From Prochlorococcus sp. AG-363-N16 (GTDB lineage: Bacteria; Cyanobacteriota; Cyanobacteriia; PCC-6307; Cyanobiaceae): a stretch of DNA of 64,000 nucleotides. The translations under genes were made by a program, and so were the position numbers. The DNA lies in contig QCFW01000001.1 of the NCBI GenBank assembly GCA_003280135.1, positions 124,001 to 188,000 of the forward strand, read 5' to 3'. A model generated the notes under the pieces. The model was not told the origin of the DNA, did no database searches, and worked only from the letters and a program-made list of their open reading frames with translations. Positions 1-64,000 of this stretch are shown here, one piece after another (the first letter of the stretch is position 1; each line of letters begins with the position of its first letter).

Positions 1-807
1 CTTGACTTTACCGGAGGGACTCAAATAAAAGTTGAACGCGTATGTTTTAATCAATGCAATGAAATTAGTTCTAGTGATATTGGTACTTTTTTAAAAAACA
101 ATTCATTAGCCACAAAAAAATTATTTAATGATGTAAACCTAACCTCTGCAAGAGTTCAGTCTTTAGATTCTTCAAAAACATTAGTTATTAGACTTCCTTT
201 TCTTTCGGCGGCTCAGTCTGAGGAGGTATTGAAATCATTAGCCTCGTATGTAGGGCCTTTTGAACCTGGTAGTCAATCAATAGATACTATTGGACCTTCT
301 TTGGGTTCTCGATTACTACGAAGCAGCTTGATATCTTTATTAGTAGCATTTTCAGGAATTGCTTTATACATAAGTTATAGATTTGATCGTCAATTCTCAC
401 TGCTAGCAATAATAGCTTTGTTACATGATCTGATCATTGTCTCTGGTGTTTTTGCATGGCTTGGAGTCTTAATTGGTTTAGAGGTTAATAGTCTTTTCGC
501 AGTAGCGTTGTTAACAATAGCTGGATATTCAGTTAATGATACTGTTGTCGTTTTTGATAGAATTCGAGAAATCAGTAAACTAGAACCTTCACTTTCTTTT
601 AACCAAATGATTGATGTTGCTGTTTCGGCAACTTTATCAAGAACTTTGTATACCAGTGGAACTACGTTGTTACCTTTATTATCATTAATTTTCTTTGGTG
701 GAGATACACTTTATTGGTTTGCTATTGCCTTAGGAATAGGAGTTATAGTTGGTAGCTGGTCAAGTATAGCTTTAGCACCTTCTTTGCTTAGCTTGAAAAG
801 AAATTAA
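1..807 (+). CDS. secF: Protein translocase subunit SecF (5' end missing)
   Basis: The reading frame is open from base 1 and ends in TAA at 805-807, so 268 residues are visible and the N-terminus lies outside the window. It opens with LDFTGGT, the conserved motif that follows the first membrane helix of SecD/SecF. About 100 residues of periplasm/lumen-facing domain follow, then five hydrophobic helices that form the RND-type membrane core. The stretch NDTVVVFDRIRE is the family's conserved membrane motif. With SecD it uses ion-motive force to help SecYEG export proteins across the plasma or thylakoid membrane. secD is expected just upstream. An internal GTG/ATG start would lose the conserved motif. 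Confidence 0.95.
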   Translation, partial: LDFTGGTQIKVERVCFNQCNEISSSDIGTFLKNNSLATKKLFNDVNLTSARVQSLDSSKTLVIRLPFLSAAQSEEVLKSLASYVGPFEPGSQSIDTIGPSLGSRLLRSSLISLLVAFSGIALYISYRFDRQFSLLAIIALLHDLIIVSGVFAWLGVLIGLEVNSLFAVALLTIAGYSVNDTVVVFDRIREISKLEPSLSFNQMIDVAVSATLSRTLYTSGTTLLPLLSLIFFGGDTLYWFAIALGIGVIVGSWSSIALAPSLLSLKRN

Positions 808-1059
808 TTGATTGGCTTTAGATTACTGGATTTTAAAATGTATCAATCGAATACTAATGTAATTAATTACCTAATTGCTATAATTATTTTTTTCTATGCA
901 TTATGGAATCTGAGAGTAGAAATAAGACTAATTTTAGACCATTTAACAATTATGTCTTTGTTCTATGCATTGAGTGATCACCCATTTTCATTTATTTGTT
1001 TAATTTTGACACCTATTATTTTGTTTAATCAAATGAATTCAATTAAGAAAAAGAAATAA
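808..1059 (+). CDS. Small membrane protein, function unknown
   Basis: This is an 83-residue frame beginning with TTG directly after the secF stop; the ATG at 838 is an equally good start and gives 73 residues. It has two or three hydrophobic segments and ends in a lysine-rich tail (KKKK), so an inner-membrane protein with a cytoplasmic C-terminus is likely. It abuts secF and may be cotranscribed with it. I do not recognise a family. The protein-like composition and position support a real gene, but this is not certain. Confidence 0.6.
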   Translation: MIGFRLLDFKMYQSNTNVINYLIAIIIFFYALWNLRVEIRLILDHLTIMSLFYALSDHPFSFICLILTPIILFNQMNSIKKKK

Positions 1060-1072
1060 AGAAGAAAACAAA

Positions 1073-2146
1073 TTAATTATAAAACTGCTTTCTTTGATCT
1101 AAGAAATCATGAATTAAGACTTCCTTTATCAGTATTTGGAAAATTACAGTTAATGGCAATGAAAGTATTAATCCAATTGGACCAAAAAAAACTGTAAAGA
1201 TAAATTGCGAAGTAAGAGTAAATGCTGGAAGAAGTTTGACTTGATGTTGCATGATTGATGGAGTTATTATATAACTTTCAATATTCTGAATAAATACATA
1301 ACTAATTAATACAGCTATAGATTTCCATGGTGTATCAAGTAACGCTACAGACATGGGGAAAATAGTACTAATTGTAGGGCCAACATTTGGAATTATGTTT
1401 AGCATCCCAGCTAATAATGCATTTGCGAAAACCAGCTTTACTCCTAGTAAGTAAAGACATAGACCTGCCAGAATTGCCACAAAAGAAGAACTAATTAATA
1501 CTCCTGTCATCCAATTGCTTAATGATTCTCCACACTTTAAAAGTATTGATCTAAACCTTCTTCTGTAAAATGAAGGTATTATTAAAATAAGAGCTTCTTT
1601 ATAGGATTCAGGTTGAACGGAAATCATTATTCCTATAGAGAATACAAAAATAAATTGAACAATTCCTATCCCAACATTCCCTGCTAAATTAACAATTTTC
1701 TTAAAACTATCAGTAATTCCATTAGCTAATGAAACGCCGTCAGGTAAAGAGCTTATATCAGTTTGAAGTAAATTTTCTTTTAAATTGTACTTACCACTTT
1801 CTCCATACAGAATTTCAGATAATTTATTTATATTTTCAATGGTTATATTTAATAATGCTCTAGCAGCAGTCGGGAGACTAATTATTAGTTCTTGAAATTC
1901 TTTACTAAATTGAGGAATAACAGTTATTAGTGAAAATATTAGTAAAAGAAGTACACTTGCAAGTGAAATTATTAATGCTATGGATCTAGGGATTTTAAAA
2001 ATATTTTTTATCTTTCCTACAAGTGTACATATTGCCATTGCAAGTATAACGCCTGCAAAAATTATTATAATTACACTTCTTAAATTCCAAAGGAGAATTG
2101 CTGAAGTCGCAAGAACAATAAGTATTAGCCAATGAGAGAATTTCAA
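1073..2146 (-). CDS. AI-2E transporter family permease (PerM/YdiK-like)
   Basis: The product has 357 residues and about eight predicted membrane helices: paired N-terminal helices, a polar stretch around residues 95-150, then a hydrophobic C-terminal half. The segment with NIIPNVGPTIS and the later GPIGLILSLPLTV are typical of the AI-2E exporter family (Pfam AI-2E_transport). Members are assigned to export of signal molecules or to sodium/proton antiport; the substrate here cannot be read from sequence. The start lies 5 bases after the psb28 stop, so the two genes are probably cotranscribed. Confidence 0.85.
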   Translation of the reverse strand: MKFSHWLILIVLATSAILLWNLRSVIIIIFAGVILAMAICTLVGKIKNIFKIPRSIALIISLASVLLLLIFSLITVIPQFSKEFQELIISLPTAARALLNITIENINKLSEILYGESGKYNLKENLLQTDISSLPDGVSLANGITDSFKKIVNLAGNVGIGIVQFIFVFSIGIMISVQPESYKEALILIIPSFYRRRFRSILLKCGESLSNWMTGVLISSSFVAILAGLCLYLLGVKLVFANALLAGMLNIIPNVGPTISTIFPMSVALLDTPWKSIAVLISYVFIQNIESYIITPSIMQHQVKLLPAFTLTSQFIFTVFFGPIGLILSLPLTVIFQILIKEVLIHDFLDQRKQFYN

Positions 2147-2151
2147 TGAAA

Positions 2152-2505
2152 TTATTTTTCGGAGTAACCAAGACCATTTAATTGAGCATATCTTTCTGCG
2201 AATCGCATAAATCTTTGAAAATCATCTTCAGTTTTCCAAGTATATGTAACTTCTAAGCCACTGGGAACTCCATTTAAAAAACGAGCCTTTACATCTCTAG
2301 TTTTCAAAGTACCTTCATGATCAATCATTGTCATTCCTGTTATTTCTCCCATTTTTTCAAGAGATAATGCTTGAGGCTCTTCAAAGTTGAAGTTTGCCTG
2401 CCCAGTTTTCCCATCTCTACTCCTTGTGAGGCGGATTTCTGGAACTGTAGGTTCATTTGTTCCTTCAAAAAATTGGATTGAGGCTTGATTAGTTGATTGG
2501 TTCAT
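2152..2505 (-). CDS. psb28: Photosystem II assembly protein Psb28
   Basis: This 117-residue protein has the Psb28 fold signature. The N-terminal half contains [20 protein letters not shown] followed by a GQANFNFE strand, and the C-terminal half contains [20 protein letters not shown]. Its length matches cyanobacterial Psb28 (about 110-120 residues). Psb28 binds the cytoplasmic side of CP47-containing photosystem II assembly intermediates and is absent from the mature dimer. It is the first gene of a likely two-gene unit with the AI-2E-type permease downstream. Confidence 0.95.
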
Positions 2506-2557
2506 GGCTTATTTAGCTGAATTAGACCTTATTGAGTAAAGAATAACAAAATCTATT

Positions 2558-3601
2558 TTAATAAACTTGACCAATACTAATTAGTTTTTTTGCAGCTGAT
2601 TGAACATTAAGGCCAGAAATATTTATTGTTGTTTTATTCGTAATTTTTTCAAGAGAAAATTCATAGCATTTATCGTAATAATCAAGCATTTCCTTACAGG
2701 CTTCATCGAACCTTTTGGCTCTTATTGATTCCAGAGCTTTTTTTGTTCTTTGGGGACCTAGACGTTTACTTATTCGATGAGTTGCTTCTTCAAGTTCTTT
2801 GATCGAATGTTTCCCATACTCTTTTACCAGTGTTTCTACGCGCTCTGTCTTGCCTTTAACAATTTCAAGAAGAGGGGCGTTTTTCATTTGAATGAAAAGG
2901 CTTTTTGGAATCCTACATTTGCCTAAATTGATACTTTCATCTTCAAGCCAAATTTCTTTTGAATCATTGTTTTTAAATGAATTTAATCTTTCTGCAATCA
3001 AGTTTTCAAATTGCTCTGTGGATGGTTGTTCCTGGAAACCAAGACCCCCAAAACTGCTTCCTCTATGTTTAGCTATGCCCTCTAAATCTATAATTGATAT
3101 ACCTTGTTCTTCTAGTGATAAAAGCAATTCTGTTTTCCCTGAACCAGTTTTTCCTCCAAGTATATGTAATGGCCAGTTATAACTAAATTGGCTCAGAGAC
3201 CATCGCCGATATGTTTTATATCCTCCTGAAAGAACAATTGCTTTGAGACTCAAGAAATTTGCTAGCCATGCCATGCTTGAGGATCGAAGTCCTCCTCTCC
3301 AACAATAAATCTTTAATTTTGAGTGATTAAAACCTTCAGCCTTTTCCTCTAAAGATCTTTTTAATTCTGGGAGTTTATTTTTTGTGAGCTTAAGTCCTAA
3401 TACAATAGCGTTGTTCTTGCCTTCTTTTTTATAGCAGGTGCCTACCAAAGCTCTTTCTTTATCACTGAACAATGGCAAATTCAATGCTCCAGGCCAGTGA
3501 CCTTGCTTAAATTCTCCTGGACTTCTAACGTCAATTAAAGGTCCGTTTTCTTTTCGAAAACTTTCTAAGGAAAACGATTGTGGAATACCAATCTCTGACA
3601 T
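2558..3601 (-). CDS. mnmH: tRNA 2-selenouridine synthase MnmH (SelU/YbbB)
   Basis: The 347-residue protein joins an N-terminal rhodanese domain to a C-terminal P-loop domain, the defining MnmH architecture. The rhodanese part shows LIDVRSPGEF (residues 22-31) and the active-site loop YCWRGGLRS with Cys100. The nucleotide-binding loop GGKTGSGKT lies at 149-157. The enzyme replaces sulfur by selenium at the wobble 2-thiouridine of Lys/Glu/Gln tRNAs through a geranylated intermediate. No selD (selenophosphate synthase) is visible in this window. The gene is divergent from gun4 with a gap of about 40 bases. Confidence 0.92.
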   Translation of the reverse strand: MSEIGIPQSFSLESFRKENGPLIDVRSPGEFKQGHWPGALNLPLFSDKERALVGTCYKKEGKNNAIVLGLKLTKNKLPELKRSLEEKAEGFNHSKLKIYCWRGGLRSSSMAWLANFLSLKAIVLSGGYKTYRRWSLSQFSYNWPLHILGGKTGSGKTELLLSLEEQGISIIDLEGIAKHRGSSFGGLGFQEQPSTEQFENLIAERLNSFKNNDSKEIWLEDESINLGKCRIPKSLFIQMKNAPLLEIVKGKTERVETLVKEYGKHSIKELEEATHRISKRLGPQRTKKALESIRAKRFDEACKEMLDYYDKCYEFSLEKITNKTTINISGLNVQSAAKKLISIGQVY

Positions 3602-3640
3602 TGTGGATCAAAGCATTCTTATAGAGAACTGTTGCAAGCT

Positions 3641-4369
3641 ATGCCTCTAGAAAAATCAGAATCAAACACCCCTTCTATTAAAGAGCTCATTGGTCAATTC
3701 TCAATGGGTTCTTTAAGGCAACGTAGACGACTAATACCATTAGTGGAGGAAAGATCTGACGAATTATCTAATCTTGGTACTTCTCTTTTAGATGATTTTG
3801 ATTCTGGAAGTGATAGTTGGTCCGCGGGTTGGATTTTACAAGTTTGTAATAGAAAGCAACCTGAATTTCTTCAAAAATTTCTCGCTTCTAAACCAAATGG
3901 TTGGTTTGAGACACCATCTCAAAAAACAACAGACTTCTCTGAATTACAGAAAGCTCTTCTCGAAGAAAGATTTGAAGATGCTGACAGAAATACAAGCTCT
4001 ATCCTTAGAGAACTTGCAGGATCCGATGCTACTAGGCGAGGGTATGTTTATTTCAGTGAGGTTGAATTAATTCCAGCGACTGATTTAGAGACCCTTGATA
4101 GATTGTGGGTTGCATATTCTCAAGGTAAGTTCGGATTTTCAATACAAGGTCGTATTTTGGATTCACTTAATGGAAGATATGAAAAGCTATGGCCTCGAAT
4201 AGGTTGGAAAGTTGAGGGTGTTTGGACTAGATACCCAAATTCATTCACATGGTCCATAGAAGCACCTGAGGGACATATGCCTTTGGTAAACCAGCTTAGA
4301 GGTGTAAGACTTATGGATGCTTTATTAAATCATCAAGGATTAAACGCTAGAAGAAATAGCAAGAAATAA
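3641..4369 (+). CDS. gun4: GUN4-family regulator of Mg-chelatase
   Basis: The product has 242 residues from the ATG at 3641; an in-frame TTG at 3632 would add three. The N-terminal ~80 residues are helical and resemble the ARM/HEAT-like domain of long cyanobacterial GUN4 proteins. The C-terminal part is the GUN4 porphyrin-binding domain, with FSEVELIPATDLETLDRLWV, a FGFSIQGRI strand and WKVEGVWTRYP. GUN4 binds protoporphyrin IX and Mg-protoporphyrin and activates the ChlH subunit at the first committed step of chlorophyll synthesis. Downstream is a gap of about 100 bases without an obvious terminator. Confidence 0.92.
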   Translation: MPLEKSESNTPSIKELIGQFSMGSLRQRRRLIPLVEERSDELSNLGTSLLDDFDSGSDSWSAGWILQVCNRKQPEFLQKFLASKPNGWFETPSQKTTDFSELQKALLEERFEDADRNTSSILRELAGSDATRRGYVYFSEVELIPATDLETLDRLWVAYSQGKFGFSIQGRILDSLNGRYEKLWPRIGWKVEGVWTRYPNSFTWSIEAPEGHMPLVNQLRGVRLMDALLNHQGLNARRNSKK

Positions 4370-4475
4370 AAAATAAAGACTTATGTTTTAAAGATAGAAT
4401 TTGTGTAACTCCAAAGACAACTTTTTTAAAAATTTCTAATTACCTTTTTCTTTTCACCTTTGCTCGCTTTTTCTA

Positions 4476-4871
4476 GTGAAGTCATTTCTATGGTCAGAAT
4501 TTGATTTCCCTTCAACGCTAAAGCTTGCTGGCTTTGTTAAGAATCTTCTTGACTCAGTAGACTCTAGAGGAAAAAATTTAAGCCGAATGGAGTTGGGGCT
4601 TCATGAAGCTCTTGTAAATGCTGTTCTTCATGGTAATGGGGGAGACTCGGAAAAAAGGTTAAGAATTCGAAGAATTCTTACTCCCAATTGGATTGTTTGG
4701 CAGATTCAGGATCAAGGAAAGGGTATACCTTTTAAGTCTAGAGTGTCATCTTTACCTTCCCAGTTAGATGTAGAAAGTGGCAGAGGCTTATTCTTAATTC
4801 ATGAATGTTTTGATGATGTTCGTTGGAGTAATAAGGGCAACAGAATACAAGTTGCGACTCGAAGACATTAA
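4476..4871 (+). CDS. RsbW-like GHKL ATPase (serine kinase/anti-sigma family)
   Basis: This 131-residue single-domain protein with a GTG start carries the full GHKL ATP-binding set. The N box is HEALVNAVLHGN (residues 43-54, E44/N48), the G1 box is QDQGKGIP (78-85) and the G2 box is SGRGLFLI (101-108). There is no sensor or phosphoacceptor domain, so it belongs to the HATPase_c_2 class with RsbW/SpoIIAB-like proteins. These phosphorylate anti-sigma antagonists or bind sigma factors. No partner antagonist is adjacent, so its target is unknown. Confidence 0.85.
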   Translation: MKSFLWSEFDFPSTLKLAGFVKNLLDSVDSRGKNLSRMELGLHEALVNAVLHGNGGDSEKRLRIRRILTPNWIVWQIQDQGKGIPFKSRVSSLPSQLDVESGRGLFLIHECFDDVRWSNKGNRIQVATRRH

Positions 4872-4875
4872 TCAA

Positions 4876-5130
4876 CTAATGTGACCCGCACCCTGGATCT
4901 TGAACTTCATTTTTTATCCATTTAATTGCTTGCTCCATTAAAGAAATGACATCGTTTTTGTTACCTCCTTGAGAAATTTGAGATATAGCAGAAATAAGAA
5001 GTTCTGCTGCCCTTCTATCTGGATTCTTTCTAAGCAAATGCCAGTTTTTATTGTTTAAGCATAATTCTGAGTGAAGTTCTTTTATTAAGGACTTTGATTT
5101 ATCGGTCCATAGTGTTTGAGATCTATTCAT
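4876..5130 (-). CDS. Small conserved cyanobacterial protein (possibly DUF6439)
   Basis: This 84-residue, probably soluble helical protein has a central pattern (NWHLLRKNPDRRAAELLISAI) that I associate tentatively with cyanobacterial DUF6439 proteins. The C-terminus DPGCGSH carries the only near-terminal cysteine. It is encoded downstream of, and overlaps by 8 bases, the DUF1350 gene, so the two are translationally coupled. It converges with the RsbW-like gene, with 4 bases between stops. The function is unknown. Confidence 0.75.
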   Translation of the reverse strand: MNRSQTLWTDKSKSLIKELHSELCLNNKNWHLLRKNPDRRAAELLISAISQISQGGNKNDVISLMEQAIKWIKNEVQDPGCGSH

Positions 5131-5863
5131 TGTGATGCCTGAGAAAATAGTTGTTAATAGTGTTTATTAATAAATTGATATTGTTTGTTTTTTGGTCACT
5201 TGTTGGCAGAGTGCCAAAAACTGCTTTTCTAACACCTATACTAGCAGGGGTTAGATGATTACCATCTAGTTCTATAACTTTCGATTTATCAAGTGCTCTT
5301 TGTTTAAGTGAATTATAAAGTGAAATTGTTTGATCTAGATCATCATTTTTAAATTTAATTAATAAATTATTGGCTTGAATATACTTTGTTTTGATTAGTT
5401 TCATTGTTTCTTCAGGACTAGGACTAAATTCACTACGTATATTTAGCTTCTTTTTAAATTTACCTAGAAAAGGTATGGACTTATCAGCTTTAAAATTATT
5501 AAAGCTTAAAGAAATAAATCCTTTACTCTTCCTTCCTAGGTCAGGGGATAGTAAATGTAATTTACAACCAAGACTATGACCTATTCTTATGGTTTCAAGT
5601 GACTTTCCAATCCTTGATGTAAGTTTATGCCTGGATTTTCTAAAATCTTTCCAAGCTTCATTAGCATGCAATTGATGATCAAAGCCAGGTAAATATCTCC
5701 AGGTATGAACAGCAAGGTTTTTCTCGAATAAGCCTTCAAGAAGTGTTTTGTAACTAATTTGTGGAGAAGAGGCTAAGTAACTTCCGCCAATCATTTCGAC
5801 AATTCCTTTTGGTTTTGAAGGCCAAATACACCAAGTATTTTCAAGTAGTCTCCAACGATTCAT
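5123..5863 (-). CDS. DUF1350 family alpha/beta-hydrolase-like protein
   Basis: The 246-residue protein has a hydrolase-like nucleophile elbow, GHSLG at residues 95-99 with Ser97, and a C-terminal GNHLTP motif with His203 placed as a catalytic histidine would be. The N-terminal EMIGGSYLASSPQISYK is the conserved signature I associate with DUF1350, a family shared by cyanobacteria and plastids. The substrate is unknown. The gene is followed by, and overlaps, a small 84-residue gene. The upstream gap to the divergent exonuclease is 137 bases and probably holds both promoters. Confidence 0.85.
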   Translation of the reverse strand: MNRWRLLENTWCIWPSKPKGIVEMIGGSYLASSPQISYKTLLEGLFEKNLAVHTWRYLPGFDHQLHANEAWKDFRKSRHKLTSRIGKSLETIRIGHSLGCKLHLLSPDLGRKSKGFISLSFNNFKADKSIPFLGKFKKKLNIRSEFSPSPEETMKLIKTKYIQANNLLIKFKNDDLDQTISLYNSLKQRALDKSKVIELDGNHLTPASIGVRKAVFGTLPTSDQKTNNINLLINTINNYFLRHHNE

Positions 5864-6000
5864 AAATGTTAGAATTTAAAAATTTGAAGCATTTCAGAAC
5901 ATTTGATAAATATCAAAAATTCTTAATAATAATGGCTTTTATTTAAACAAAACCTTTCTATTATATCAGCAACTAAACTAATCTTCTTTAAACTTATTTA

Positions 6001-6735
6001 ATGCAAAAGGAATTAGTCTTTTTAGACAACGGATTACAGAGTGAACTGAGCTCTCACCCAGAAACCTTATTGATATTAGATACTGAAACAACTGGACTTG
6101 AACCTGATAATCATTTCTGCTTGGAGGTTGGAGCAATTCTTTTTAACGTTAAAAGACGCTCTGTTCTCTCGCAAGTCTCCTTTTTGTTACCAGTAATGGA
6201 GAACCAGGCTGAATCTATTAATAATATTCCTGCTGAAATAACGCGAATTCCTCAACCGTATTTAGAGGCATTGGAATATTTTAAAACCCTTGTTAAAAGT
6301 GCTGATGTAATAATTGCTCATAATGCAGCTTTTGATAAAAAATGGTTTGGAATAGGGCTTCTTCCAGAAATTAATAAAACTTGGATCTGTTCAATGGAGG
6401 ATATAAATTGGCCAAAAAATCTAAATTTAAAGAGTAGACCATCTGTCCGAGACTTGGCTCTTGCTTATGAAGTTCCAGTATGGAGCGCTCATAGAGCTTT
6501 GACAGACTGCATTTATCTTGGTGAAGTCTTTAAAAGGTGTAATGGATTAGAAGAATTATTGGTTAAGGCACTTGAACCTCGAATGCTAATGCGAGCTCGG
6601 GTCTCTTATGAAGAAAGGCATTTAGCTAAAAAGGCAGGATTTATTTGGAACGAACCTATTCGTGGTGCTTGGACTAGACGCTTGAGTAAGAGTCAGGTTT
6701 TAGAATTAGATTTCCCAGTTGAACAAGTGGACTAA
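6001..6735 (+). CDS. DEDDh 3'-5' exonuclease (DnaQ/PolIII epsilon-like)
   Basis: The 244-residue protein has all DEDDh catalytic motifs: Exo I LDTETTG (D27, E29), Exo II IIAHNAAFDKKW (H107-W115) and Exo III SAHRALTDC (H164, D169). About 60 further residues follow, with a basic C-terminal part around KKAGFIWNEPIRGAWTRRL. It is not obviously fused to a polymerase or helicase. It probably acts as a proofreading or repair 3'-5' exonuclease. It stands alone between a divergent hydrolase and a small gene. Confidence 0.9.
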   Translation: MQKELVFLDNGLQSELSSHPETLLILDTETTGLEPDNHFCLEVGAILFNVKRRSVLSQVSFLLPVMENQAESINNIPAEITRIPQPYLEALEYFKTLVKSADVIIAHNAAFDKKWFGIGLLPEINKTWICSMEDINWPKNLNLKSRPSVRDLALAYEVPVWSAHRALTDCIYLGEVFKRCNGLEELLVKALEPRMLMRARVSYEERHLAKKAGFIWNEPIRGAWTRRLSKSQVLELDFPVEQVD

Positions 6736-6845
6736 CTTTTCAAAAGTTTTCCTGTTCCTATTCTTCTAATGCCTTTTTTTAAATAATTTGAAGTTAATTG
6801 TGGTTTTTTGCAGCCCAAATTAAATTCTTTTGCCAGTCTGTAGAT

Positions 6846-7118
6846 ATGGGTAGCTTTAATTCTAAATTCGTTATTCACCATAACAATCTAGGCAAGCGTA
6901 GAAAAATAAAAATGCGTTTGCGGCACTGGCAACAAGCGCGAAGTTGGGCTCGCTTGATACGAGAAGCTGAAAATCTTTGGCAGGTTGATGCAAAACCATT
7001 AAAGAGGTTAGGAGCTATTGAATTGACTCAACTCTTAAAAGAAGTGCCCCCTTCATCTAGAAGGAGAGTGAATTTATGGTTGAGTAAGTATTCTGTTGCA
7101 ACAAGACTCACGATTTAA
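6846..7118 (+). CDS. Small basic protein, function unknown
   Basis: The frame is open from a TTG at 6798, but the well-formed part begins at the ATG 6846 (90 residues) or the ATG 6912 (MRLRHWQQARSW, 68 residues). The C-terminal ~60 residues are arginine- and tryptophan-rich and helical (AENLWQVDAKPLKRLGAIELTQLL, then SSRRRVNLWLSKY), suggesting nucleic acid or ribosome contact, but this is only composition. I do not recognise a family. There is no clear ribosome site to decide the start. Confidence 0.6.
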   Translation: MGSFNSKFVIHHNNLGKRRKIKMRLRHWQQARSWARLIREAENLWQVDAKPLKRLGAIELTQLLKEVPPSSRRRVNLWLSKYSVATRLTI

Positions 7119-7265
7119 GAGATATATTTACAACAACTAAATACTGATATTTTTGCCTAGATTTTTTATATAAATGCTCATATCCTAATCTGATAGCAAG
7201 TTTTTTTTATCTTATCTTTTATCTTATTATTACTGTTCAATAGAATATTTCTAAAGAAAAGCCCT

Positions 7266-8540
7266 TTGACTAAGCTTAAAACTCTTCGTGGAATGAATGA
7301 TTTATTGCCAGAGCAAACAGCTCATTGGCAAGAAGTAGAAGATTTATTTAGGCATCATTTTTCAAGGGCTGGAATAGGAGAGATAAGAACACCTCTAATG
7401 GAAACAACAGATTTATTTTTCCGAGGGATTGGAGAATTAACAGATGTTGTAGGGAAAGAGATGTATACCTTTTTTGACAGAGGCAATAGGTCTTGCACTC
7501 TTAGGCCAGAAGGGACTGCTGCTGTGGTTCGATCAGTGCTTCAAAATGGATTACTTTCTCAAGGACCAAAACGTTTTTGGTATGGTGGACCAATGTTTAG
7601 ATATGAGAGGCCACAGGCAGGACGCTTAAGACAGTTTCATCAAATAGGAGTTGAATTTTTTGGACTTCCCACTGCTAGGGATGATGCAGAATTAATAGCT
7701 TTAGCATGGGATATTTTTAGCGCTCTTAAATTAAAGGACTTAAACCTTGAACTAAATACACTTGGGACTTCTGAAGATCGAGAAAGGTATCGCTCAGAAC
7801 TGATAAAATGGCTAGAGAAGAAGTATGATTTCTTAGATAAAGACTCACAAGAAAGAGTATATAAAAATCCATTGCGTATATTAGATTCTAAAGATTCTAA
7901 AACTCAACAATTGTTAAATGACGCTCCTTGCCTATACGATTCATTAAGTGAGTCTAGTAAAAACAGGTTTTTAGATTTGCAAAAGATATTAAATACACTA
8001 GAAATTCCTTTTCAAATTAATAAAAGATTGGTAAGGGGACTCGATTATTATTGTCAAACAGCATTTGAAATTACTACTGATCAATTAGGGTCCCAAAAAA
8101 CAATTTGTGGAGGTGGTAGATATGATGGACTAGTTCAGGAATTAGGAGGATCAAGTACTCCCTCTGTTGGTTGGGCGGTTGGAATGGAAAGGCTAATGAT
8201 CCTTTTAAATGAACAAAATTTATATCAAAAAAAAGATTCACCTGATGTTTATTTCATTAATCAAGGTATAAGTGCAGAGCCAGAAGCTTTGTCTTTAACA
8301 AGGAAACTTAGAACAGCAGGGTTAAATGTTGAATTGGATAGCTCAGCTTCATCATTTTCTAAACAATTTAAAAAAGCAAATAAATCAAATGCAAAATGGG
8401 CTCTAATTATTGGAGAAGAAGAATTTTCTGCAGGCGAGGTTAGAATTAAAAAACTGAAATTTGATGGAGAAGATTTTAAAGAGAGGAATATATCTAAAAT
8501 TGAAATATCTAAACTTATATCTATTTTAAAATCATATTAG
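7266..8540 (+). CDS. hisS: Histidyl-tRNA synthetase
   Basis: This 424-residue class II synthetase charges tRNA-His. It shows the N-terminal [11 protein letters not shown], the [12 protein letters not shown] loop (78-89), motif 2 [17 protein letters not shown] (110-126), the histidine-specific [15 protein letters not shown] and [14 protein letters not shown] loops (around 258-292) and motif 3 GWAVGMERL. The C-terminal anticodon-binding domain follows. The start is TTG at 7266, which places the family N-terminus correctly. The preceding 147 bases are AT-rich and probably carry the promoter. Confidence 0.97.
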
Positions 8541-8555
8541 TTTCCCAAAACATTA

Positions 8556-8819
8556 ATGAAATTAATTCTATTATCCATTTTTTTTATAATTTCAATCTCT
8601 TTATTCCTAGGTTATAAGACTAAGAAGAGAGTGAAATCTAAAGAAAATATACCAATCAAACGTTATAGTATCAATGAGTGGATGTTATTTTCGGCAAATG
8701 AACGAAAGAGATTAGATGATGAATTACGCCTAAAAACAATGAAAAGGAAGAAAAGCTTATTGAAGGATATTCGTAATGAATATATTAATTATAAAAATAC
8801 AAACCAAAGAAGAATGTAG
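8556..8819 (+). CDS. Small single-helix membrane protein, unknown
   Basis: The 87-residue protein has one N-terminal hydrophobic helix (residues about 3-20), followed by a very basic, helical, cytoplasm-like region (KKRVKSKENIPIKRYSINEW, then many K/R/E). It begins 15 bases after hisS and ends 2 bases before the next small gene, so all three are likely cotranscribed. I do not recognise a family. The reading frame looks like a genuine membrane-anchored protein. Confidence 0.65.
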   Translation: MKLILLSIFFIISISLFLGYKTKKRVKSKENIPIKRYSINEWMLFSANERKRLDDELRLKTMKRKKSLLKDIRNEYINYKNTNQRRM

Positions 8820-8821
8820 TT

Positions 8822-9160
8822 ATGCAGTGGCCCCCTGTTATGGCATGGACAAGCTTATTCCCTTACAAAGGTGAAAAATATTTTGTAGCAGTTAACTACA
8901 GTCTTTGCTTGGAAGATAATGAAAAATGGGTAGATATGGTTTCTATTATTGATGGAGAAATCTTTTTGAGAGTAATATATAAAGAATTAAATGATTTATC
9001 TATGTGGCTACCAGGTTGGACTGACGTTAAAGAGAATATTACTCAAGCAAAAGAAAAAATCATTGGTTCTCGACTTTTAAGATTTAATCTTTCAAGCGAT
9101 GCTGGATTATCAATTCCTTTTGACTCATTGGAATATAGACCTTGGTTCCCTGAAAAATAA
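8822..9160 (+). CDS. Conserved hypothetical protein
   Basis: The 112-residue soluble protein is rich in aromatic residues (AWTSLFPYKGEKYFVAVNYS; SMWLPGWTDV; SLEYRPWFPEK). No signal peptide or membrane helix is seen. It starts two bases after the preceding gene and may be translationally coupled to it. The composition suggests a compact beta-rich domain. I do not recognise the family. Confidence 0.7.
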   Translation: MQWPPVMAWTSLFPYKGEKYFVAVNYSLCLEDNEKWVDMVSIIDGEIFLRVIYKELNDLSMWLPGWTDVKENITQAKEKIIGSRLLRFNLSSDAGLSIPFDSLEYRPWFPEK

Positions 9161-9260
9161 TATATCTGTTGAATCCATAATGTATTTCTACCTAATTTTA
9201 GGATCCTCACTTTCTTAATTTCATTGACTGCGTTAATAAGGGGTATCTTCTTAAAAAATA

Positions 9261-9500
9261 ATGAAGGAATCTCAATGGTTTTCTGAAAAGGAAGCTAGCA
9301 ATAGATTGGGTGTCACTCAATCAAAATTAAGACTTTGGAGAGAAGTTGGTTATCTCAAGCCTGGTACTCATTGGAGGAGTTCACCTTATGAAGAATCTAT
9401 TCCTTGGCAACCAAGTGTTATTTACCATTTAAGATGGTGTAAAGAAGTTATTGAGTATTGGAGAAATAAAGATTCTGCTTTGGAAAATATTGCTGCTTAA
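9261..9500 (+). CDS. Small HTH protein, MerR/excisionase-like
   Basis: The 79-residue protein has an N-terminal FSEKEASNRLGVTQSKLRLW segment, which reads as a MerR/excisionase-type winged helix (recognition helix at about 18-28). A short WREVGYLKPGTHW wing follows. There is no effector domain, so it may be a minimal DNA-binding protein. No integrase or other mobile gene lies nearby, so an excisionase role is not supported. Start ATG 9261; the 100-base upstream gap could hold a promoter. Confidence 0.7.
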   Translation: MKESQWFSEKEASNRLGVTQSKLRLWREVGYLKPGTHWRSSPYEESIPWQPSVIYHLRWCKEVIEYWRNKDSALENIAA

Positions 9501-9542
9501 TTAAATATGTCTTTTAAAGATAGTTAGAGAGAGATAAACTAT

Positions 9543-9722
9543 TCAGTCATTAACCAATTTTTCTCTTTCGCATTGTTTTATTGATGTTAGAAGTACAGGG
9601 TATAATTTCGTCATTCTTCCATAAGCTTCAGAATTTCGATAGGACTTTTCTTGATTTCTGTAAAAATCTTCTGTAGCCATCTTTAGATGACTCTCATGTT
9701 TAACATCTTCTAAATCATCCAT
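9543..9722 (-). CDS. Small acidic/basic helical protein (59 aa), unknown
   Basis: The ATG at 9722 opens a 59-residue frame ending in TGA at 9543-9545. The product begins MDDLEDVKHESHLKMATEDF, continues with a charged Tyr/Arg-rich middle and ends in CEREKLVND. The charge pattern and amphipathic spacing look like a coding sequence rather than AT-rich noise. It is convergent with the HTH gene. I do not recognise a family; small genes of this type are common around picocyanobacterial antenna genes. Confidence 0.6.
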   Translation of the reverse strand: MDDLEDVKHESHLKMATEDFYRNQEKSYRNSEAYGRMTKLYPVLLTSIKQCEREKLVND

Positions 9723-9897
9723 TAATTAGAGTTAAAATACATACCCTTCTAATAGTTAAAAGAAAAGACAACTAACTCTAGTTTTATATTTATTAAATAA
9801 TTTGATAAAATTTTGTTAGCAAAAAGAAACCTAAAGAGCAAGTAAGCATTTTTGCTTAGGAAGAAAATAATCTCTAAGCTTATTCGAGATTAAATTT

Positions 9898-10026
9898 TCA
9901 AGATGAAAGCTTTGAATTGAGCTTATCTGCTTTTTTAATTAGCTTCTTAGCTGAATCTCTGTCTTTGCATTCTTGAGCTTTTATTGAAAGCTTTATCAGC
10001 TTCTGATGTGCCTTTGATCTTTTCAT
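9898..10026 (-). CDS. Possible 42-aa lysine-rich peptide
   Basis: The ATG at 10026 opens a 42-residue frame, starting MKRSKAHQKLIKLSIKAQEC and continuing with further Lys/Asp-rich helix to the TGA at 9898-9900. The predicted peptide is highly basic and entirely helical, without a membrane segment. No convincing ribosome site is visible. It sits between two other tiny minus-strand frames, which raises its likelihood. A conserved homologue would be needed to be sure. Confidence 0.42.
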   Translation of the reverse strand: MKRSKAHQKLIKLSIKAQECKDRDSAKKLIKKADKLNSKLSS

Positions 10027-10202
10027 TCCATTTTTCGGCCTATACCTGAAAGCCAGTCAATTCTTAATTATTTTAACATAAGGTAATCTATAAGTAAAGC
10101 TTATAACTGGATTTATCCTTTCCAGATGATTTTTATATTGTCTCAGTGAGAACTAAAACACACACATGACATCTCTGAAGTCATGGTTATATCAAAAATC
10201 TA

Positions 10203-10358
10203 CTAACTAATAAAGTTTTCAGGAATTTCTGGTAAGAATTTTTTGAAGTAGAAAATGAAGAACCAGAGGATAACGATATTTCCAATCATTGCCAAGGCAA
10301 ACCTTATTCTCATATCTTTTACAAGAGGGAGTACAAATTCCCAAAATTTCAAAAACAT
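10203..10358 (-). CDS. Small single-span membrane protein (51 aa)
   Basis: The ATG at 10358 opens 51 codons ending in TAG at 10203-10205. The peptide has an amphipathic start (MFLKFWEFVLPLVKDMRIRF), one strong hydrophobic helix at about 22-38 (ALAMIGNIVILWFFIFYF) and a short KKFLPEIPENFIS tail. The organisation resembles small thylakoid or plasma-membrane subunits. It is divergent from pcb, with about 300 bases between them. I cannot name it. Confidence 0.6.
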   Translation of the reverse strand: MFLKFWEFVLPLVKDMRIRFALAMIGNIVILWFFIFYFKKFLPEIPENFIS

Positions 10359-10654
10359 TACTTTTAGTTTTTTTTAATTAATTCATTTTAATTCAATCTC
10401 ATTCTTTTTGGACTAAAAAAAACAGTTGTTTAGATATTTCTTAAGTGTTTAGAATCCCTTTTAATCACTTGCAATTACTAGGCTTCCTTTGTCCAGACAT
10501 TATAATTTTTCACCTTAGAAATTGAAATGAGTTGACTTTTTAGAGATCGTTAAGAAGTTCAAAGAGCTAACACAATGTAAAAGGTCTCTTCTGAATTAAC
10601 TTTATGGTTCTTTTTTTCGTTAATCTCACTTCTGTTTAGCACCTTGCGCTTTTA
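10359..10654 (+). promoter_or_regulatory. pcb upstream region with candidate -10 box
   Basis: These 296 bases between the small membrane-protein frame and pcb contain no further convincing gene. A perfect TATAAT lies at 10501-10506, which would give a 5' leader of about 140 bases for pcb. No good -35 is seen at 16-18 bases; TTGCAA lies 26 bases upstream. A strong light-regulated promoter is expected for an antenna gene, but the exact start site is not shown by the sequence. Confidence 0.35.
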
Positions 10655-11710
10655 ATGCAGACATATGGAAACCCAGACGTCACCTACGGGTGGTGGGCTG
10701 GTAATTCTGGGGTCACCAATCGTTCAGGAAAATTTATTGCTGCTCATGCCGCTCATACTGGCTTGATAGCATTCTGGGCTGGTGCATTCACGTTATTTGA
10801 ACTAGCTCGTTTTGATCCATCTATCCCAATGGGTCATCAACCTTTAATTGCTCTTCCTCATTTAGCAACATTAGGAATTGGTTTTGACGAGACAGGAACT
10901 TTTGTTGGAGGAAGCACCATTGTTTCTGTAGCAATCGTTCACCTCATTGCTTCTATGGTTTATGGAGCAGGCGGACTTCTTCATTCACTATTTTTTACTG
11001 GTGACATGCAAGATTCTCAAGTTGCCCAAGCCAGAAAATTCAAGTTGGAATGGGATAACCCAGACAACCAAACCTTTATTTTGGGACATCACCTTATTTT
11101 CTTAGGTGTTGCAAACATTCAATTTGTTGAATGGGCAAGAATTCATGGAATTTGGGACTCTGCTGCAGGTGCAGTAAGACAGGTTGAATACAATCTGAAC
11201 CTAGGTTCAATTTGGAATCATCAATTCGACTTCCTTTCTATCAATAGCTTGGAAGATGTAATGGGAGGACATGCATTTTTAGCTTTCCTCATGATTACAG
11301 GAGGTGCTTTTCACATTGCAACTAAACAAGTTGGTGAGTACACCAAATTCAAAGGCTCTGGGCTTTTATCTGCAGAAGCAATCCTTTCTTGGTCTTTAGC
11401 AGGCATTGGTTGGATGGCAATAATTGCAGCATTCTGGTGTGCAACCAATACAACTGTTTATCCAATTGAATACTTCGGTGAAACTCTTCAACTGAAGTTT
11501 GGTATATCTCCTTATTGGGTAGATACTGTTGATCTTGCAAATGGAGCTCATACCTCTAGGGCATGGCTAACTAATGTTCACTATTATCTTGGATTTTTCT
11601 ATATCCAAGGCCATTTATGGCATGCTTTACGCGCAATGGGATTTGATTTCAAGCGCGTAGCTGATGCTGTAAGTAATGTTGGTGAAGCAAGTGTTACTCT
11701 TAACGATTAG
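10655..11710 (+). CDS. pcb: Chlorophyll a2/b2-binding antenna protein Pcb
   Basis: The 351-residue, six-helix protein belongs to the CP43/IsiA/Pcb superfamily. It starts MQTYGNPDVTYGWWAGNSGV and has chlorophyll-ligand histidines in membrane segments (SGKFIAAHAAHTGLIAFWAG, VAIVHLIASMVYGAGGLLH, GHHLIFLGVANIQFVEWARIHG, GGHAFLAFLMITGGAFHIAT, HYYLGFFYIQGHLWHALRAMG). Its length lacks the large lumenal loop of CP43, as expected for Pcb. It replaces phycobilisomes as the main light-harvesting antenna around the photosystems. I cannot say which paralogue (PcbA to PcbH) it is. A strong terminator follows. Confidence 0.97.
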   Translation: MQTYGNPDVTYGWWAGNSGVTNRSGKFIAAHAAHTGLIAFWAGAFTLFELARFDPSIPMGHQPLIALPHLATLGIGFDETGTFVGGSTIVSVAIVHLIASMVYGAGGLLHSLFFTGDMQDSQVAQARKFKLEWDNPDNQTFILGHHLIFLGVANIQFVEWARIHGIWDSAAGAVRQVEYNLNLGSIWNHQFDFLSINSLEDVMGGHAFLAFLMITGGAFHIATKQVGEYTKFKGSGLLSAEAILSWSLAGIGWMAIIAAFWCATNTTVYPIEYFGETLQLKFGISPYWVDTVDLANGAHTSRAWLTNVHYYLGFFYIQGHLWHALRAMGFDFKRVADAVSNVGEASVTLND

Positions 11711-11762
11711 AGAAATTATCTTGTAGCAATTGAAGGTATTTTCTATTTGAAATTGCACAATT

Positions 11763-11799
11763 AAAAAAAACCTCACAATAAAATGTGGGGTTTTTTTTT
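11763..11799 (+). terminator. Rho-independent terminator of pcb
   Basis: An A-rich 5' flank and the arm AACCTCACA face TGTGGGGTT across a short AT-rich loop, followed by a run of nine T. The stem is perfect except for one G-U pair. It lies about 55 bases after the pcb stop, correctly oriented for that gene, and is the clearest intrinsic terminator in the window. The A-run on the other side gives partial bidirectional character. Confidence 0.88.
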
Positions 11800-11857
11800 A
11801 CTCTTTAATTGTATTTAAAAAGCATTAGTTGTTTTTTAAGAATGTTTTTATTGATAC

Positions 11858-13249
11858 ATGGATTCTGTCTTTCACGAAATATTTGCAAATTTTAATTTTG
11901 CACATTTTCCTTATGTATTTATTTCGGTTGGATTACTTTGCATACTTACTTTTTTACTATTCATTAGCAGAAGATTTGAATCCGCTCTCGCTTTAGAAAA
12001 ATTAGGCATACCAATTTCTCTTGTAATAGGAGCAGGGGGGCTTTTTGTTGGACCTTACGGAATAATCAAACTGTTACCTGAAGATGTCACTCATGTTTGG
12101 CGCAGTCTTCCCACACCTTTATTAACCCTGATTTTTGCCAGCTTAATGATTGGCAGACCTTTACCTAAGGTTAATCAAGTTTTTAAACAAGTAACTAATC
12201 AAGCACTCTTGGCTTTATTACTAGGTTTCGGGCAATATCTTGTAGGCGGAATTATTGTTTTATTTATTCTAATTCCTTATCTAGGAGTTGATCCGTTAAT
12301 GGGCTGCCTAATTGAAGTTGGATTTGAAGGCGGGCATGGAGCAGCAGCTGTTATGGGGGAGAGTTTTAATAAAATTGGTTTTTCAGATGGACTTGACCTT
12401 GGTCTAGCAATGGCAACCATAGGCCTTCTTTCCTCAACTTTAATTGGAAGTGCCTTAATTTTTATTGGTCGTTACTTTGGTTGGATTGTTCCTTTTTCTT
12501 CTGATGAAAAAATAGATACTGAATCGGCAACTCCTGCAAATCTTATTAGCCGACTAAAGCTATTAATTGTGAATATTGGATTAATAGGTCTAGCAGTATT
12601 GTTGGGCATTTCTTTGCTTTTATCAATAAGATTCGTAGGCTCTTTCTCGGGAGGAATAATTCAAGAAGTTACTTCTACATTTCCAGTTTTTCCGTTAGCA
12701 TTACTTGGCTCGTTAATAGTTAGATATTTTTTAGAGAGATCAAACCAAGCTGATTTTGTTGTTGAGATTCTCCAGAGAGAAATAGGAATTATTTCCACTG
12801 ATCTTCTTATAATTACTGCTATGGCCGGTCTAGACTTGCCTCTTTTGTTTAAGGATTGGGTACCACTTTTAATTCTTTCTTTTGGAGGACTATGTTGGAA
12901 TTTAATAGGAATGTTCTTGTTCGCGAGAATATGCTTTAAAGAAAAATGGTTTGAAAGATCAATCATTGAATTTGGCAATGCGACTGGTGTTGCTGCAAGT
13001 GGGTTGTTACTTTTGCGATTAGCTGATCCTGCAGATAATACAAATACATTGCCAATATTTTCTATAAAACAATTGTTTTTACAGCCTATTTTATCTGGGG
13101 GTGTTATTACTGTAATTGCTCCCTTAGCAATTATGAGTTTTGGGTTATTATCATGGACAGAAATAACAGGAGTTTTAACTGTATTATTTATTTTGATTGC
13201 TTTGTTATTACAGAAACTACCTTTTTTCAACGAGAACATTTATGACTAA
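11858..13249 (+). CDS. Sodium/glutamate symporter family protein (GltS-like)
   Basis: The 463-residue protein has about twelve predicted helices. It carries GltS-family features in both inverted halves: GEIG-like glycine-rich segments (LIEVGFEGGHGAAAVMGESF around 150-170, and FGNATGVAASGLLLLRLADP in the second half). It is longer than E. coli GltS (about 400), mainly through extra N-terminal residues. It would import glutamate or a related acid with sodium, but picocyanobacterial members have not to my knowledge been assayed. It lies alone after the pcb terminator. Confidence 0.82.
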   Translation: MDSVFHEIFANFNFAHFPYVFISVGLLCILTFLLFISRRFESALALEKLGIPISLVIGAGGLFVGPYGIIKLLPEDVTHVWRSLPTPLLTLIFASLMIGRPLPKVNQVFKQVTNQALLALLLGFGQYLVGGIIVLFILIPYLGVDPLMGCLIEVGFEGGHGAAAVMGESFNKIGFSDGLDLGLAMATIGLLSSTLIGSALIFIGRYFGWIVPFSSDEKIDTESATPANLISRLKLLIVNIGLIGLAVLLGISLLLSIRFVGSFSGGIIQEVTSTFPVFPLALLGSLIVRYFLERSNQADFVVEILQREIGIISTDLLIITAMAGLDLPLLFKDWVPLLILSFGGLCWNLIGMFLFARICFKEKWFERSIIEFGNATGVAASGLLLLRLADPADNTNTLPIFSIKQLFLQPILSGGVITVIAPLAIMSFGLLSWTEITGVLTVLFILIALLLQKLPFFNENIYD

Positions 13250-13306
13250 AGCTTTATTGAGATAATAAATATATACCAATAAAAGATGATTTTAGAGTTT
13301 TAATAA

Positions 13307-13564
13307 ATGAATCAAAAAAATTATCAAGATGTACCTCCTCAAGAATCAAGGGAGAAATGGTTTAAAAGTCATCTCTTAGATAGAGAAATAGAGCTTAAAG
13401 AGCTTTATGAATTACCTCAACAAGAGTTGGATTTATTAATGGCAGAAACTGCAGAACTGAGAAGTGACATTGGTAACAGAGAAAGAAATCTTGGAAAATT
13501 TTGCACTGCTGGATATTTTCTAGAATTAGCACGCATAATTGACAAAAGAAGATTGGAGAGTTGA
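13307..13564 (+). CDS. Conserved hypothetical protein (85 aa)
   Basis: This small soluble acidic protein is predicted to be almost all helical: REKWFKSHLLDREIELKEL, then PQQELDLLMAETAELRSDIG with heptad-like spacing, ending FLELARIIDKRRLES. It could form a helical hairpin or short coiled coil. It converges with the GST gene (12 bases apart). I do not recognise a named family. Confidence 0.7.
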   Translation: MNQKNYQDVPPQESREKWFKSHLLDREIELKELYELPQQELDLLMAETAELRSDIGNRERNLGKFCTAGYFLELARIIDKRRLES

Positions 13565-13576
13565 AGTTAATAATGT

Positions 13577-14263
13577 TTATGGGTAGATAACATCTTCCTG
13601 AGATGGATTCCAGAATTCATACTTTTCCATAAGCTTTAGAAATAAATCTTGGCCAGTATAAAAATTTAGCCATAAATTTATAGCTGAAAGGGTTTCGTCA
13701 CTTTCAAATTTTTCTATATTTACTTTGCTAAATTGGCGAACGAAAGGCCATATTGCCCAATCTGAGAAACCTTCACTTCCTCCAGAAAGCCACCCAAGAG
13801 AGTTGTTATCTAGAGCTGAAGTTCTTATAATCTCATTCCACTTTCTTAGTATTTTTAGTGCCGCTTCTTCATGATTAAAAATTACGTCATTTGGATATCT
13901 GTTGGGATACTTATATCTGTCTAAATGATATTTAAATTTAATGTCATTTTCATTAATTAATTTTTGAGAGTAACCACTAAGAATCTTCTGAGATTCAACT
14001 TTTCCTTTAGCTATATTTGAATTTTGTAGACACCACTTCATGATTTCGATGCTTTGATCGATAATCTGTCCCTTATTAGTAATTAAAACAGGTACAGTCG
14101 CTTTACCTGAAACAGTTAAGAGCTCAGCTGGCTTGCTCTTTAAATTTACTTCTCTAATATATACTTTTATGCCACACGAGAGAAGTGCCCACCTAGCCCT
14201 CATTGCATATGGGCACCTTCTAAATGAATAAAGTATGCTATTTTCCATTATGTCAAAGTGCAT
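13577..14263 (-). CDS. Glutathione S-transferase family protein
   Basis: The 228-residue protein has a thioredoxin-like N-terminal domain with RRCPYAMRARWAL (residues 15-27), the CPYA-type redox/GSH site, and a cis-proline strand KATVPVLIT. An all-helical C-terminal domain follows. The CPYA motif resembles glutaredoxin-2/omega-type GSTs rather than classical Tyr/Ser-GSTs, so thiol transfer or glutathionyl reduction is more likely than detoxifying conjugation. ATG 14263 is chosen; M6 (MENSILY) is an alternative start close to the domain. Confidence 0.85.
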   Translation of the reverse strand: MHFDIMENSILYSFRRCPYAMRARWALLSCGIKVYIREVNLKSKPAELLTVSGKATVPVLITNKGQIIDQSIEIMKWCLQNSNIAKGKVESQKILSGYSQKLINENDIKFKYHLDRYKYPNRYPNDVIFNHEEAALKILRKWNEIIRTSALDNNSLGWLSGGSEGFSDWAIWPFVRQFSKVNIEKFESDETLSAINLWLNFYTGQDLFLKLMEKYEFWNPSQEDVIYP

Positions 14264-14379
14264 TTCACTTTAATTATATAAGTCTGTATACTCAAAAGAT
14301 GCATTTCTATTTTAATAAATAGAATATATATTATTCCTAAGGTCCTTCTAATTCTACTAACTTATTTTATTATAAAACT

Positions 14380-14922
14380 ATGAAATCGTTTCTTTATTTA
14401 ATAAGAAAAGGAGATCTTTACAAAATTGGTCATACCAAAAATTTTGATAAAGAAATTAATAAAATAAAACCTGATGAGGTGCTGAAAAAAATATTGATTG
14501 ATAAACCAAATATTTTTGAAGCCAGGTTATTCAGAAGATATAAAAAATCACGATTACCTGAAACTGACTATTTCAAATTAACAGATAAGGAAGTAAATGA
14601 TTGCAAAAAACAGATCGATGAAAATAGTTACCTGTCCAAGGATATTGGCAAGGAATTCTCCATATCTGCCACCGCATCATTATTAATATTATTATTATCT
14701 CTGTTTCTTTTACGCTTTTTTAATTTTGGACTTATAAACTCTATTCCAATAGCATTATTATTATCATCTAGCTCTTTTTGGTTACTTTTTTTATTTGGTA
14801 GCTTTGGAGGATATGACTCCGAGGATCTTCCCTTGTTTGCTTCTTGGGGAAATAGAACGAAAGCCTTCTTTGTGGCTGCTTTTATTTCATCCTTATCCTT
14901 TGTATTTTTTTATATTTATTGA
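14380..14922 (+). CDS. GIY-YIG-like (T5orf172/Mug113-type) domain fused to membrane helices
   Basis: The 180-residue protein has an N-terminal domain with SFLYLIRKGDLYKIGHTKNF (residues 3-22) and PNIFEARLFRRYKKSRLPETDYFKL (43-67), the layout of the T5orf172 branch of GIY-YIG nucleases, with Glu47 in the metal-binding position. The Arg normally found a few residues after KIGxT appears replaced (KEI). Residues about 94-116, 120-140 and 161-179 are hydrophobic, giving three membrane spans. Nuclease activity is therefore doubtful. It may be a membrane-tethered nucleic acid-binding protein; the function is unknown. Confidence 0.7.
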   Translation: MKSFLYLIRKGDLYKIGHTKNFDKEINKIKPDEVLKKILIDKPNIFEARLFRRYKKSRLPETDYFKLTDKEVNDCKKQIDENSYLSKDIGKEFSISATASLLILLLSLFLLRFFNFGLINSIPIALLLSSSSFWLLFLFGSFGGYDSEDLPLFASWGNRTKAFFVAAFISSLSFVFFYIY

Positions 14923-15031
14923 TTAATCAACAAAGAGCTATGTAATGCTATTTCTAGTAATAAAAATTAATCTATTAATACTTGAAATGCTTTAAAAGAC
15001 ATCTTATAAAATATATAAATCTACATAGTTT

Positions 15032-15286
15032 ATGGACATAACAAATTATTTTAAATTTTTATCTCCTCTTCAAGACCAATTATCAGGTTTTTATTCAACC
15101 GCAACCCTTGTTATTACTTTTATAGCAATACTATGGCTTATCAATTTTATTTTTGGTTTAATTTATAGGATTTATTCCTTAGGAAAATCCATAGGATTTA
15201 TTTATAGAAATTATTTCCATAAATATGTTAGATATATATTATATAGTGTTTTATATCTATTTCCAGGGAAAAGAAGAATTAAATAA
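15032..15286 (+). CDS. Small membrane protein, unknown
   Basis: The 84-residue protein has a long hydrophobic helix (TLVITFIAILWLINFIFGLI, residues 25-44) and a Tyr/Arg-rich, amphipathic C-terminal half (YRIYSLGKSIGFIYRNYFHKY) ending in KRRIK. It lies on the same strand as the GIY-YIG-like membrane gene, 109 bases later, and converges with the SDR gene (3-base gap). No recognisable family. Confidence 0.6.
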   Translation: MDITNYFKFLSPLQDQLSGFYSTATLVITFIAILWLINFIFGLIYRIYSLGKSIGFIYRNYFHKYVRYILYSVLYLFPGKRRIK

Positions 15287-15289
15287 CCT

Positions 15290-15991
15290 TCATTTCTCTA
15301 GATTGCAATTTATTGATATATCAAAAGGTATGCAACTGTTGGGTAGTTTTAATATAGAGGCAACTATAGAGGCAATATCCTTAGGCTGAGTCATTAGGCT
15401 CTTATCAATTATATCTATATCTTTTGCCATATCTGTATTTACCCATCCTGGTGAAATGGTAGTTACTCTAATTCCCGAATCCCATCCTTCATTTCTCATG
15501 GTTTGACATAATCCCATTAGCGCAAACTTTGATGCTGTATAACCTGCAAGATTACTCTTAGATCTTTTACCACTCATTGAAATTAAAGTAATTACTCTAG
15601 ACTCCTTATTTTTTTTTAACTCTTTCCAAACCTCTCTAGTTAAATACCATGGGCCTAATAAATTTGTTTCCCATAATTCTTTAATTTGGTATTCTTCCTC
15701 ATCGGAAAATAAAAGATTTGTTCTGTGAAAAATACCAGCACAATGTATTAAGGTATCAATTGAACCAAATTTATTGATTGTATAGTTTACCCATCTTGAC
15801 ATACTTTCTTTATTTCTAGCATCATATTGGCTAACTAAAATATTATCATTATTCTTAGGATCTAGTCCGGTATTGTCAAAGCAATTAATATCTCTAATAC
15901 CAAGACTTAATTTATTTCCTTCTATTAATAATCTTTCCGCAATTGACTTACCAATTCCTCGACTTGCTCCCGTAATTAAGATCCTTCTCAA
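15290..15991 (-). CDS. Short-chain dehydrogenase/reductase
   Basis: The 233-residue classical SDR has the cofactor loop TGASRGIG (7-14), HCAG (83-86, in place of the usual NNAG), Asn110, the catalytic serine in SMSGKRS (138-144) and YTASK (Y151, K155). The adenine-side loop GIRD suggests NADP preference, which is uncertain. It starts 3 bases after the lycopene cyclase stop and is surely cotranscribed with it. A role in carotenoid or quinone metabolism is possible by context only. Confidence 0.85.
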   Translation of the reverse strand: MRRILITGASRGIGKSIAERLLIEGNKLSLGIRDINCFDNTGLDPKNNDNILVSQYDARNKESMSRWVNYTINKFGSIDTLIHCAGIFHRTNLLFSDEEEYQIKELWETNLLGPWYLTREVWKELKKNKESRVITLISMSGKRSKSNLAGYTASKFALMGLCQTMRNEGWDSGIRVTTISPGWVNTDMAKDIDIIDKSLMTQPKDIASIVASILKLPNSCIPFDISINCNLEK

Positions 15992-15994
15992 ATT

Positions 15995-17272
15995 TTAAAT
16001 ACCAGGATTAAGAAATTTTAGTAATAGTTTAAGTTCTCGACCTTTCATTTCAAATAATCCCCATTTCACATTTAATGCAGATATTGTAAACATTGACCAC
16101 ATAGCTCTAACCAACTCTTTAAGAGTCAAAGAGTTGGTTAGAAAGCCATACCATTCATCTTTTGATAGTGCAAAGAAACTTTTAAAAAATGAACGCAGTT
16201 GTTCCTCTTTAAACCGCATTAATTTCTCTAGTCCAAATTGATATAAAGCTTGTTTTCTCCTTAATTCCTTTGGCCAGAGTGCCTGCCAACCTATTTGAGC
16301 TATTTCTTTAGGTGTTTTTGTTTTATCTTTCATCACGTTTGCTACAGCGCCTGCAACATTTGGTGCTCTTCTTAATAAACTTCCTACCAAATAACCAGAT
16401 GCAGGATGTACCATTCCTGCAGCACCACCAAACCCAAGTATAGGCTGATTAAGATCTGGTATTGGAATATTCATAGGCAGAAATAAACCGTGCTCTTCAT
16501 GTTCAATATGGGTAATTGAAATGCCTTTGTTTTCAAGTCTTCTGTGCAATCTTTCTTTGAGTTCTTTTATTGTTAATGGAGGGAAGAGTCCTAGTGATGT
16601 CTCTTCCAGAAAGAAGTAGTCATTCCCCATATCCATTGCATAAAGGAAAGTTGGCGGAGCATGTTTTTCTTCTTCATTTAAATGATCACATCTGTAATCC
16701 ATTAAAATGAATTGATTTCTCTCGATAGGTGGAGAATTAAACTTACCAACTATTCCATAGCAAGTCTGAACAGCTATATCTCCTTCATTAGGAACTTTGA
16801 GAAAAGCAGGTTGATATCCAGTTGCATCAATTACTAATCTTGAGTTAATAATTTTGCCATCATTAGTAGTAACGGTACTTATGGAATCATTGACATCAAG
16901 ACCTGAGGCAGTACCTATGTGCCATTCAACTAAAGACTCCTCACATTGCTTTAACCAATACTCTTGCAATTTTTGTTTATCGAATAAGCCATAGTCTTGA
17001 GAATGAATCGTTGCTTGGTTTTTCTTGGAAGACTTTTCTTTAGATCCTTCTCCAAAGTAACTAACTGTGTTGTCCCATCTATATTTAAGAAGCTTTTCTA
17101 AACCTAATTCATCTACTTCCTTCCCCCAGATTCCATAAGTATATGGCCATTCTTCTCTTGGCTCCGTTGCAGAAAGAATACCTACACGTAATTTCTCTTT
17201 GCAAAGTGCTGAAGCAATTGCCAATCCTCCTGGGCCTGAACCCAGCACTAATGCATCTACATTAGTACTCAT
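15995..17272 (-). CDS. crtL: Lycopene cyclase, CrtL type (probably the epsilon/dual-function paralogue)
   Basis: The 425-residue flavoprotein has an N-terminal dinucleotide-binding motif LGSGPGGLAIA (10-20), the cyclase segment EEWPYTYGIWGKEVDELGL, a central LVIDATGYQP strand and the C-terminal GFGGAAGMVHPASGYLVG, all hallmarks of CrtL/plant-type cyclases. It closes the psi ends of lycopene to make ring-bearing carotenoids. Prochlorococcus carries two CrtL genes and makes alpha-carotene and zeaxanthin. From memory of gene order near pcb I favour the epsilon-type (crtL2), but sequence alone does not settle it. It is followed at 3 bases by an SDR. Confidence 0.9.
   Translation of the reverse strand: MSTNVDALVLGSGPGGLAIASALCKEKLRVGILSATEPREEWPYTYGIWGKEVDELGLEKLLKYRWDNTVSYFGEGSKEKSSKKNQATIHSQDYGLFDKQKLQEYWLKQCEESLVEWHIGTASGLDVNDSISTVTTNDGKIINSRLVIDATGYQPAFLKVPNEGDIAVQTCYGIVGKFNSPPIERNQFILMDYRCDHLNEEEKHAPPTFLYAMDMGNDYFFLEETSLGLFPPLTIKELKERLHRRLENKGISITHIEHEEHGLFLPMNIPIPDLNQPILGFGGAAGMVHPASGYLVGSLLRRAPNVAGAVANVMKDKTKTPKEIAQIGWQALWPKELRRKQALYQFGLEKLMRFKEEQLRSFFKSFFALSKDEWYGFLTNSLTLKELVRAMWSMFTISALNVKWGLFEMKGRELKLLLKFLNPGI
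16106..16142. repeat. 15-bp-arm perfect inverted repeat inside crtL
   Basis: TCTAACCAACTCTTT (16106-16120) and its exact reverse complement (16128-16142) flank a 7-base loop. It lies in the coding region for the C-terminal segment near LTNSLTLKELVRAMW. The mRNA can fold into a long stem; there is no T-run after it. Confidence 0.85.
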
Positions 17273-17571
17273 AAGGATACCTGAAACATTCTTGGTTCAA
17301 TATCAAATCTACTTGTAGAAAGTAAATTATTTCTTCGCATCATCTTTTCTTAACCCTATTTTAACTACAACGAGACTAGCTTCCTAGGGTCTTTCTATTT
17401 GAGTAAATAACTTTTAGTTACCAGATATGTTTATTTCTTTATATAGTAAAAATATATCAAGCTATTAATTAATATAAGATAAAGAAAAGAATATGAATTT
17501 TTATCGATTTAGCAAGTTCATTGAATTAATATTAATTTATTAGGACCTTAAAAGGATCATTTGTATAAAAT

Positions 17572-18579
17572 TTGATGAAAAAAACTATTTTAATTACTGG
17601 TGCGACATCTGGTATTGGCTACCAATTTATTTTAAGAATTATTAACCAGAGACACAAAATTATTATTTTATGTAGAAATAAGTCAAGACAGAAAGAAATT
17701 CTTTTAAACCTTAAGAGTAATTTAACCAACTCTAAGACATTAGAATCTCAGATTGAATTACCAATAGTTGACCTTAGTGATTTGAAAAGTATTGAAAAGT
17801 TTACGTCAAAACTTATAAAAGACAAAACTATTATAGATTCACTGATTTTAAATGCAGGACTTCAATATACAGGTTCAGAACTAATAAGATATTCGTGTCA
17901 AAATATTGAACTAACATTTGCTGTAAATCATTTAAGTCACCATTACTTAACAAATAGATTAATCAAATTGTTATTTCTTTCTAAATCACCAAAAATTATA
18001 ATTACAACCTCAGAAGTTCATAACCCTTTGCTCCCAGGTGGTAAGGTTGGTTTACCAGCAACTCTAGGAGAATTAAAAGGTTTGAAATCAGGCCCTGGTT
18101 TCAAAATGGTAGATGGAAGATTAGCTTTTAATGCAGATAAGGCATACAAAGATAGTAAATTATGCAATATTCTTTTCGGCAAAGAATTATCAAGAAGATT
18201 AGAGTTAATTAATAATAAGATTCCAGTAATATGTTGGGCTCCTGGTCTTGTTATCCCTCGTTCAGAAAATGGTTTTTTTCGACATAGTAGAAAAAATAAT
18301 GAAATAGGACAAAGACTTTTTGCTTTAATTGCCAGAGATATTTTACGAATTACTGAGTCTCCAGAAGGAGCTGGCAAAGTTTTAAAGACAATTGAGGAAA
18401 CTAATGAGAATAATAATGTATCCTTTAAATATTTAAGTAACAAGTTGATCGGTTTAAACAAGCATAAGTTAAAAGAAGACAATTCAAGCTTAGAATCTAA
18501 TGATTCCAATAAGGCAAAAGAACTTTGGGAGTTATCTAATAAGCTAATTAATCATTATGTTGAAATTAATTCAATCTAA
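17572..18579 (+). CDS. Protochlorophyllide-reductase-like SDR
   Basis: The 335-residue extended SDR has ITGATSGIG (8-16), LNAG (93-96), a FAVNHLSHHYLTNRL helix (117-130) and AYKDSKLCN (191-199, Tyr192/Lys196/Cys198), the form typical of light-dependent protochlorophyllide oxidoreductase. The GGKVGLPATLGELKGLKSG insert is also POR-like. It is diverged from canonical cyanobacterial POR and its C-terminus is low in complexity (KEDNSSLESNDSNKAKE), so it is better called POR-like than POR. It is divergent from crtL across 299 AT-rich bases. The substrate is unproven. Confidence 0.8.
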   Translation: MMKKTILITGATSGIGYQFILRIINQRHKIIILCRNKSRQKEILLNLKSNLTNSKTLESQIELPIVDLSDLKSIEKFTSKLIKDKTIIDSLILNAGLQYTGSELIRYSCQNIELTFAVNHLSHHYLTNRLIKLLFLSKSPKIIITTSEVHNPLLPGGKVGLPATLGELKGLKSGPGFKMVDGRLAFNADKAYKDSKLCNILFGKELSRRLELINNKIPVICWAPGLVIPRSENGFFRHSRKNNEIGQRLFALIARDILRITESPEGAGKVLKTIEETNENNNVSFKYLSNKLIGLNKHKLKEDNSSLESNDSNKAKELWELSNKLINHYVEINSI

Positions 18580-18589
18580 ATTCTACTCT

Positions 18590-19624
18590 TTATAACGAAG
18601 GTATTTTTGAGCTTGCTATATTTATTGTTTGAGTTGGGAAAGCAAAGTCTATTTTTTGCTCTTCAAATTTTCTCATGATTTCAAGATTAATCTTTTGTTG
18701 AGCTTCCATTGCCAATAAATAATCGTTTGTTGGTATATAGTAAACAAGCTCAAAGTCAAGGCTGCTATTTCCGAATTCAATAAAATGACACCTGTCAAAA
18801 ATTGCATTTTCTGTTTTTGAAACTATATCCTCAATTAGGCTTGGTATTGTCTTCATTATTGAATACGATGTTCCATATACAACTCCTAGCTTATGAACTA
18901 TTCTTCTATTTTTCATTTCTGCATAATTAGAAATTACTCCATTTGTTAATGTACTATTGCTCATTACTATAACTTCTCCATTAATACTTCTCAATCTAGT
19001 AGATCTTACTCCTACTCTTTCAACCTTTGCCCATACTCCATTTATATGAATAAATTGCCCATCCTGAAATGGTTTATCTAGAAGTATCGTTATATATTCA
19101 AAAAATTCTTGTACAGGCTCTTTAAGTGCAAGACCAGCTCCTATTCCTCCAGCACTTAATATTGCCCACAAAGCTGCCATTTGCACTCCCATATTTTGCA
19201 AATAAAATACAATTCCTATACTCCAAATCAGAGCTCCTATCATGGGACTTATTGATCTCAACATTGTACCTAGCGCAGGATCACTTATTTTTTCTGACCA
19301 ACTTTGAATGATTTTTATTAAACCTCTATTTAGTAACCTTACAAGTAGTATTAATATTATAAAATTAGTAAATGCATTAAAGGCGCTATCTATGCTTCCT
19401 TGAATTTCTAGAGCTTGCCAAGCAATAGATATACTTAGAATTAAACCAAGAGGTTTAATAGTTTCAACTAATATCTTTATAAGAAAATCATCAGTAGAGC
19501 TTTGTGTTCTAGAAACTATTTTAAGGAGGTATTTTTTTGTTATTCTAGTTGATACTAGAGTAGATACCAAGCCAATCAGAAATAAGCATAAAGCAATTAA
19601 TAGCTTCAGATAAATCTCATTCAT
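18590..19624 (-). CDS. MscS-family mechanosensitive ion channel
   Basis: The 344-residue protein has four or five N-terminal helices, then the pore-lining TM3 (AALWAILSAGGIGAGLALKEPVQEF, about 150-174) with MscS-like Gly/Ala packing. The beta domain follows (ITILLDKPFQDGQFIHINGVWAKVERVGVRSTRLRSINGEVIVMSN) and then the alpha/beta C-domain. It releases solutes on hypo-osmotic shock. The isochorismatase-like gene lies upstream on the same strand across a hairpin-containing 114-base gap. It converges with the POR-like gene at 10 bases. Confidence 0.92.
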   Translation of the reverse strand: MNEIYLKLLIALCLFLIGLVSTLVSTRITKKYLLKIVSRTQSSTDDFLIKILVETIKPLGLILSISIAWQALEIQGSIDSAFNAFTNFIILILLVRLLNRGLIKIIQSWSEKISDPALGTMLRSISPMIGALIWSIGIVFYLQNMGVQMAALWAILSAGGIGAGLALKEPVQEFFEYITILLDKPFQDGQFIHINGVWAKVERVGVRSTRLRSINGEVIVMSNSTLTNGVISNYAEMKNRRIVHKLGVVYGTSYSIMKTIPSLIEDIVSKTENAIFDRCHFIEFGNSSLDFELVYYIPTNDYLLAMEAQQKINLEIMRKFEEQKIDFAFPTQTINIASSKIPSL

Positions 19625-19650
19625 TAATGTATTTACTATTTCTTATGTTT

Positions 19651-19685
19651 TACCAAAGATCTCGCTAATAGCTAGATCTTTGGTA
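19651..19685. repeat. 35-base near-perfect intergenic hairpin
   Basis: TACCAAAGATCT and its exact reverse complement AGATCTTTGGTA flank CGCTAATAGCT, itself able to pair GCT with AGC. The whole element can form a 15-bp stem with one C/T mismatch and a 3-base loop. It lies between the isochorismatase-like stop and the MscS start. There is no T-tract on either strand, so a classical terminator is not supported. An operator, an RNA stabiliser or a processing site are alternatives. Confidence 0.85.
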
Positions 19686-19738
19686 TTAATTCTACAAATA
19701 AAACTTATTGATTATCTAAACTAATTTAGGGTTCTCTT

Positions 19739-20362
19739 TTATTCTATAAATTTCAACTTCCTTTTTACTATTCCACTAATCTCTTTAAAGTGTACGTTTT
19801 CAGATGTCTCGCACATTTGGAAAATAGTGGCTTCGACTGTTGAGATTTTAACCCCTTCTTCTTGCATTCTGATTAAAGCCATTTCATGATCAATATTATT
19901 CCTGCTTCCGATTGCATCTGTCAAAAGATGAATCTCAAAACCTGCATCTATTAAATCTAAACAGCTTTGAAGTATACAAATATGTGTTTCGACTCCACAA
20001 AGCATTACTTTTTTAATGTTTTTCATTCTAAACTCACTTATCAATTGACTGGATTTATAACAACTAAATGATCTTTTGCTAAATAAGTTATACCTGGTAT
20101 CAAATTCTATAGTCTTTCCCAGCTTCTCTGGATATTGTTCAGTTACATACACATTATATTTTAGTATTTTACAAGTATCAATTATTTTTTTTATATTAAA
20201 GATTATCAAATTTTTATTTGCTATTGGATTTATGATTTTTTCCTGCATATCTAAGACTAATAGAATTGAATCTTTGCCTAAGAGTCTTTGATTTTTATCC
20301 TTCACTATTCTTTTTAAGGATTTAAAAGCAATTTTCTTTAAACTGCCTAAAAGGCTATTCAT
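19739..20362 (-). CDS. Isochorismatase-family cysteine hydrolase
   Basis: The 207-residue alpha/beta protein carries the full catalytic set: Asp38 in LLVLDMQEKI, Lys96 in NLFSKRSFSC and Cys129 in LCGVETHICILQ, with the cis-peptide region at GVET (123-126). The family includes nicotinamidases, isochorismatases, carbamoylases and YcaC-like proteins. I see no nicotinamidase metal-site DxHxxxH, so the substrate cannot be named. A basic 30-residue N-terminal extension precedes the domain. Confidence 0.88.
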   Translation of the reverse strand: MNSLLGSLKKIAFKSLKRIVKDKNQRLLGKDSILLVLDMQEKIINPIANKNLIIFNIKKIIDTCKILKYNVYVTEQYPEKLGKTIEFDTRYNLFSKRSFSCYKSSQLISEFRMKNIKKVMLCGVETHICILQSCLDLIDAGFEIHLLTDAIGSRNNIDHEMALIRMQEEGVKISTVEATIFQMCETSENVHFKEISGIVKRKLKFIE

Positions 20363-20517
20363 TATCTAACATAAGATGAATAATCATCATTATAGCCAGA
20401 CATAATTCTTGAAAGAAAGTTACTCTTAGCTATTTTATTAAGTTTTTCTACCTATGCATAATCGGTTTCACTACTCTCATTAGCTGTTACTATTGAGAAA
20501 CAAAAGGAGGCTTTGAG

Positions 20518-20970
20518 TTGCAGCTTAAAAATTCCTATAAACAGGTAACATCTCCACTTGAGTTGGAGTTACACCATGAAGGAAGAAGACTAACTCCCCA
20601 AAGGCAAAAGGTTCTTGACTTATTTCAGCGTATTGGTACTGGGAATCACTTAAGTGCTGAAGAGGTACATAGTAATTTGATTAACTCTAAATCTAAGGTT
20701 TCTCTAGCAACTATATATAGAACTTTGCGATTACTGGTAAAAATGGGATATTTGCATGAATTAGAATTAAATGAAGGTGGTCATAGATACGAATTATTAA
20801 GTCATGACCATCCTGATCACCATCATTTAATTTGTTTAAATTGTGGGAGAACAGAGGAGTTTGAAAGTGATCAAGTGGTATTGATAGGAAAGCAAGCAGC
20901 TGAAAAAAAAGGATTTAAGTTAATAGAGTCAACATTAAATGTAAGAGCACTTTGTCCAGATTGTAGTTAA
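20518..20970 (+). CDS. Fur-family metalloregulator
   Basis: The 150-residue product starts at TTG 20518, chosen because AGGAGG (20505-20510) sits seven bases upstream. A winged helix (residues about 22-80, recognition helix SLATIYRTLRLL) is followed by the HDHPDHHHLIC metal-binding segment (96-106) and two CxxC pairs (Cys106/Cys109, Cys146/Cys149) forming the structural zinc site. It represses iron, zinc or peroxide genes depending on the sensed metal. I cannot separate Fur from Zur or PerR by reading alone. It is convergent with arsS (7-base gap). Confidence 0.9.
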   Translation: MQLKNSYKQVTSPLELELHHEGRRLTPQRQKVLDLFQRIGTGNHLSAEEVHSNLINSKSKVSLATIYRTLRLLVKMGYLHELELNEGGHRYELLSHDHPDHHHLICLNCGRTEEFESDQVVLIGKQAAEKKGFKLIESTLNVRALCPDCS

Positions 20971-20977
20971 TTCTTTT

Positions 20978-21916
20978 TCAAGTAAGTGACCCTCCGCAAC
21001 TGGATCCACTGCCAGCAGTACATCCAAAACAATGATCAGCTACTGTTATCTCCTGTCCTTCAAGTTTAAAATTTTGCGAAACCAATTCCACAAGAGTTAG
21101 TGGTTTAAGGAAGTTATTAATTTCTAATTGTTGATTAAAGTCACAATCATATATATTACCTTTCCAGTCAATACTTAAGGTATCCTTGCACATGACCAAG
21201 GGAAGATTCTTTTCGTTATGATTTTCTTTTAGTAGATCTAAATAGCTTTCTAATTGGTTCGTATGTTTTAAATATTCTGAGAATCTTTTTATTGGCATAT
21301 TTGCAAGGACTAAAAGTTTATTAAACTTTACTCCATAATTCGAGTATAAATGTTTACGAAAGCCTTCTTCCAACTCCTGCTGAGATGGGGGCAATATCGC
21401 AGCTGTTGGGTTATAGACTAAATCAATAATTAAATTAGTATCACTTTTTGCATAACCTAATTTGTTTAATAAAATAAGAGCTTCAATGCTTTTCTTGAAA
21501 ACACCTTTTCCTCTTTGAGAATCTACATTTTCTTCGAGATAACATGGAAGAGAAGCAACAACCCTTACTTTATTTAATGCTAGGAAATCCGACATATCTT
21601 CATAACCTTTCTCTCTTAGAATCGTTAGATTACACCGGTCAATAATTTCCACATTTTGTGATTTTGCCTTAACTACTAGCTCCTTAAACTTTGGATGCAT
21701 TTCTGGTGCACCTCCAGTAATATCAAGGACTTTTAAATCGTACATCCTTATTGCTTTTGGAATTAATGAGATGATCTCATCGCTCATTATTTCTTTTCTT
21801 AAGGGACTTGCATCCACATGACAATGAACACAAGCTTGATTACATTTGTAACCGAGGTTTACCTGCAGAATTTTGGGATAGCTTCTAAATATCCTTGGAA
21901 AACTATATGTGTTCAA
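20978..21916 (-). CDS. arsS: Arsenosugar biosynthesis radical SAM protein ArsS
   Basis: The 312-residue protein has the radical SAM cluster motif CNQACVHC (25-32) followed by HVDASP, the GG(A/T)PE-like TGGAPEMHP loop and NIYDCDFNQQL. It ends in a second cysteine group, DHCFGCTAGSGSSCGGSL, typical of ArsS (DUF3641 C-terminal region). ArsS adds a 5'-deoxyadenosyl group to methylated arsenite in arsenosugar synthesis. arsM is not in the window. It neighbours a Fur-family gene, but coregulation is only a guess. Confidence 0.93.
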   Translation of the reverse strand: MNTYSFPRIFRSYPKILQVNLGYKCNQACVHCHVDASPLRKEIMSDEIISLIPKAIRMYDLKVLDITGGAPEMHPKFKELVVKAKSQNVEIIDRCNLTILREKGYEDMSDFLALNKVRVVASLPCYLEENVDSQRGKGVFKKSIEALILLNKLGYAKSDTNLIIDLVYNPTAAILPPSQQELEEGFRKHLYSNYGVKFNKLLVLANMPIKRFSEYLKHTNQLESYLDLLKENHNEKNLPLVMCKDTLSIDWKGNIYDCDFNQQLEINNFLKPLTLVELVSQNFKLEGQEITVADHCFGCTAGSGSSCGGSLT

Positions 21917-21991
21917 CCTAATTTTATAGAAAGGTTTAATCTTAATTTTAACATAGCAATCTAATCTATTGAATTCAAGTACTTAATATTA

Positions 21992-23203
21992 TTAACTATG
22001 CTTAGATCTTGACTCCATAAATTCTTTTAAAAAAGCAATATATTCTTTGTGACCATTACTTAAAACAAGATTCAGATTTAAAGGATCTTCTTTATCAGTT
22101 ATGCCTTTAAGGCCACTTAGTTTAGTAGATGGCCTATTAACTTCACCGTCACTACTATCTACAAATATTACTGTATTATTCTTTCTAAACTCCAGACCTA
22201 GGAACTGAATAAGTGTTAAAAAATTTCTGTCACTTCCTCCTCTCATCCAGTGAGTATTAGAAGAGTCTCTAACTGAAGTAACAGTATCACCGACTCCAAT
22301 AATAGTTGGCATATCATTCTGATTTATTTTCTCTTTACATAGAAGAATAAGTTCCTTAATCTCTCTAGGCGCCACTTTGACGTTGAAATCTTCTCCTAAT
22401 GGATAACTTCCTGTTTTTTTGCCAAGATATTTGTTGATCAAGACAATTAAACCAATTTCTTTTAAACATCCATTAATTATCATTTGTATATCGGTAGTCC
22501 CAATGTCATTTTTTTGAGCGTATTTAATAACTTCTATTCCATTCTTTTTGCCAAGATTTGGTGATTTGTGAAGATAGAATGAATTTTTAAGACCACAAGA
22601 ATTGGAATAATCTATTACTTCATTCATGATTTCCTCTAACATTTTCTGCAAATCTCTCTTTAGCTCTAAATTATTCCTAGCCCTCAGAAACAAGCTATTT
22701 AAGTTAATTGTTGGAGAGTAACGTGTATCACAAATAGCTTGATCAGCCTCCTTTGCTATATTTTCAGATGAAATATTTGGAAACAAAATACTTATTCTTT
22801 CAATTAATAGACTTTTCATTTTTACTGGTACTTTTAAAAGAAAATCTTTTTCTGCATCTGTTAGTCCAGGGCAAGAAATGTTCCCATATCTATCTTGATA
22901 TTCAATTCCACAAGCTGCAAGTCCAGGCAAATAGAGTCCTTTTTTCTTAACTTCTTCTTTTGATGAAACTGCTCTTTCTATAATTCTATTTACTCCTCTT
23001 TTCCCCTCATGCTCTCCACAAGTAAGTACCATAAACTCATCTTTCAGCTGAGAGGCGGTCATTACATATGATTTATCAATTTTTCTTGTCAGCGGGTCAT
23101 TGACTAGGGGAAGGCAGACTCCATCAATATCTTGAATAATTAATAGGTTATCTATACTAGACAACTCATTTATTGTCTTCCGATAATTAATAGCATTATC
23201 CAT
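21992..23203 (-). CDS. Glucosylglycerol 3-phosphate phosphatase-like protein (GgpP/StpA family)
   Basis: The 403-residue HAD-type phosphatase has LLIIQDIDGVCLPLVNDPLTR at the N-terminus, with nucleophile Asp25 and acid Asp27, and a late GVGDTVTSVRDSS motif with the metal-binding Asp. The HWMRGGSDRNFLTLIQ and FVDSSDGEV segments are features I associate with StpA/GgpP, which dephosphorylates glucosylglycerol-3-phosphate in salt-adapted cyanobacteria. No ggpS is seen here, so the true substrate may differ. It is divergent (184 bases) from the GpsA-like/kinase pair. Confidence 0.8.
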   Translation of the reverse strand: MDNAINYRKTINELSSIDNLLIIQDIDGVCLPLVNDPLTRKIDKSYVMTASQLKDEFMVLTCGEHEGKRGVNRIIERAVSSKEEVKKKGLYLPGLAACGIEYQDRYGNISCPGLTDAEKDFLLKVPVKMKSLLIERISILFPNISSENIAKEADQAICDTRYSPTINLNSLFLRARNNLELKRDLQKMLEEIMNEVIDYSNSCGLKNSFYLHKSPNLGKKNGIEVIKYAQKNDIGTTDIQMIINGCLKEIGLIVLINKYLGKKTGSYPLGEDFNVKVAPREIKELILLCKEKINQNDMPTIIGVGDTVTSVRDSSNTHWMRGGSDRNFLTLIQFLGLEFRKNNTVIFVDSSDGEVNRPSTKLSGLKGITDKEDPLNLNLVLSNGHKEYIAFLKEFMESRSKHS

Positions 23204-23387
23204 GATAGCAATGATTTCTATATAAGAATTACTATTAACATTTTATTATAACAACTTTCTAAATCTATGTATAGAAATTATTTTGCTCTCAATATATCCA
23301 TGCTTTCTAACCTATAATTTAGATATTATAATAACTCTAAAGTTTTATATAGTTCCTTAGCCTTTTCGAAAACCTATTCAGTAAAAT

Positions 23388-24917
23388 ATGGACAACAATT
23401 TTTTTTCTGAAGCAAAGGACAAAAAAGCTATATCGCTAAGATTAGATCAATTGGAAAGAGCAAAAATAGGCTTCTATAGTGTTGGACTATACCCAGCCTC
23501 TCTTGCTTATAACTGTGCTATGCAAACTTCAGGTGATGATCTGTTGCTAGCTCCTAGAGAAGGTAGAGATCTGTTAGGAGCATTTGATAACAAAACATTA
23601 GCTGAAATGAATAAGAAATATATTGACAAGATTAGAAGTATGTCGCTCGGAAAAGACTCTGAAGGCAGAACACACATTAATACACTCTCTGACTTAATTC
23701 TAAGCTGCGAGTTGGTAATTTTAAGTTCGAATAGTAATTACATAGAGGGCGACCTTCTCAAGGCTTGCAGGATCAGAGAGGAGCTTAATAGAAAAAATGT
23801 CGTTATAGCTTGCCTTGTTGGCTCATTCTGTTTTGATCATGATACCAATGAAGCCTACGTTTTATGTCAGAAGGAAAACGATCTTGCTTTTTTTTCGGGA
23901 TTCCATAGGCATGGTTCTCTTAGGAATCCTTCAGATAGCTTTACAGCAAATTTTTGTCATCCAGATGCACTAACTGCTTTGCTAGGTGCTCGATTGTTAG
24001 ACAAGTTATCTCCTAATATCCAAGTGACTCCAGGTGTTCATAATGTAGAGGCTCAATATATTAAGGCAACCAAAAATATCTCATCTATATTTGCTGGCTT
24101 TGCGCATGCTTTCTATAAAGATAATCCCGGAATACTTCCTACTTTACTTACATTGCTTCTAGAACAATGTGTTAATCAAGCAGCCACAGTCTCTATGTCT
24201 AGAACAGATAGGCAAAGACTTTATTCTACTCAATCTATACCTATTACAGAGCTTGGTTATGGAGTGCAAAGAATTGAAGCAGCTCTTTCGTTAGAGGGAA
24301 ATATGAAGCAAGTCAGAGATCATACCTTCTCTCAATTGACAGCAATTATTGCAGATGTAAAAGGAAGTATGATGCAACCTCAATCAGGTAAACCTACAAG
24401 AAACTTTCAAGTTGGCAATATATTGGCCGACCACATGAAATCTTTAGGGAGATGCCCTAAGAACCTGTATGAATTAATCGAATGGTGTGAAGAATCTGGT
24501 TTAAAAAGAGGAGCCCTTGAAGGAATCAAATCTTTAAAGTATTGGCCAAATATAGTAAAAATGTATTCAATTAATTTTCAAGACTCTTCAATGATTGACC
24601 TTTTATATATGAGTATTTTTGGTAATAATCAAGCTAAAGAGTTAGCTTATGAGGTTTTGACTAGTAGTAGAAAAATGACTTGTTACTGTAAAGAGTCAGT
24701 CAAGCCTGCTGCAAGTGGAGAATTTACTACATTGCTCGCTAATTATAGAAACAAACAGTCTTTAGAAATTATAACTAATTTAATTTTAAGGAGGAATCAT
24801 AATTTCAAAAGATCTAGTTTAGATAAGAATCTAAATAATATTAAGTTGCCTTTAGATGATCAAAAAGTTAAAAGTGTTATTTCTTTAATACAATCAGAGT
24901 TTGACTATAATATTTAA
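23388..24917 (+). CDS. GpsA-like NAD-dependent dehydrogenase homologue, divergent
   Basis: The 509-residue soluble protein has an N-terminal half arranged like an NAD-binding domain, but the classical GxGxxG is absent (FYSVGLYPASLAYNCA at about 29-44). The middle segment VEAQYIKATKNISSIFAGFAHAF aligns by eye with the ALKNIIAIAAG region of glycerol-3-phosphate dehydrogenase GpsA, including the catalytic lysine. A long helical C-terminal half is extra compared with GpsA (about 330 residues). A role in handling glycerol-3-phosphate or a related sugar phosphate fits the neighbouring phosphatase and kinase. The family is weakly recognised. Confidence 0.6.
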   Translation: MDNNFFSEAKDKKAISLRLDQLERAKIGFYSVGLYPASLAYNCAMQTSGDDLLLAPREGRDLLGAFDNKTLAEMNKKYIDKIRSMSLGKDSEGRTHINTLSDLILSCELVILSSNSNYIEGDLLKACRIREELNRKNVVIACLVGSFCFDHDTNEAYVLCQKENDLAFFSGFHRHGSLRNPSDSFTANFCHPDALTALLGARLLDKLSPNIQVTPGVHNVEAQYIKATKNISSIFAGFAHAFYKDNPGILPTLLTLLLEQCVNQAATVSMSRTDRQRLYSTQSIPITELGYGVQRIEAALSLEGNMKQVRDHTFSQLTAIIADVKGSMMQPQSGKPTRNFQVGNILADHMKSLGRCPKNLYELIEWCEESGLKRGALEGIKSLKYWPNIVKMYSINFQDSSMIDLLYMSIFGNNQAKELAYEVLTSSRKMTCYCKESVKPAASGEFTTLLANYRNKQSLEIITNLILRRNHNFKRSSLDKNLNNIKLPLDDQKVKSVISLIQSEFDYNI

Positions 24918-24922
24918 ATATT

Positions 24923-26062
24923 TTGGCAAATACTAATCATTTCAATATTAAGGTTGTTCAAAAAATATCATCTTATTATATGCCAGATGCATCGAGTTTT
25001 AAGATTTCTCTATTGACCTCAGGTAATATAAATAGAACTTATAGAGTAACTTTTAAATTAAACGGAGAAGAATCCAGCATAATACTACAGTCGATAAATA
25101 ATAAAATTTTCGAAAAACCAGAAAAGCTTATTTCGAATTATATTGCAATTGAAGAATATTTTAACTATGCTAGGGGATCTAAATTTAAATTTCTACCCAG
25201 TACTTTCATACCAAAACTCTTAATTAATGCAAAAAATAATAATAAATATACGATTTATGATGGAGAGTTCTGGAGAGCTTTTGAATATATTCGTAACTTA
25301 GAGCCTAATACCAATTCATTTTCATTTAAATTGGCTAAAAGCTTAGGGAAAGGATTAGCAGACTTTCACAATTCTTTCAAAAACTTTAACAGAATAAATT
25401 TTACTACATCCATCCCTTTCTTCCATGATCTTGATTACTATTTATCTCTTTTTGATGAAGCCAAAAAATCATACAATTTTGAAAAAAATAGTACTATTGT
25501 CAAACAATATATAGTAAATATTGTAAATAAGGTTGAAACTAATAAAGAATATTACTCTAATTTTTACAGATCAGTTAATTCTCTTCAACTTACAAAAAGT
25601 TTGATACATGCTGACCCAAAGATATCAAACTTTCTTTTTGACGATCTATCCTTATCTGTTAAATCTATCATTGATTTAGATACTATTCGTTATGATAGTA
25701 TTCTTTATGATATATCGGATTGTCTCAGATCTGCATGTAATTCTTTAGGAGAGGATTCGATTGAATTTAATTTGGTACAATTTGATATTGCAACCTTCGA
25801 AAAAGTTCTTAAAGGATATTATTCTGCAAAACCAAATCTTCTTAGAGAAAAGGATCTCTATTATTTACCTAAATTTTTGGAGCTTGTTACATATGAACTT
25901 TCCATTAGATTCGCAACTGATTTCTTATGTGGAAATAAATATTTTCACGTAGATAATTTATTGGGTAATCTTTACAGATCTATTATACAATTAAAACTTC
26001 TTGATGATATACGGGATAAATCAGAGGCGATTTCATCTATTCTTAGAAACCTTACTAAATAA
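24923..26062 (+). CDS. APH/N-acetylhexosamine-kinase-like phosphotransferase
   Basis: The 379-residue protein has a TTG start 5 bases after the GpsA-like stop and is clearly cotranscribed. It shows the ATP-loop region LLTSGNINRTYRV (30-42), the catalytic loop LIHADPKISNFLFDD (227-241; D231, N236) and the metal motif IIDLDT (249-254). The GNINxTY and WRAFEYI motifs are closest to the N-acetylhexosamine 1-kinase (NahK) branch of the aminoglycoside phosphotransferase fold. It likely phosphorylates a sugar or polyol. The AT content of its third codon positions is even higher than its neighbours'. Confidence 0.75.
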   Translation: MANTNHFNIKVVQKISSYYMPDASSFKISLLTSGNINRTYRVTFKLNGEESSIILQSINNKIFEKPEKLISNYIAIEEYFNYARGSKFKFLPSTFIPKLLINAKNNNKYTIYDGEFWRAFEYIRNLEPNTNSFSFKLAKSLGKGLADFHNSFKNFNRINFTTSIPFFHDLDYYLSLFDEAKKSYNFEKNSTIVKQYIVNIVNKVETNKEYYSNFYRSVNSLQLTKSLIHADPKISNFLFDDLSLSVKSIIDLDTIRYDSILYDISDCLRSACNSLGEDSIEFNLVQFDIATFEKVLKGYYSAKPNLLREKDLYYLPKFLELVTYELSIRFATDFLCGNKYFHVDNLLGNLYRSIIQLKLLDDIRDKSEAISSILRNLTK

Positions 26063-26151
26063 TTACTCAGAATTATCTTTAAGAAAAAACCTTTAAAATC
26101 TCCAAATGATTTCGTTTGGCATTAACATTTAGGAATTAATCAATTAATTAA

Positions 26152-26856
26152 GTGGCAAAAGAATTAACTCATCGTGCAGCAGAACTCAAGGATTTGGGAT
26201 GGTCTGTAAGTGATATTAACCGCTATATAGATTTATGGGACTATAGGCAGAGGTGGGGAGCTATTAATTTAGAGAGAGAAGATAGGCAATTCTTAAGAAA
26301 AGCCGAATCAGCTTTACCCGTAATTAAAGTTGGCAAACCTTCGATAAAAAAACCTATTACTGAAAAGTCTTATTTCAGGAGGATTGCTAGTTTTTTGGAG
26401 ACAATGAATCTAGCTGAATCAGAATTTGCATCTTCAGAAGGAGATAGAGGTATATGGCCAATTCTTCTTGAAGAGGAGCTTAGAACACTTAGTTATTTTC
26501 AACCAGTTCTTGGATTGCCGGATACCTTGAAGTCAAAGGCTTTTACTGCAATTAGAGAGGAAATTATTTTGTCAGCTTTAAATGATTATAAGGAAAGCAT
26601 ATCTAATATTAAATTTAACTTCTCTTCTTTATTAGCTTCTACAAATCCAAAGGTAGATAAAAATTGGAAGCCTCTAAGAGAGATTGACTACGACTCTCAT
26701 GATGATTACCCAATGATAAAAAAGGAATATGTTACTGCCTTTAGAAAAGAAGTTAGATCAAAGACTATTCTTATGATCAAAAGTACTTTCCCATCATTAT
26801 CAGATACTGATAAACCCGATCCTCCTGATGATTGGATTCCAGAATTGGATTCTTGA
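26152..26856 (+). CDS. Conserved hypothetical protein (234 aa)
   Basis: This soluble, mostly helical protein begins at GTG 26152. The N-terminal DLGWSVSDINRYIDLWDYRQRWGAINLERED is a compact helix-turn segment. The middle contains FLETMNLAESEFASSEGDRG, and the C-terminus is acidic and proline-rich (SDTDKPDPPDDWIPELDS). No catalytic motif is visible. I regard it as a picocyanobacterial protein of unknown function. It ends 32 bases before metY on the same strand. Confidence 0.75.
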   Translation: MAKELTHRAAELKDLGWSVSDINRYIDLWDYRQRWGAINLEREDRQFLRKAESALPVIKVGKPSIKKPITEKSYFRRIASFLETMNLAESEFASSEGDRGIWPILLEEELRTLSYFQPVLGLPDTLKSKAFTAIREEIILSALNDYKESISNIKFNFSSLLASTNPKVDKNWKPLREIDYDSHDDYPMIKKEYVTAFRKEVRSKTILMIKSTFPSLSDTDKPDPPDDWIPELDS

Positions 26857-26873
26857 GCTAGAAATAGAAGTAG

Positions 26874-28217
<1,344 letters not shown>

Positions 28218-28231
28218 GATTAAATATTGAT

Positions 28232-29125
28232 ATGGCTCTAATACTTCCACGCAGTTATCACAAGATTCCTTCTGTGGAGAAAAACCATATTTCATGGATT
28301 GAGCCTGAACTTGCTGAAAGGCAAGATATTCGACCTTTAAGAATTGGAATATTAAATATTATGCCTTTAGGTAAACAATATGAGTTTAACCTTCTTCATC
28401 CATTAGGTTTGTCTCCACTTCAGATAGAACCAATTTGGCTTCGTCTCAAATCACATAATTATAAAACATGGGATTTATCTCATCTTTCAAAATTATATAT
28501 TTCTTGGGATGAAGCAATGTCTCCTAGAGCATTAGATGGACTTATTATAACTGGAGCACCAGTTGAACATTTACCTTTTGAAGAAGTAACTTATTGGAGT
28601 GAATTGGTTGAAATTATAGAAGAGGCTAGAAGTAAATGTGCAAGTACATTAGGGTTATGTTGGGCAGGATTTGCTCTTGCATATCTTGAAGGAGTTAAGA
28701 AGATAATATTTAACAAAAAGCTTTTTGGAATTTATCCGTTAAAGAGTCTTGTTCCAGCTCATTCTATTATGGGTACACAAGACGATAGCTTTATTTGTCC
28801 TCAAAGTAGACATGCTGGTCTTCCAGATCAAGAGATGGAAGAAGCTCAAAAAAAAGGAAAAATTAATTTACTCGCTTATGGCGAAAAGGTTGGATATACA
28901 ATCTTTGAGACTACAGATCAAAGACAGTTAATGCACTTAGGGCATCCTGAATATAATGTTGCAAGATTATTGTCAGAAATGGAAAGAGATAAAGAAAGAG
29001 GAGATGTGCCTCCTCCAGAAAATTTTGACTCTTCAAAACCTAATACCTCTTGGCGATCACATAGAAACTTATTATTTCAACAATGGCTATGGTTTTGTTA
29101 CCAAAGAGTTAGTTTGGGAACTTGA
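28232..29125 (+). CDS. metA: Homoserine O-acyltransferase MetA, probably acetyl-specific
   Basis: The 297-residue protein is MetA-type, not MetX-type. It has the nucleophile in TLGLCWAGFALAY (Cys143) and HLGHPEYN supplying the catalytic His and Glu. The acyl-pocket motif reads ITGAPVEHLPFEEVTYW with Glu112 where E. coli MetA has Gly. In the characterised family, glutamate here marks acetyl-CoA rather than succinyl-CoA use. The preceding metY supports O-acetylhomoserine as product. It is in the same operon as metY and very likely alkB. Confidence 0.93.
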   Translation: MALILPRSYHKIPSVEKNHISWIEPELAERQDIRPLRIGILNIMPLGKQYEFNLLHPLGLSPLQIEPIWLRLKSHNYKTWDLSHLSKLYISWDEAMSPRALDGLIITGAPVEHLPFEEVTYWSELVEIIEEARSKCASTLGLCWAGFALAYLEGVKKIIFNKKLFGIYPLKSLVPAHSIMGTQDDSFICPQSRHAGLPDQEMEEAQKKGKINLLAYGEKVGYTIFETTDQRQLMHLGHPEYNVARLLSEMERDKERGDVPPPENFDSSKPNTSWRSHRNLLFQQWLWFCYQRVSLGT

Positions 29126-29149
29126 AAAAGTATTTTATCAAGGATATAT

Positions 29150-29719
29150 GTGGAAATACTTAATAATTACCCTTGGACATTTAAACCATCTTTTATATCA
29201 TCATCAGAATCTACATATTGGATGGCAATTCTGATTAATGACATAAAATGGTATCAACCTAAGTTAAAAGTGTATTCGAAAATTTATAGTACTCCACGGT
29301 TAACTTATTTTTTGGGTGATAAAGGTATTTCTTATAAATATAGTGGAATAGAGCATGTAGGAAATGGTTGGCCAAAATGGTTTTTACCACTATTAAATAA
29401 AATTCAGTTAAATTGTAATGTAGCTTTTAATGGCTGCCTTCTTAATCTTTATCGAAATGGTAATGATCGAATGGGTTGGCATGCTGATAACGAAAAAGAA
29501 ATTGACTCAACAAAACCAATAGCTTCTGTTTCTTTTGGTTCTTCTAGAGATTTTATCTTAAAGAATAAAATAACAAATTTACAAAAAAGTTTACCACTTG
29601 GAAATGGTGATCTTTTGGTTATGCATCCTGATTGTCAAAAATATTGGATCCATTCACTACCTTGTAGAAAGAAAAATAGGCTAAGTAGAATTAACTTAAC
29701 TTTTAGATATTACTTCTAA
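29150..29719 (+). CDS. alkB: AlkB-family Fe(II)/2-oxoglutarate dioxygenase
   Basis: The 189-residue protein has the metal triad His111-x-Asp113 (MGWHADNEKE) and His168, and the 2-oxoglutarate-binding arginines in SRINLTFRYYF (R180, R186). PRLTYFLGDKGISYKYSG is the nucleotide-recognition region. It removes alkyl lesions from DNA or RNA bases by oxidative demethylation and is closer to the ALKBH2/3-type short form than to E. coli AlkB. It starts 24 bases after metA. The linkage to methionine synthesis may be only positional. Confidence 0.93.
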   Translation: MEILNNYPWTFKPSFISSSESTYWMAILINDIKWYQPKLKVYSKIYSTPRLTYFLGDKGISYKYSGIEHVGNGWPKWFLPLLNKIQLNCNVAFNGCLLNLYRNGNDRMGWHADNEKEIDSTKPIASVSFGSSRDFILKNKITNLQKSLPLGNGDLLVMHPDCQKYWIHSLPCRKKNRLSRINLTFRYYF

Positions 29720-29766
29720 ATAAAATGAACCTAATTAGTATCTCAATTTAATTAAAAAATCTTGGC

Positions 29767-30030
29767 CTAGGTTTTGGAATCATTAGTTGATGAATTTACC
29801 TCTGCTTGCTTGGCTGCTGCTGCATCAGCCTTTGCTTTTGCTGCTGCTGCTTGAGCAGCAGCTTTTTCTTTTGCGATAGCTGCCTCTTCTATAGCTTTAG
29901 CCTGATTGGCTGCAGCTTCTCTTGCATTATGTATTCCTTTAGTCTTTGTATCTAAGAATTTAAGTACTGAGATAACAATTGGTACATGAGCAATTCCACC
30001 AGCTATAACTAGAGCTTGACTGTAAGCCAT
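29767..30030 (-). CDS. Ala-rich small protein with N-terminal membrane helix
   Basis: The 87-residue protein has an N-terminal hydrophobic segment (LVIAGGIAHVPIVISVLKFL, residues 7-26), then a long Ala/Lys/Glu helix (AREAAANQAKAIEEAAIAKE and further Ala/Lys repeats) and a Ser/Asn/Thr tail. It reads as a membrane-anchored single helix or coiled coil. No family is assigned. The repeats of GCA/GCT codons also produce a skewed base composition over 29800-29930. Confidence 0.7.
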   Translation of the reverse strand: MAYSQALVIAGGIAHVPIVISVLKFLDTKTKGIHNAREAAANQAKAIEEAAIAKEKAAAQAAAAKAKADAAAAKQAEVNSSTNDSKT

Positions 30031-30155
30031 GTCATCCTGAGTAACTAAATTAGATTATATCTAAAAAAGTATGTTGAATTTAATATGTTTATAATTTGTC
30101 TTTTCTTGGCTTGAGTAAATCAAAAATACTTCTCCCAATAACTATAGATTTAATC

Positions 30156-31742
30156 CTAATGTGATGTCTCCAATCCACCTAGCCTGTCAAAAAGGTTCAG
30201 ACTTTCTTTATTTAGGCCTTCAACGATCACTTCAGAACCACCTGATTTTAACTTTCTTATTATTTGGTCTAAAGCAGCTACTCCACTTTGATCCCATATA
30301 TGGGCATTGTTCATGTCAATAATTATTTTCTTGGGATGATTATGAGTGTCAAATCCCTGGAGAAAATAAACTTTGCTTACAAAAAACAACTGCCCAGTAA
30401 CTTCATAAACCATTCCTTCATTGTTTATTTCTCGAGAACTAACTTTGATTACTTTTGCAACTTTTCTGCTAAATAAAATACCAGCCAGACCAACACCAGC
30501 TATTACTCCAAGAGCTAAATTATGAGGTGTTGTTAACATCGTTACCGAAAAGGTCATAACCATTACAGCAGTATCACTTTTGGGAATTTTTAGAATACTT
30601 TTTAGACCTTTTATGTCTGCTGTGCTAATAGCAATTGATATCATTACTGCAACTAATGCTGCCATTGGTATTTGTTTTAACCATGGTTTACATAGTACGA
30701 CTATTACTAATAAACTAATGCCAGATGAAAAAGTTGAAAGCCTTGTTTTCCCTCCATTCTCAGTATTCATAACAGATTGTCCAACCAAAGCGCAGCCTGC
30801 CATTCCACCAAACAATGATGAGACTATATTTGCAATACCTTGTCCTCTGGCCTCAATATTTTTATTTGAGTTAGTATCAGTCATGTCATCAAGAATATCT
30901 TGAGTTAAAAATGTTTCCATTAAACCTACAAGAGAAATTGCAAGTGCAGTTGGAAGAATAATTCCAAGAGTTTCTAAGTTAAATGGTACTTTCCCTTGCT
31001 CAATGGAGCCAAATGGATTAAAGAATCTAGGCAATCCTTCTGGCAATCCTCCACCCCCTTGAGCCAAGTCACTAACAGTTGGAATGTTTGGGAAAAAATT
31101 GATAGATATTATAGTTAATAGAAGTATCGCTATTAATTGAGAAGGAATAATTCTTGTAATTTTAGGTAGTCCATAAATGATGACTAACCCAACAATTATT
31201 AATAACCAGACTATAGGAATTTGCCCTCCTGTCGGCAAGATTTGTTGACTATGACTAGAAACTATTTTCTCTCCATGATGAAGATTGACCCCCATTTGAG
31301 GTAATTGAGCTTGGAAAATTAACAGAGCTAATGCATTTACAAAACCGCTTAAAACAGCAGTGGGAACGAAGCGCATTTGATAAGCAAGTCTTAGGTAGCC
31401 CCATAAAATTTGAAATACCCCCGTAAGTAAACCTGCGGCTAAAAGGTATGAGAGTCCAAGCCCCTGACCTTTCATATTCCCAGCCAATACAAGTCCAGTC
31501 ATAAGAAGAGCGGTAGAACCAGTAGCTGATGTGATCATTCCCATTCGCCCCCCTACCAGGGCGATTGATATTGAAAGACAAAAAGCTCCGAAAAGACCAA
31601 CTTGTGGATCCACGCCTGCTATTCCTGAGAATGCGATAGCTTCAGGGATCATTGCAAATGCAACAACCAAGCCTGAAAGAATATCTTTTCTAGGATTTGA
31701 AAACCATTGATTAAGCAAATTTGATTGCGCTGTATTAGACAT
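30156..31742 (-). CDS. SulP-family anion transporter, BicA-like
   Basis: The 528-residue protein has a SulP membrane core of about 12-14 helices: the signature [32 protein letters not shown] (18-49), [11 protein letters not shown], and [19 protein letters not shown] cytoplasmic STAS domain closes the protein ([24 protein letters not shown]). The closest functional model is the sodium-dependent bicarbonate transporter BicA of marine cyanobacteria, which feeds the carboxysome. Sulfate transport cannot be excluded by reading. It is downstream of an FAD-oxidase gene on the same strand (30-base gap). Confidence 0.87.
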
Positions 31743-31772
31743 CCGATTTTTTATCTCTTTGCCGAGAGTAAC

Positions 31773-33056
31773 TTACACAGGGGGCAAAATACCCTTTGGA
31801 TCACAACTTGATTTTAATTCTTTCAACTTGTATATCCAATTACCGAAAGCAGCATCCATCTCCTTTCTATGCCATGGCAAATGAGGGTGAGTTTGCGCTA
31901 GATGAACCCCTGGACATACTTCCTCAAGGAATTCCCAAACATTTTCAAGCCATTTAAGACTTTTTTCTTTTCCTTTAATGTCCCCAGGTGTCCAAGATGC
32001 GGTTATCCAAGGTTTCCAAACAGATTCACGATGAATAAAAGAAGTTTCATTTTTAGGGATTTGAGCTGTGTGCCCACCAAGTTGCTGAGATGAGATAGAG
32101 CAATTTTTATCAGGTCTTTGTTTAATTAGCTTTTCCAACTTATATATTATTTGATGCGCCTGCTCCCCCCATCCTTTACCTAAAAGACCAACAACTTCTG
32201 AATATTTTTTTAATTCTTGATTAATTTGATTTTCGGATTTTATTGGTGGAATCATCCCGATATTATTAATAATGTAAGTCTTATTACTAGATGCAAATGG
32301 TAAACTATTAAGGATTAGATTAATTTTATTTAATGTCGATTCATCTTCAATTTCAAATACACCAAATACTTTTATTTTTTCTTCCCAACTCCAATATAGA
32401 CTTCCAAAATTTGGCCAGCCTTCTGCACTCATAATTACTTCTGCTAAGTTATATGGATTTAATGTTTCTTCCCAAATTAATATAGGATTTCTTTCTTGAA
32501 CCCTTAGCTTTAGGCTGGTAATAATTGCTAAGAAGCTAGCAGCTCCGCAAAGCCCCTTCCATTCAAGCTGCTCTTTTCTAATTACTGTATTTATAGGTTT
32601 CGCTAATTGAAATCTTTCCCCATTTGCCCATACACCTTTTATTTCAAGAAGATTATCTATTGCTAATCCATACTTTCTACTTAAAGGACTAATACCGCCA
32701 CTTAGAATATAACCAACTCCTGTATTACCTGATAAACCTATCGGGAAGCTCTTGTTTTTACTTGTTAATAAATTGATTAGACTTTCCATTTTCACCCCTG
32801 CTTCAATTTGAACTTCATTTTTTTTTGGATAGCATATTATTGATCTATATTTATCTCTTAAATCCAAAGTCCAATGACCTTTTGCGGTACATCTACTGGA
32901 AGTACCGCCCGAGCAAACCAAAAGAGGTTTTGGGAAAATCCTATCTTGTTGTAAAAGTTTTATAAGCTCAGGATTTATTTCATTTAATACACCAGCTAAA
33001 GGGAAATCTTGACATTGTGTATTTGGTACTTCGAGTTTTTTAATAGCTTTCTCCAT
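31773..33056 (-). CDS. FAD-binding oxidase/dehydrogenase (GlcD/GlcE-like)
   Basis: The 427-residue protein has an FAD_binding_4 (PCMH) domain: LLVCSGGTSSRCTAKGHWTLDLRD (45-68), VQIEAGVKMESLINLL and FPIGLSGNTGVGYILSGGISPLSRKYGLAIDNLL with its flavin-diphosphate loop. The C-terminal third is diverged and ends CDPKGILPP, a motif of the vanillyl-alcohol oxidase superfamily. Glycolate oxidase subunits are the nearest model, but D-lactate or another 2-hydroxyacid could be the substrate. It is upstream of the SulP gene and divergent from sirB. Confidence 0.8.
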   Translation of the reverse strand: MEKAIKKLEVPNTQCQDFPLAGVLNEINPELIKLLQQDRIFPKPLLVCSGGTSSRCTAKGHWTLDLRDKYRSIICYPKKNEVQIEAGVKMESLINLLTSKNKSFPIGLSGNTGVGYILSGGISPLSRKYGLAIDNLLEIKGVWANGERFQLAKPINTVIRKEQLEWKGLCGAASFLAIITSLKLRVQERNPILIWEETLNPYNLAEVIMSAEGWPNFGSLYWSWEEKIKVFGVFEIEDESTLNKINLILNSLPFASSNKTYIINNIGMIPPIKSENQINQELKKYSEVVGLLGKGWGEQAHQIIYKLEKLIKQRPDKNCSISSQQLGGHTAQIPKNETSFIHRESVWKPWITASWTPGDIKGKEKSLKWLENVWEFLEEVCPGVHLAQTHPHLPWHRKEMDAAFGNWIYKLKELKSSCDPKGILPPV

Positions 33057-33138
33057 GTCTAAAAATAAGAATAGCTATGATTTGAGAATAGATTTTGATC
33101 TTTAATCACGATATGTTCTCTATAAGTGTAATTAGATT

Positions 33139-34206
33139 TTGACTTTTTCATCTCTAAGTAATTTTGAATCTTCATTAGGAATCCTGATTATTGGTCATGG
33201 GAGTCGGAACCCACTTGCCTTAGAAGAATTTGAAGCTCTTGTTAATTCCTTAAAAGCATCATTCACGGATATTCCTGTTGAATACGGTTATCTTGAATTT
33301 GCCAAACCAATTATTTCAACAGCTTTAGAGCGTTTAAAGAAAAAATCTGTAAAGAAGATTATTGCAATACCAACAATGCTCTTTGCTGCAGGCCATGCAA
33401 AAAATGATATTCCTGCTTTACTTAATTCTTTAGCAAAGGAGAAAGGTTTAGAAATAATTTACGGAAAGGAACTAGGAATCAATAGTTCAATGATTTCTGC
33501 TGCAGGTCAGAGAATCAAGGAATCAATAATCAATTTACCTATTTATCCCCTTTCAAAGACACTTTTAGTTGTAGTGGGTCGAGGTTCCTCAGACCCTGAT
33601 GCAAATTCAAATGTTTCAAAGATAACCAGAATGCTTGTTGAGGGATTTGGCTTTGGATGGGGAGAAACCGTCTACTCAGGAGTAACCTTTCCTTTAGTGG
33701 AGCCGGGCTTAAGACATTTAGTTAAATTAGGATTCCATAGAATTATTGTTTTCCCATATTTTCTTTTTTCTGGAGTTTTAATTAGCCGTATTAGAAAGCA
33801 AACCCAAATAGTTGCAAACGAAAATCCAGACATTCAATTTGTAAATGCGAAATATTTAGGAAACCACCCATTGGTAATTAAAACATTGCTGGAAAGAATT
33901 GCAGAAGCTCCAGGAGGAGAGAATTTGATGAATTGTTCTCTTTGTAAGTACAGATCTCCTTTATTAGGTTTTGAGGAGGAGGTTGGCACTCCTCAAGTGA
34001 GCCATCATCATCATGTAGAGGGAATAGAAACTTGTACTCTTTGTGATGACCTTTGTACAAGTGAGTGTGAGACTCTTCTTGGAATGAAGAACCACCATGC
34101 CCATGACCATGATCATGGTCATGGGCATGGTGGAAATAAATACCCTCACCATGATCATCCTTTTGGTCCTGTCACGCTTCGCTCTTCAAATTTCCGTCAA
34201 ATATGA
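33139..34206 (+). CDS. sirB: Sirohydrochlorin chelatase, two-domain CbiX/SirB type with metal-binding tail
   Basis: The 355-residue protein starts at TTG. The two tandem chelatase repeats show GILIIGHGSRNP (14-25, His20) with PTMLFAAGHAKND (78-90, His86), and LLVVVGRGSSDPDAN (142-156) with VFPYFLFSGVLISRI. A Cys-rich linker follows (Cys266, 269, 299, 302, 306, 310), then a tail with 12 His between 319 and 340 broken by Asp/Gly. It inserts iron (siroheme) or cobalt (B12) into sirohydrochlorin. Only the first domain has both catalytic His. The tail is encoded by a 42-bp palindrome. Confidence 0.9.
   Translation: MTFSSLSNFESSLGILIIGHGSRNPLALEEFEALVNSLKASFTDIPVEYGYLEFAKPIISTALERLKKKSVKKIIAIPTMLFAAGHAKNDIPALLNSLAKEKGLEIIYGKELGINSSMISAAGQRIKESIINLPIYPLSKTLLVVVGRGSSDPDANSNVSKITRMLVEGFGFGWGETVYSGVTFPLVEPGLRHLVKLGFHRIIVFPYFLFSGVLISRIRKQTQIVANENPDIQFVNAKYLGNHPLVIKTLLERIAEAPGGENLMNCSLCKYRSPLLGFEEEVGTPQVSHHHHVEGIETCTLCDDLCTSECETLLGMKNHHAHDHDHGHGHGGNKYPHHDHPFGPVTLRSSNFRQI
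34092..34133. repeat. 42-bp perfect palindrome in the sirB tail
   Basis: The 21 bases CCACCATGCCCATGACCATG-A (34092-34112) are followed directly by their exact reverse complement to 34133, with no spacer. Both strands encode His/Asp/Gly or Met/Ile-rich peptides, so the symmetry is partly a by-product of CAT/ATG codons. Perfect symmetry over 42 bases is nevertheless unusual. Confidence 0.95.
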
Positions 34207-34573
34207 AATAAATAGGTATAAACACCTGACTCACCCGTCTCTTTCTAGAGTGGGACTCAGGGGACTTATGATGTATAAGCAAAACTAATAGATTTATTTT
34301 ATTGGTTTTCCCCAGGTTCTTTCCACAAAAAAAGAAGCTTTTTCCACTGATACTTAATTACAGAGTCCTTTTTTTATCTAAGGTTGTTCATGATTCTGTG
34401 GGTTTTGAAAGATTTTTATAAAGTCGAGTTAGATCTTAATTATATTTTTTAATTGATAAGACAATTTTTTTCAACTACCCCAAAACACTTGCTAATAAAT
34501 GAGTCTTGTACTGTCTCGTGAAACCCTTTTATATTTATTTTATCTTTGACTCTTTGGAGAACTTTGTAGATCC
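34207..34573. other. Intergenic region with a structured element after sirB
   Basis: These 367 bases contain no convincing protein gene. From 34225 to 34261 a compound hairpin can form: CCTGA with TCAGG, CCC with GGG and CTCT with AGAG, closed by TTCT. It starts 18 bases after the sirB stop but lacks a T-run, so it is a weak terminator candidate or a small RNA. The rest (34290-34570) is AT-rich, with short T-runs at 34314 and 34440, and probably contains the promoter of the DUF2811 gene. Confidence 0.35.
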
Positions 34574-34609
34574 TTGATATATGAGTTTTTTCAACGAACA
34601 CCAAATTTA

Positions 34610-34876
34610 ATGGATTTAACTAAGATTGAAACTTTTAATGAAGTCTCAGAAAAACCTTTTTTGTCTAACCAGATGGAGGATTGCATCAGCCTAGAAACTG
34701 AAATGCCTGAAGCTCTCTATAAAGAAATGAATAATTTTGTAGTTAATAATCCATGTTGGGACCAATACCAAGTAATGAGTTCAGCTTTGGTCAATTTTTT
34801 ATATCAAAATGGTTCTACAGAAAGATGCGTAACAGAGAGATATTTAAATGATATTTTTAAGCTTTCAGAGTCTTAA
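34610..34876 (+). CDS. DUF2811 family protein
   Basis: Using ATG 34610 the product has 88 residues; a TTG at 34574 would add twelve. The core CISLETEMPEALYKEMNNFVVNNPCWDQYQVMSSALVNFLYQNG followed by RYLNDIF is the pattern of DUF2811, a small cyanobacterial helical family. No catalytic residues are suggested. Its 3' end overlaps the convergent GMC oxidoreductase gene by 20 bases. Confidence 0.8.
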   Translation: MDLTKIETFNEVSEKPFLSNQMEDCISLETEMPEALYKEMNNFVVNNPCWDQYQVMSSALVNFLYQNGSTERCVTERYLNDIFKLSES

Positions 34877-36515
34877 TTGCTTTTAGACAGGCTCTTCTTG
34901 ATATTGCCATCATTGTTAGAGTTGGACTCTGCCAAGCAGAAGTTGTCCAGCAAGCTCCATCAACAACTAATACATTTTGGCATTGCCATAATCGATTCCA
35001 TTTATCTAAGACACTATTTTCACTTTTGTATCCCATAGGTGCTCCCCCTACTTCATGTATGTAATACCCTGGTGGTGGAACTTTCTCATTCATTGCTATT
35101 GATTTGCTGGCAATTATATTTAGGAATGGAATATTTATAAGCTTATGTATTGGAGCAATACGTCCACCTGTAACTTGTATACATTTGTTTATTTTTTTGT
35201 TCATATGTTTTACCATTTCAAGTTCATTTCTATTCCACTTGCAATTAATATTCGGTATTGGTATACCCCACTGATCAGATTTGTTTGAAAGTGTAACTTT
35301 GTTATCTTTGTAAGGTAGGACTTCACCATGTCCTATTAGAAATCCAAGTTTAGATAATGGATCTATTTTAAAACAATCAGGAGGATCAAATCTTCCTATT
35401 GCGCCCCATATTCCATAACCTCGAATAAAACTTAGATCTTTATCTTCTTGCATCTTATTACCAAATGGAATAAAGAAACTGCCTGCTCCTGAAAGCTTTT
35501 CGCTATCATTCAAATTATTAATTTCATTAAGATTGTTCTCATCTTTAATCGAAAAAAATCTACATGTAGATATATGATCCATTAGGTTTTTTCCTAAAGT
35601 TTCAGATGGTTCTATTAATCCATTTTCGTTAACCTTCTCTTCCGAATTAAGTAAAATTTTTATTGTTTGTATTGTTGATGCACATAAAACAACTAGATCA
35701 CTTTTTAATGTAATTCTTTCTCTACTCAATTTATTAACAGCTATAACACCTTGTGCTTTTTCTCTACTTTTATTAATAACTATTTTCTCAACTATATGTT
35801 GAGTAAGTAGACTAACATTACCAGTTCTTCTTGCAATTTTAAGTGTACTTCCTTGACTACTAAATAAAGGAAAATCATTTCCAAAATGTGGTCCAAAACC
35901 TCTTGAGTGAATTACAGGAAAATCAAGATGTTTTTTTATCTTTTCAATAAAGCAATGTTCACTTTTTGTAAAAGGAAGAGGACTTAAATAATTTCCATCT
36001 GGCAATTGATTGAGACCATCTCGGACGCCATGAACCTTTAAAAGTTTTTCAATAGCATCGTAATGAGGTTCTAGATCTGCATAAGATATAGGCCATTCTT
36101 GTCCAAAACCATCTTTTCTAGGCGCTTTAAAATCTAAGTCAGATAATCGTAATGTTATACCTCCCCATGTATGGCTCCTGCCTCCTACCTGCCTGCCCTG
36201 AGTCCATATAAATGGATTTCCTTTGGAAAAGTTGTATTGATTTTCTTTTTCATTTACATAAAGAGAAGGATTTGTTTTCCAAAATCCAGGATGCTGCGAT
36301 TGAATCTTTTTTTGTCCGTTAATCAAACCGATTAACCGTTTAAAAGTATTTATGGGCTCTTTACCTATCACTTCTTCTGAAGTTAATTCTGGACCTGCTT
36401 CAACAACTAAAACCTTTAAACCTGCTTGAGCAAGAGTAAGTGTGGCAATACCACCAGTTGCACCTGAACCTACTACTATTGCATCATATTCAGTCCTCAT
36501 TAATTGATTTATCAT
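34857..36515 (-). CDS. GMC-family FAD oxidoreductase
   Basis: The 552-residue protein has the N-terminal FAD motif IVVGSGATGG (14-23), the ADP-binding VEAGPE, a WGGITLRL active-site entrance after RQVGGRSHTWGG, and a C-terminal GGAPMG...VLVVDGACWTTSAWQSPTLTMMAISRRA block that holds the catalytic His/Asn region of GMC proteins. It probably oxidises an alcohol or polyol; the acceptor and substrate are unknown. ATG 36515 is used; M7 at 36497 is also possible. It overlaps the DUF2811 gene tail. Confidence 0.87.
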   Translation of the reverse strand: MINQLMRTEYDAIVVGSGATGGIATLTLAQAGLKVLVVEAGPELTSEEVIGKEPINTFKRLIGLINGQKKIQSQHPGFWKTNPSLYVNEKENQYNFSKGNPFIWTQGRQVGGRSHTWGGITLRLSDLDFKAPRKDGFGQEWPISYADLEPHYDAIEKLLKVHGVRDGLNQLPDGNYLSPLPFTKSEHCFIEKIKKHLDFPVIHSRGFGPHFGNDFPLFSSQGSTLKIARRTGNVSLLTQHIVEKIVINKSREKAQGVIAVNKLSRERITLKSDLVVLCASTIQTIKILLNSEEKVNENGLIEPSETLGKNLMDHISTCRFFSIKDENNLNEINNLNDSEKLSGAGSFFIPFGNKMQEDKDLSFIRGYGIWGAIGRFDPPDCFKIDPLSKLGFLIGHGEVLPYKDNKVTLSNKSDQWGIPIPNINCKWNRNELEMVKHMNKKINKCIQVTGGRIAPIHKLINIPFLNIIASKSIAMNEKVPPPGYYIHEVGGAPMGYKSENSVLDKWNRLWQCQNVLVVDGACWTTSAWQSPTLTMMAISRRACLKAIKTLKA

Positions 36516-36627
36516 TAGCTATTATTTATATGCTACATATAATCTTATATAAATATATATATTAGTAAAAAACTACAAATTCTAAAATAATAAAAAAAAT
36601 TATCTTAGTAGAAATTAATCTTAATCT

Positions 36628-36930
36628 CTAGCTTCTACATAGCCAAGAAGGTGCGCCTGTGAACCAATCTCCTAGGTCTCCATTTTTGGGATTATAAGAA
36701 TCATTTGGCTCCATTGATCCTAAGTCTAGGTTTATTAGCAAATCATCTATAGAGTCTTTAGAAGTCTCAAACTGCTGCTTTCTTCTGGCTCTCTTTAGCC
36801 ATGTTTCTATAGATTGATCTTTATCTGCAATTTGATGGACAAAAACTCTTTCCTTTAAGGTTACAGATTGACCACTTGCTATTCTTAGCAAGATAGCTTT
36901 TATTTGATCTCGTGAAGATGGTGAAAGCAT
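36628..36930 (-). CDS. Conserved hypothetical protein (100 aa)
   Basis: This soluble protein has an N-terminal helical region (SRDQIKAILLRIASGQSVTLKERVFVHQIADKD) and a C-terminal Asn/Asp/Gly-rich segment ending LGDWFTGAPSWLCRS. The LGDWFTG.PSWL ending is distinctive, and I believe it is shared by related picocyanobacterial proteins, though I cannot name the family. It is divergent from the pentapeptide gene, across about 136 bases to the chosen start. Confidence 0.72.
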   Translation of the reverse strand: MLSPSSRDQIKAILLRIASGQSVTLKERVFVHQIADKDQSIETWLKRARRKQQFETSKDSIDDLLINLDLGSMEPNDSYNPKNGDLGDWFTGAPSWLCRS

Positions 36931-37066
36931 GTTTTATCTGACTTTTCCGTATTTGTAGCTATCTTTTTAGTGTTTGTGCAATACATTAGAAAGGTTAAGA
37001 AACAAAATTATAATCTTGCTAGTACTTTTGATAGAATTAATTGGTTTTATTTACTTAATTGAACAA

Positions 37067-37573
37067 ATGAAGCAAATATGTCAAATTAATAGATTCAAAT
37101 TGATTATCAAATTGATATTTTCTTCTATATGTATTTTTCTTATTTTTTTCATTTCACCGGTCTATGCAGCTGCAGATTATGGTAAACAAACATTGGTTGG
37201 AGCGGACTTCTCTAATACTAATTTAGAAGGCGCAACTTTTTATTTGACTAATTTACAGGATGCAGATCTCTCAGGGAGTAATTTAAAAGGTGCGAGCTTT
37301 TTTGATGCCAAGCTAAAAGGAACAAATCTAAGCAATGCTAATCTCGAAAACACTACACTTGATTCAGCAATTTTCGATGGAGCGAATTTGACAAACGCAT
37401 ATTTAGCAGATTCCTTTGCATTTAATACTAAGTTTATAAATGTAATTATAGATGGTTCAGACTTTACAAATGTTTTACTAAATAACGAAGAATCTAATTA
37501 TTTATGCTCTATTGCAGATGGTATTAATCCAATAAGTAATAGACAGACAAAAGAAACTTTAGATTGCCTCTAG
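37067..37573 (+). CDS. Exported pentapeptide-repeat protein
   Basis: Translation from ATG 37067 gives 168 residues with a signal peptide ending in SPVYAAADYG, which suggests the thylakoid lumen or periplasm. The upstream frame from 36974 encodes another hydrophobic stretch and is probably not used. About 16 A(D/N)LxX-type repeats follow (GADFS NTNLE GATFY..., ending at SDFTNVLL), enough for four turns of a right-handed beta helix. A terminal Cys pair (NYLCSIADG and LDCL) could form a disulfide. Lumenal pentapeptide proteins are common in cyanobacteria; functions are unclear. Confidence 0.83.
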   Translation: MKQICQINRFKLIIKLIFSSICIFLIFFISPVYAAADYGKQTLVGADFSNTNLEGATFYLTNLQDADLSGSNLKGASFFDAKLKGTNLSNANLENTTLDSAIFDGANLTNAYLADSFAFNTKFINVIIDGSDFTNVLLNNEESNYLCSIADGINPISNRQTKETLDCL

Positions 37574-37980
37574 AAACATTTTTTAAGGATACTATATTTC
37601 TTCTTTCTGGATTTAGAAAAATAACCTATTGGCCAACCTAGTAAAGATAAGTGATTGATAAGTTCACTTGAGTAATCAAATTTAGATTGCTTAGGATTTG
37701 ATATGTATCCAATCTCTTTAAGAGTAATTGACAATAGCTTATATTCGCGCTCAGTTCCAAACCTTTTATCAACAAGATTATAACCTTTTTTATAGATACA
37801 AGAAAGAAATTCATTGCGGTTTTTGGCATAACCTATTTTAATTATTTCATCATTTTTATTATATAGAGTATAAATAATGCCAGAAGAAAGAGATGCGTTA
37901 GCTTGCTTATGGAATGTAAGTAATAAATTGGTTTTTTTTATTGGTTTAACTAAAGTTTTTTCAAATAACTGGTAATTCAT
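37570..37980 (-). CDS. GIY-YIG-like domain protein (136 aa)
   Basis: The soluble basic protein contains SGIIYTLYNKNDEIIKIGYAKNRNEF (33-58) followed by LVDKRFGTEREYKLLSITLKEIGY (69-92). This pattern matches the GIY-YIG nuclease fold, with YTL as the first strand, KIGYA as the second and Glu78 as the possible metal ligand. It resembles the membrane-fused protein at 14380 in layout but has no membrane helix. DNA or RNA binding is likely; catalysis is unproven. It overlaps the pentapeptide gene end by 4 bases, convergent. Confidence 0.6.
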   Translation of the reverse strand: MNYQLFEKTLVKPIKKTNLLLTFHKQANASLSSGIIYTLYNKNDEIIKIGYAKNRNEFLSCIYKKGYNLVDKRFGTEREYKLLSITLKEIGYISNPKQSKFDYSSELINHLSLLGWPIGYFSKSRKKKYSILKKCF

Positions 37981-37994
37981 AAGTATTCAAATAT

Positions 37995-38492
37995 TTATTT
38001 AGTTAAAGAGAGCTCGTAAGCTTCCCAAGTGTTATAAACCTCTGCAAGAGCAACTCTTTTTTTACATACGAGGTCATACCTTTCTACAGCTACTGGAGGG
38101 ATTGATCCATTGCTTTTCATTTCTCTAAGACCAATTTCTAAGCATTGCAAGGCAACACTTGATAGGTCTCTTCCTTCAGCAGCAGCCCAAGCTTTCATCA
38201 GGTAATTGAGACTTGAGGGAACTGATACTTGAAGCTTGTAGGTGTTTGGTGTGTTTAGCGATAAATCGTCGAGACTATTTTCTTTAATACTTATTTGATC
38301 TTTAATATTTCGTTTGAGGTCTTTCAGATTATTGCTTTGGGGAGTTGAAGTTCTTGAATTGAACTGGGTTTCTAATTCATAAATCTCTTTCTCAGAGCCT
38401 CTTATTGAATCTATTGCCCATAAAGAGATTTCTTCCTTGAAGGAAGTCTTTCTTAGCCACTCGTCCCTGGCTTCACCCCAGCTCTTTTTCAT
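37995..38492 (-). CDS. Conserved hypothetical with ribbon-helix-helix-like segment
   Basis: Using ATG 38492 the product has 165 residues (a GTG at 38546 would add 18). The N-terminal part (MKKSWGEARDEWLRKTSF) is helical. A polar linker follows, then TYKLQVSVPSSLNYLMKAWAAAEGRDLSSVALQCLEIGLREM, which reads as a strand-helix-helix DNA-binding unit of the CopG/RHH kind. If so, it could be a dimeric regulator. Family membership is uncertain. It lies 14 bases upstream of the GIY-YIG-like gene on the same strand, suggesting a two-gene unit. Confidence 0.65.
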   Translation of the reverse strand: MKKSWGEARDEWLRKTSFKEEISLWAIDSIRGSEKEIYELETQFNSRTSTPQSNNLKDLKRNIKDQISIKENSLDDLSLNTPNTYKLQVSVPSSLNYLMKAWAAAEGRDLSSVALQCLEIGLREMKSNGSIPPVAVERYDLVCKKRVALAEVYNTWEAYELSLTK

Positions 38493-38752
38493 GACTGAAA
38501 TTAAGTATTTATATACTAATTCAATCTGTATAGATTGTCTACCCACTCTGCATAGATTCTAGATCTACATTATTTTTGTGTCTGGTTTCAAGAATTGGTT
38601 GAGAAAGTTTTAATCGCTTAGGTTTTTTGAGCAATTCTGAGCTTAACGCAATTTCTAAATATGCTTTAGATCGGCCTTTCTAGGTTTTTATACTCACGAT
38701 TTACAAAGATATATTTTATATTTTCTTTGTATTTGGCTTTTTGTTTTTAGAG

Positions 38753-39712
38753 ATGGGTTTACGTTCTCTTGCTTTTGATATAAGTAAGCCAGTGGTAGCT
38801 GTAACCATGGCAAATGGAAAGCAAGGCAGGGGAGTGGTTAAACATTTAGCTAATTCTGGCCTCTTTTCTGTAAGAGCACTTGTTAGGAATCCTCAGAGTC
38901 AAAAGTCTATTGAATTATTGGGCTTACCAAATGTGGAAATTATTAAAGCTGACTTGTTGCATTTGGATAGTTTAATTAATGCCTTTGATGGAGCTTATGC
39001 AGTTTTTGGTAATACAACACCTACTAAAGGTTGGAGACTTTTTCGTGGCAGCATGGTCAGGGATTATGAAATGTCACAAGGGAGAAATTTAGTTCAAAGT
39101 ATAAAAAAGATGAGAGACAAGGGAAGCCTAAAGCATTTTGTCTTTAGTTCAATTTGCAAGTGTAAAGACCCTCTTCTTACAAATCCAGCTCCAGGGCATT
39201 TCTCTAGTAAATGGGATATAGAAGAATATATTAAATACAATGAATTGCAAGAGCTTACAACTATCCTAAGACCAGCAAGTTACTTTGAAAATTTTTACAC
39301 TACATTACCTTTAATTAGTATTGCTAACCAGTACTTCCCTGGAGTAGTTCATCCAGACAAGAAATGGCAAACTATTGCTGTAGAAGATGTTGGAATTTGG
39401 GCAAATGCAGTATTAAAGCAGCCCGAAAAGTTTATTGGTCAGGCTATTAACCTAGCGGGAGAAGAGTTGACAGGTAACCAAATGGCTAAGACCTTAGAAT
39501 CATTAAAATTCTCTAATCAAAAGAAGGTTACTTATTCCAAGCTTCCTCGCTTTTTAATAAGAATGATAGAACATGATATAGCTATTATGGCTAGCTGGAT
39601 AGAGAGATCTGGCTATGGTGCAAATGTAACCTATCTAAAAAAACTGGCTAAGGAAATTGATATTTCGATGACATCTTTTTCAACTTGGCTTAAACAAAAG
39701 TCATTAGCTTAA
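38753..39712 (+). CDS. NmrA-like NAD(P)-binding atypical SDR
   Basis: From ATG 38753 the product has 319 residues (a TTG at 38741 adds four). The cofactor motif is degenerate for SDRs: VVAVTMANGKQGRGVVKHL, followed by VRALVRNP and a D-rich IIKADLLHLDSL. HFVFSSICKCK and PASYFENFYTTLP are typical NmrA features. The YxxxK pair is not seen, so it may act as a redox sensor or an isoflavone-reductase-like enzyme rather than a classical dehydrogenase. It stands alone between divergent and convergent neighbours. Confidence 0.85.
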   Translation: MGLRSLAFDISKPVVAVTMANGKQGRGVVKHLANSGLFSVRALVRNPQSQKSIELLGLPNVEIIKADLLHLDSLINAFDGAYAVFGNTTPTKGWRLFRGSMVRDYEMSQGRNLVQSIKKMRDKGSLKHFVFSSICKCKDPLLTNPAPGHFSSKWDIEEYIKYNELQELTTILRPASYFENFYTTLPLISIANQYFPGVVHPDKKWQTIAVEDVGIWANAVLKQPEKFIGQAINLAGEELTGNQMAKTLESLKFSNQKKVTYSKLPRFLIRMIEHDIAIMASWIERSGYGANVTYLKKLAKEIDISMTSFSTWLKQKSLA

Positions 39713-39752
39713 TATAGATATCATTGTTAAAATCTTTTTATAGAAAGACTCT

Positions 39753-39908
39753 ATGCAAAAAGATGCTTTAGAAATTTTTATATTTTCTTTTATTTCTGTT
39801 AGCCTTCAGGTTTATTTGATTACCCAGACTATAAAATCACAAAATGATCAAGAGTTTAGAAATTTGTCTGGTTTCAAAGAGGAACTTGAGAAACTTTTTA
39901 GAAATTAA
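39753..39908 (+). CDS. Small single-span membrane protein (51 aa)
   Basis: The ATG at 39753 opens 51 codons (TAA at 39906-39908). The peptide has one hydrophobic helix (LEIFIFSFISVSLQVYLI, about 6-23) followed by a charged tail (KSQNDQEFRNLSGFKEEL). It lies 40 bases after the NmrA-like gene on the same strand. The composition is that of a real small membrane protein, but no ribosome site is obvious. Confidence 0.55.
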   Translation: MQKDALEIFIFSFISVSLQVYLITQTIKSQNDQEFRNLSGFKEELEKLFRN

Positions 39909-40002
39909 TTAACACAAAAAAAATTATTGTTATGTTGAATTTTGTCAAGAGATTTAATTCAAGGAATTTTCTTATTAGGCTTAAACAAGCTTATTTGAGA
40001 AA

Positions 40003-41460
40003 ATGCTTAAGAAAAGGGTTTTAGCTTACCTATCACTTTTTTTACTTGTAGGTGGAGGTTCTTTTGGCTATTTTTATACTCAAATATTAAACCCGCAAAA
40101 ATCAGTTGCTTATAAAAGGGCAAAAAAATTATTTGACCCTAATTTATATCTTTTGTATAGGCTGACAGACAGGATATTAGAAGCAAATCAGATTAAACGA
40201 CCAATAAGAGTTGCTGTCAGGAAAGGTAGTTTTTGTGATCAAAGTAATCCTGCTTGTGCTGCATCACAGGTGCTTCCAGATATTGATAAATCTACTAATT
40301 TTGATATCTGGGCGTCACAAGTTGTTAATACAATGGTTGGCAATCCTAATGCAGGTGCAACAAGCACAAGCGGTACTTTGTTTGTCAATGTGCCAATGCT
40401 TAAAGAACTAATGGGCAAGCCCACTCAATTGTCATGTGTAATAGCTCATGAACTGGCTCATATTACTCAAAATCATTCAGAGGCTGAGCAAAAAGAACGT
40501 TTGAAATATGACATGGAAGCAGCTCAAAGGATTTCATCAAGAGTTAAGCAACTACACGCTAATCAAAATACTGGTTATATGGCTTTAGCAATTCTTGGTG
40601 GAATGTCTGCTGCATATTCAGGAGACAATTCTTCTCTCAATACAATTTCAACTCAAATTCAATTTGATAGAATTGCTGCCCAAATGGCAGCTCCTGAAAT
40701 AGGTAAAGTAGCTTTAAATAATACTCCTGTAATTGGAGAAGCTATTAATCAAATGAAAGGACTTTCACCATCATATGTAAAGTCCGCTATGGCTAGTACA
40801 GATATTTACTTAAGGGATGCCACTTTAAAGTTAAAAGCATTTAATAGAGGACAGGAATATGAAGCAGACTTGCTAGGCCTTAGATATATAACCAAAGCTG
40901 GTTTTAGCCCACAAGCTTGTTTAAAGCTTTGGACGCAAACCATGCCACATGATCAAGACGAAATAATCGCTAGGCTTTTGCCTGATGGAACTAAGGATCC
41001 TGGGAAAGAAGAAGTTTCTATTTTCATAAATAAAGAGAAAAAAGAAGAAAATCTATCTAGAAGTTCTTGTGTTGGTTTAAAAGGCAAGGAAAAGATAAAA
41101 TGTAAAAGAAAAAAGAATTTTTGTGATCCATATGAAGAAGATTGCGAACCCTATAGCAATCGAGGATCCAATAGAAAAGAAAAACAAGTACCAGAAGATA
41201 TCATGGAATTACTTAGGACCCACCCAAGCCATGAAAAAAGAGCAAAAGCACTTAAAGATGAATTGGACAATAAAAAAGATGTATATTCTAAATTTAAACA
41301 AGAAGGTAAAGAAGCAAGAAAAGATATCTATATGAGAGACTGGAGTTATGATGAAGATAGTAATAGTGTTGTAATATCAGATATTCTAAAGCTCCCTAAA
41401 AATGTGGGCATAAAAGATAAAGGCATAACAGGAATAGATGTAGATGCTTTCCTTGATTAA
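40003..41460 (+). CDS. Membrane-anchored M48 family zinc metalloprotease
   Basis: The 485-residue protein has an N-terminal membrane anchor (YLSLFLLVGGGSFGYFYTQ), then the M48 catalytic domain with CVIAHELAHITQNH (H149, E150, H153) and the third ligand region NRGQEYEADLLGL (Glu287). The remaining 150 residues are charged and low in complexity with a Cys-rich patch (SCVGLKGKEKIKCKRKKNFC; DPYEEDCEPYS), which is unusual for M48. It probably degrades misfolded periplasmic or membrane proteins. A secreted small protein follows 20 bases later. Confidence 0.9.
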   Translation: MLKKRVLAYLSLFLLVGGGSFGYFYTQILNPQKSVAYKRAKKLFDPNLYLLYRLTDRILEANQIKRPIRVAVRKGSFCDQSNPACAASQVLPDIDKSTNFDIWASQVVNTMVGNPNAGATSTSGTLFVNVPMLKELMGKPTQLSCVIAHELAHITQNHSEAEQKERLKYDMEAAQRISSRVKQLHANQNTGYMALAILGGMSAAYSGDNSSLNTISTQIQFDRIAAQMAAPEIGKVALNNTPVIGEAINQMKGLSPSYVKSAMASTDIYLRDATLKLKAFNRGQEYEADLLGLRYITKAGFSPQACLKLWTQTMPHDQDEIIARLLPDGTKDPGKEEVSIFINKEKKEENLSRSSCVGLKGKEKIKCKRKKNFCDPYEEDCEPYSNRGSNRKEKQVPEDIMELLRTHPSHEKRAKALKDELDNKKDVYSKFKQEGKEARKDIYMRDWSYDEDSNSVVISDILKLPKNVGIKDKGITGIDVDAFLD

Positions 41461-41480
41461 AAATCATTATTTCTTTTACT

Positions 41481-41885
41481 ATGAAAAAACTTGTTCTTAT
41501 TTCATCAATAGGATTTCTCCTAACTTTCAATCCTACAGTTGTTAATGCTCACCAGTCTCATTATGAAGAGACTAACAACAAATATACTTTTCATGCTTGG
41601 TGGGAAGAGAAGGGGGAAAATTGTACTATTGTATTTGATTTTGATAATGAAAATAATTCTCCAACCTTGCAAGTAGACAAGGGAATTCCTATAATTAAAG
41701 ATCAAATACTGGAAGTTTTCAGGGAGGTGAAGTCTAAAGTTGGATTATTTGGCTCAAAAAAATATATTTATCACATAACTTATAAAGATATGAATTTGAA
41801 AGTATCAACTTCTAAGATCATATTTGTAAATAAGTATGCAAGTAGGGATTTTCAAGCAGCATTAGAAGAATTTGGTATTTTTTAA
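41481..41885 (+). CDS. Small exported protein, unknown
   Basis: The 134-residue protein has a clear signal peptide (KKLVLISSIGFLLTFNPTVVNA, cleavage predicted near residue 23). The mature domain starts HQSHYEETNNKYTFHAW and reads as beta-rich (GENCTIVFDFDNENN; KYIYHITYKDMNLKVSTSK). A single Cys follows cleavage. It is 20 bases downstream of the M48 protease and likely cotranscribed, perhaps as a substrate or partner, though this is only context. Confidence 0.72.
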   Translation: MKKLVLISSIGFLLTFNPTVVNAHQSHYEETNNKYTFHAWWEEKGENCTIVFDFDNENNSPTLQVDKGIPIIKDQILEVFREVKSKVGLFGSKKYIYHITYKDMNLKVSTSKIIFVNKYASRDFQAALEEFGIF

Positions 41886-42105
41886 CTCATGATTTACTTA
41901 ACCTGGTACTAAATCAGTTAGCGAGATTTGCCTGCTTTGCAAAATTAGTGTCTGGGTTTTGATCCTGTTTCGAGGAATTTAGAAATTTTTATTAATTGCT
42001 TGATCTCCAGAATTTTGTTTGCATCAAGCGTGTTTAATCTTTTTGCAATTATTGCCTTTCTTCTAAGAAAGCTTTAAGTAGAAGGAACTTATTGCAATTT
42101 AGGAA
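41886..42105. other. Intergenic region with a start-less open frame
   Basis: The 220 bases between the exported-protein gene and tRNA-Ser hold no standard gene. On the minus strand 42073-41945 is open for 42 sense codons reading like protein (SFLRRKAIIAKRLNTLDANK, then EIKQLIKISKFLETGSKPRH) but has no ATG, GTG or TTG. It may be a decayed gene fragment. It lies directly downstream of tRNA-Ser in that strand. Confidence 0.3.
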
Positions 42106-42190
42106 CGGAGGGGGTGGGATTCGAACCCACGGATGCTCTCACATCGCTGGTTTTCAAGACCAGAGCCATCAACCACTCGACCACCCCTCC
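42106..42190 (-). tRNA. tRNA-Ser (anticodon UGA)
   Basis: The reverse complement starts GGAGGGGTGGTCGAGTGG and ends in TTCGAATCCCACCCCCTCCG, 85 bases with discriminator G. The acceptor stem pairs GGAGGGG with CCCCTCC. The anticodon stem CTGGT/ACCAG closes the loop CTTGAAA, with anticodon TGA (forward TCA at 42154-42156). A long variable arm follows, as expected for class II tRNA-Ser. The 3' CCA is not encoded. Confidence 0.97.
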
Positions 42191-42363
42191 AAACTTACAG
42201 CCAAGAGCTGCACTTCTTATAGTAGCAATTTTAATGAGTGTTATAGCTTTTGAGAAATTGAAACCTTGTTTTGGAATTTAAAGAAAAAGGTTTCAGGCAA
42301 TTAGTAAAACCATTAGATCAGTGAATTTTATGCCATAATTTCATCAATCAGATTATTTGTTTC

Positions 42364-42552
42364 ATGGCTAAAAGCGACCAGTCAAGATTCCTAGGCGATC
42401 TTCCTATGGAAGGAAAGATATCTGAAAAAGAGAAAATTCGTTATATCTCACATTTAATGTTTTTCATTGGATGTGCTTTGTTCTCTTTTGGCATCTGGGC
42501 GCTTTCTGGATTCACCTCATCAACAGGTGCTTCTGGTCCATTTCCTTTCTAG
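42364..42552 (+). CDS. Small single-span membrane protein (62 aa)
   Basis: The protein has a charged N-terminal half (SRFLGDLPMEGKISEKEKIRY), one membrane helix (ISHLMFFIGCALFSFGIWAL, about 28-47) and a Gly/Ser/Phe-rich tail (SSTGASGPFPF). It resembles small thylakoid subunits in layout but lacks the ExxNGR motif of high-light-inducible proteins. It is probably a conserved picocyanobacterial membrane protein of unknown function. The ATG start is clear. Confidence 0.75.
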   Translation: MAKSDQSRFLGDLPMEGKISEKEKIRYISHLMFFIGCALFSFGIWALSGFTSSTGASGPFPF

Positions 42553-42610
42553 ATAAGCTGACCTTGCTGCCTCAACCAAATATATTGTTTAAGAATTAGT
42601 CTTTAAATAC

Positions 42611-42865
42611 TTATTTGCTGCTTAGTTTATTATCTCTATCTTTTATAAGAGTTTCAAACCATTTTGATGCTGTTGCTCTAGAAATTGATCTGTTTCGTAA
42701 TAGTTCTGATATCACTGAATAAAGAGGCAGATCTTTCACCTTAGAATTAAACCATTCCTCAAATTCAAGTATTTCTTCTTGAGTTTTACATGACCTTAGT
42801 TGATCAATTATTGCATCATGGGCATTTCTACTCATGACGCTAAAGCTTCTTGGGGCTGTGGTCAT
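42611..42865 (-). CDS. Conserved hypothetical helical protein (84 aa)
   Basis: The soluble helical protein contains SRNAHDAIIDQLRSCKTQEEILEFEEWF and then SVISELLRNRSISRATASKWFETLIKD, the latter resembling a small helix-turn-helix or wHTH element. No known family is recognised. It is separated from the small membrane gene (convergent, 58 bases) and from nrdJ (on the same strand, 163 bases downstream of its stop). Confidence 0.72.
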   Translation of the reverse strand: MTTAPRSFSVMSRNAHDAIIDQLRSCKTQEEILEFEEWFNSKVKDLPLYSVISELLRNRSISRATASKWFETLIKDRDNKLSSK

Positions 42866-43028
42866 TATTTTTATAGAGCAGGATTAACTCTTAATTAACA
42901 ATTAGCTCTAATTGGTCAAAATGCCAATAGATTTTCTGATCCCATACTTATTTCTTGAAATTTTTTAACCTATCAATCTTTCAGTTTCTCGTTACTTATT
43001 AGCTTGAAGCGGTCTTTAATATTTATTT

Positions 43029-45401
43029 CTAATTAGGCTTTGCCAGAGGAAGTAAGCATTTATCTGAATCACAGCCGGCTGGACCTGCTTCTGTTAGTTC
43101 CCCAAGGTCGTATCTACTAAGAGCTTCAAAGAAATTATCACTGACTCTTCTTTTGAGGACTTCTGCCTGTAAGGCTTGATATTTTTTTTCGTCTATTGGT
43201 TCAAAGGGAAGCCTTGGGAATGTTGCATTAGCATCAAACCTTGCAAGGAGTGCTGCAGAGATATATCCTTCATTATTTTCTATAGCTTTATAAATAGCTT
43301 GAGATAAAGGTTCAATTTCATTTTCTCGAAATTCAATGGTTGCTGAAGTGTTGTGTGATGTGTAATGAGTTTGGACTTGCATATAGAAGTCAAACTGTGC
43401 AAGAGCTGAAAAATTGTTTATTTCAATTTCATCTGCTCCAGGTATATTTGCCCAGCTAACTTCAGTGGGTATCTCAACTAGCCATTCAGTACATCTAGGA
43501 TCAAATGGATCATCTAGAAGACGTCCTGTATCGTCTTTGTCTGATTGAGATGGCACTATTGTGTAGCCATAATCCATGCAGGCCATTGCAACAGGATCAT
43601 TTTTCCTAAAAGTAATTCTTCTTATAAATCTTTGGGCTTTGGGTGGATGCCACCCTGGAGCTGCTCCGGTTAATAAACTTTTTGTTCCAGCTGGTTGGAC
43701 TGTTGTGCATCTATTTGGGCGCCTTAAATTATGTTTGTCGCAATATTCCCATACAGTCTCATCTACGGTTTTTTTCCAACGCTTTAAATAATCTGATTCT
43801 AGTTTTTTATATCTCTTTCCTTCCTCGGTATTTGGTCTTCCTTCTTCCCACCATTTTAACCAAGGGGTTCCAAATGCATGTACAAAAAAGTCAAATAAAC
43901 CGGTGAAGCTAACTCCAACTATTGGATCTAATGAGCGACTTTTTCTATAACGATCAACCTCAAATGAATGATTAAGTAGGCATGCTACAGATAAGCCAGC
44001 AGCTTTGAATGCATCAAATTGCGATTTTTTATCGGAGGGATGAATTTGATTTAAATGAACTTCAGCAAGATTGCAGTGGAAATCAGTTCCTATGATTTCT
44101 CCACAGGGATTAAGGCCATATCTGCTAAGACGATGATTTAATTCATATTCATCTATCGGACCAAACTTGTTTTGTAACCATTCAGCAGCTTTATCGCTTC
44201 CTTGCGAGGAATAAATATCTATAAATTGTTCATGTTGTTCTTTGCTAGTCAGGAGGTCTGAATTTGAGCGAGCAAGAGCCTCTGGTGCAAACTGAATCGC
44301 ACCTTCTCCTGAATGAAATTGCTTAGTTACAGCTTCTTTTAATACTTCTAGGCTAGGACGTGAGTGGTAGACCCGTGTATGGTTAGCCATTCTAAGGGCA
44401 TCTTTTTCTGGATCAATACACCAATTACCTTCAGAATCTTGTTTCCATAAATTCTCTTTAGCTCCAGCAGCAATTGAATCCTGTGAGGAGAACTGTCGCA
44501 TTCCTGCACTTCTTCGAATGTTACCTGCAACAATCGTTACAGCTGCTTCATCAATAAGAAGACAGCATTCAATAGAATTTAATTTACGTCCTTTTTGCCT
44601 AAATAAGCCAAGAAAATCCCACTTAGATCTTTTACCTAGTGCTCTGGAAAGAATATTTACCACACGTGGATATAAATCTTTTAGTTTTACAGGATTTGCC
44701 ATCCCCCCAAATCCTTTGAGTGATTCTCCAGCAGGCCTTACATCAGTCAGATCAATTTTTACATGAACTGTTCTGCCTTTGAATTTGGGATTACTACTTA
44801 ATTCAAGTAGAAGTTGATAACTGTCTACCCAGCCTCTACGACTGTCTCCAACTTTTATCAATACATTGTTGCCTTCAATTTTAGAGGTTGTTGTTTCGCT
44901 TCTTTCTTCGGCTTTTGTTATTCCAATATCTGATACCGAGGAGATTTTTATTGGATTAAGTATAGTTGGAAGTTTTTCAATGAAATGAGGTTCGATTATT
45001 GCTCCTGTTCCGCATCCCATCATGGCTAGATCCATCATTAAGCCAAATGCTTCCCAATCAACAAGATTTGTAGAGGTACAGTTATATGAACCAGAGAAAT
45101 TCTTCTCTTTATTAATCCAGTCTGTACCGCCTATCCATAGCCACCTCCCTGAAGGGAGTGCTTTCTTCTCTGTTTGCATTCGAGCCATTAATTCAAGCTC
45201 TTCAGAAGTAAGACTTCCTAATTGTTTTAATCCTTCTAGATTTCTTGAACTGACTTCAGACCAGCTCTCTCTACCTGAAGTGTTTTTTCTACTGTAAGTC
45301 CTATAAAAGACTGGATTGGCTGCAGGAGCAGTAGCAGGAAAATCATCCTTTTTAGAGGTTTCAACTGATTTAGCTGAACTATTGCTGGTTGTAATGCTCA
45401 A
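43029..45401 (-). CDS. nrdJ: Adenosylcobalamin-dependent class II ribonucleotide reductase
   Basis: The 790-residue single-chain enzyme has the redox cysteine in SYNCTSTNLVD (Cys108), the active-site motif GLNPCGEIIGTDFHC (N431, C433, E435, C443) and a C-terminal CDSDKC pair that re-reduces the active-site disulfide. No NrdA/NrdB R2 partner is needed. It makes deoxynucleotides for DNA synthesis with coenzyme B12, avoiding iron and oxygen dependence. The start is TTG 45401, divergent from a methyltransferase across about 110 bases, too short for a B12 riboswitch, and none is seen. Confidence 0.95.
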   Translation of the reverse strand: MSITTSNSSAKSVETSKKDDFPATAPAANPVFYRTYSRKNTSGRESWSEVSSRNLEGLKQLGSLTSEELELMARMQTEKKALPSGRWLWIGGTDWINKEKNFSGSYNCTSTNLVDWEAFGLMMDLAMMGCGTGAIIEPHFIEKLPTILNPIKISSVSDIGITKAEERSETTTSKIEGNNVLIKVGDSRRGWVDSYQLLLELSSNPKFKGRTVHVKIDLTDVRPAGESLKGFGGMANPVKLKDLYPRVVNILSRALGKRSKWDFLGLFRQKGRKLNSIECCLLIDEAAVTIVAGNIRRSAGMRQFSSQDSIAAGAKENLWKQDSEGNWCIDPEKDALRMANHTRVYHSRPSLEVLKEAVTKQFHSGEGAIQFAPEALARSNSDLLTSKEQHEQFIDIYSSQGSDKAAEWLQNKFGPIDEYELNHRLSRYGLNPCGEIIGTDFHCNLAEVHLNQIHPSDKKSQFDAFKAAGLSVACLLNHSFEVDRYRKSRSLDPIVGVSFTGLFDFFVHAFGTPWLKWWEEGRPNTEEGKRYKKLESDYLKRWKKTVDETVWEYCDKHNLRRPNRCTTVQPAGTKSLLTGAAPGWHPPKAQRFIRRITFRKNDPVAMACMDYGYTIVPSQSDKDDTGRLLDDPFDPRCTEWLVEIPTEVSWANIPGADEIEINNFSALAQFDFYMQVQTHYTSHNTSATIEFRENEIEPLSQAIYKAIENNEGYISAALLARFDANATFPRLPFEPIDEKKYQALQAEVLKRRVSDNFFEALSRYDLGELTEAGPAGCDSDKCLLPLAKPN

Positions 45402-45513
45402 GTTTTTTGTCCGGTTAGTAACAGCAGACTAACGCCACTAATAGCGTCGGCAACTTTTTTTAACACCATTCACAGTGTATACGTCAGAATATAGATACTT
45501 CTTTAACTTCTTG

Positions 45514-46209
45514 GTGAAACGTGTAACAGAACCTGAGCTCATGAACAACCGTTTTCAAGCGGAAGCCTATGCTAGTGCTGACTTTTCTGAAACGGATAAT
45601 CAAATTGTTCTTAACTTAGAGCTTCTCCTTAAGGAGGTTAGAACGAAAATTGACGGAAAAACATTATTTGTTGATCTTGGTTGTGGTCCTGGGAATATTG
45701 CTGAAAGGATTGCCATGAAATGGAGATCAGCTCATGTATTAGGAATTGACGGCTCTGAAGAGATGCTTTCTATTGCAGAGAATAGAGCGGAAAAACTAAA
45801 GCAAAAATTTGGATTGCACAATCTGAATTATTTACATTCAAATATTGCTTTGTACTCTCAAAAACAAAAAAACATGATTCCTTCGGCACAGGTTGTCGTA
45901 AGTAATAGTCTTTTACATCACATTCATGATCCTAATGATTTTTGGAATGCACTGAAAAATATTTCATGTAAAGGAACAGTTCATTATCATCGAGATTTAA
46001 AACGCCCAAATTCTCCAGAAGAAGTAATTTGCATTCAAAAGAAATATCTACCTCAAGCACCCAAAATTCTTATTGATGATTATATTGCTTCATTACATGC
46101 TGCTTTTGATATTGATGAAATTAAATCTCAACTGCATTTTGCAGGATTAAAAAGATTCAAGGTTTTTGAAGTTGGAGAGCGCTATCTTGAAGTTGTAGGA
46201 ATTTTTTGA
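45514..46209 (+). CDS. Class I SAM-dependent methyltransferase
   Basis: The GTG at 45514 starts KRVTEPELMNNRFQAEAYA, which resembles the usual N-terminus of this group (PEPELM...QAxAYAxADF); the GTG at 45475 would add 13 residues. The 231-residue product has SAM motif I LFVDLGCGPGNIAER and a following acidic GIDGSEEMLSIAE loop, with PSAQVVVSNSLLHHI as motif IV. The substrate is unknown. It shares the upstream control region with nrdJ and precedes prfC by 35 bases. Confidence 0.83.
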   Translation: MKRVTEPELMNNRFQAEAYASADFSETDNQIVLNLELLLKEVRTKIDGKTLFVDLGCGPGNIAERIAMKWRSAHVLGIDGSEEMLSIAENRAEKLKQKFGLHNLNYLHSNIALYSQKQKNMIPSAQVVVSNSLLHHIHDPNDFWNALKNISCKGTVHYHRDLKRPNSPEEVICIQKKYLPQAPKILIDDYIASLHAAFDIDEIKSQLHFAGLKRFKVFEVGERYLEVVGIF

Positions 46210-46244
46210 AGATTATTTTTTTCTAAAAGAACTTGAGTGATTAG

Positions 46245-47912
46245 ATGAGTACTAATTCTTCTGAAACAAATTCTTCTAAAACTAATCAAGAAGATATATC
46301 AAGAAAAGACTTAGCTAGAGCAGTTGAGAGAAGAAGAAATTTTGCAATTATTTCTCATCCAGATGCTGGGAAAACAACTCTTACAGAAAAGCTTCTTTTG
46401 TATGGTGGTGCAATTCAACAGGCTGGAGCTGTAAAAGCAAGGGGTGAGCAGAGAAAAGTAACATCAGATTGGATGGAATTAGAGAAGCAACGGGGAATCT
46501 CTATAACTTCTACTGTTCTGCAATTTGATTATAAAGATATAACTATTAACTTGTTGGATACCCCTGGGCATCAGGATTTTTCTGAAGATACATATAGAAC
46601 GCTTGCAGCTGCAGATAATGCAGTCATGCTTGAAGATGCTGCAAAAGGTCTTGAACCTCAAACAAGAAAATTGTTTGAAGTGTGCAGATTAAGGAATATA
46701 CCAATTTTTACTTTTATCAATAAGATGGATAGACCTGGACAGGAACCTTTAGCCCTTTTGGACGAAATAGAAGCTGAATTGAATTTAGCTACATGGGCGG
46801 TTAATTGGCCAATAGGTAGTGGAGATCTTTTTAGAGGTTTAATTGATCGCAATACTAAGGAGATAGTTCTATTTACTAGAGCAGAAAGAGGGAAGCAGTC
46901 TGTTGAAAAACGTTTGAATCTTGGTGACCCGGAAGTTAAGGAATTAGTAGAAGAGGATCTTCTTGAAAAGGCATTAGAGGAGATTGAGTTGCTAAATGAA
47001 GCTGGAGCAGAGATGGATTTAGAACAAATTAAAGCAGGTGAATTAACTCCAGTTTTCTTTGGTTCGGCAATGACTAACTTTGGGGTTAAACCTTTTCTTG
47101 ATACTTTCTTGCAAATGGCCCAAGGCCCAGTAGCACGTAATAGCAATGAAGGACCGGTTGATCCTATGAGAGAAACCTTTAGTGGTTTTGTATTTAAACT
47201 TCAAGCAAATATGGATCCTCGACATAGAGATAGGGTTGCTTTTATTAGGGTTTGTAGTGGTAGATTCCAAAAAGATATGACTGTTCGACATGCACGTACA
47301 GGCAAAAGCATTCGACTTTCAAGACCTCAGAAAATATTTGCTCAAGATAGAGAAGTTGTAGAAGATGCCTTCCCAGGAGATGTCATTGGTTTAAATAACC
47401 CAGGAATGTTTTCAATAGGTGATACTTTATACACAGGTAAGCGTATTGAATATGAAGGTATACCTTGCTTTAGCCCTGAGATTTTTAGTTGGTTGCGAAA
47501 TCCAAATCCATCTGCATTTAAAAACTTTAGAAAAGGTGTGAATGAATTAAGGGAAGAAGGGGCAGTACAAATCCTTTATGACATTGACCAAGCGAAGAGA
47601 GATCCAATTTTAGCGGCAGTTGGTCAATTACAACTAGATGTTGTTCAACATAGGTTGGAAAATGAATATGGTGTAGAGACTAGGCTTGAATCGATGGGCT
47701 TTCAAGTTGCCCGATGGGTTCCAGGCGGTTGGCCTGCTTTGGAAGAGTTGGGTAGGATTTTTAACTGCAAAACAGTTCGTGATTCATGGCACCGGCCTGT
47801 TTTGTTATTTAAAAACTCTTGGAATCTAAACCAACTTTTCGAAGACCATCCTGAATTGGAGTTAAGTTCAGTAGCTCCTGTTGTAAGTGGAGTTGACCCG
47901 ATTACTCTTTAG
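46245..47912 (+). CDS. prfC: Peptide chain release factor 3
   Basis: The 555-residue translational GTPase has G1 [15 protein letters not shown] (38-52), G2 RGISITST, G3 [17 protein letters not shown]4 FINKMDRPG and the RF3-specific C-terminal domain with [37 protein letters not shown] and [14 protein letters not shown]. It removes RF1/RF2 from the ribosome after termination. ATG 46245 is used, with a Ser/Asn/Thr-rich 30-residue N-terminal tail that is low in complexity. It is likely cotranscribed with the upstream methyltransferase. Confidence 0.96.
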
Positions 47913-47977
47913 AAATTAATTCTTTAAGATTTGGCCTTGAAGGATAAGCTCAGGTTAGATTTAGTGAATTTAAAACT

Positions 47978-48655
47978 GTGACGGAAAGAAAATCTAATTC
48001 TGATGATGGGTCTCAAGACCCTTATTCGATGCTCGGGTTAAACCCTGGCGCAAGCTTTGAGGATGCTCAGAGAGCAAGAGATAAGCGTCTTGAGGAAATT
48101 GGAGAAGATGACCCTATTTTAAAAGCAAGAATAGAAGCCTCTTTTGACTCTCTTTTGATGAATAGCCTTAAGGCAAGACAATTGGGCAAAATTAGTAACG
48201 AAGCTTTTAATGCTTCCAAAAGAGAAAACCTAAATAAAACACAAATAGGAGGAGGAAACATCCTTACTCGCTTAAGCAGTTTGGACTTTTCAAGTTCAGA
48301 TAAAAAAGATCAAAATCTTTTCCCAGCAGTAAATATACCTCAAGGTCAAGACTTAATTACTCGCATAGCTCTAGGTTTGCTGGGTATAACTTTGATTTTA
48401 ATATCACCTGATGAGAGCACTCAGATCATACTTTCATTATCAACAATTATACTTTTAATTAGTTATGTAAAGGGTGGAAGGGGTATATTTAGGTCGCTTG
48501 GTTGGAGTGTTGTTTTTTTGTCTATTGGTTTAATTATCGGTGGAATTATTGTAAGCGGAATGTCAAATGTCACCTCTCAATTTCATGCTTTTACCCCTAA
48601 TAAAATCCAGGCATTAGTTGCAATACTATTTATTTGGATAGGGTCACTCTTTTAG
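47978..48655 (+). CDS. CPP1-like family J-like membrane protein (DUF3353)
   Basis: The 225-residue protein starts at GTG 47978. The N-terminal SQDPYSMLGLNPGASFEDAQRARDKRLEEIG (13-43) has the J-like layout of CPP1, the chloroplast chaperone that stabilises POR, and is followed by a charged helical region. The C-terminal half has four membrane helices, including ILISPDESTQIILSLSTIILL and SVVFLSIGLIIGGIIVSG. In plants CPP1 protects protochlorophyllide reductase and supports chlorophyll synthesis. The gene sits 65 bases after prfC. Confidence 0.87.
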   Translation: MTERKSNSDDGSQDPYSMLGLNPGASFEDAQRARDKRLEEIGEDDPILKARIEASFDSLLMNSLKARQLGKISNEAFNASKRENLNKTQIGGGNILTRLSSLDFSSSDKKDQNLFPAVNIPQGQDLITRIALGLLGITLILISPDESTQIILSLSTIILLISYVKGGRGIFRSLGWSVVFLSIGLIIGGIIVSGMSNVTSQFHAFTPNKIQALVAILFIWIGSLF

Positions 48656-48676
48656 AAATTAACTTTAAAATATGAT

Positions 48677-49582
48677 TTAAAAATGTTTTATAATTTCTTT
48701 TAATTCCTCTTCTTCTATCACATAAAAATTATTACAAAAATGACAGTTTAGTTCAGCCTTCCCATCTTCTGTTTGGATTTTCTCTAATTCTTTCTTCCCA
48801 AGTAACTTCAGGGCCGAAATACTTCTGTTTCTAGAGCATCTACATTTAAATTGTACAGAATTGGACTCATCTTTTGTCTTGATGAGCTTAGGATTCAAGT
48901 CCGGAAACATAGCATCAAATATCTTCTCAGGATTATCCTTGGTTTCTAAAAGCTTCTTACTAAAAGATTGAATCTCAATACATTTTTCTTCTAGAATATT
49001 TATCAACGAGATGTCTCCTGAGGCGTTAGGTAAAATTTGAGCTATTAACCCGCCAGTACATATAAGACCTTTTTCATGTATCTTCTCTCCAACAAAAACT
49101 GCTGATTGCGTTTGCTCTGAGTGTAATAAGTATGATGCTATATCTTCACCGATCCCTCCACCTACTAATTCTACAGTGCTGCTGAATGGTTCCCCTGTTC
49201 CTTCGTCTCTAATTATATGTAAGTAACCTGTACCTGTAGCAGTTGATAAATCAAAAGAATATTCCCCTATATCATTTTTTCTTAAATCAAGCTCTAATGA
49301 AGGGTTGCCAACATATCCTCTAACTGTTCCATCTCTACCAGCATCAACAACAAGGCCACCTAGAGGTCCATCAGATTGTATTTTTAACGTAACTCTTCCG
49401 TGAGAAACTTTCATAGAGCTTGCTAGTAATAAACCAGTGCTCATTGCTCGCCCAAGCAAAACTGAAGTTAAATAAGAAAGCTTATGTTTTTTTTGAGCGA
49501 CTTTGGTTGCATTGGTTGTAAAGACGGCTGTGAGCTTTACTCCGCCTTCAGCGGCTATGGCTCTAATTATTTTGTCATTCAT
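48677..49582 (-). CDS. hslO: Redox-regulated chaperone Hsp33
   Basis: The 301-residue protein starts [19 protein letters not shown] and contains the linker and core ([14 protein letters not shown]), then the C-terminal zinc-switch region with [10 protein letters not shown] and [11 protein letters not shown] (CxC...CxxC). Oxidation releases the zinc and activates the chaperone during peroxide stress. It is downstream of the ABC ATPase gene with a 7-base gap, so the two are cotranscribed. It converges with the CPP1-like gene. Confidence 0.95.
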
Positions 49583-49589
49583 AGGTCTC

Positions 49590-50234
49590 TTAAAAGTTTT
49601 TATGAAGACTTAATTGGTTAAGTCTTCCCTGAGAAAGTTGAAAGGAAGAGGTTTGAAAACTTTCAAACATTTTTGCTTCATGTGTAACTATTATCAAAAT
49701 CATTTCGTTAGAAATCCTTTGAATTAGTTGCAATATTTCGTCTTTTACTGACCAGTCCAAACCAGCTGTTGGCTCATCCAGCAAAAGAAGCTTAGGCTTT
49801 CTAGTTAATTGAACAGCAATAGAAAGCCTACGTTGTTGCCCGCCACTTAAGTATTCAGGGGATTGTCTTAAATTTATTTTTGATAAGCCCACTTTTGTTA
49901 GTATTTCTTGAATAATTTCATAGCTTAATTTGCGATTACCTAATCGCATTTCCTGCAAAATAGTTAAACCGATAAAGTGCCTTTCCGGGAATTGAAAAAC
50001 CACACCTGAGAGTGATCTCCTTTGCCTTGGATTAATTTTTTTCCCGTCTAACGATATCTCTCCTTTTTGAGGTCTAGAAAGACCACCCACAATCTCTAGC
50101 AAACTTGTTTTCCCACTTCCACTTAGACCTGTAATGACTGCCGGAACACCTTTGTAAACAGTTAAACTAATATTTTGTAAGATAGGCTTCTCAGAAGTGG
50201 CAGGGTGATAGTAAATAGATTTTAGCTCAAGCAT
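49590..50234 (-). CDS. ABC transporter ATP-binding protein, no adjacent permease
   Basis: The 214-residue ABC ATPase has Walker [12 protein letters not shown] (35-45), the Q-loop [12 protein letters not shown], the signature [17 protein letters not shown] and Walker [15 protein letters not shown]. The FQFPE Q-loop is typical of the cobalt/nickel and ECF-type (CbiO/EcfA) subfamily, suggesting cofactor or metal uptake. No transmembrane partner gene is next to it; hslO follows at 7 bases. A distant EcfT-like permease would be expected. Confidence 0.85.
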
Positions 50235-50336
50235 TTTTAATTTAAATACTTTTATAGTTAGGTTTTTCTCGATTAAAAGATTATGTCCTTTAAAAATAGT
50301 ATCTTGGTTTTAATTAAATGTTTTAAATAGGCATTA

Positions 50337-50786
50337 ATGGTTATGGAAATTTGTTTTCGTGAAATAGATCCTTTTAATTGTTGGATTTGGCTTCGCTTTG
50401 CTGAAATACCTAGTGATGGAGAAAAGAGTTATATAGATGGGATTTTTGATAGTTGGTATGTAATTGGCCGATTAGGAGGATTTAATGCTGAGAACCTTCA
50501 GGCTCATCAAAACTCATCAGATTTGAGTTGGATGGCTTATGACAATAATGAAGCCGAGTCTGTTTTGCCTGCTGTAATGCATAACCTTGGGCATCTAGAA
50601 TACCAAGGAGATTGGGCTCGTTGCTGGGTTGACTTGGGTACAACAGATGGAATAGCTATTGACGTCCTAATTAACTCGTTACGTCAGATAAATGGAGAAG
50701 TTGTCAACCTCACTCAACTATTGATTGGAGGTATAAATGACGACTGGCCTGTAGAGGTTCATCCGGATGCTCTCTTTCAAGATTAA
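50337..50786 (+). CDS. DUF3531 family protein
   Basis: The 149-residue soluble protein has ICFREIDPFNCWIWLRF near the start, IDGIFDSWYVIGRLGGFNAENLQ, and ARCWVDLGTTDGIAIDVLINSL, which fit DUF3531, a family of cyanobacteria and chloroplasts. Its function is unknown. ATG at 50343 (M3) is also a reasonable start. It precedes rsmE with an 11-base gap. Confidence 0.85.
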   Translation: MVMEICFREIDPFNCWIWLRFAEIPSDGEKSYIDGIFDSWYVIGRLGGFNAENLQAHQNSSDLSWMAYDNNEAESVLPAVMHNLGHLEYQGDWARCWVDLGTTDGIAIDVLINSLRQINGEVVNLTQLLIGGINDDWPVEVHPDALFQD

Positions 50787-50797
50787 GGAATAGAGTA

Positions 50798-51553
50798 GTG
50801 GCAGAACTCAGAAGACTTTTTATTAATCAAAACCGTCTACCATCAATAAGTAATGACTCTTCTGTTCAGTTGTTACCGAAAGAGATTCATTACTTAACTA
50901 GAGTTCTTCGCTTAAAACAAAGAGATTCAATTTATATTACAAATGGATTAGGTAGTCTATGGGAGGCAACTCTAGATGGCAATAACAAAATTCGATTAAA
51001 TACATCTCTTAAGGATCCAATACAAAAGACCTCCTTAACAAAACCTCTTATAGGTTTGGCAGTTGTTATACCTAAAAATGGATTTGATGAAATTTTGAGG
51101 ATGAGCACTGAAATAGGAGTTAATATTTTTCAACCTTTGTTGTCTAAAAGAAGTGTAAGTAAAGCTATGCTTGAAGAGCCTTCTCTCCGTTGGGAATCAA
51201 TAATAAACGAAGCTATTGAGCAGTCTGAGCGTCTATGGAAACCAGAGATAAGAAAAACAATGATATACAATAATTGGGTTAAAAATATTTCTACTGAGAA
51301 TTCATATTCTATAGGAGTTACTAGGCAGAATAATTATGAGCGCTTTGAATGCTGGTTACAAAGCTTGCCAATCCAGGTAAATGAAGTGTGGATGACCATT
51401 GGTCCAGAAGGTGGTTGGACAGAAGATGAATTGAATTTGGCTTTTGATAATTTTTTTAAAGGAGTTACTTTTGGGGAGAACATAATGAGAACTTCTACTG
51501 CAGCTGTATCTGCTTCACAACTAATGTCTTCTTGGAAGAGAAAGATTAAGTAA
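50798..51553 (+). CDS. rsmE: 16S rRNA m3U1498 methyltransferase RsmE
   Basis: The 251-residue SPOUT-class enzyme has an N-terminal PUA-like domain (RRLFINQNRLP, HYLTRVLRLKQRD) and the deep-knot C-terminal half with IGLAVVIPKNGFDEILRMSTEIGV, ERLWKPEI, MTIGPEGGWTEDELNLA and the SAM-loop FGENIMRTSTAAVSA. It methylates U1498 of 16S rRNA. GTG 50798 is the start. It is cotranscribed with the upstream DUF3531 gene and probably with the following DUF92 gene. Confidence 0.94.
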   Translation: MAELRRLFINQNRLPSISNDSSVQLLPKEIHYLTRVLRLKQRDSIYITNGLGSLWEATLDGNNKIRLNTSLKDPIQKTSLTKPLIGLAVVIPKNGFDEILRMSTEIGVNIFQPLLSKRSVSKAMLEEPSLRWESIINEAIEQSERLWKPEIRKTMIYNNWVKNISTENSYSIGVTRQNNYERFECWLQSLPIQVNEVWMTIGPEGGWTEDELNLAFDNFFKGVTFGENIMRTSTAAVSASQLMSSWKRKIK

Positions 51554-51620
51554 GTTAAATTCGCTTGATTTACAAATAAATTTCAATTAATTATCTATTA
51601 GATAAATCTAAATTTTTAAA

Positions 51621-52370
51621 TTGTCACTTTCTTTTTTTCTTGAAGATGGTCACTGGGTATGGGCCTTTTGTCTAAATTTTGTATTGATATCAATTTTCCA
51701 ACGATACCCCATACTTACTAAATCAGGCTGGTGTAATGCTGGAATCTTAGGAACTATTTTGTGGGGATGCTTAGGTTACTTGGGTTGGATTTCTGTAGTC
51801 GTTTATCTTTGCCTTGGCTATATAGTTACTAAAATTGGGTTTTCTTATAAGGAATCCAAAGGAATTGCTGAAGGAAGAGGAGGACTACGTGGGCCTGAGA
51901 ATGTTTGGGGAGCAGCAGCAACAGGTGCATTTTTTGCAATAAGTTATCAACTATTAGATAACTCTTGGGAAGAGCTTATTTTTGTAGGTTTTGCTGCTAG
52001 CTTCGCAGCAAAATTAGCGGATACTTTTGGAAGTGAAGTAGGTAAAAGATGGGGGAAAAATACTTTTTTGATTTCATCGTTAAAACCTGTTCCTCCTGGT
52101 ACTGAAGGAGCAATTAGTTTTGAAGGAACGTTGGCAAGCCTATTTGGGAGCTTATTGATGACATTAGTAATGTTTCAATGCCTATTTATTACTACATTGC
52201 CTACATTCCTAATAGTTGTCTTTGCAGGGTTATGTGCTACTTTACTTGAAAGTTTTATTGGAGCCATTTTCCAGGATCAAATAGATTGGTTAACCAATGA
52301 AATTGTTAATTGTATACAGACAACAATATCAGCCTTTATTGCAATAATACTTACTTTATTTTTAATTTAA
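51621..52370 (+). CDS. DUF92 integral membrane protein, phytyl-phosphate kinase (VTE6) family
   Basis: The 249-residue protein starts at TTG 51621 and has about seven helices. Conserved soluble loops read AEGRGGLRGPENVWGAAATGAFF and FAASFAAKLADTFGSEVGKRWGKNTFLIS, the signature of TIGR00297/DUF92. A cyanobacterial and a plant member (VTE6) phosphorylate phytyl phosphate to phytyl diphosphate, recycling phytol from chlorophyll into tocopherol and chlorophyll. In Prochlorococcus the role is inferred from family only. Confidence 0.85.
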   Translation: MSLSFFLEDGHWVWAFCLNFVLISIFQRYPILTKSGWCNAGILGTILWGCLGYLGWISVVVYLCLGYIVTKIGFSYKESKGIAEGRGGLRGPENVWGAAATGAFFAISYQLLDNSWEELIFVGFAASFAAKLADTFGSEVGKRWGKNTFLISSLKPVPPGTEGAISFEGTLASLFGSLLMTLVMFQCLFITTLPTFLIVVFAGLCATLLESFIGAIFQDQIDWLTNEIVNCIQTTISAFIAIILTLFLI

Positions 52371-52401
52371 TCTTAATCAAATATTACATAAGAATAGTTC
52401 T

Positions 52402-53040
52402 TTAAATCCATTTTTTTAAAGATTTCCAATTGTCAACTCTTGTATATAACCATTCGTGCCCTTCAGGCGTCAGGTGAATCCCATCATTCTCAATCATGCT
52501 TTCTAAATAAGGTTCATTTGCCATGGCCTGAAAAATTGGTAAAAAAGGTATATCCAGTTCAAGACAACTTTCTTCAATTTGTCTTTCATAGGTTGCGCAT
52601 GCCAAGTTTGAGTACCAAAGACAATCAGCAAATGGCATTTTTTTTTCGTTAACAGGTGTTAACCCCATTACTAGCACCTTGGTTTTACTTTTTATTTCCC
52701 GAAGAAGTCTTTCCATTCCAAATCTAAATGCTTCTGGAGAAAGCTGTGGCCTTCCGTCTTGCCTACCTATTTTAGCTGTATCGTTAAGCCCAATCGAAAG
52801 TAATAGTGCATCTGGAGTTTTTCTTCTGAGTTCACCTCTGCATTCCCATTCTTGATGCCATCTCTTGGCAACTTTCTCTAAACCATCACCTCTGATGCCG
52901 AGGGAATATATTATTGGATAGTTCTTATAGTTCATCCAACTTTTGCGAAGTCTTTCTGACCACCCTCCTCCTTCAGTGTCGCCCCATCCATAAACTGAAC
53001 TATCTCCTATAATTATTAGTTGTTTTAGAGGTAAGGCCAT
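52402..53040 (-). CDS. GDSL/SGNH-family hydrolase
   Basis: The 212-residue protein has block I IIIGDSSVYGWGDTEGGGWSE (Ser14), block III GLND (Asn86) and block V ENDGIHLTPEGHEW (Asp186, His189), completing the SGNH catalytic set. No signal peptide is evident, so a cytoplasmic esterase/lipase is likely. It is similar to arylesterase/lysophospholipase-L1-type proteins. It starts 20 bases after the phnE stop and may be the last gene of that operon. Confidence 0.88.
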   Translation of the reverse strand: MALPLKQLIIIGDSSVYGWGDTEGGGWSERLRKSWMNYKNYPIIYSLGIRGDGLEKVAKRWHQEWECRGELRRKTPDALLLSIGLNDTAKIGRQDGRPQLSPEAFRFGMERLLREIKSKTKVLVMGLTPVNEKKMPFADCLWYSNLACATYERQIEESCLELDIPFLPIFQAMANEPYLESMIENDGIHLTPEGHEWLYTRVDNWKSLKKWI

Positions 53041-53060
53041 TAATTAAAAAATGGGTGGAT

Positions 53061-54614
53061 TTACTGGTATGAGATGTTCGCGCTTAATGAATGTTTGATT
53101 AAATTTGATTTTAACTTCTCACTAATCAATTCGCCAATTACAGTCAACAGGACAAAACTTGTCACTACAACTAAAACCTCTGCCCAAGCAAAAGAGCTCA
53201 ATGATTCTTGTAATTGCCAACCTAAACCAATACCCCCAACAATTCCAATAACAGCAGTTTCCCTAAGGATTACATCCACTCTGTAGAATGAATACGCCAG
53301 ATAAGACGCTGTTTGAAAACTTAATTTCCCATATAACCATGCAATACTTTCATTACAACCTATTTTTTTTATAGCAGCATATGTTGAATGGTCGGCTCTT
53401 TCTATATTTTCTTTGAGAATTTTTCCCATAACCCCCATATTGTTTAGCCCTAGAGCAAGTGCCGCTACTGAAACGCTAGGATTTATACTCAATAAAAGGA
53501 GAAGAGCTATTAAAGGAGCCGGGATTATTCTGAGAATTAACCATATAATTGAAATTACATTAGAGCCCATTTTGGAAGGAAACAAAATAGCCATCAGAGG
53601 GGGTACTCCTATTGCTAAACCTGCGGCAAGTATTGTCATCACTATGGTTTCGTAAATTAGTTTTATTAAGGACAGACTGGTTATTGCAGCAATAAATTCA
53701 GTAATGGGAGGCAAGATTAAGGGGATAGTTTTTATAGAGGAGTATATGTCTATGCTATTTAGGCATGAGATGCTAATTATTGATGAAAGTGTGATTGCAA
53801 AGATAAAGCTTATTGAATAAGATCTTGAACTACGTACTTGTGCTACTCGTTTTTGAAATTGGTTAATTAATTTTTCTAGACTAAATACGACAATCCCTAA
53901 GATCCAAAGTGATGTCCATACTTCCCTGAATTGAAGTGATTGTATAGACAATAGTAGCTCCGTACCAATGCCACCAAGGCCAAATACTCCAAGCAAGGTT
54001 GCTCCTCTTAAGGCACATTCAAGTCGATAACCTCCGAATGTAATTATTATTGGTATAAGTTTTGGGTATAAAACTGTTATGAAAACTTTCAAAGAGTCAA
54101 TGCCACTAATTTTCATTGCATGTATTGCTTTTAGATTTAAAGAGTCAACCTGATCTGAGATTACTCTTGCCATTAAGGATGAATATGGGATTGATATTGC
54201 CAAGACGGCAACCCAAGGTGTTAAGCCATAGATCTGCAATAAAAAAAATCCCCATATTAGTTCATGAATACCTCTTGGGATAGCTAATAATCCTTTTAAG
54301 ATCTTTTGAATTATCTTAGGATTCTCAAAAGTTTTAATGAATGTATTAGAGCAGATTATCCCAAGAAATAGACCATTTATTATGCTTATGATCCATCCAA
54401 CAAAAGCTATACAAATAGTGGTTTGCATACCACTTATTGCATTCTTTAGAACAACTTCATTTAACGAAGGAAATAAAGCAGCTGAGAAAAAGTTATAAAG
54501 TGTACTTAGTCCGCCAGGATGGAGATCTGTACTTACATTTTTTATTATTGGCACAACTGCCACTAATGGCACAAAGCATGCAATCGGTGAGTTGAGATTT
54601 AGTTTGCTTAGCAC
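53061..54614 (-). CDS. phnE: Phosphonate/phosphite ABC permease PhnE, duplicated and fused
   Basis: The 517-residue protein carries two similar permease units, about 1-260 and 270-517, each with some six helices. The EAA-type loops recur as LRGATLLGVFGLGGIGTELL and LRETAVIGIVGGIGLGWQL. Ordinary PhnE is about 260-290 residues and works as a dimer; here both halves are in one chain. It moves phosphonate, phosphite or related reduced phosphorus across the inner membrane. It starts on the last base of the phnC stop, so they are coupled. Confidence 0.92.
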   Translation of the reverse strand: MLSKLNLNSPIACFVPLVAVVPIIKNVSTDLHPGGLSTLYNFFSAALFPSLNEVVLKNAISGMQTTICIAFVGWIISIINGLFLGIICSNTFIKTFENPKIIQKILKGLLAIPRGIHELIWGFFLLQIYGLTPWVAVLAISIPYSSLMARVISDQVDSLNLKAIHAMKISGIDSLKVFITVLYPKLIPIIITFGGYRLECALRGATLLGVFGLGGIGTELLLSIQSLQFREVWTSLWILGIVVFSLEKLINQFQKRVAQVRSSRSYSISFIFAITLSSIISISCLNSIDIYSSIKTIPLILPPITEFIAAITSLSLIKLIYETIVMTILAAGLAIGVPPLMAILFPSKMGSNVISIIWLILRIIPAPLIALLLLLSINPSVSVAALALGLNNMGVMGKILKENIERADHSTYAAIKKIGCNESIAWLYGKLSFQTASYLAYSFYRVDVILRETAVIGIVGGIGLGWQLQESLSSFAWAEVLVVVTSFVLLTVIGELISEKLKSNLIKHSLSANISYQ

Positions 54615-55351
54615 TATATGTAAATCTGTTCTAATTGAAACTTGTTGACTTCTTTAGCTGGCTTATCAAACTGTATTCGACCATCTTTTAATCCAATTAC
54701 TCTATTAAAGTTACTTAAAAGATCAGCTCTGTGAAGAGTAATAATAGACGTTGATGGAAGTTTAAATCCATGAATCTTCTTATAACCTAAAATTAGTAAT
54801 AGAGTTTGTCTTATAAGTTCAGGATCTAAGTTTGCTAAGGGTTCGTCGGCTAAAATTAACTTAGGATTTTGCATTATAAGACGGGCTATCGCAACTCTTT
54901 GTTTTTGCCCACCTGAAAGATCCCCAACCTTTAAGTTAATAAGTTGAGGACTAAGGTCAACGGCATTGAGACACCTATGACATAGATCGCTATTGATTGA
55001 AGTGATTAAATTTCTTATTGCCCATATCGTATTATGTCTCCCAAGTGCTCCAGTATTGATATTTTGACCGACAGTTAACTCATCTATTAATCTTAGATCT
55101 TGCCATATTGTGCCTATACTTTTTTGATCTTCTCTTTTCAATCTTTTAGATTCAACTCCTTTCCATTTGAAATAACCACTATTGGGCTTTATGCTTCCAT
55201 TTAACACTTCAATTAATGTGCTTTTCCCAGCTCCACTTTTTCCTATTACTGCAATTCTTTCATTTGGTTTAATAGTAATACTTATACCTTGAAGTCTTAA
55301 ACGTGATTTCGTTTGAACAGTTACATTATTTAGCTCAATAATTGAAGTCAC
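54614..55351 (-). CDS. phnC: Phosphonate/phosphite ABC ATP-binding protein PhnC
   Basis: The 245-residue ABC ATPase has Walker A IGKSGAGKSTL (35-45), the LSGGQKQRVAIARL signature, Walker B LILADEPLANLDP and the PhnC-like RADLLSNFNRVIGLKDG near the C-terminus. It overlaps phnD by 4 bases and phnE by one, so all three are made together. The substrate (phosphonates or phosphite) is set by PhnD. Confidence 0.93.
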   Translation of the reverse strand: MTSIIELNNVTVQTKSRLRLQGISITIKPNERIAVIGKSGAGKSTLIEVLNGSIKPNSGYFKWKGVESKRLKREDQKSIGTIWQDLRLIDELTVGQNINTGALGRHNTIWAIRNLITSINSDLCHRCLNAVDLSPQLINLKVGDLSGGQKQRVAIARLIMQNPKLILADEPLANLDPELIRQTLLLILGYKKIHGFKLPSTSIITLHRADLLSNFNRVIGLKDGRIQFDKPAKEVNKFQLEQIYI

Positions 55352-56262
55352 CTTATCTTTCCGATCTCTCTGCCAATTTTTTCAATATCATTATATTGAT
55401 AGTCATAAGAAGGAATGAATTTCTCGGCTCCAAACATTTCTAAGATTTTCTTTTGAGTATCTGACTTTTTATTAAAACTTATAAAGGTGTTTTTTAACTT
55501 TTTCGTAAAACCATCTCCAAAGCGGCTATCAAGATTTGACTGGACTACCCAATGGTAATCAAAATAAGGTGGTGTTCTCCATATAACCTTTACTTTTGTT
55601 AGGTCGACTTTCCCTGCCGTGAGGTTTGAAAGCCATACCTGCTCATTAAGTGCACCCACTTCATATGAGCCACTTTCTACAAGTGCCAATGTTGCATCAT
55701 GACTTCCACTAAATCCAGGCATGCCTCCTTTGAAATCTGTAATTAAAACCCCAGCCTCTTTAAGAAAATGTTGAGGCATTAGTCTTCCTGACGTCGAACT
55801 TTCTGAGCCAAATGTAAAACGTTTTCCTTTCAGAAGTTTAAGGCCAGACTTATCTTTGATGACTGGCAGATTACTTTTTTTATTTGCTATAAAAACACTA
55901 TGAAACCTAGAATCAATGTCTCTTTGCACCAATGCTTTGGCACCAGGTGTTTGAAGCCTTGCTTGCACTCCTGTTAAACCTCCAAACCAAACCAAATCAA
56001 GATTTTTAGTTTTAAAGGCCGTAACGGCAGCAGGATAATTGGTTACAGGAATGTATTTTATATCTACTTTCAGTTCTTTCCTTAGCTCACTCGCTAAAGT
56101 CTTGTACATTCGATTTAACCTTTCTGGATTTTGATCTGGTATAGCGCTAATTTTTAATATTTCTACAGAGGGAGCCTTCCAATTATTATTTATACCTCTA
56201 ATTAAAAAAAAGGAAGCTACAACCAAGCTACCTATGATTGCTTTGATATATGTTTTTGTCAT
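55348..56262 (-). CDS. phnD: Phosphonate/phosphite-binding protein PhnD
   Basis: The 304-residue protein has an N-terminal signal anchor (AIIGSLVVASFFLIRGINNN), then ISAIPDQNPERL, TNYPAAVTAFKTKNLDLVWFGGLTGVQA, FTFGSESSTSGRLMP and GSHDATLALVESGSYEVGALNE, the ligand-lobe motifs of the PhnD/phosphite-binding family. No lipobox Cys is seen. In Prochlorococcus one PhnD paralogue was reported to prefer phosphite and another methylphosphonate; this one cannot be placed by reading. Its ATG overlaps the aspC stop by one base. Confidence 0.92.
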   Translation of the reverse strand: MTKTYIKAIIGSLVVASFFLIRGINNNWKAPSVEILKISAIPDQNPERLNRMYKTLASELRKELKVDIKYIPVTNYPAAVTAFKTKNLDLVWFGGLTGVQARLQTPGAKALVQRDIDSRFHSVFIANKKSNLPVIKDKSGLKLLKGKRFTFGSESSTSGRLMPQHFLKEAGVLITDFKGGMPGFSGSHDATLALVESGSYEVGALNEQVWLSNLTAGKVDLTKVKVIWRTPPYFDYHWVVQSNLDSRFGDGFTKKLKNTFISFNKKSDTQKKILEMFGAEKFIPSYDYQYNDIEKIGREIGKIR

Positions 56263-57440
56263 TAAATTGAGTTCAATAATTTTTTTAAACGACTTATGCC
56301 GTCGTTAATAGTATCTATGGAGACAGCGCATGATAGCCGAACACATTGGTCTTCCCCAAAAGCCAACCCTGGTACTATTGCAAGGCCATATTTCTCTAAA
56401 GCTTCTTTACAAAAACTTATAGAGTCTTTTGCTTGTAGTGGAAGTTTAGGAAATGCGTAAAATGCACCTTCCTGAGTAGACATAGAAATATTTTTAATAC
56501 TATTTAAGCCATCTGTTAGAAGCGACCTTCTTAAATTATAGCTTTTAGCCATTTCAAGAACTGTTTCTTTAGGTCCATTCACTGCGGCAAGAGCACCTCG
56601 TTGGGCAAACGTACAAACATTGCTAGTGCTTTGACTTTGTAATGCAATTGCTTTTTTTATTACTTCAACATTGCCTGATAGATACCCCACTCTCCATCCT
56701 GTCATAGCCCAGGCTTTAGCAAAACCATTAACTATAAAAATTCGATCTATTAAGTCAGGCGCTACTTCTCCAATACTTATATGCTTTGCTTTTGGAGAGA
56801 TTAGAAATTCATAAATTTCATCACTCATTATAGAAATTTGAGAGTGTTTCCTCATTAGTTCCGCAATAGATATAAGTTCACTTTTTTCTATAACTCTTCC
56901 TGTTGGGTTGCTTGGAGAATTAATTATTAACAATTTAGTCTTGTTTGTTATCTTGCTTTCCAATTCTTTTATGTTTAGCTTAAATCCATTCTCTGGAGCT
57001 GAGCTTATAAAGATTGGGACCGCACCAGCTAGCCTTGTCATCTCTGGATAACTAAGCCAATAAGGTGAAGGTATAATTACTTCATCTCCTGGGTTTAGGA
57101 TTACTTGAAAGAGATTGAATATTGCTTGCTTTCCACCATTTGTTATGACTACATTTTCTCGCTGAGTAGGCATATTGTTAATGCTAGTTATTTTGTTAGC
57201 TACTGCTTCCCTTAGCTCATCGTCTCCTGCGGCTGGTCCATAACGAGTCAGTCCATCTTTTAAGGCTTTAACAGCAGCCTCAACAATATACTCTGGAGTA
57301 TTAAAATCAGGTTCACCGGCACTGAGACTACAAATATTCTTCCCTTCTTTTTTAAGAGTATTTGCAAGAGCACTAATTTCTAGCGTTAAAGAAGGTTGTA
57401 ATGCAGCGGCTCTTTGGGATATTGAATTGGACTTTTTCAT
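56262..57440 (-). CDS. aspC: Class I aspartate/aromatic aminotransferase (AspC-like)
   Basis: The start ATG 57440 gives 392 residues; an upstream ATG at 57506 would add 22 charged residues lacking homology. The PLP-lysine motif is NGFAKAWAMTGWRVGYL, and ICSLSAGEPDFNTPEYI, PSYWLSYPEMTRLAGAVP and SNPTGRVI are typical of the AspAT Ib/1-gamma group. The final SCAVSIDTINDGISRL carries the C-terminal domain. It transfers amino groups between aspartate, glutamate and prephenate-like keto acids. It is the first gene of the aspC-phnDCE run. Confidence 0.93.
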   Translation of the reverse strand: MKKSNSISQRAAALQPSLTLEISALANTLKKEGKNICSLSAGEPDFNTPEYIVEAAVKALKDGLTRYGPAAGDDELREAVANKITSINNMPTQRENVVITNGGKQAIFNLFQVILNPGDEVIIPSPYWLSYPEMTRLAGAVPIFISSAPENGFKLNIKELESKITNKTKLLIINSPSNPTGRVIEKSELISIAELMRKHSQISIMSDEIYEFLISPKAKHISIGEVAPDLIDRIFIVNGFAKAWAMTGWRVGYLSGNVEVIKKAIALQSQSTSNVCTFAQRGALAAVNGPKETVLEMAKSYNLRRSLLTDGLNSIKNISMSTQEGAFYAFPKLPLQAKDSISFCKEALEKYGLAIVPGLAFGEDQCVRLSCAVSIDTINDGISRLKKLLNSI

Positions 57441-57535
57441 TAGTGATTCATTTCCTCTTTTGAATTTTTTCTTGTTTAATAGATTTGGTGTACTTTTTAC
57501 AAACAAAATTGTAAAAACTTTTTTAACTTTTAGTG

Positions 57536-57934
57536 ATGGAAGAAATAGCTACTAGCTTTTTAATTGCGTCGACCAATCCAAAAAAACTTTCTGAGTTCTA
57601 TGCATTGGTTTGTAATGGGAATGTTTCTAATGGTCTTAACTCTAACCATTATTTAATAATTTACAGGGAAAATCTTAAAATACATTTCTATAAACCTTCT
57701 ATGAAACACCAAAGTTTATGTGAAGGACCTTCTTCGTCGGCTCTTTGCTTTCAGAAAGAATCCTCATTAGACCCTTTGTTGAAATTAAAAGAATGGTACA
57801 AGGAGACCCTCGCTTTGGGTGCAGAAGTTCTAATGGAGCCAAAAAATGAATTTTTTGGAGCAGAAGCTTGGATGCAAGATCCAGAGGGGAATAGTTTTTT
57901 GCTGTTAGTACCTTTACTTGTTTTAACCAACTAA
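57536..57934 (+). CDS. Glyoxalase/VOC-like small protein
   Basis: The 132-residue protein from ATG 57536 (GTG 57533 is in frame) reads SFLIASTNPKKLSEFYALVCNG, IIYRENLKIHFYKPS and EVLMEPKNEFFGAEAWMQDPEGNSFLLLVP, i.e. one or two beta-alpha-beta-beta-beta VOC units. The metal-binding His/Glu positions are not complete, so a lyase activity is not assured. It precedes the uracil-DNA glycosylase gene by 16 bases. Confidence 0.78.
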   Translation: MEEIATSFLIASTNPKKLSEFYALVCNGNVSNGLNSNHYLIIYRENLKIHFYKPSMKHQSLCEGPSSSALCFQKESSLDPLLKLKEWYKETLALGAEVLMEPKNEFFGAEAWMQDPEGNSFLLLVPLLVLTN

Positions 57935-57950
57935 TTGATAATGAACTTCT

Positions 57951-58541
57951 ATGATTAATACAAATAGTTTTGGTGATTGCGCTCCAATAGGTTCCCAGAA
58001 CAAATTGGTAGTTGGCAGAGGTCCTCGAACTGCAAGATTGATGTTGGTTGGAGAAGCTCCAGGGGCAACAGAAGAAAAATTAGGGAGACCTTTTATGGGA
58101 AGATCTGGTAATCTTTTAAATAATTTATTAGAAACTATTGGCTTTGATGTAAATAAAGACCTTTATATTACTAATTTAGTTAAATGCAGACCACCCAATA
58201 ACAGGAGGCCTACTAAGGTAGAAATTAATAGACATTTACCTTGGTTATACCAGCAGATAAGATCAATAAATCCCTATATAATTGTAATTGTTGGTGCTAC
58301 GGCATTGGATTCACTACTAAGTATTAAATTAAAGATCAGCCAAGCTAGAGGAACTTGGTATAAATTTAATAGTATTGATGCGATGCCAATCTTTCATCCC
58401 TCTTACTTATTAAGAAATCCCTCAAAAGCTTGTGGAAGTCCCTTCTCTCTAACAAGGTTAGATTTATATAATGTCAAAAAAAGGCTTGATAGCCTTAAAT
58501 TAATCACTGACGTACCACTTACAGCAGAAAAAAAGGACTAG
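57951..58541 (+). CDS. Family 4-like uracil-DNA glycosylase with incomplete Fe-S ligands
   Basis: The 196-residue protein has the family-4 core: MLVGEAPGATEEKLGRPFMGRSGNLL (31-56), ITNLVKCRPPNNRRPT (73-88) and the HPSYLLRNP loop. It excises uracil from DNA. Of the usual four cluster cysteines, the second (Cys10) and third (Cys79) are present, but the first is Phe7 and the fourth, expected near residue 95, is His95. The cluster therefore may be lost or use another ligand. The next gene, ispG, starts 6 bases downstream. Confidence 0.9.
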   Translation: MINTNSFGDCAPIGSQNKLVVGRGPRTARLMLVGEAPGATEEKLGRPFMGRSGNLLNNLLETIGFDVNKDLYITNLVKCRPPNNRRPTKVEINRHLPWLYQQIRSINPYIIVIVGATALDSLLSIKLKISQARGTWYKFNSIDAMPIFHPSYLLRNPSKACGSPFSLTRLDLYNVKKRLDSLKLITDVPLTAEKKD

Positions 58542-58547
58542 TCAACC

Positions 58548-59765
58548 ATGACATTAGCCGAAGTATCCAATGATAACAAGACAGCTCGAAGGTATAGCAC
58601 TCAGATCCTTCGCAGGAAGACAAGAACTGTATATGTAGGTGATATACCAATAGGAAGTGATCACCCTGTGAGGGTTCAGTCAATGATTAATGAAGACACC
58701 ATTGATATAGAAGCTTCTACAAATGCAATACGTAGATTACATGAGATAGGTTGTGAGATTGTTCGTTTAACTGTTCCTTCTCTTTCACATGCAAAGGCAG
58801 TTGGCGAGATAAAAAAAAGGCTTAAGGAGACTTATCAGAAGGTACCTTTGGTTGCTGATGTTCATCACAATGGAATGAGAATAGCTCTAGAAGTTGCTAA
58901 TCATGTAGACAAGGTACGTATTAACCCAGGTTTATTTGTTTTTGAAACACCAGATCCTAACAGGACAGAATTTTCAAAAGATGAGATACATGCAATAAAA
59001 GATAAAATCATAAAAAACTTCGCACCTATTGTTAATACTTTAAAGGCTCAGAACAAGGCATTGAGAATAGGAGTTAACCATGGTTCTTTGGCTGAAAGAA
59101 TGTTGTTTTCTTATGGGGATACTCCTTTGGGAATGGTTGAATCAGCTATGGAATTTGTACGTATTTGTGATTCTCTTGATTTTCATAATATTGTTATTTC
59201 TATGAAAGCATCTAGGCCTCCAGTAATGTTGGCTGCTTATAGAATGATGGCAGATGTTATGGATAAAGAAGGATTTAATTACCCTTTACATCTAGGAGTG
59301 ACAGAGGCAGGTGATGGCGATTATGGCCGAATAAAAAGTACTGTTGGGATAGGCACACTTTTGACAGAAGGAATTGGGGACACTATCAGAGTATCTCTAA
59401 CAGAAGCTCCTGAAAAAGAAATACCAGTTGCTTACTCAATACTTCAAACTGTTGGATTAAGAAAAACAATGGTTGAATATATTAGTTGCCCAAGTTGCGG
59501 AAGAACATTATTTAATTTAGAAGAAGTAGTGGCAAAAGTAAGGGAAGCTACTCAACATTTAACAGGTTTAGATATAGCCATAATGGGTTGTATAGTAAAT
59601 GGACCAGGAGAAATGGCTGATGCAGATTATGGCTATGTAGGAAAGGGTAAAGGGACAATCTCACTTTATAGAGGTAGAGATGAAATAAGGAAAGTACCAG
59701 AGGAAGAAGGAGTTAAAGCTTTAGTGGATTTAATTAAGGAGGATGGGAAGTGGGTTGATCCTTAA
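58548..59765 (+). CDS. ispG: 4-hydroxy-3-methylbut-2-enyl diphosphate synthase IspG (GcpE)
   Basis: The 405-residue enzyme of the MEP isoprenoid pathway has [49 protein letters not shown] and the [4Fe-4S] cysteines in [12 protein letters not shown] and [19 protein letters not shown]. It converts MEcPP to HMBPP, using ferredoxin as reductant in photosynthetic organisms. It is preceded within 6 bases by the uracil-DNA glycosylase gene. Isoprenoid flux supports the carotenoid and chlorophyll genes elsewhere in the window. Confidence 0.97.
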
Positions 59766-59809
59766 CTATTAATCTCTTTAACTTTATGAAAATTCTACTT
59801 TATAAATAA

Positions 59810-61126
59810 ATGAAATCTTTAATTACTAATATTATAAGTTTTTCAAGGGTATTACCAGTTGTATTTATCTCTATTTCTCCGGTACTTTCTTTTCCTAAAA
59901 GTGCATCAAGTTTAATAAAGGATAGTCCTAAAGAAGTTATAGATCAAGTATGGCAGATTGTTTACCGTGACTATTTAGCTTCTACAGGAAACTACGACTC
60001 AGAGCAATGGTTAAAACTTAGAAAAAAATTATTGTCCAATACATATTATGAATCAACAGATGCATATGAGGCAATTAAGGGAATGCTCTCCACCTTAGAA
60101 GATCCATATACTAGATTTTTAGACCCTAAAGAATTTGCTGAAATGCGTATAGATACAACAGGAAGACTTTCGGGTATTGGTATCCAAATATCAATGGATA
60201 ATGATACTAAAGATTTAAAAGTTATATCTCCTATTGAAGGAAGCCCAGCGATTGAAGCGGGTATTCAGGCTAATGATATTATCTTTTCAATAGATGGAAA
60301 ATCTACTAATGGTATGGATATTGCAGAAGCAGTCTCTTTAATAAGAGGAAAAGAAGGGACTTCAGTTACATTAGGAATTAGTCGAGAAAAACTTTCATTT
60401 AATGTAACTTTGGTTAGAGCCCGTATAGAAATTAGTTCTGTAGTTAGCCGTATAAACAATACTAAATATGAATTAAAGGTTGCTTATTTAAGACTGAAGC
60501 AATTTAACTCCAACGCTCCTAAAGATATGCAAAAGGCAATAGTTAAGTTAGAAAGTGAGAATCCTTCAGGGTATATTCTTGATTTAAGGGGCAATCCTGG
60601 AGGTTTACTTGAATCAAGTATTCTTATAGCTAGACAGTGGATTGATAAAGGAACAATCGTTACGACAAGAACTGGAGAAGGAGTTGATGACGTTAGAAAA
60701 GCCAATGGCAGAGCCTTAACAGAAAAACCTGTTGTAGTTTTAGTTGATCAGGGATCTGCCAGTGCTAGTGAAATTTTAGCTGGGGCAATTCAAGATAATA
60801 AGAGAGGAATTCTTGTTGGTAAGAAAACCTTTGGGAAAGGTCTTGTTCAATCTGTAAGACCTTTGGTAGATGGCTCAGGCTTGACAGTAACCGTTGCAAA
60901 ATACCTCACTCCAAAAGGAACTGATATTAATAAATTTGGAATAAATCCTGACTATGAGGCTGCCTTAAAACCATATAAAGGAAAAAAAATAACTGCTGTT
61001 GATTTAGGAACTAGTCGAGATAGTCAATATATTTTTGCAGAGACATTATTAATAAGAGATATACATAAGAATTATAATAAAATTTCCTTTTTCGGGAGGA
61101 TTAAAAAGGATACCTTTACTTTATAA
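59810..61126 (+). CDS. Carboxyl-terminal processing protease (S41)
   Basis: The 438-residue protein has a signal peptide (LPVVFISISPVLSFPKSASS), then a helical N-domain (VIDQVWQIVYRDYL), a PDZ domain at about 115-200 and the S41 catalytic domain with Ser318 (QGSASASEILAGA) and Lys343 (TFGKG), spaced 25 residues as in D1 processing enzymes. It likely acts in the thylakoid lumen or periplasm, trimming precursors such as D1. CtpA, CtpB and CtpC cannot be separated by reading. It overlaps the next, convergent gene by 6 bases. Confidence 0.93.
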   Translation: MKSLITNIISFSRVLPVVFISISPVLSFPKSASSLIKDSPKEVIDQVWQIVYRDYLASTGNYDSEQWLKLRKKLLSNTYYESTDAYEAIKGMLSTLEDPYTRFLDPKEFAEMRIDTTGRLSGIGIQISMDNDTKDLKVISPIEGSPAIEAGIQANDIIFSIDGKSTNGMDIAEAVSLIRGKEGTSVTLGISREKLSFNVTLVRARIEISSVVSRINNTKYELKVAYLRLKQFNSNAPKDMQKAIVKLESENPSGYILDLRGNPGGLLESSILIARQWIDKGTIVTTRTGEGVDDVRKANGRALTEKPVVVLVDQGSASASEILAGAIQDNKRGILVGKKTFGKGLVQSVRPLVDGSGLTVTVAKYLTPKGTDINKFGINPDYEAALKPYKGKKITAVDLGTSRDSQYIFAETLLIRDIHKNYNKISFFGRIKKDTFTL

Positions 61127-61696
61127 CTTTGAACTGTCAATACTAAGAAAGCCAAACCATTCTGGAGAAAGATCCTGAGACCTGTTAAGAGGATCTTTCT
61201 GTAAACTAATCTCCCACTTACCAAGTTTTTTTATAAGCTTGCAATTTTCAACAGTCCCAAAATTACCTAAGGAATATATATCATCTTTATGGACCATACT
61301 TAATTTTTTTTTCCATTTACTTTTTGCAATTTCTTTTGCTTTGACTGAGGAATTTGCAATTAATAAGTCTATAAAATGCTTTTCTGTAAATTCACTTGGA
61401 TCATAGCCACCTAGATTTACAAACCATAGTTTGTTCTCAGTGGAATCAATTTTACATTTAGCTTTTGTTAATTTTCTTATTTTTACCTCATAACCATCAA
61501 TATACTTTATTCTTAAATAACAATCTATATGTAACCCTTTGCTATCACCAAACCATTCCTTTTTTAGCAAAGGGAATGTTTCTTCAATTGTTTTAGCAAC
61601 TACCCACCTTACATCATGTAATTCTATATTTGAATTCTTATATTTTCCTCCAATGTATATAAGAAATAATGATTCAGATATTTCTTCCTCTATCAT
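61121..61696 (-). CDS. DUF1543 domain protein
   Basis: The 191-residue protein has LFLIYIGGKYKNSNIELHDVRWVVAKTIEETFP and later KLWFVNLGGYDPSEFTEKHFIDLLIANSS, the paired signature of DUF1543. The C-terminal half ends in a second, weaker domain (DDIYSLGNFGTVENCKLI...). It is cytoplasmic and of unknown function. It is downstream of nadA on the same strand (about 30 bases) and converges with ctp. Confidence 0.83.
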   Translation of the reverse strand: MIEEEISESLFLIYIGGKYKNSNIELHDVRWVVAKTIEETFPLLKKEWFGDSKGLHIDCYLRIKYIDGYEVKIRKLTKAKCKIDSTENKLWFVNLGGYDPSEFTEKHFIDLLIANSSVKAKEIAKSKWKKKLSMVHKDDIYSLGNFGTVENCKLIKKLGKWEISLQKDPLNRSQDLSPEWFGFLSIDSSKL

Positions 61697-61727
61697 TTAA
61701 TTTTTATAATCTAAAAATAATTGTAAA

Positions 61728-62675
61728 TCACTTACTCATTTCTAGCATCTTTTTAATAGGACTTAAGGCTTTCATTCTTGTACTCTCTTCCATGTGTATT
61801 TGTGGTTTCATATTCCTCAAACAACTAATTACTTTATCTAGAGTATTTAACCGCATATAGGGACACTTGTTACAGCTACATCCTTCAATATTTGGTACTT
61901 CAATAAAGATCTTTTTAGGGAGATTTTTTTTCATCTGAAAAAGAATTCCTGGCTCAGTTAGCACTATGAACTGATCTGAATTACTCTCTTGAGCATAATT
62001 TAATAATTTACTAGTTGATCCAATATAGTCTGCATGCTCAAGAAGAACTTGTTGACATTCTGGATGAGCAATTACTTTCGCATTTGGATACTTTAATTTC
62101 AACTTAACTACTGCTTCCTCACTAAAAGATTCATGGACAATACATGAACCTTCCCATAGTTTCATTTTTCTACCACTTTGATTTTCTACCCACTTGCCCA
62201 GATTTTTATCAGGAGCAAATATTATTTTTTGATCTTTAGGGATTTTCTTTACAAGGTCAACTGCATTACTACTTGTACAAATTAAATCACTTTGGGCTTT
62301 AACTGCAGCTGTACAATTTATATAACTAATAACATAGTGATCTGGATTTGAATCAATAAAATGTTTAAAATCATCTTCTTGGCATTCGTCAGCTAAAGAG
62401 CAACCTGCTTCTAAGTCAGGTATTAGAACTGTTTTTTCAGGACTTAAAATTTTTGCTGTTTCCGCCATAAAATGAACTCCACAAAAAACAATTATCTCGG
62501 CATCTGTATTTGCGGCTTTTCTTGAAAGTTCAAGTGAATCGCCAATGAAGTGAGCGATTTCTTGAATTTCATCATCTTGATAGTAGTGAGCAAGAATTAA
62601 TGCATTTTTACTTCTACAAAGACCCTTAATCTCTTTGATAAGCTCCTCTTTCTTTTTGGGAATAGGAGGCTTCAT
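61728..62675 (-). CDS. nadA: Quinolinate synthase NadA
   Basis: The 315-residue enzyme has ALILAHYYQDDEIQEIAHFIGDSLELSRKA, IVFCGVHFMAETAKIL, ICTSSNA, VIAHPECQQVLLEHADYIGST and the C-terminal GCSCNKCPYMRLNTL, which supplies the last of the three Fe-S cysteine ligands. It condenses iminoaspartate with dihydroxyacetone phosphate to quinolinate in de novo NAD synthesis. nadB and nadC are not in the window. It is divergent from the metallophosphoesterase gene across 67 bases. Confidence 0.96.
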   Translation of the reverse strand: MKPPIPKKKEELIKEIKGLCRSKNALILAHYYQDDEIQEIAHFIGDSLELSRKAANTDAEIIVFCGVHFMAETAKILSPEKTVLIPDLEAGCSLADECQEDDFKHFIDSNPDHYVISYINCTAAVKAQSDLICTSSNAVDLVKKIPKDQKIIFAPDKNLGKWVENQSGRKMKLWEGSCIVHESFSEEAVVKLKLKYPNAKVIAHPECQQVLLEHADYIGSTSKLLNYAQESNSDQFIVLTEPGILFQMKKNLPKKIFIEVPNIEGCSCNKCPYMRLNTLDKVISCLRNMKPQIHMEESTRMKALSPIKKMLEMSK

Positions 62676-62742
62676 TTTTGTTTGACGCTCTTAGTAAACA
62701 GTTTTATTCAAGCAATTTGAGGCACTATATAGTCAGAGGTGT

Positions 62743-63588
62743 TTGTTAATCCTGTCAATTATTCATCTTGCTATTGCTGGAGACCTTCATGGTGATTGGT
62801 CAGAAGAAGACAAGGAGCTCCTTAAAGGACTAAACCCTGATGCAGTTCTTTTTGTTGGAGATTTGAGTGAAGGAGATCTTCGTTTAACAAAGCTTATTAA
62901 TAACCTAGACATACCTACAGCCGTAATCCTGGGCAATCATGATCGAGGACTGGATCAAAATGGTGAAAATCTTAGCAAGCAGTTGTCATTATTAGGCGAA
63001 AAGGATTGTTCATGGCGTTTAAGAAAATGGAACAATCCTTTAATATCTGTTGTTGGTGGTAGGCCATGTAGCCCTGGAGGTGGGTATTTTTTATCCACGC
63101 AAGTAAAAGCTGTTTTTGGTCCTGTTTCTTTAGAGGAATCAGTTAATAGAATTGTTCAATCTTCCATAAGTGCTCCTAAAACTCTTCCACTGGTTTTGTT
63201 GGCTCACTCTGGGCCAACAGGCTTAGGTTCTGAGGCATCAAGTATTTGTGGAAGAGATTGGAAATTACCTCAATGTGACTGGGGAGACAAAGATTTGGAA
63301 TTAGCAATTGACCAAATTCGAAGGGTTAGAGGTATTGATTTAGTTGTGTTTGGTCATATGCATCACCAATTAAAAAGAGGCATGGGCAATAGAACTACTT
63401 TTTTAAAAGATCGCCATGGAACCATTTTTTTAAATGCCGCGTGCGTTCCTAGAAAAGGGAAAGATCAATTTGGAGAAAAGCTTTCTCATTTTTCGTGGAT
63501 CGAATTTACAAATGGAAAAATTACGCACGCGTCTCATCGTTGGTATCGTTCAGATTCTTCTATTGCATATCAAGAATCCTTCTTGTAA
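62743..63588 (+). CDS. Calcineurin-like metallophosphoesterase (TIGR04168 type)
   Basis: The 281-residue protein starts at TTG 62743 and carries the full metallophosphoesterase set: AIAGDLHGDW (D14, H16), VLFVGDLSEGD, ILGNHDRG, LLAHSGPTGLG and VVFGHMHHQL. I associate this GDLHGDW form with the cyanobacterial/plant TIGR04168 group, whose substrate is not known. Nucleotide, phosphoprotein or sugar-phosphate hydrolysis are all possible. Confidence 0.87.
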   Translation: MLILSIIHLAIAGDLHGDWSEEDKELLKGLNPDAVLFVGDLSEGDLRLTKLINNLDIPTAVILGNHDRGLDQNGENLSKQLSLLGEKDCSWRLRKWNNPLISVVGGRPCSPGGGYFLSTQVKAVFGPVSLEESVNRIVQSSISAPKTLPLVLLAHSGPTGLGSEASSICGRDWKLPQCDWGDKDLELAIDQIRRVRGIDLVVFGHMHHQLKRGMGNRTTFLKDRHGTIFLNAACVPRKGKDQFGEKLSHFSWIEFTNGKITHASHRWYRSDSSIAYQESFL

Positions 63589-63618
63589 AGAAATCAATAG
63601 GCAAAAAGATAATGAGAA

Positions 63619-64000
63619 CTATTTTTCTGGGTTTGAATTAAATGTTTTTCCTAAGGTGTTTCTAGCAAACATATTTGAGGCTATAGCAGAAGTAATGAAA
63701 GCAACAATATTTCTAATTAGTGGAATAAGATCAGTTGTTCTTGTAACGACTTGTGCGATACCGATGACACCAAAAGGTATGAACCATATTGGAGAGACAA
63801 GCAATAACCATTTCCATGCTAGAAATTCATTTTCTTTTCTAGGTGATGAAGCAACACCAGCTATAAGACCTCCCAATATTGAGGCCGCTAGTGACCATAA
63901 GATTTGTTCTTTTGTAAGACCTGGTACTTTTTGACAGCCTCCAACGTCTAAGCATGTCTTAATGGATTTTATTGATTCAATTATTGCACTGTCTTCTCCA
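63619..64000 (-). CDS. Conserved membrane protein (truncated at window end)
   Basis: The frame runs to the right edge without a start, so the N-terminus lies beyond 64000; 126 residues are visible. It reads SIKSIKTCLDVGGCQKVPGL, then two or three hydrophobic stretches (SLAASILGGLIAGVA; WLLLVSPIWFIPFGVIGIAQVV; IPLIRNIVAFITSAIA) and a polar tail. The paired Cys before the helices is notable. No family is recognised. It converges with the metallophosphoesterase gene (30-base gap). Confidence 0.75.
   Translation of the reverse strand, partial: GEDSAIIESIKSIKTCLDVGGCQKVPGLTKEQILWSLAASILGGLIAGVASSPRKENEFLAWKWLLLVSPIWFIPFGVIGIAQVVTRTTDLIPLIRNIVAFITSAIASNMFARNTLGKTFNSNPEK

Follow-up and report, generated by a model that had tools for sequence, protein, structure and literature searches.

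The middle gene of a three-gene locus in Prochlorococcus sp. AG-363-N16, hereafter Mid, likely encodes an unrecognised and strongly diverged glycerol-3-phosphate dehydrogenase (GPDH) that, judging from its predicted fold and its occurrence, has taken the place of GpsA in Prochlorococcus and marine Synechococcus. The locus lies in the window, i.e. the whole 64,000-nucleotide stretch of DNA that was analysed. A broader proposal, to which we give slightly better than even chances, is that Mid founds an unnamed GPDH family: an osmolyte-linked enzyme would have been co-opted as provider of the entire glycerolipid backbone in these organisms, and the orphan GgpP encoded beside it would have acquired, in addition to one conserved cysteine, three further fixed ones (a possible metal or redox site) and a new substrate.

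Every membrane lipid needs glycerol-3-phosphate, yet a 2012 study (PMC3369817) reported that EC 1.1.1.94, the standard enzyme of most other bacteria, lacked an annotation in WH7803 as well as in Prochlorococcus. If correct, the assignment of Mid would fill this gap in phototrophs that are among the most abundant on Earth. With a single candidate that virtually all of these organisms carry and that has no profile-family name, the gap becomes directly testable.

Organisation of the locus

The genes of the locus and the adjacent arsS are as follows:

20978-21916, minus strand: arsS, ArsS-type arsenosugar radical SAM protein (TIGR04167, 429.9 bits)
21992-23203, minus strand: ggpP, 403 aa (ORF call)
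23204-23387: divergent ggpP/Mid intergenic region, 184 bp
23388-24917, plus strand: Mid, 509 aa (ORF call)
24923-26062, plus strand: kinase gene, 379 aa, TTG start (ORF call)

These ORF coordinates agree with the first-pass annotation as regards the gene positions, the divergent phosphatase and a two-gene unit with a gap of 5 bases (24918-24922). The promoters of both ggpP and Mid presumably lie in the 23204-23387 spacer, where a promoter scan returned matches no better than shuffles or chance. Immediately downstream of ggpP, in the same orientation, lies arsS, an order seen in 61/75 loci. An arsenic role for GgpP, considered in view of this neighbour and the three cysteines, was rejected, adjacency being its sole support.

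Mid is predicted to adopt a GPDH fold

No match to Mid was found in Pfam, NCBIfam or the PDB sequences. Pfam and NCBIfam gave no profile at E up to 1 for Mid, or up to 10 for one homologue, the GpsA/GPD1 profiles PF01210 and PF07479 did not match it, and a Mid profile found zero matches among PDB sequences. Profile comparison using hhalign yielded E values of 0.15 against cyanobacterial GpsA and 0.011 against a wider GpsA set, neither of which is significant; both alignments are local to the C-terminal part and place the RN and EG motifs together. When Mid and GpsA were aligned with MAFFT, the region from the first strand up to the RN motif was not reliably aligned. Within the family, Mid sequences share ~48-68% identity, and their conservation is far beyond chance. 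A single-protein scan of the genome contigs gave 0 matches and an alignment-based scan 295; no Mid was found in phages and viral contigs.

An AlphaFold model of Mid (pLDDT 84.2, pTM 0.83) was compared to the PDB using Foldseek. The best 12 matches are all glycerol-3-phosphate dehydrogenases (E 7.8e-7 to 1.4e-5), headed by 1txg (E 7.8e-7, TM 0.68 by target length), with P5C reductase as the next fold class (E 1.1e-4). The fold search thus bears out the earlier description of the middle protein as GpsA-like. Mid shares with GpsA/GPD1 a predicted two-part fold, consisting of an N-terminal Rossmann domain and a helical C-terminal domain, and it has K-N, D and R-N motifs whose pattern may correspond to that of GpsA/GPD1. 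The corresponding regions of Mid are:

23466-23525, plus strand: first Rossmann beta-alpha unit, residues 27-46, with a non-canonical SxGxxA/S loop (AlphaFold secondary structure and alignment)
24063-24077, plus strand: K226..K229-N230, proposed counterpart of the GPDH Lys-Asn pair (hGPD1 K204-N205), by motif match with GpsA and PDB entries
24354-24404, plus strand: D323..S327..R338-N339, proposed counterpart of GPDH D260/T264/R269-N270 on the substrate-phosphate side (RN and EG co-placed by hhalign, not significant)

K226, K229, N230, D323, S327, R338 and N339 are invariant in 66/66 relatives, and the GpsA-like KATKN region noted previously is indeed present as IKATKN at residues 225-230. The correspondence between Mid and GPDH residues was made by motif, not by residue-by-residue superposition.

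Mid differs from GpsA/GPD1 in several respects. As the first-pass annotation had stated, a canonical GxGxxG is absent: the loop reads GFYSVGLYPAS, with S31-x-G33 invariant. Where GpsA has the TKG lysine (hGPD1 K120, by motif), Mid has V/A/S at position 144, a position equated with that lysine because it follows the fourth strand, and the SGPN block reads SGFHRH. Mid, for which a long extra C-terminal half had been described, is ~150-200 residues longer than ordinary GpsA; its K-N and R-N motifs are spaced ~44 residues further apart, and it has additional helices at the C-terminus.

Mid and canonical gpsA are complementary across the family

The distribution of Mid was determined in 201 family genomes, 130 of which are of high quality. 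Canonical gpsA occurs in 90 of the 201, Mid in 100 and both in 22; all 22 also carry ggpS. Among the high-quality genomes the figures are 74 for gpsA, 74 for Mid and 20 shared, and at least one of the two is present in 128/130, counts that do not represent independent events because the genomes are related. In the remaining two (G013 and G073) the contig carrying ggpP ends where Mid would start. Canonical gpsA and Mid are hence complementary across the family. It has been reported that marine Synechococcus possess an FAD-dependent glpA, with gpsA found in freshwater and SC5.2 strains (PMC9361551). Marine Synechococcus also carries glpK.

Mid and ggpP are present in 37 genomes (26 of them at least 96% complete) from which gpsA, glpD, glpK and ggpS are all absent. 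Canonical gpsA, glpD and glpK are likewise undetectable in the lineage of the genome studied here, so that Mid is better explained as a housekeeping source of glycerol-3-phosphate than as an osmolyte gene alone. It does not act as a replacement everywhere, as all seven non-picocyanobacterial carriers (7/7) keep canonical gpsA; 6/7 have ggpP.

We propose that Mid would convert dihydroxyacetone phosphate to glycerol-3-phosphate in an NAD(P)-dependent manner. In marine and brackish cyanobacteria, where Mid is grouped with glucosylglycerol genes, GgpS would consume the glycerol-3-phosphate and GgpP would take the phosphate off. With ordinary GpsA lost in Prochlorococcus and marine Synechococcus, Mid would be left as the one clear supplier of glycerol-3-phosphate to membrane lipids, presumably making it essential, and would for this reason have been kept after the loss of ggpS. 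GgpP, still encoded by the divergent neighbour of Mid, has been altered in most Prochlorococcus lineages, where its substrate is probably a different phosphorylated glycoside.

The divergent ggpP-Mid pair is conserved

Both ggpP and Mid are found in 98/106 genomes having either, and they are divergent in 75/75 shared contigs, so the neighbourhood of this pair is conserved. In RCC307 a single island contains glpK-glpD-GH13-ggpP-Mid-ggtABCD-ggpS. The ggpS profile TIGR02398 has no match in the genome studied here (82% complete), its two congeners or near-complete relatives. The ggpS-independent route to glucosylglycerol suggested by the first-pass annotation finds no support: MIT9303, which has ggpP but no ggpS, was found unable to make glucosylglycerol (PMC11505929).

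The phosphatase itself matches TIGR02399 with 541.6 bits (cut-off 365.5) and PF09506 with E 6e-160, in keeping with its earlier identification as GgpP, a salt-protection phosphatase. It resembles the GgpP/StpA glucosylglycerol-3-phosphatases in its full-length equivalog match and in retaining the catalytic aspartates, with the HAD residues D25, D27, T61 and D306 invariant. The top 7 Foldseek matches of its AlphaFold model (pLDDT 94) are trehalose-6-phosphate phosphatases or the homologous domain. It differs from GgpP/StpA in coming from a genome that lacks ggpS and in possessing C62, C98 and C158, which lie in the following region:

22730-23116, minus strand: cysteine stretch of ggpP, codons of C30, C62, C98 and C158

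All orphan GgpPs (25/25) carry these three cysteines as fixed residues and none of the other GgpPs has them (0/28); they replace N, G and L/I respectively at conserved positions, and C30 is the fourth, conserved cysteine. Their fixation in the orphan GgpPs of most Prochlorococcus lineages suggests a changed role, and together with C30 they possibly constitute a metal or redox site. No fixed change in Mid distinguishes genomes with ancestral-type GgpP from those with cysteine-type GgpP, as expected if the Mid substrate stayed the same. This frames the orphan ggpP puzzle: Mid is unchanged, presumably for lipids, whereas GgpP has changed at three cysteine positions.

The new GgpP substrate could be sucrose-6-phosphate, as proposed in PMC11505929. 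We regard this role for orphan GgpP in Prochlorococcus as a tentative but serious candidate, which is compatible with the assignment of Mid as a GPDH. MED4, SS120, MIT9211, MIT9301 and MIT9312 have an SPS without a phosphatase domain and no SPP (PMC4390843, Table 1), and in the genome studied here (82% complete) the sole S6PP-domain match is a mannosyl/glucosyl-3-phosphoglycerate-type phosphatase. The trehalose-6-phosphate-phosphatase-like fold and the fixed changes at conserved positions also fit such a role. However, NATL strains are listed with a two-domain SPS, and the need for GgpP and its change may therefore not coincide; moreover, the linkage to Mid would be left unexplained.

Alternative roles for Mid

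The missing TKG lysine and the SGFHRH block (part of GFHRHGALR) indicate a remodelled pocket, hence the Mid substrate could differ from that of GpsA. Mid might then be a GPDH-fold dehydrogenase for another osmolyte-related substrate, such as a glycosyl-glycerol or other sugar phosphate, with glycerol-3-phosphate provided by an unrecognised enzyme. The tight tie to ggpP and the glucosylglycerol island, and the presence of gpsA in carriers outside the family, would suit this reading. We consider it unlikely, as Mid is kept without any residue shift in the 37 genomes lacking ggpS, is complementary to gpsA, and finds GPDHs first in the fold search.

The Dunaliella salina enzyme DsGPDH (6iuy), also among the top fold matches of Mid, is a GPDH fused to a HAD phosphatase domain in an osmolyte context. 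DsGPDH and the present locus are alike in tying a GPDH to a HAD phosphatase; DsGPDH is a fusion with an ordinary GPDH sequence, whereas the present locus has two divergently oriented, separate genes, and its HAD is trehalose-phosphatase-like. A GPDH-HAD pairing also occurs on a Dinoroseobacter plasmid. By analogy, Mid and the altered GgpP might produce free glycerol from dihydroxyacetone phosphate, GgpP dephosphorylating glycerol-3-phosphate. Both precedents, and the persistence of the ggpP-Mid pair without ggpS, speak for this; nevertheless it is quite improbable, since GgpP resembles trehalose-6-phosphate phosphatases rather than the SerB type, the genomes lack a glycerol kinase to recover the glycerol, and glycerol is, to our knowledge, not among the solutes reported for Prochlorococcus.

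Loose association of the kinase gene with Mid

The third gene product matches PF01636 with 33.9 bits (cut-off 23.2), and its best PDB match is N-acetylhexosamine 1-kinase (4ocu; E 3.9e-23, full-length phmmer), validating its description as an APH/NahK-like kinase. It is probably co-transcribed with Mid here. Across the family it is not a conserved partner: of the 138/201 genomes that carry it, 52 lack Mid; conversely, 14 genomes with Mid lack the kinase, among them every one of the nine Mid-bearing g17 genomes; and it adjoins Mid in only 52/97 usable loci. The three-gene sugar-phosphate module of the first-pass annotation, with kinase salvage and the ggpS-independent glucosylglycerol route, has in its favour the gap of only 5 bases and the NahK-like kinase, but is highly improbable given this loose distribution and partial adjacency, and the inability of MIT9303 to make glucosylglycerol (PMC11505929). 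Compared to NahK/APH fold kinases, which it resembles in the full-length 4ocu match, the protein has no curated equivalog, is fast evolving and shows patchy linkage, and is predicted to be a small-molecule kinase.

The locus encodes a GPDH-like protein of no named family

Prochlorococcus single-cell genomes are the closest named relatives for the locus in a search with the middle protein (Mid). The source assembly is 1.40 Mb and 82% complete. All three reading frames lie exactly where the first-pass annotation placed them, with a 5-base gap between the second and third:

21992-23203, minus strand: GgpP, phosphatase
23388-24917, plus strand, divergent from ggpP: Mid, 509 aa
24923-26062, plus strand: kinase, 379 aa

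Mid gave no match to Pfam, NCBIfam or PDB sequences. A structure model built from an alignment of 47 relatives (pLDDT 84.2, pTM 0.83) was compared with the PDB, and ranks 1-12 were all glycerol-3-phosphate dehydrogenases (GPDHs; E 7.8e-7 to 1.4e-5), including 1txg, human GPD1 and the Leishmania and Dunaliella enzymes. P5C reductase and ketopantoate reductase follow at 1e-4 and weaker. All 66 Mid sequences compared share K229-N230, D323, S327 and R338-N339, which resemble the GPDH motifs LKN, (A/G)D..T and RN. An hhalign comparison with GpsA, itself not significant, makes the RN and next EG motifs of both proteins coincide. In contrast to GpsA, Mid has S31 in place of the first glycine of GxGxxG, lacks the TKG lysine, reads SGFHRH at the SGPN block, and is longer between motifs and at the C-terminus. 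By the sequence tests run, Mid falls outside the named GpsA family. The GpsA-like nature proposed earlier is nonetheless borne out, as Mid looks like a putative GPDH by predicted fold and invariant residues. In two genomes of one group (g17; loci L105 and L106, genomes G017 and G116), Mid sits on a very long branch (~2 changes per column) with the proposed catalytic residues kept.

Distribution of Mid and the glycerol-3-phosphate gap

Among 201 Cyanobiaceae genomes, Mid was found in 100, ggpP in 104, canonical gpsA in 90, ggpS in 77 (leaving out three weak OtsA-like matches), glpD in 77, glpK in 79 and the kinase in 138. Both gpsA and Mid occur in 22 genomes, all with ggpS, while 78 have Mid only, 68 gpsA only and 33 neither. 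In the 130 high-quality genomes, Mid and gpsA each occur in 74 (20 shared) and at least one of the two in 128; in the remaining two (G013 and G073) a contig break hides the Mid site. Genome relatedness makes these counts non-independent, and they are taken as a consistent pattern rather than a p-value.

Mid and ggpP occur without ggpS, gpsA, glpD and glpK in 37 genomes (26 at least 96% complete), including those we take to be MED4 (G151), SS120 (G010), MIT9211 (G078), MIT9312 (G116), MIT9301 (G094) and MIT9313 (G071). The first-pass annotation overlooked the absence of gpsA, glpD and glpK, which gives the Mid gene its likely meaning. FAD-type enzymes usually convert glycerol-3-phosphate to DHAP; given this direction, and the absence of both this enzyme and glycerol kinase from these Prochlorococcus, Mid is the only candidate found. 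In the available text of PMC3369817 (2012), EC 1.1.1.94 is listed as unannotated in Prochlorococcus and WH7803, and that of PMC9361551 (2022) assigns FAD-dependent glpA to marine and brackish strains, gpsA to freshwater strains and both to SC5.2. Neither text names an alternative enzyme, nor did we find a paper naming one.

Mid is tied to ggpP; the kinase is a neighbour here

Both ggpP and Mid are present in 98 of the 201 genomes, with Mid only in 2, ggpP only in 6 and neither in 95. The contig stops at the ggpP gene in three of the six (G013, G027, G073), and in G057 the neighbourhood is rearranged and ggpP itself is incomplete and contains an internal stop. The two genes are divergent in 75/75 fetched loci having both, 59 at <600 bp distance. 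Mid in three bins labelled Gammaproteobacteria (L142, L171, L188) is almost identical to that of Synechococcus; these bins are mislabelled or mixed.

The kinase (PF01636, NahK-like; 24-47% identity to relatives) occurs without Mid in 52 genomes, and Mid without the kinase in 14, including all nine Mid-bearing g17 genomes. In several Synechococcus lineages a pair of large genes, SbcC/SbcD-like as judged by eye, lies between them. The proposed three-gene sugar-phosphate module hence does not hold: the kinase is loosely distributed, its adjacency to Mid is partial, and it is a neighbour at this locus outside any conserved module. A conserved 234-aa protein (26152-26856; no Pfam or NCBIfam match) follows Mid or the kinase in most relatives, ahead of metB.

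Possible osmolyte-linked origin of Mid

A few marine Leptolyngbya-like and Xenococcaceae cyanobacteria carry Mid as well; seven non-picocyanobacterial carriers tested have gpsA (7/7) and mostly ggpP (6/7). In a tree from a short search, with open forks, their sequences lie beside brackish Cyanobium/Synechococcus. RCC307 and relatives hold a single island of glpK, glpD, a TreS-like GH13 enzyme, ggpP, Mid, ggtABCD-type transporter genes and ggpS. In the simplest history, Mid would have started in saline cyanobacteria as a second, osmolyte-linked GPDH, and would have become the sole GPDH upon gpsA loss, en route to marine Synechococcus and Prochlorococcus.

Within the island, the TreS-like gene lies between glpD and ggpP (L115:12481-14211 in RCC307-type genome G024; also L174). 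Its product may carry out the step by which picocyanobacteria degrade glucosylglycerol, described as unknown (PMC6753628). Another GPDH-HAD pairing was seen on a Dinoroseobacter shibae plasmid (L264:341-1820), a HAD hydrolase gene directly following a GPDH gene.

Most orphan GgpPs carry three fixed cysteines

The phosphatase is GgpP, as first annotated (TIGR02399, 541.6 bits; PF09506, E 6e-160), and its HAD catalytic residues are invariant. Trehalose-6-phosphate phosphatases are closest to its AlphaFold model (pLDDT 94). On this basis, two-ring or glycosyl-glycerol sugars esterified with phosphate are reasonable candidates for its substrate class. The presence of ggpP without ggpS in Prochlorococcus is a recognised puzzle: MIT9303 was reported unable to make glucosylglycerol, and sucrose-phosphate phosphatase activity of such orphan GgpPs is those authors' speculation (PMC11505929). 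Several Prochlorococcus strains have SPS without a phosphatase domain and no SPP (PMC4390843 Table 1).

22730-23116, minus strand: stretch with GgpP codons C30, C62, C98 and C158, the last three fixed in orphans outside the MIT9313-type group

C62, C98 and C158 are present in 25/25 orphans outside the MIT9313-type group, against N62, G98 and L/I158 in 28/28 other GgpPs (25 from ggpS genomes and three MIT9313-type orphans); C30 is common to all of both groups. C30 follows the DxDGV motif, and C62 directly follows conserved Thr61, probably HAD motif II. The fixation is notable because orphans diverge to 46% identity; it may reflect one clade and one event. A metal or redox site or a changed substrate is possible. 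Mid has no fixed difference between the two genome groups. GgpP thus changed with the loss of ggpS and Mid did not, as would be expected if Mid had kept a constant housekeeping role.

A glucosylglycerate-type cluster in this genome (L001, C1:89935-93153) holds a sucrose-phosphorylase-like gene, a mannosyl/glucosyl-3-phosphoglycerate phosphatase and a kinase-like gene, so that another osmolyte has its own phosphatase. An ArsS-type arsenosugar radical SAM gene (20978-21916) lies directly after ggpP, in the same orientation, in 61/75 loci, with gaps mostly <130 bp; glycosyl-glycerol chemistry might link the two.
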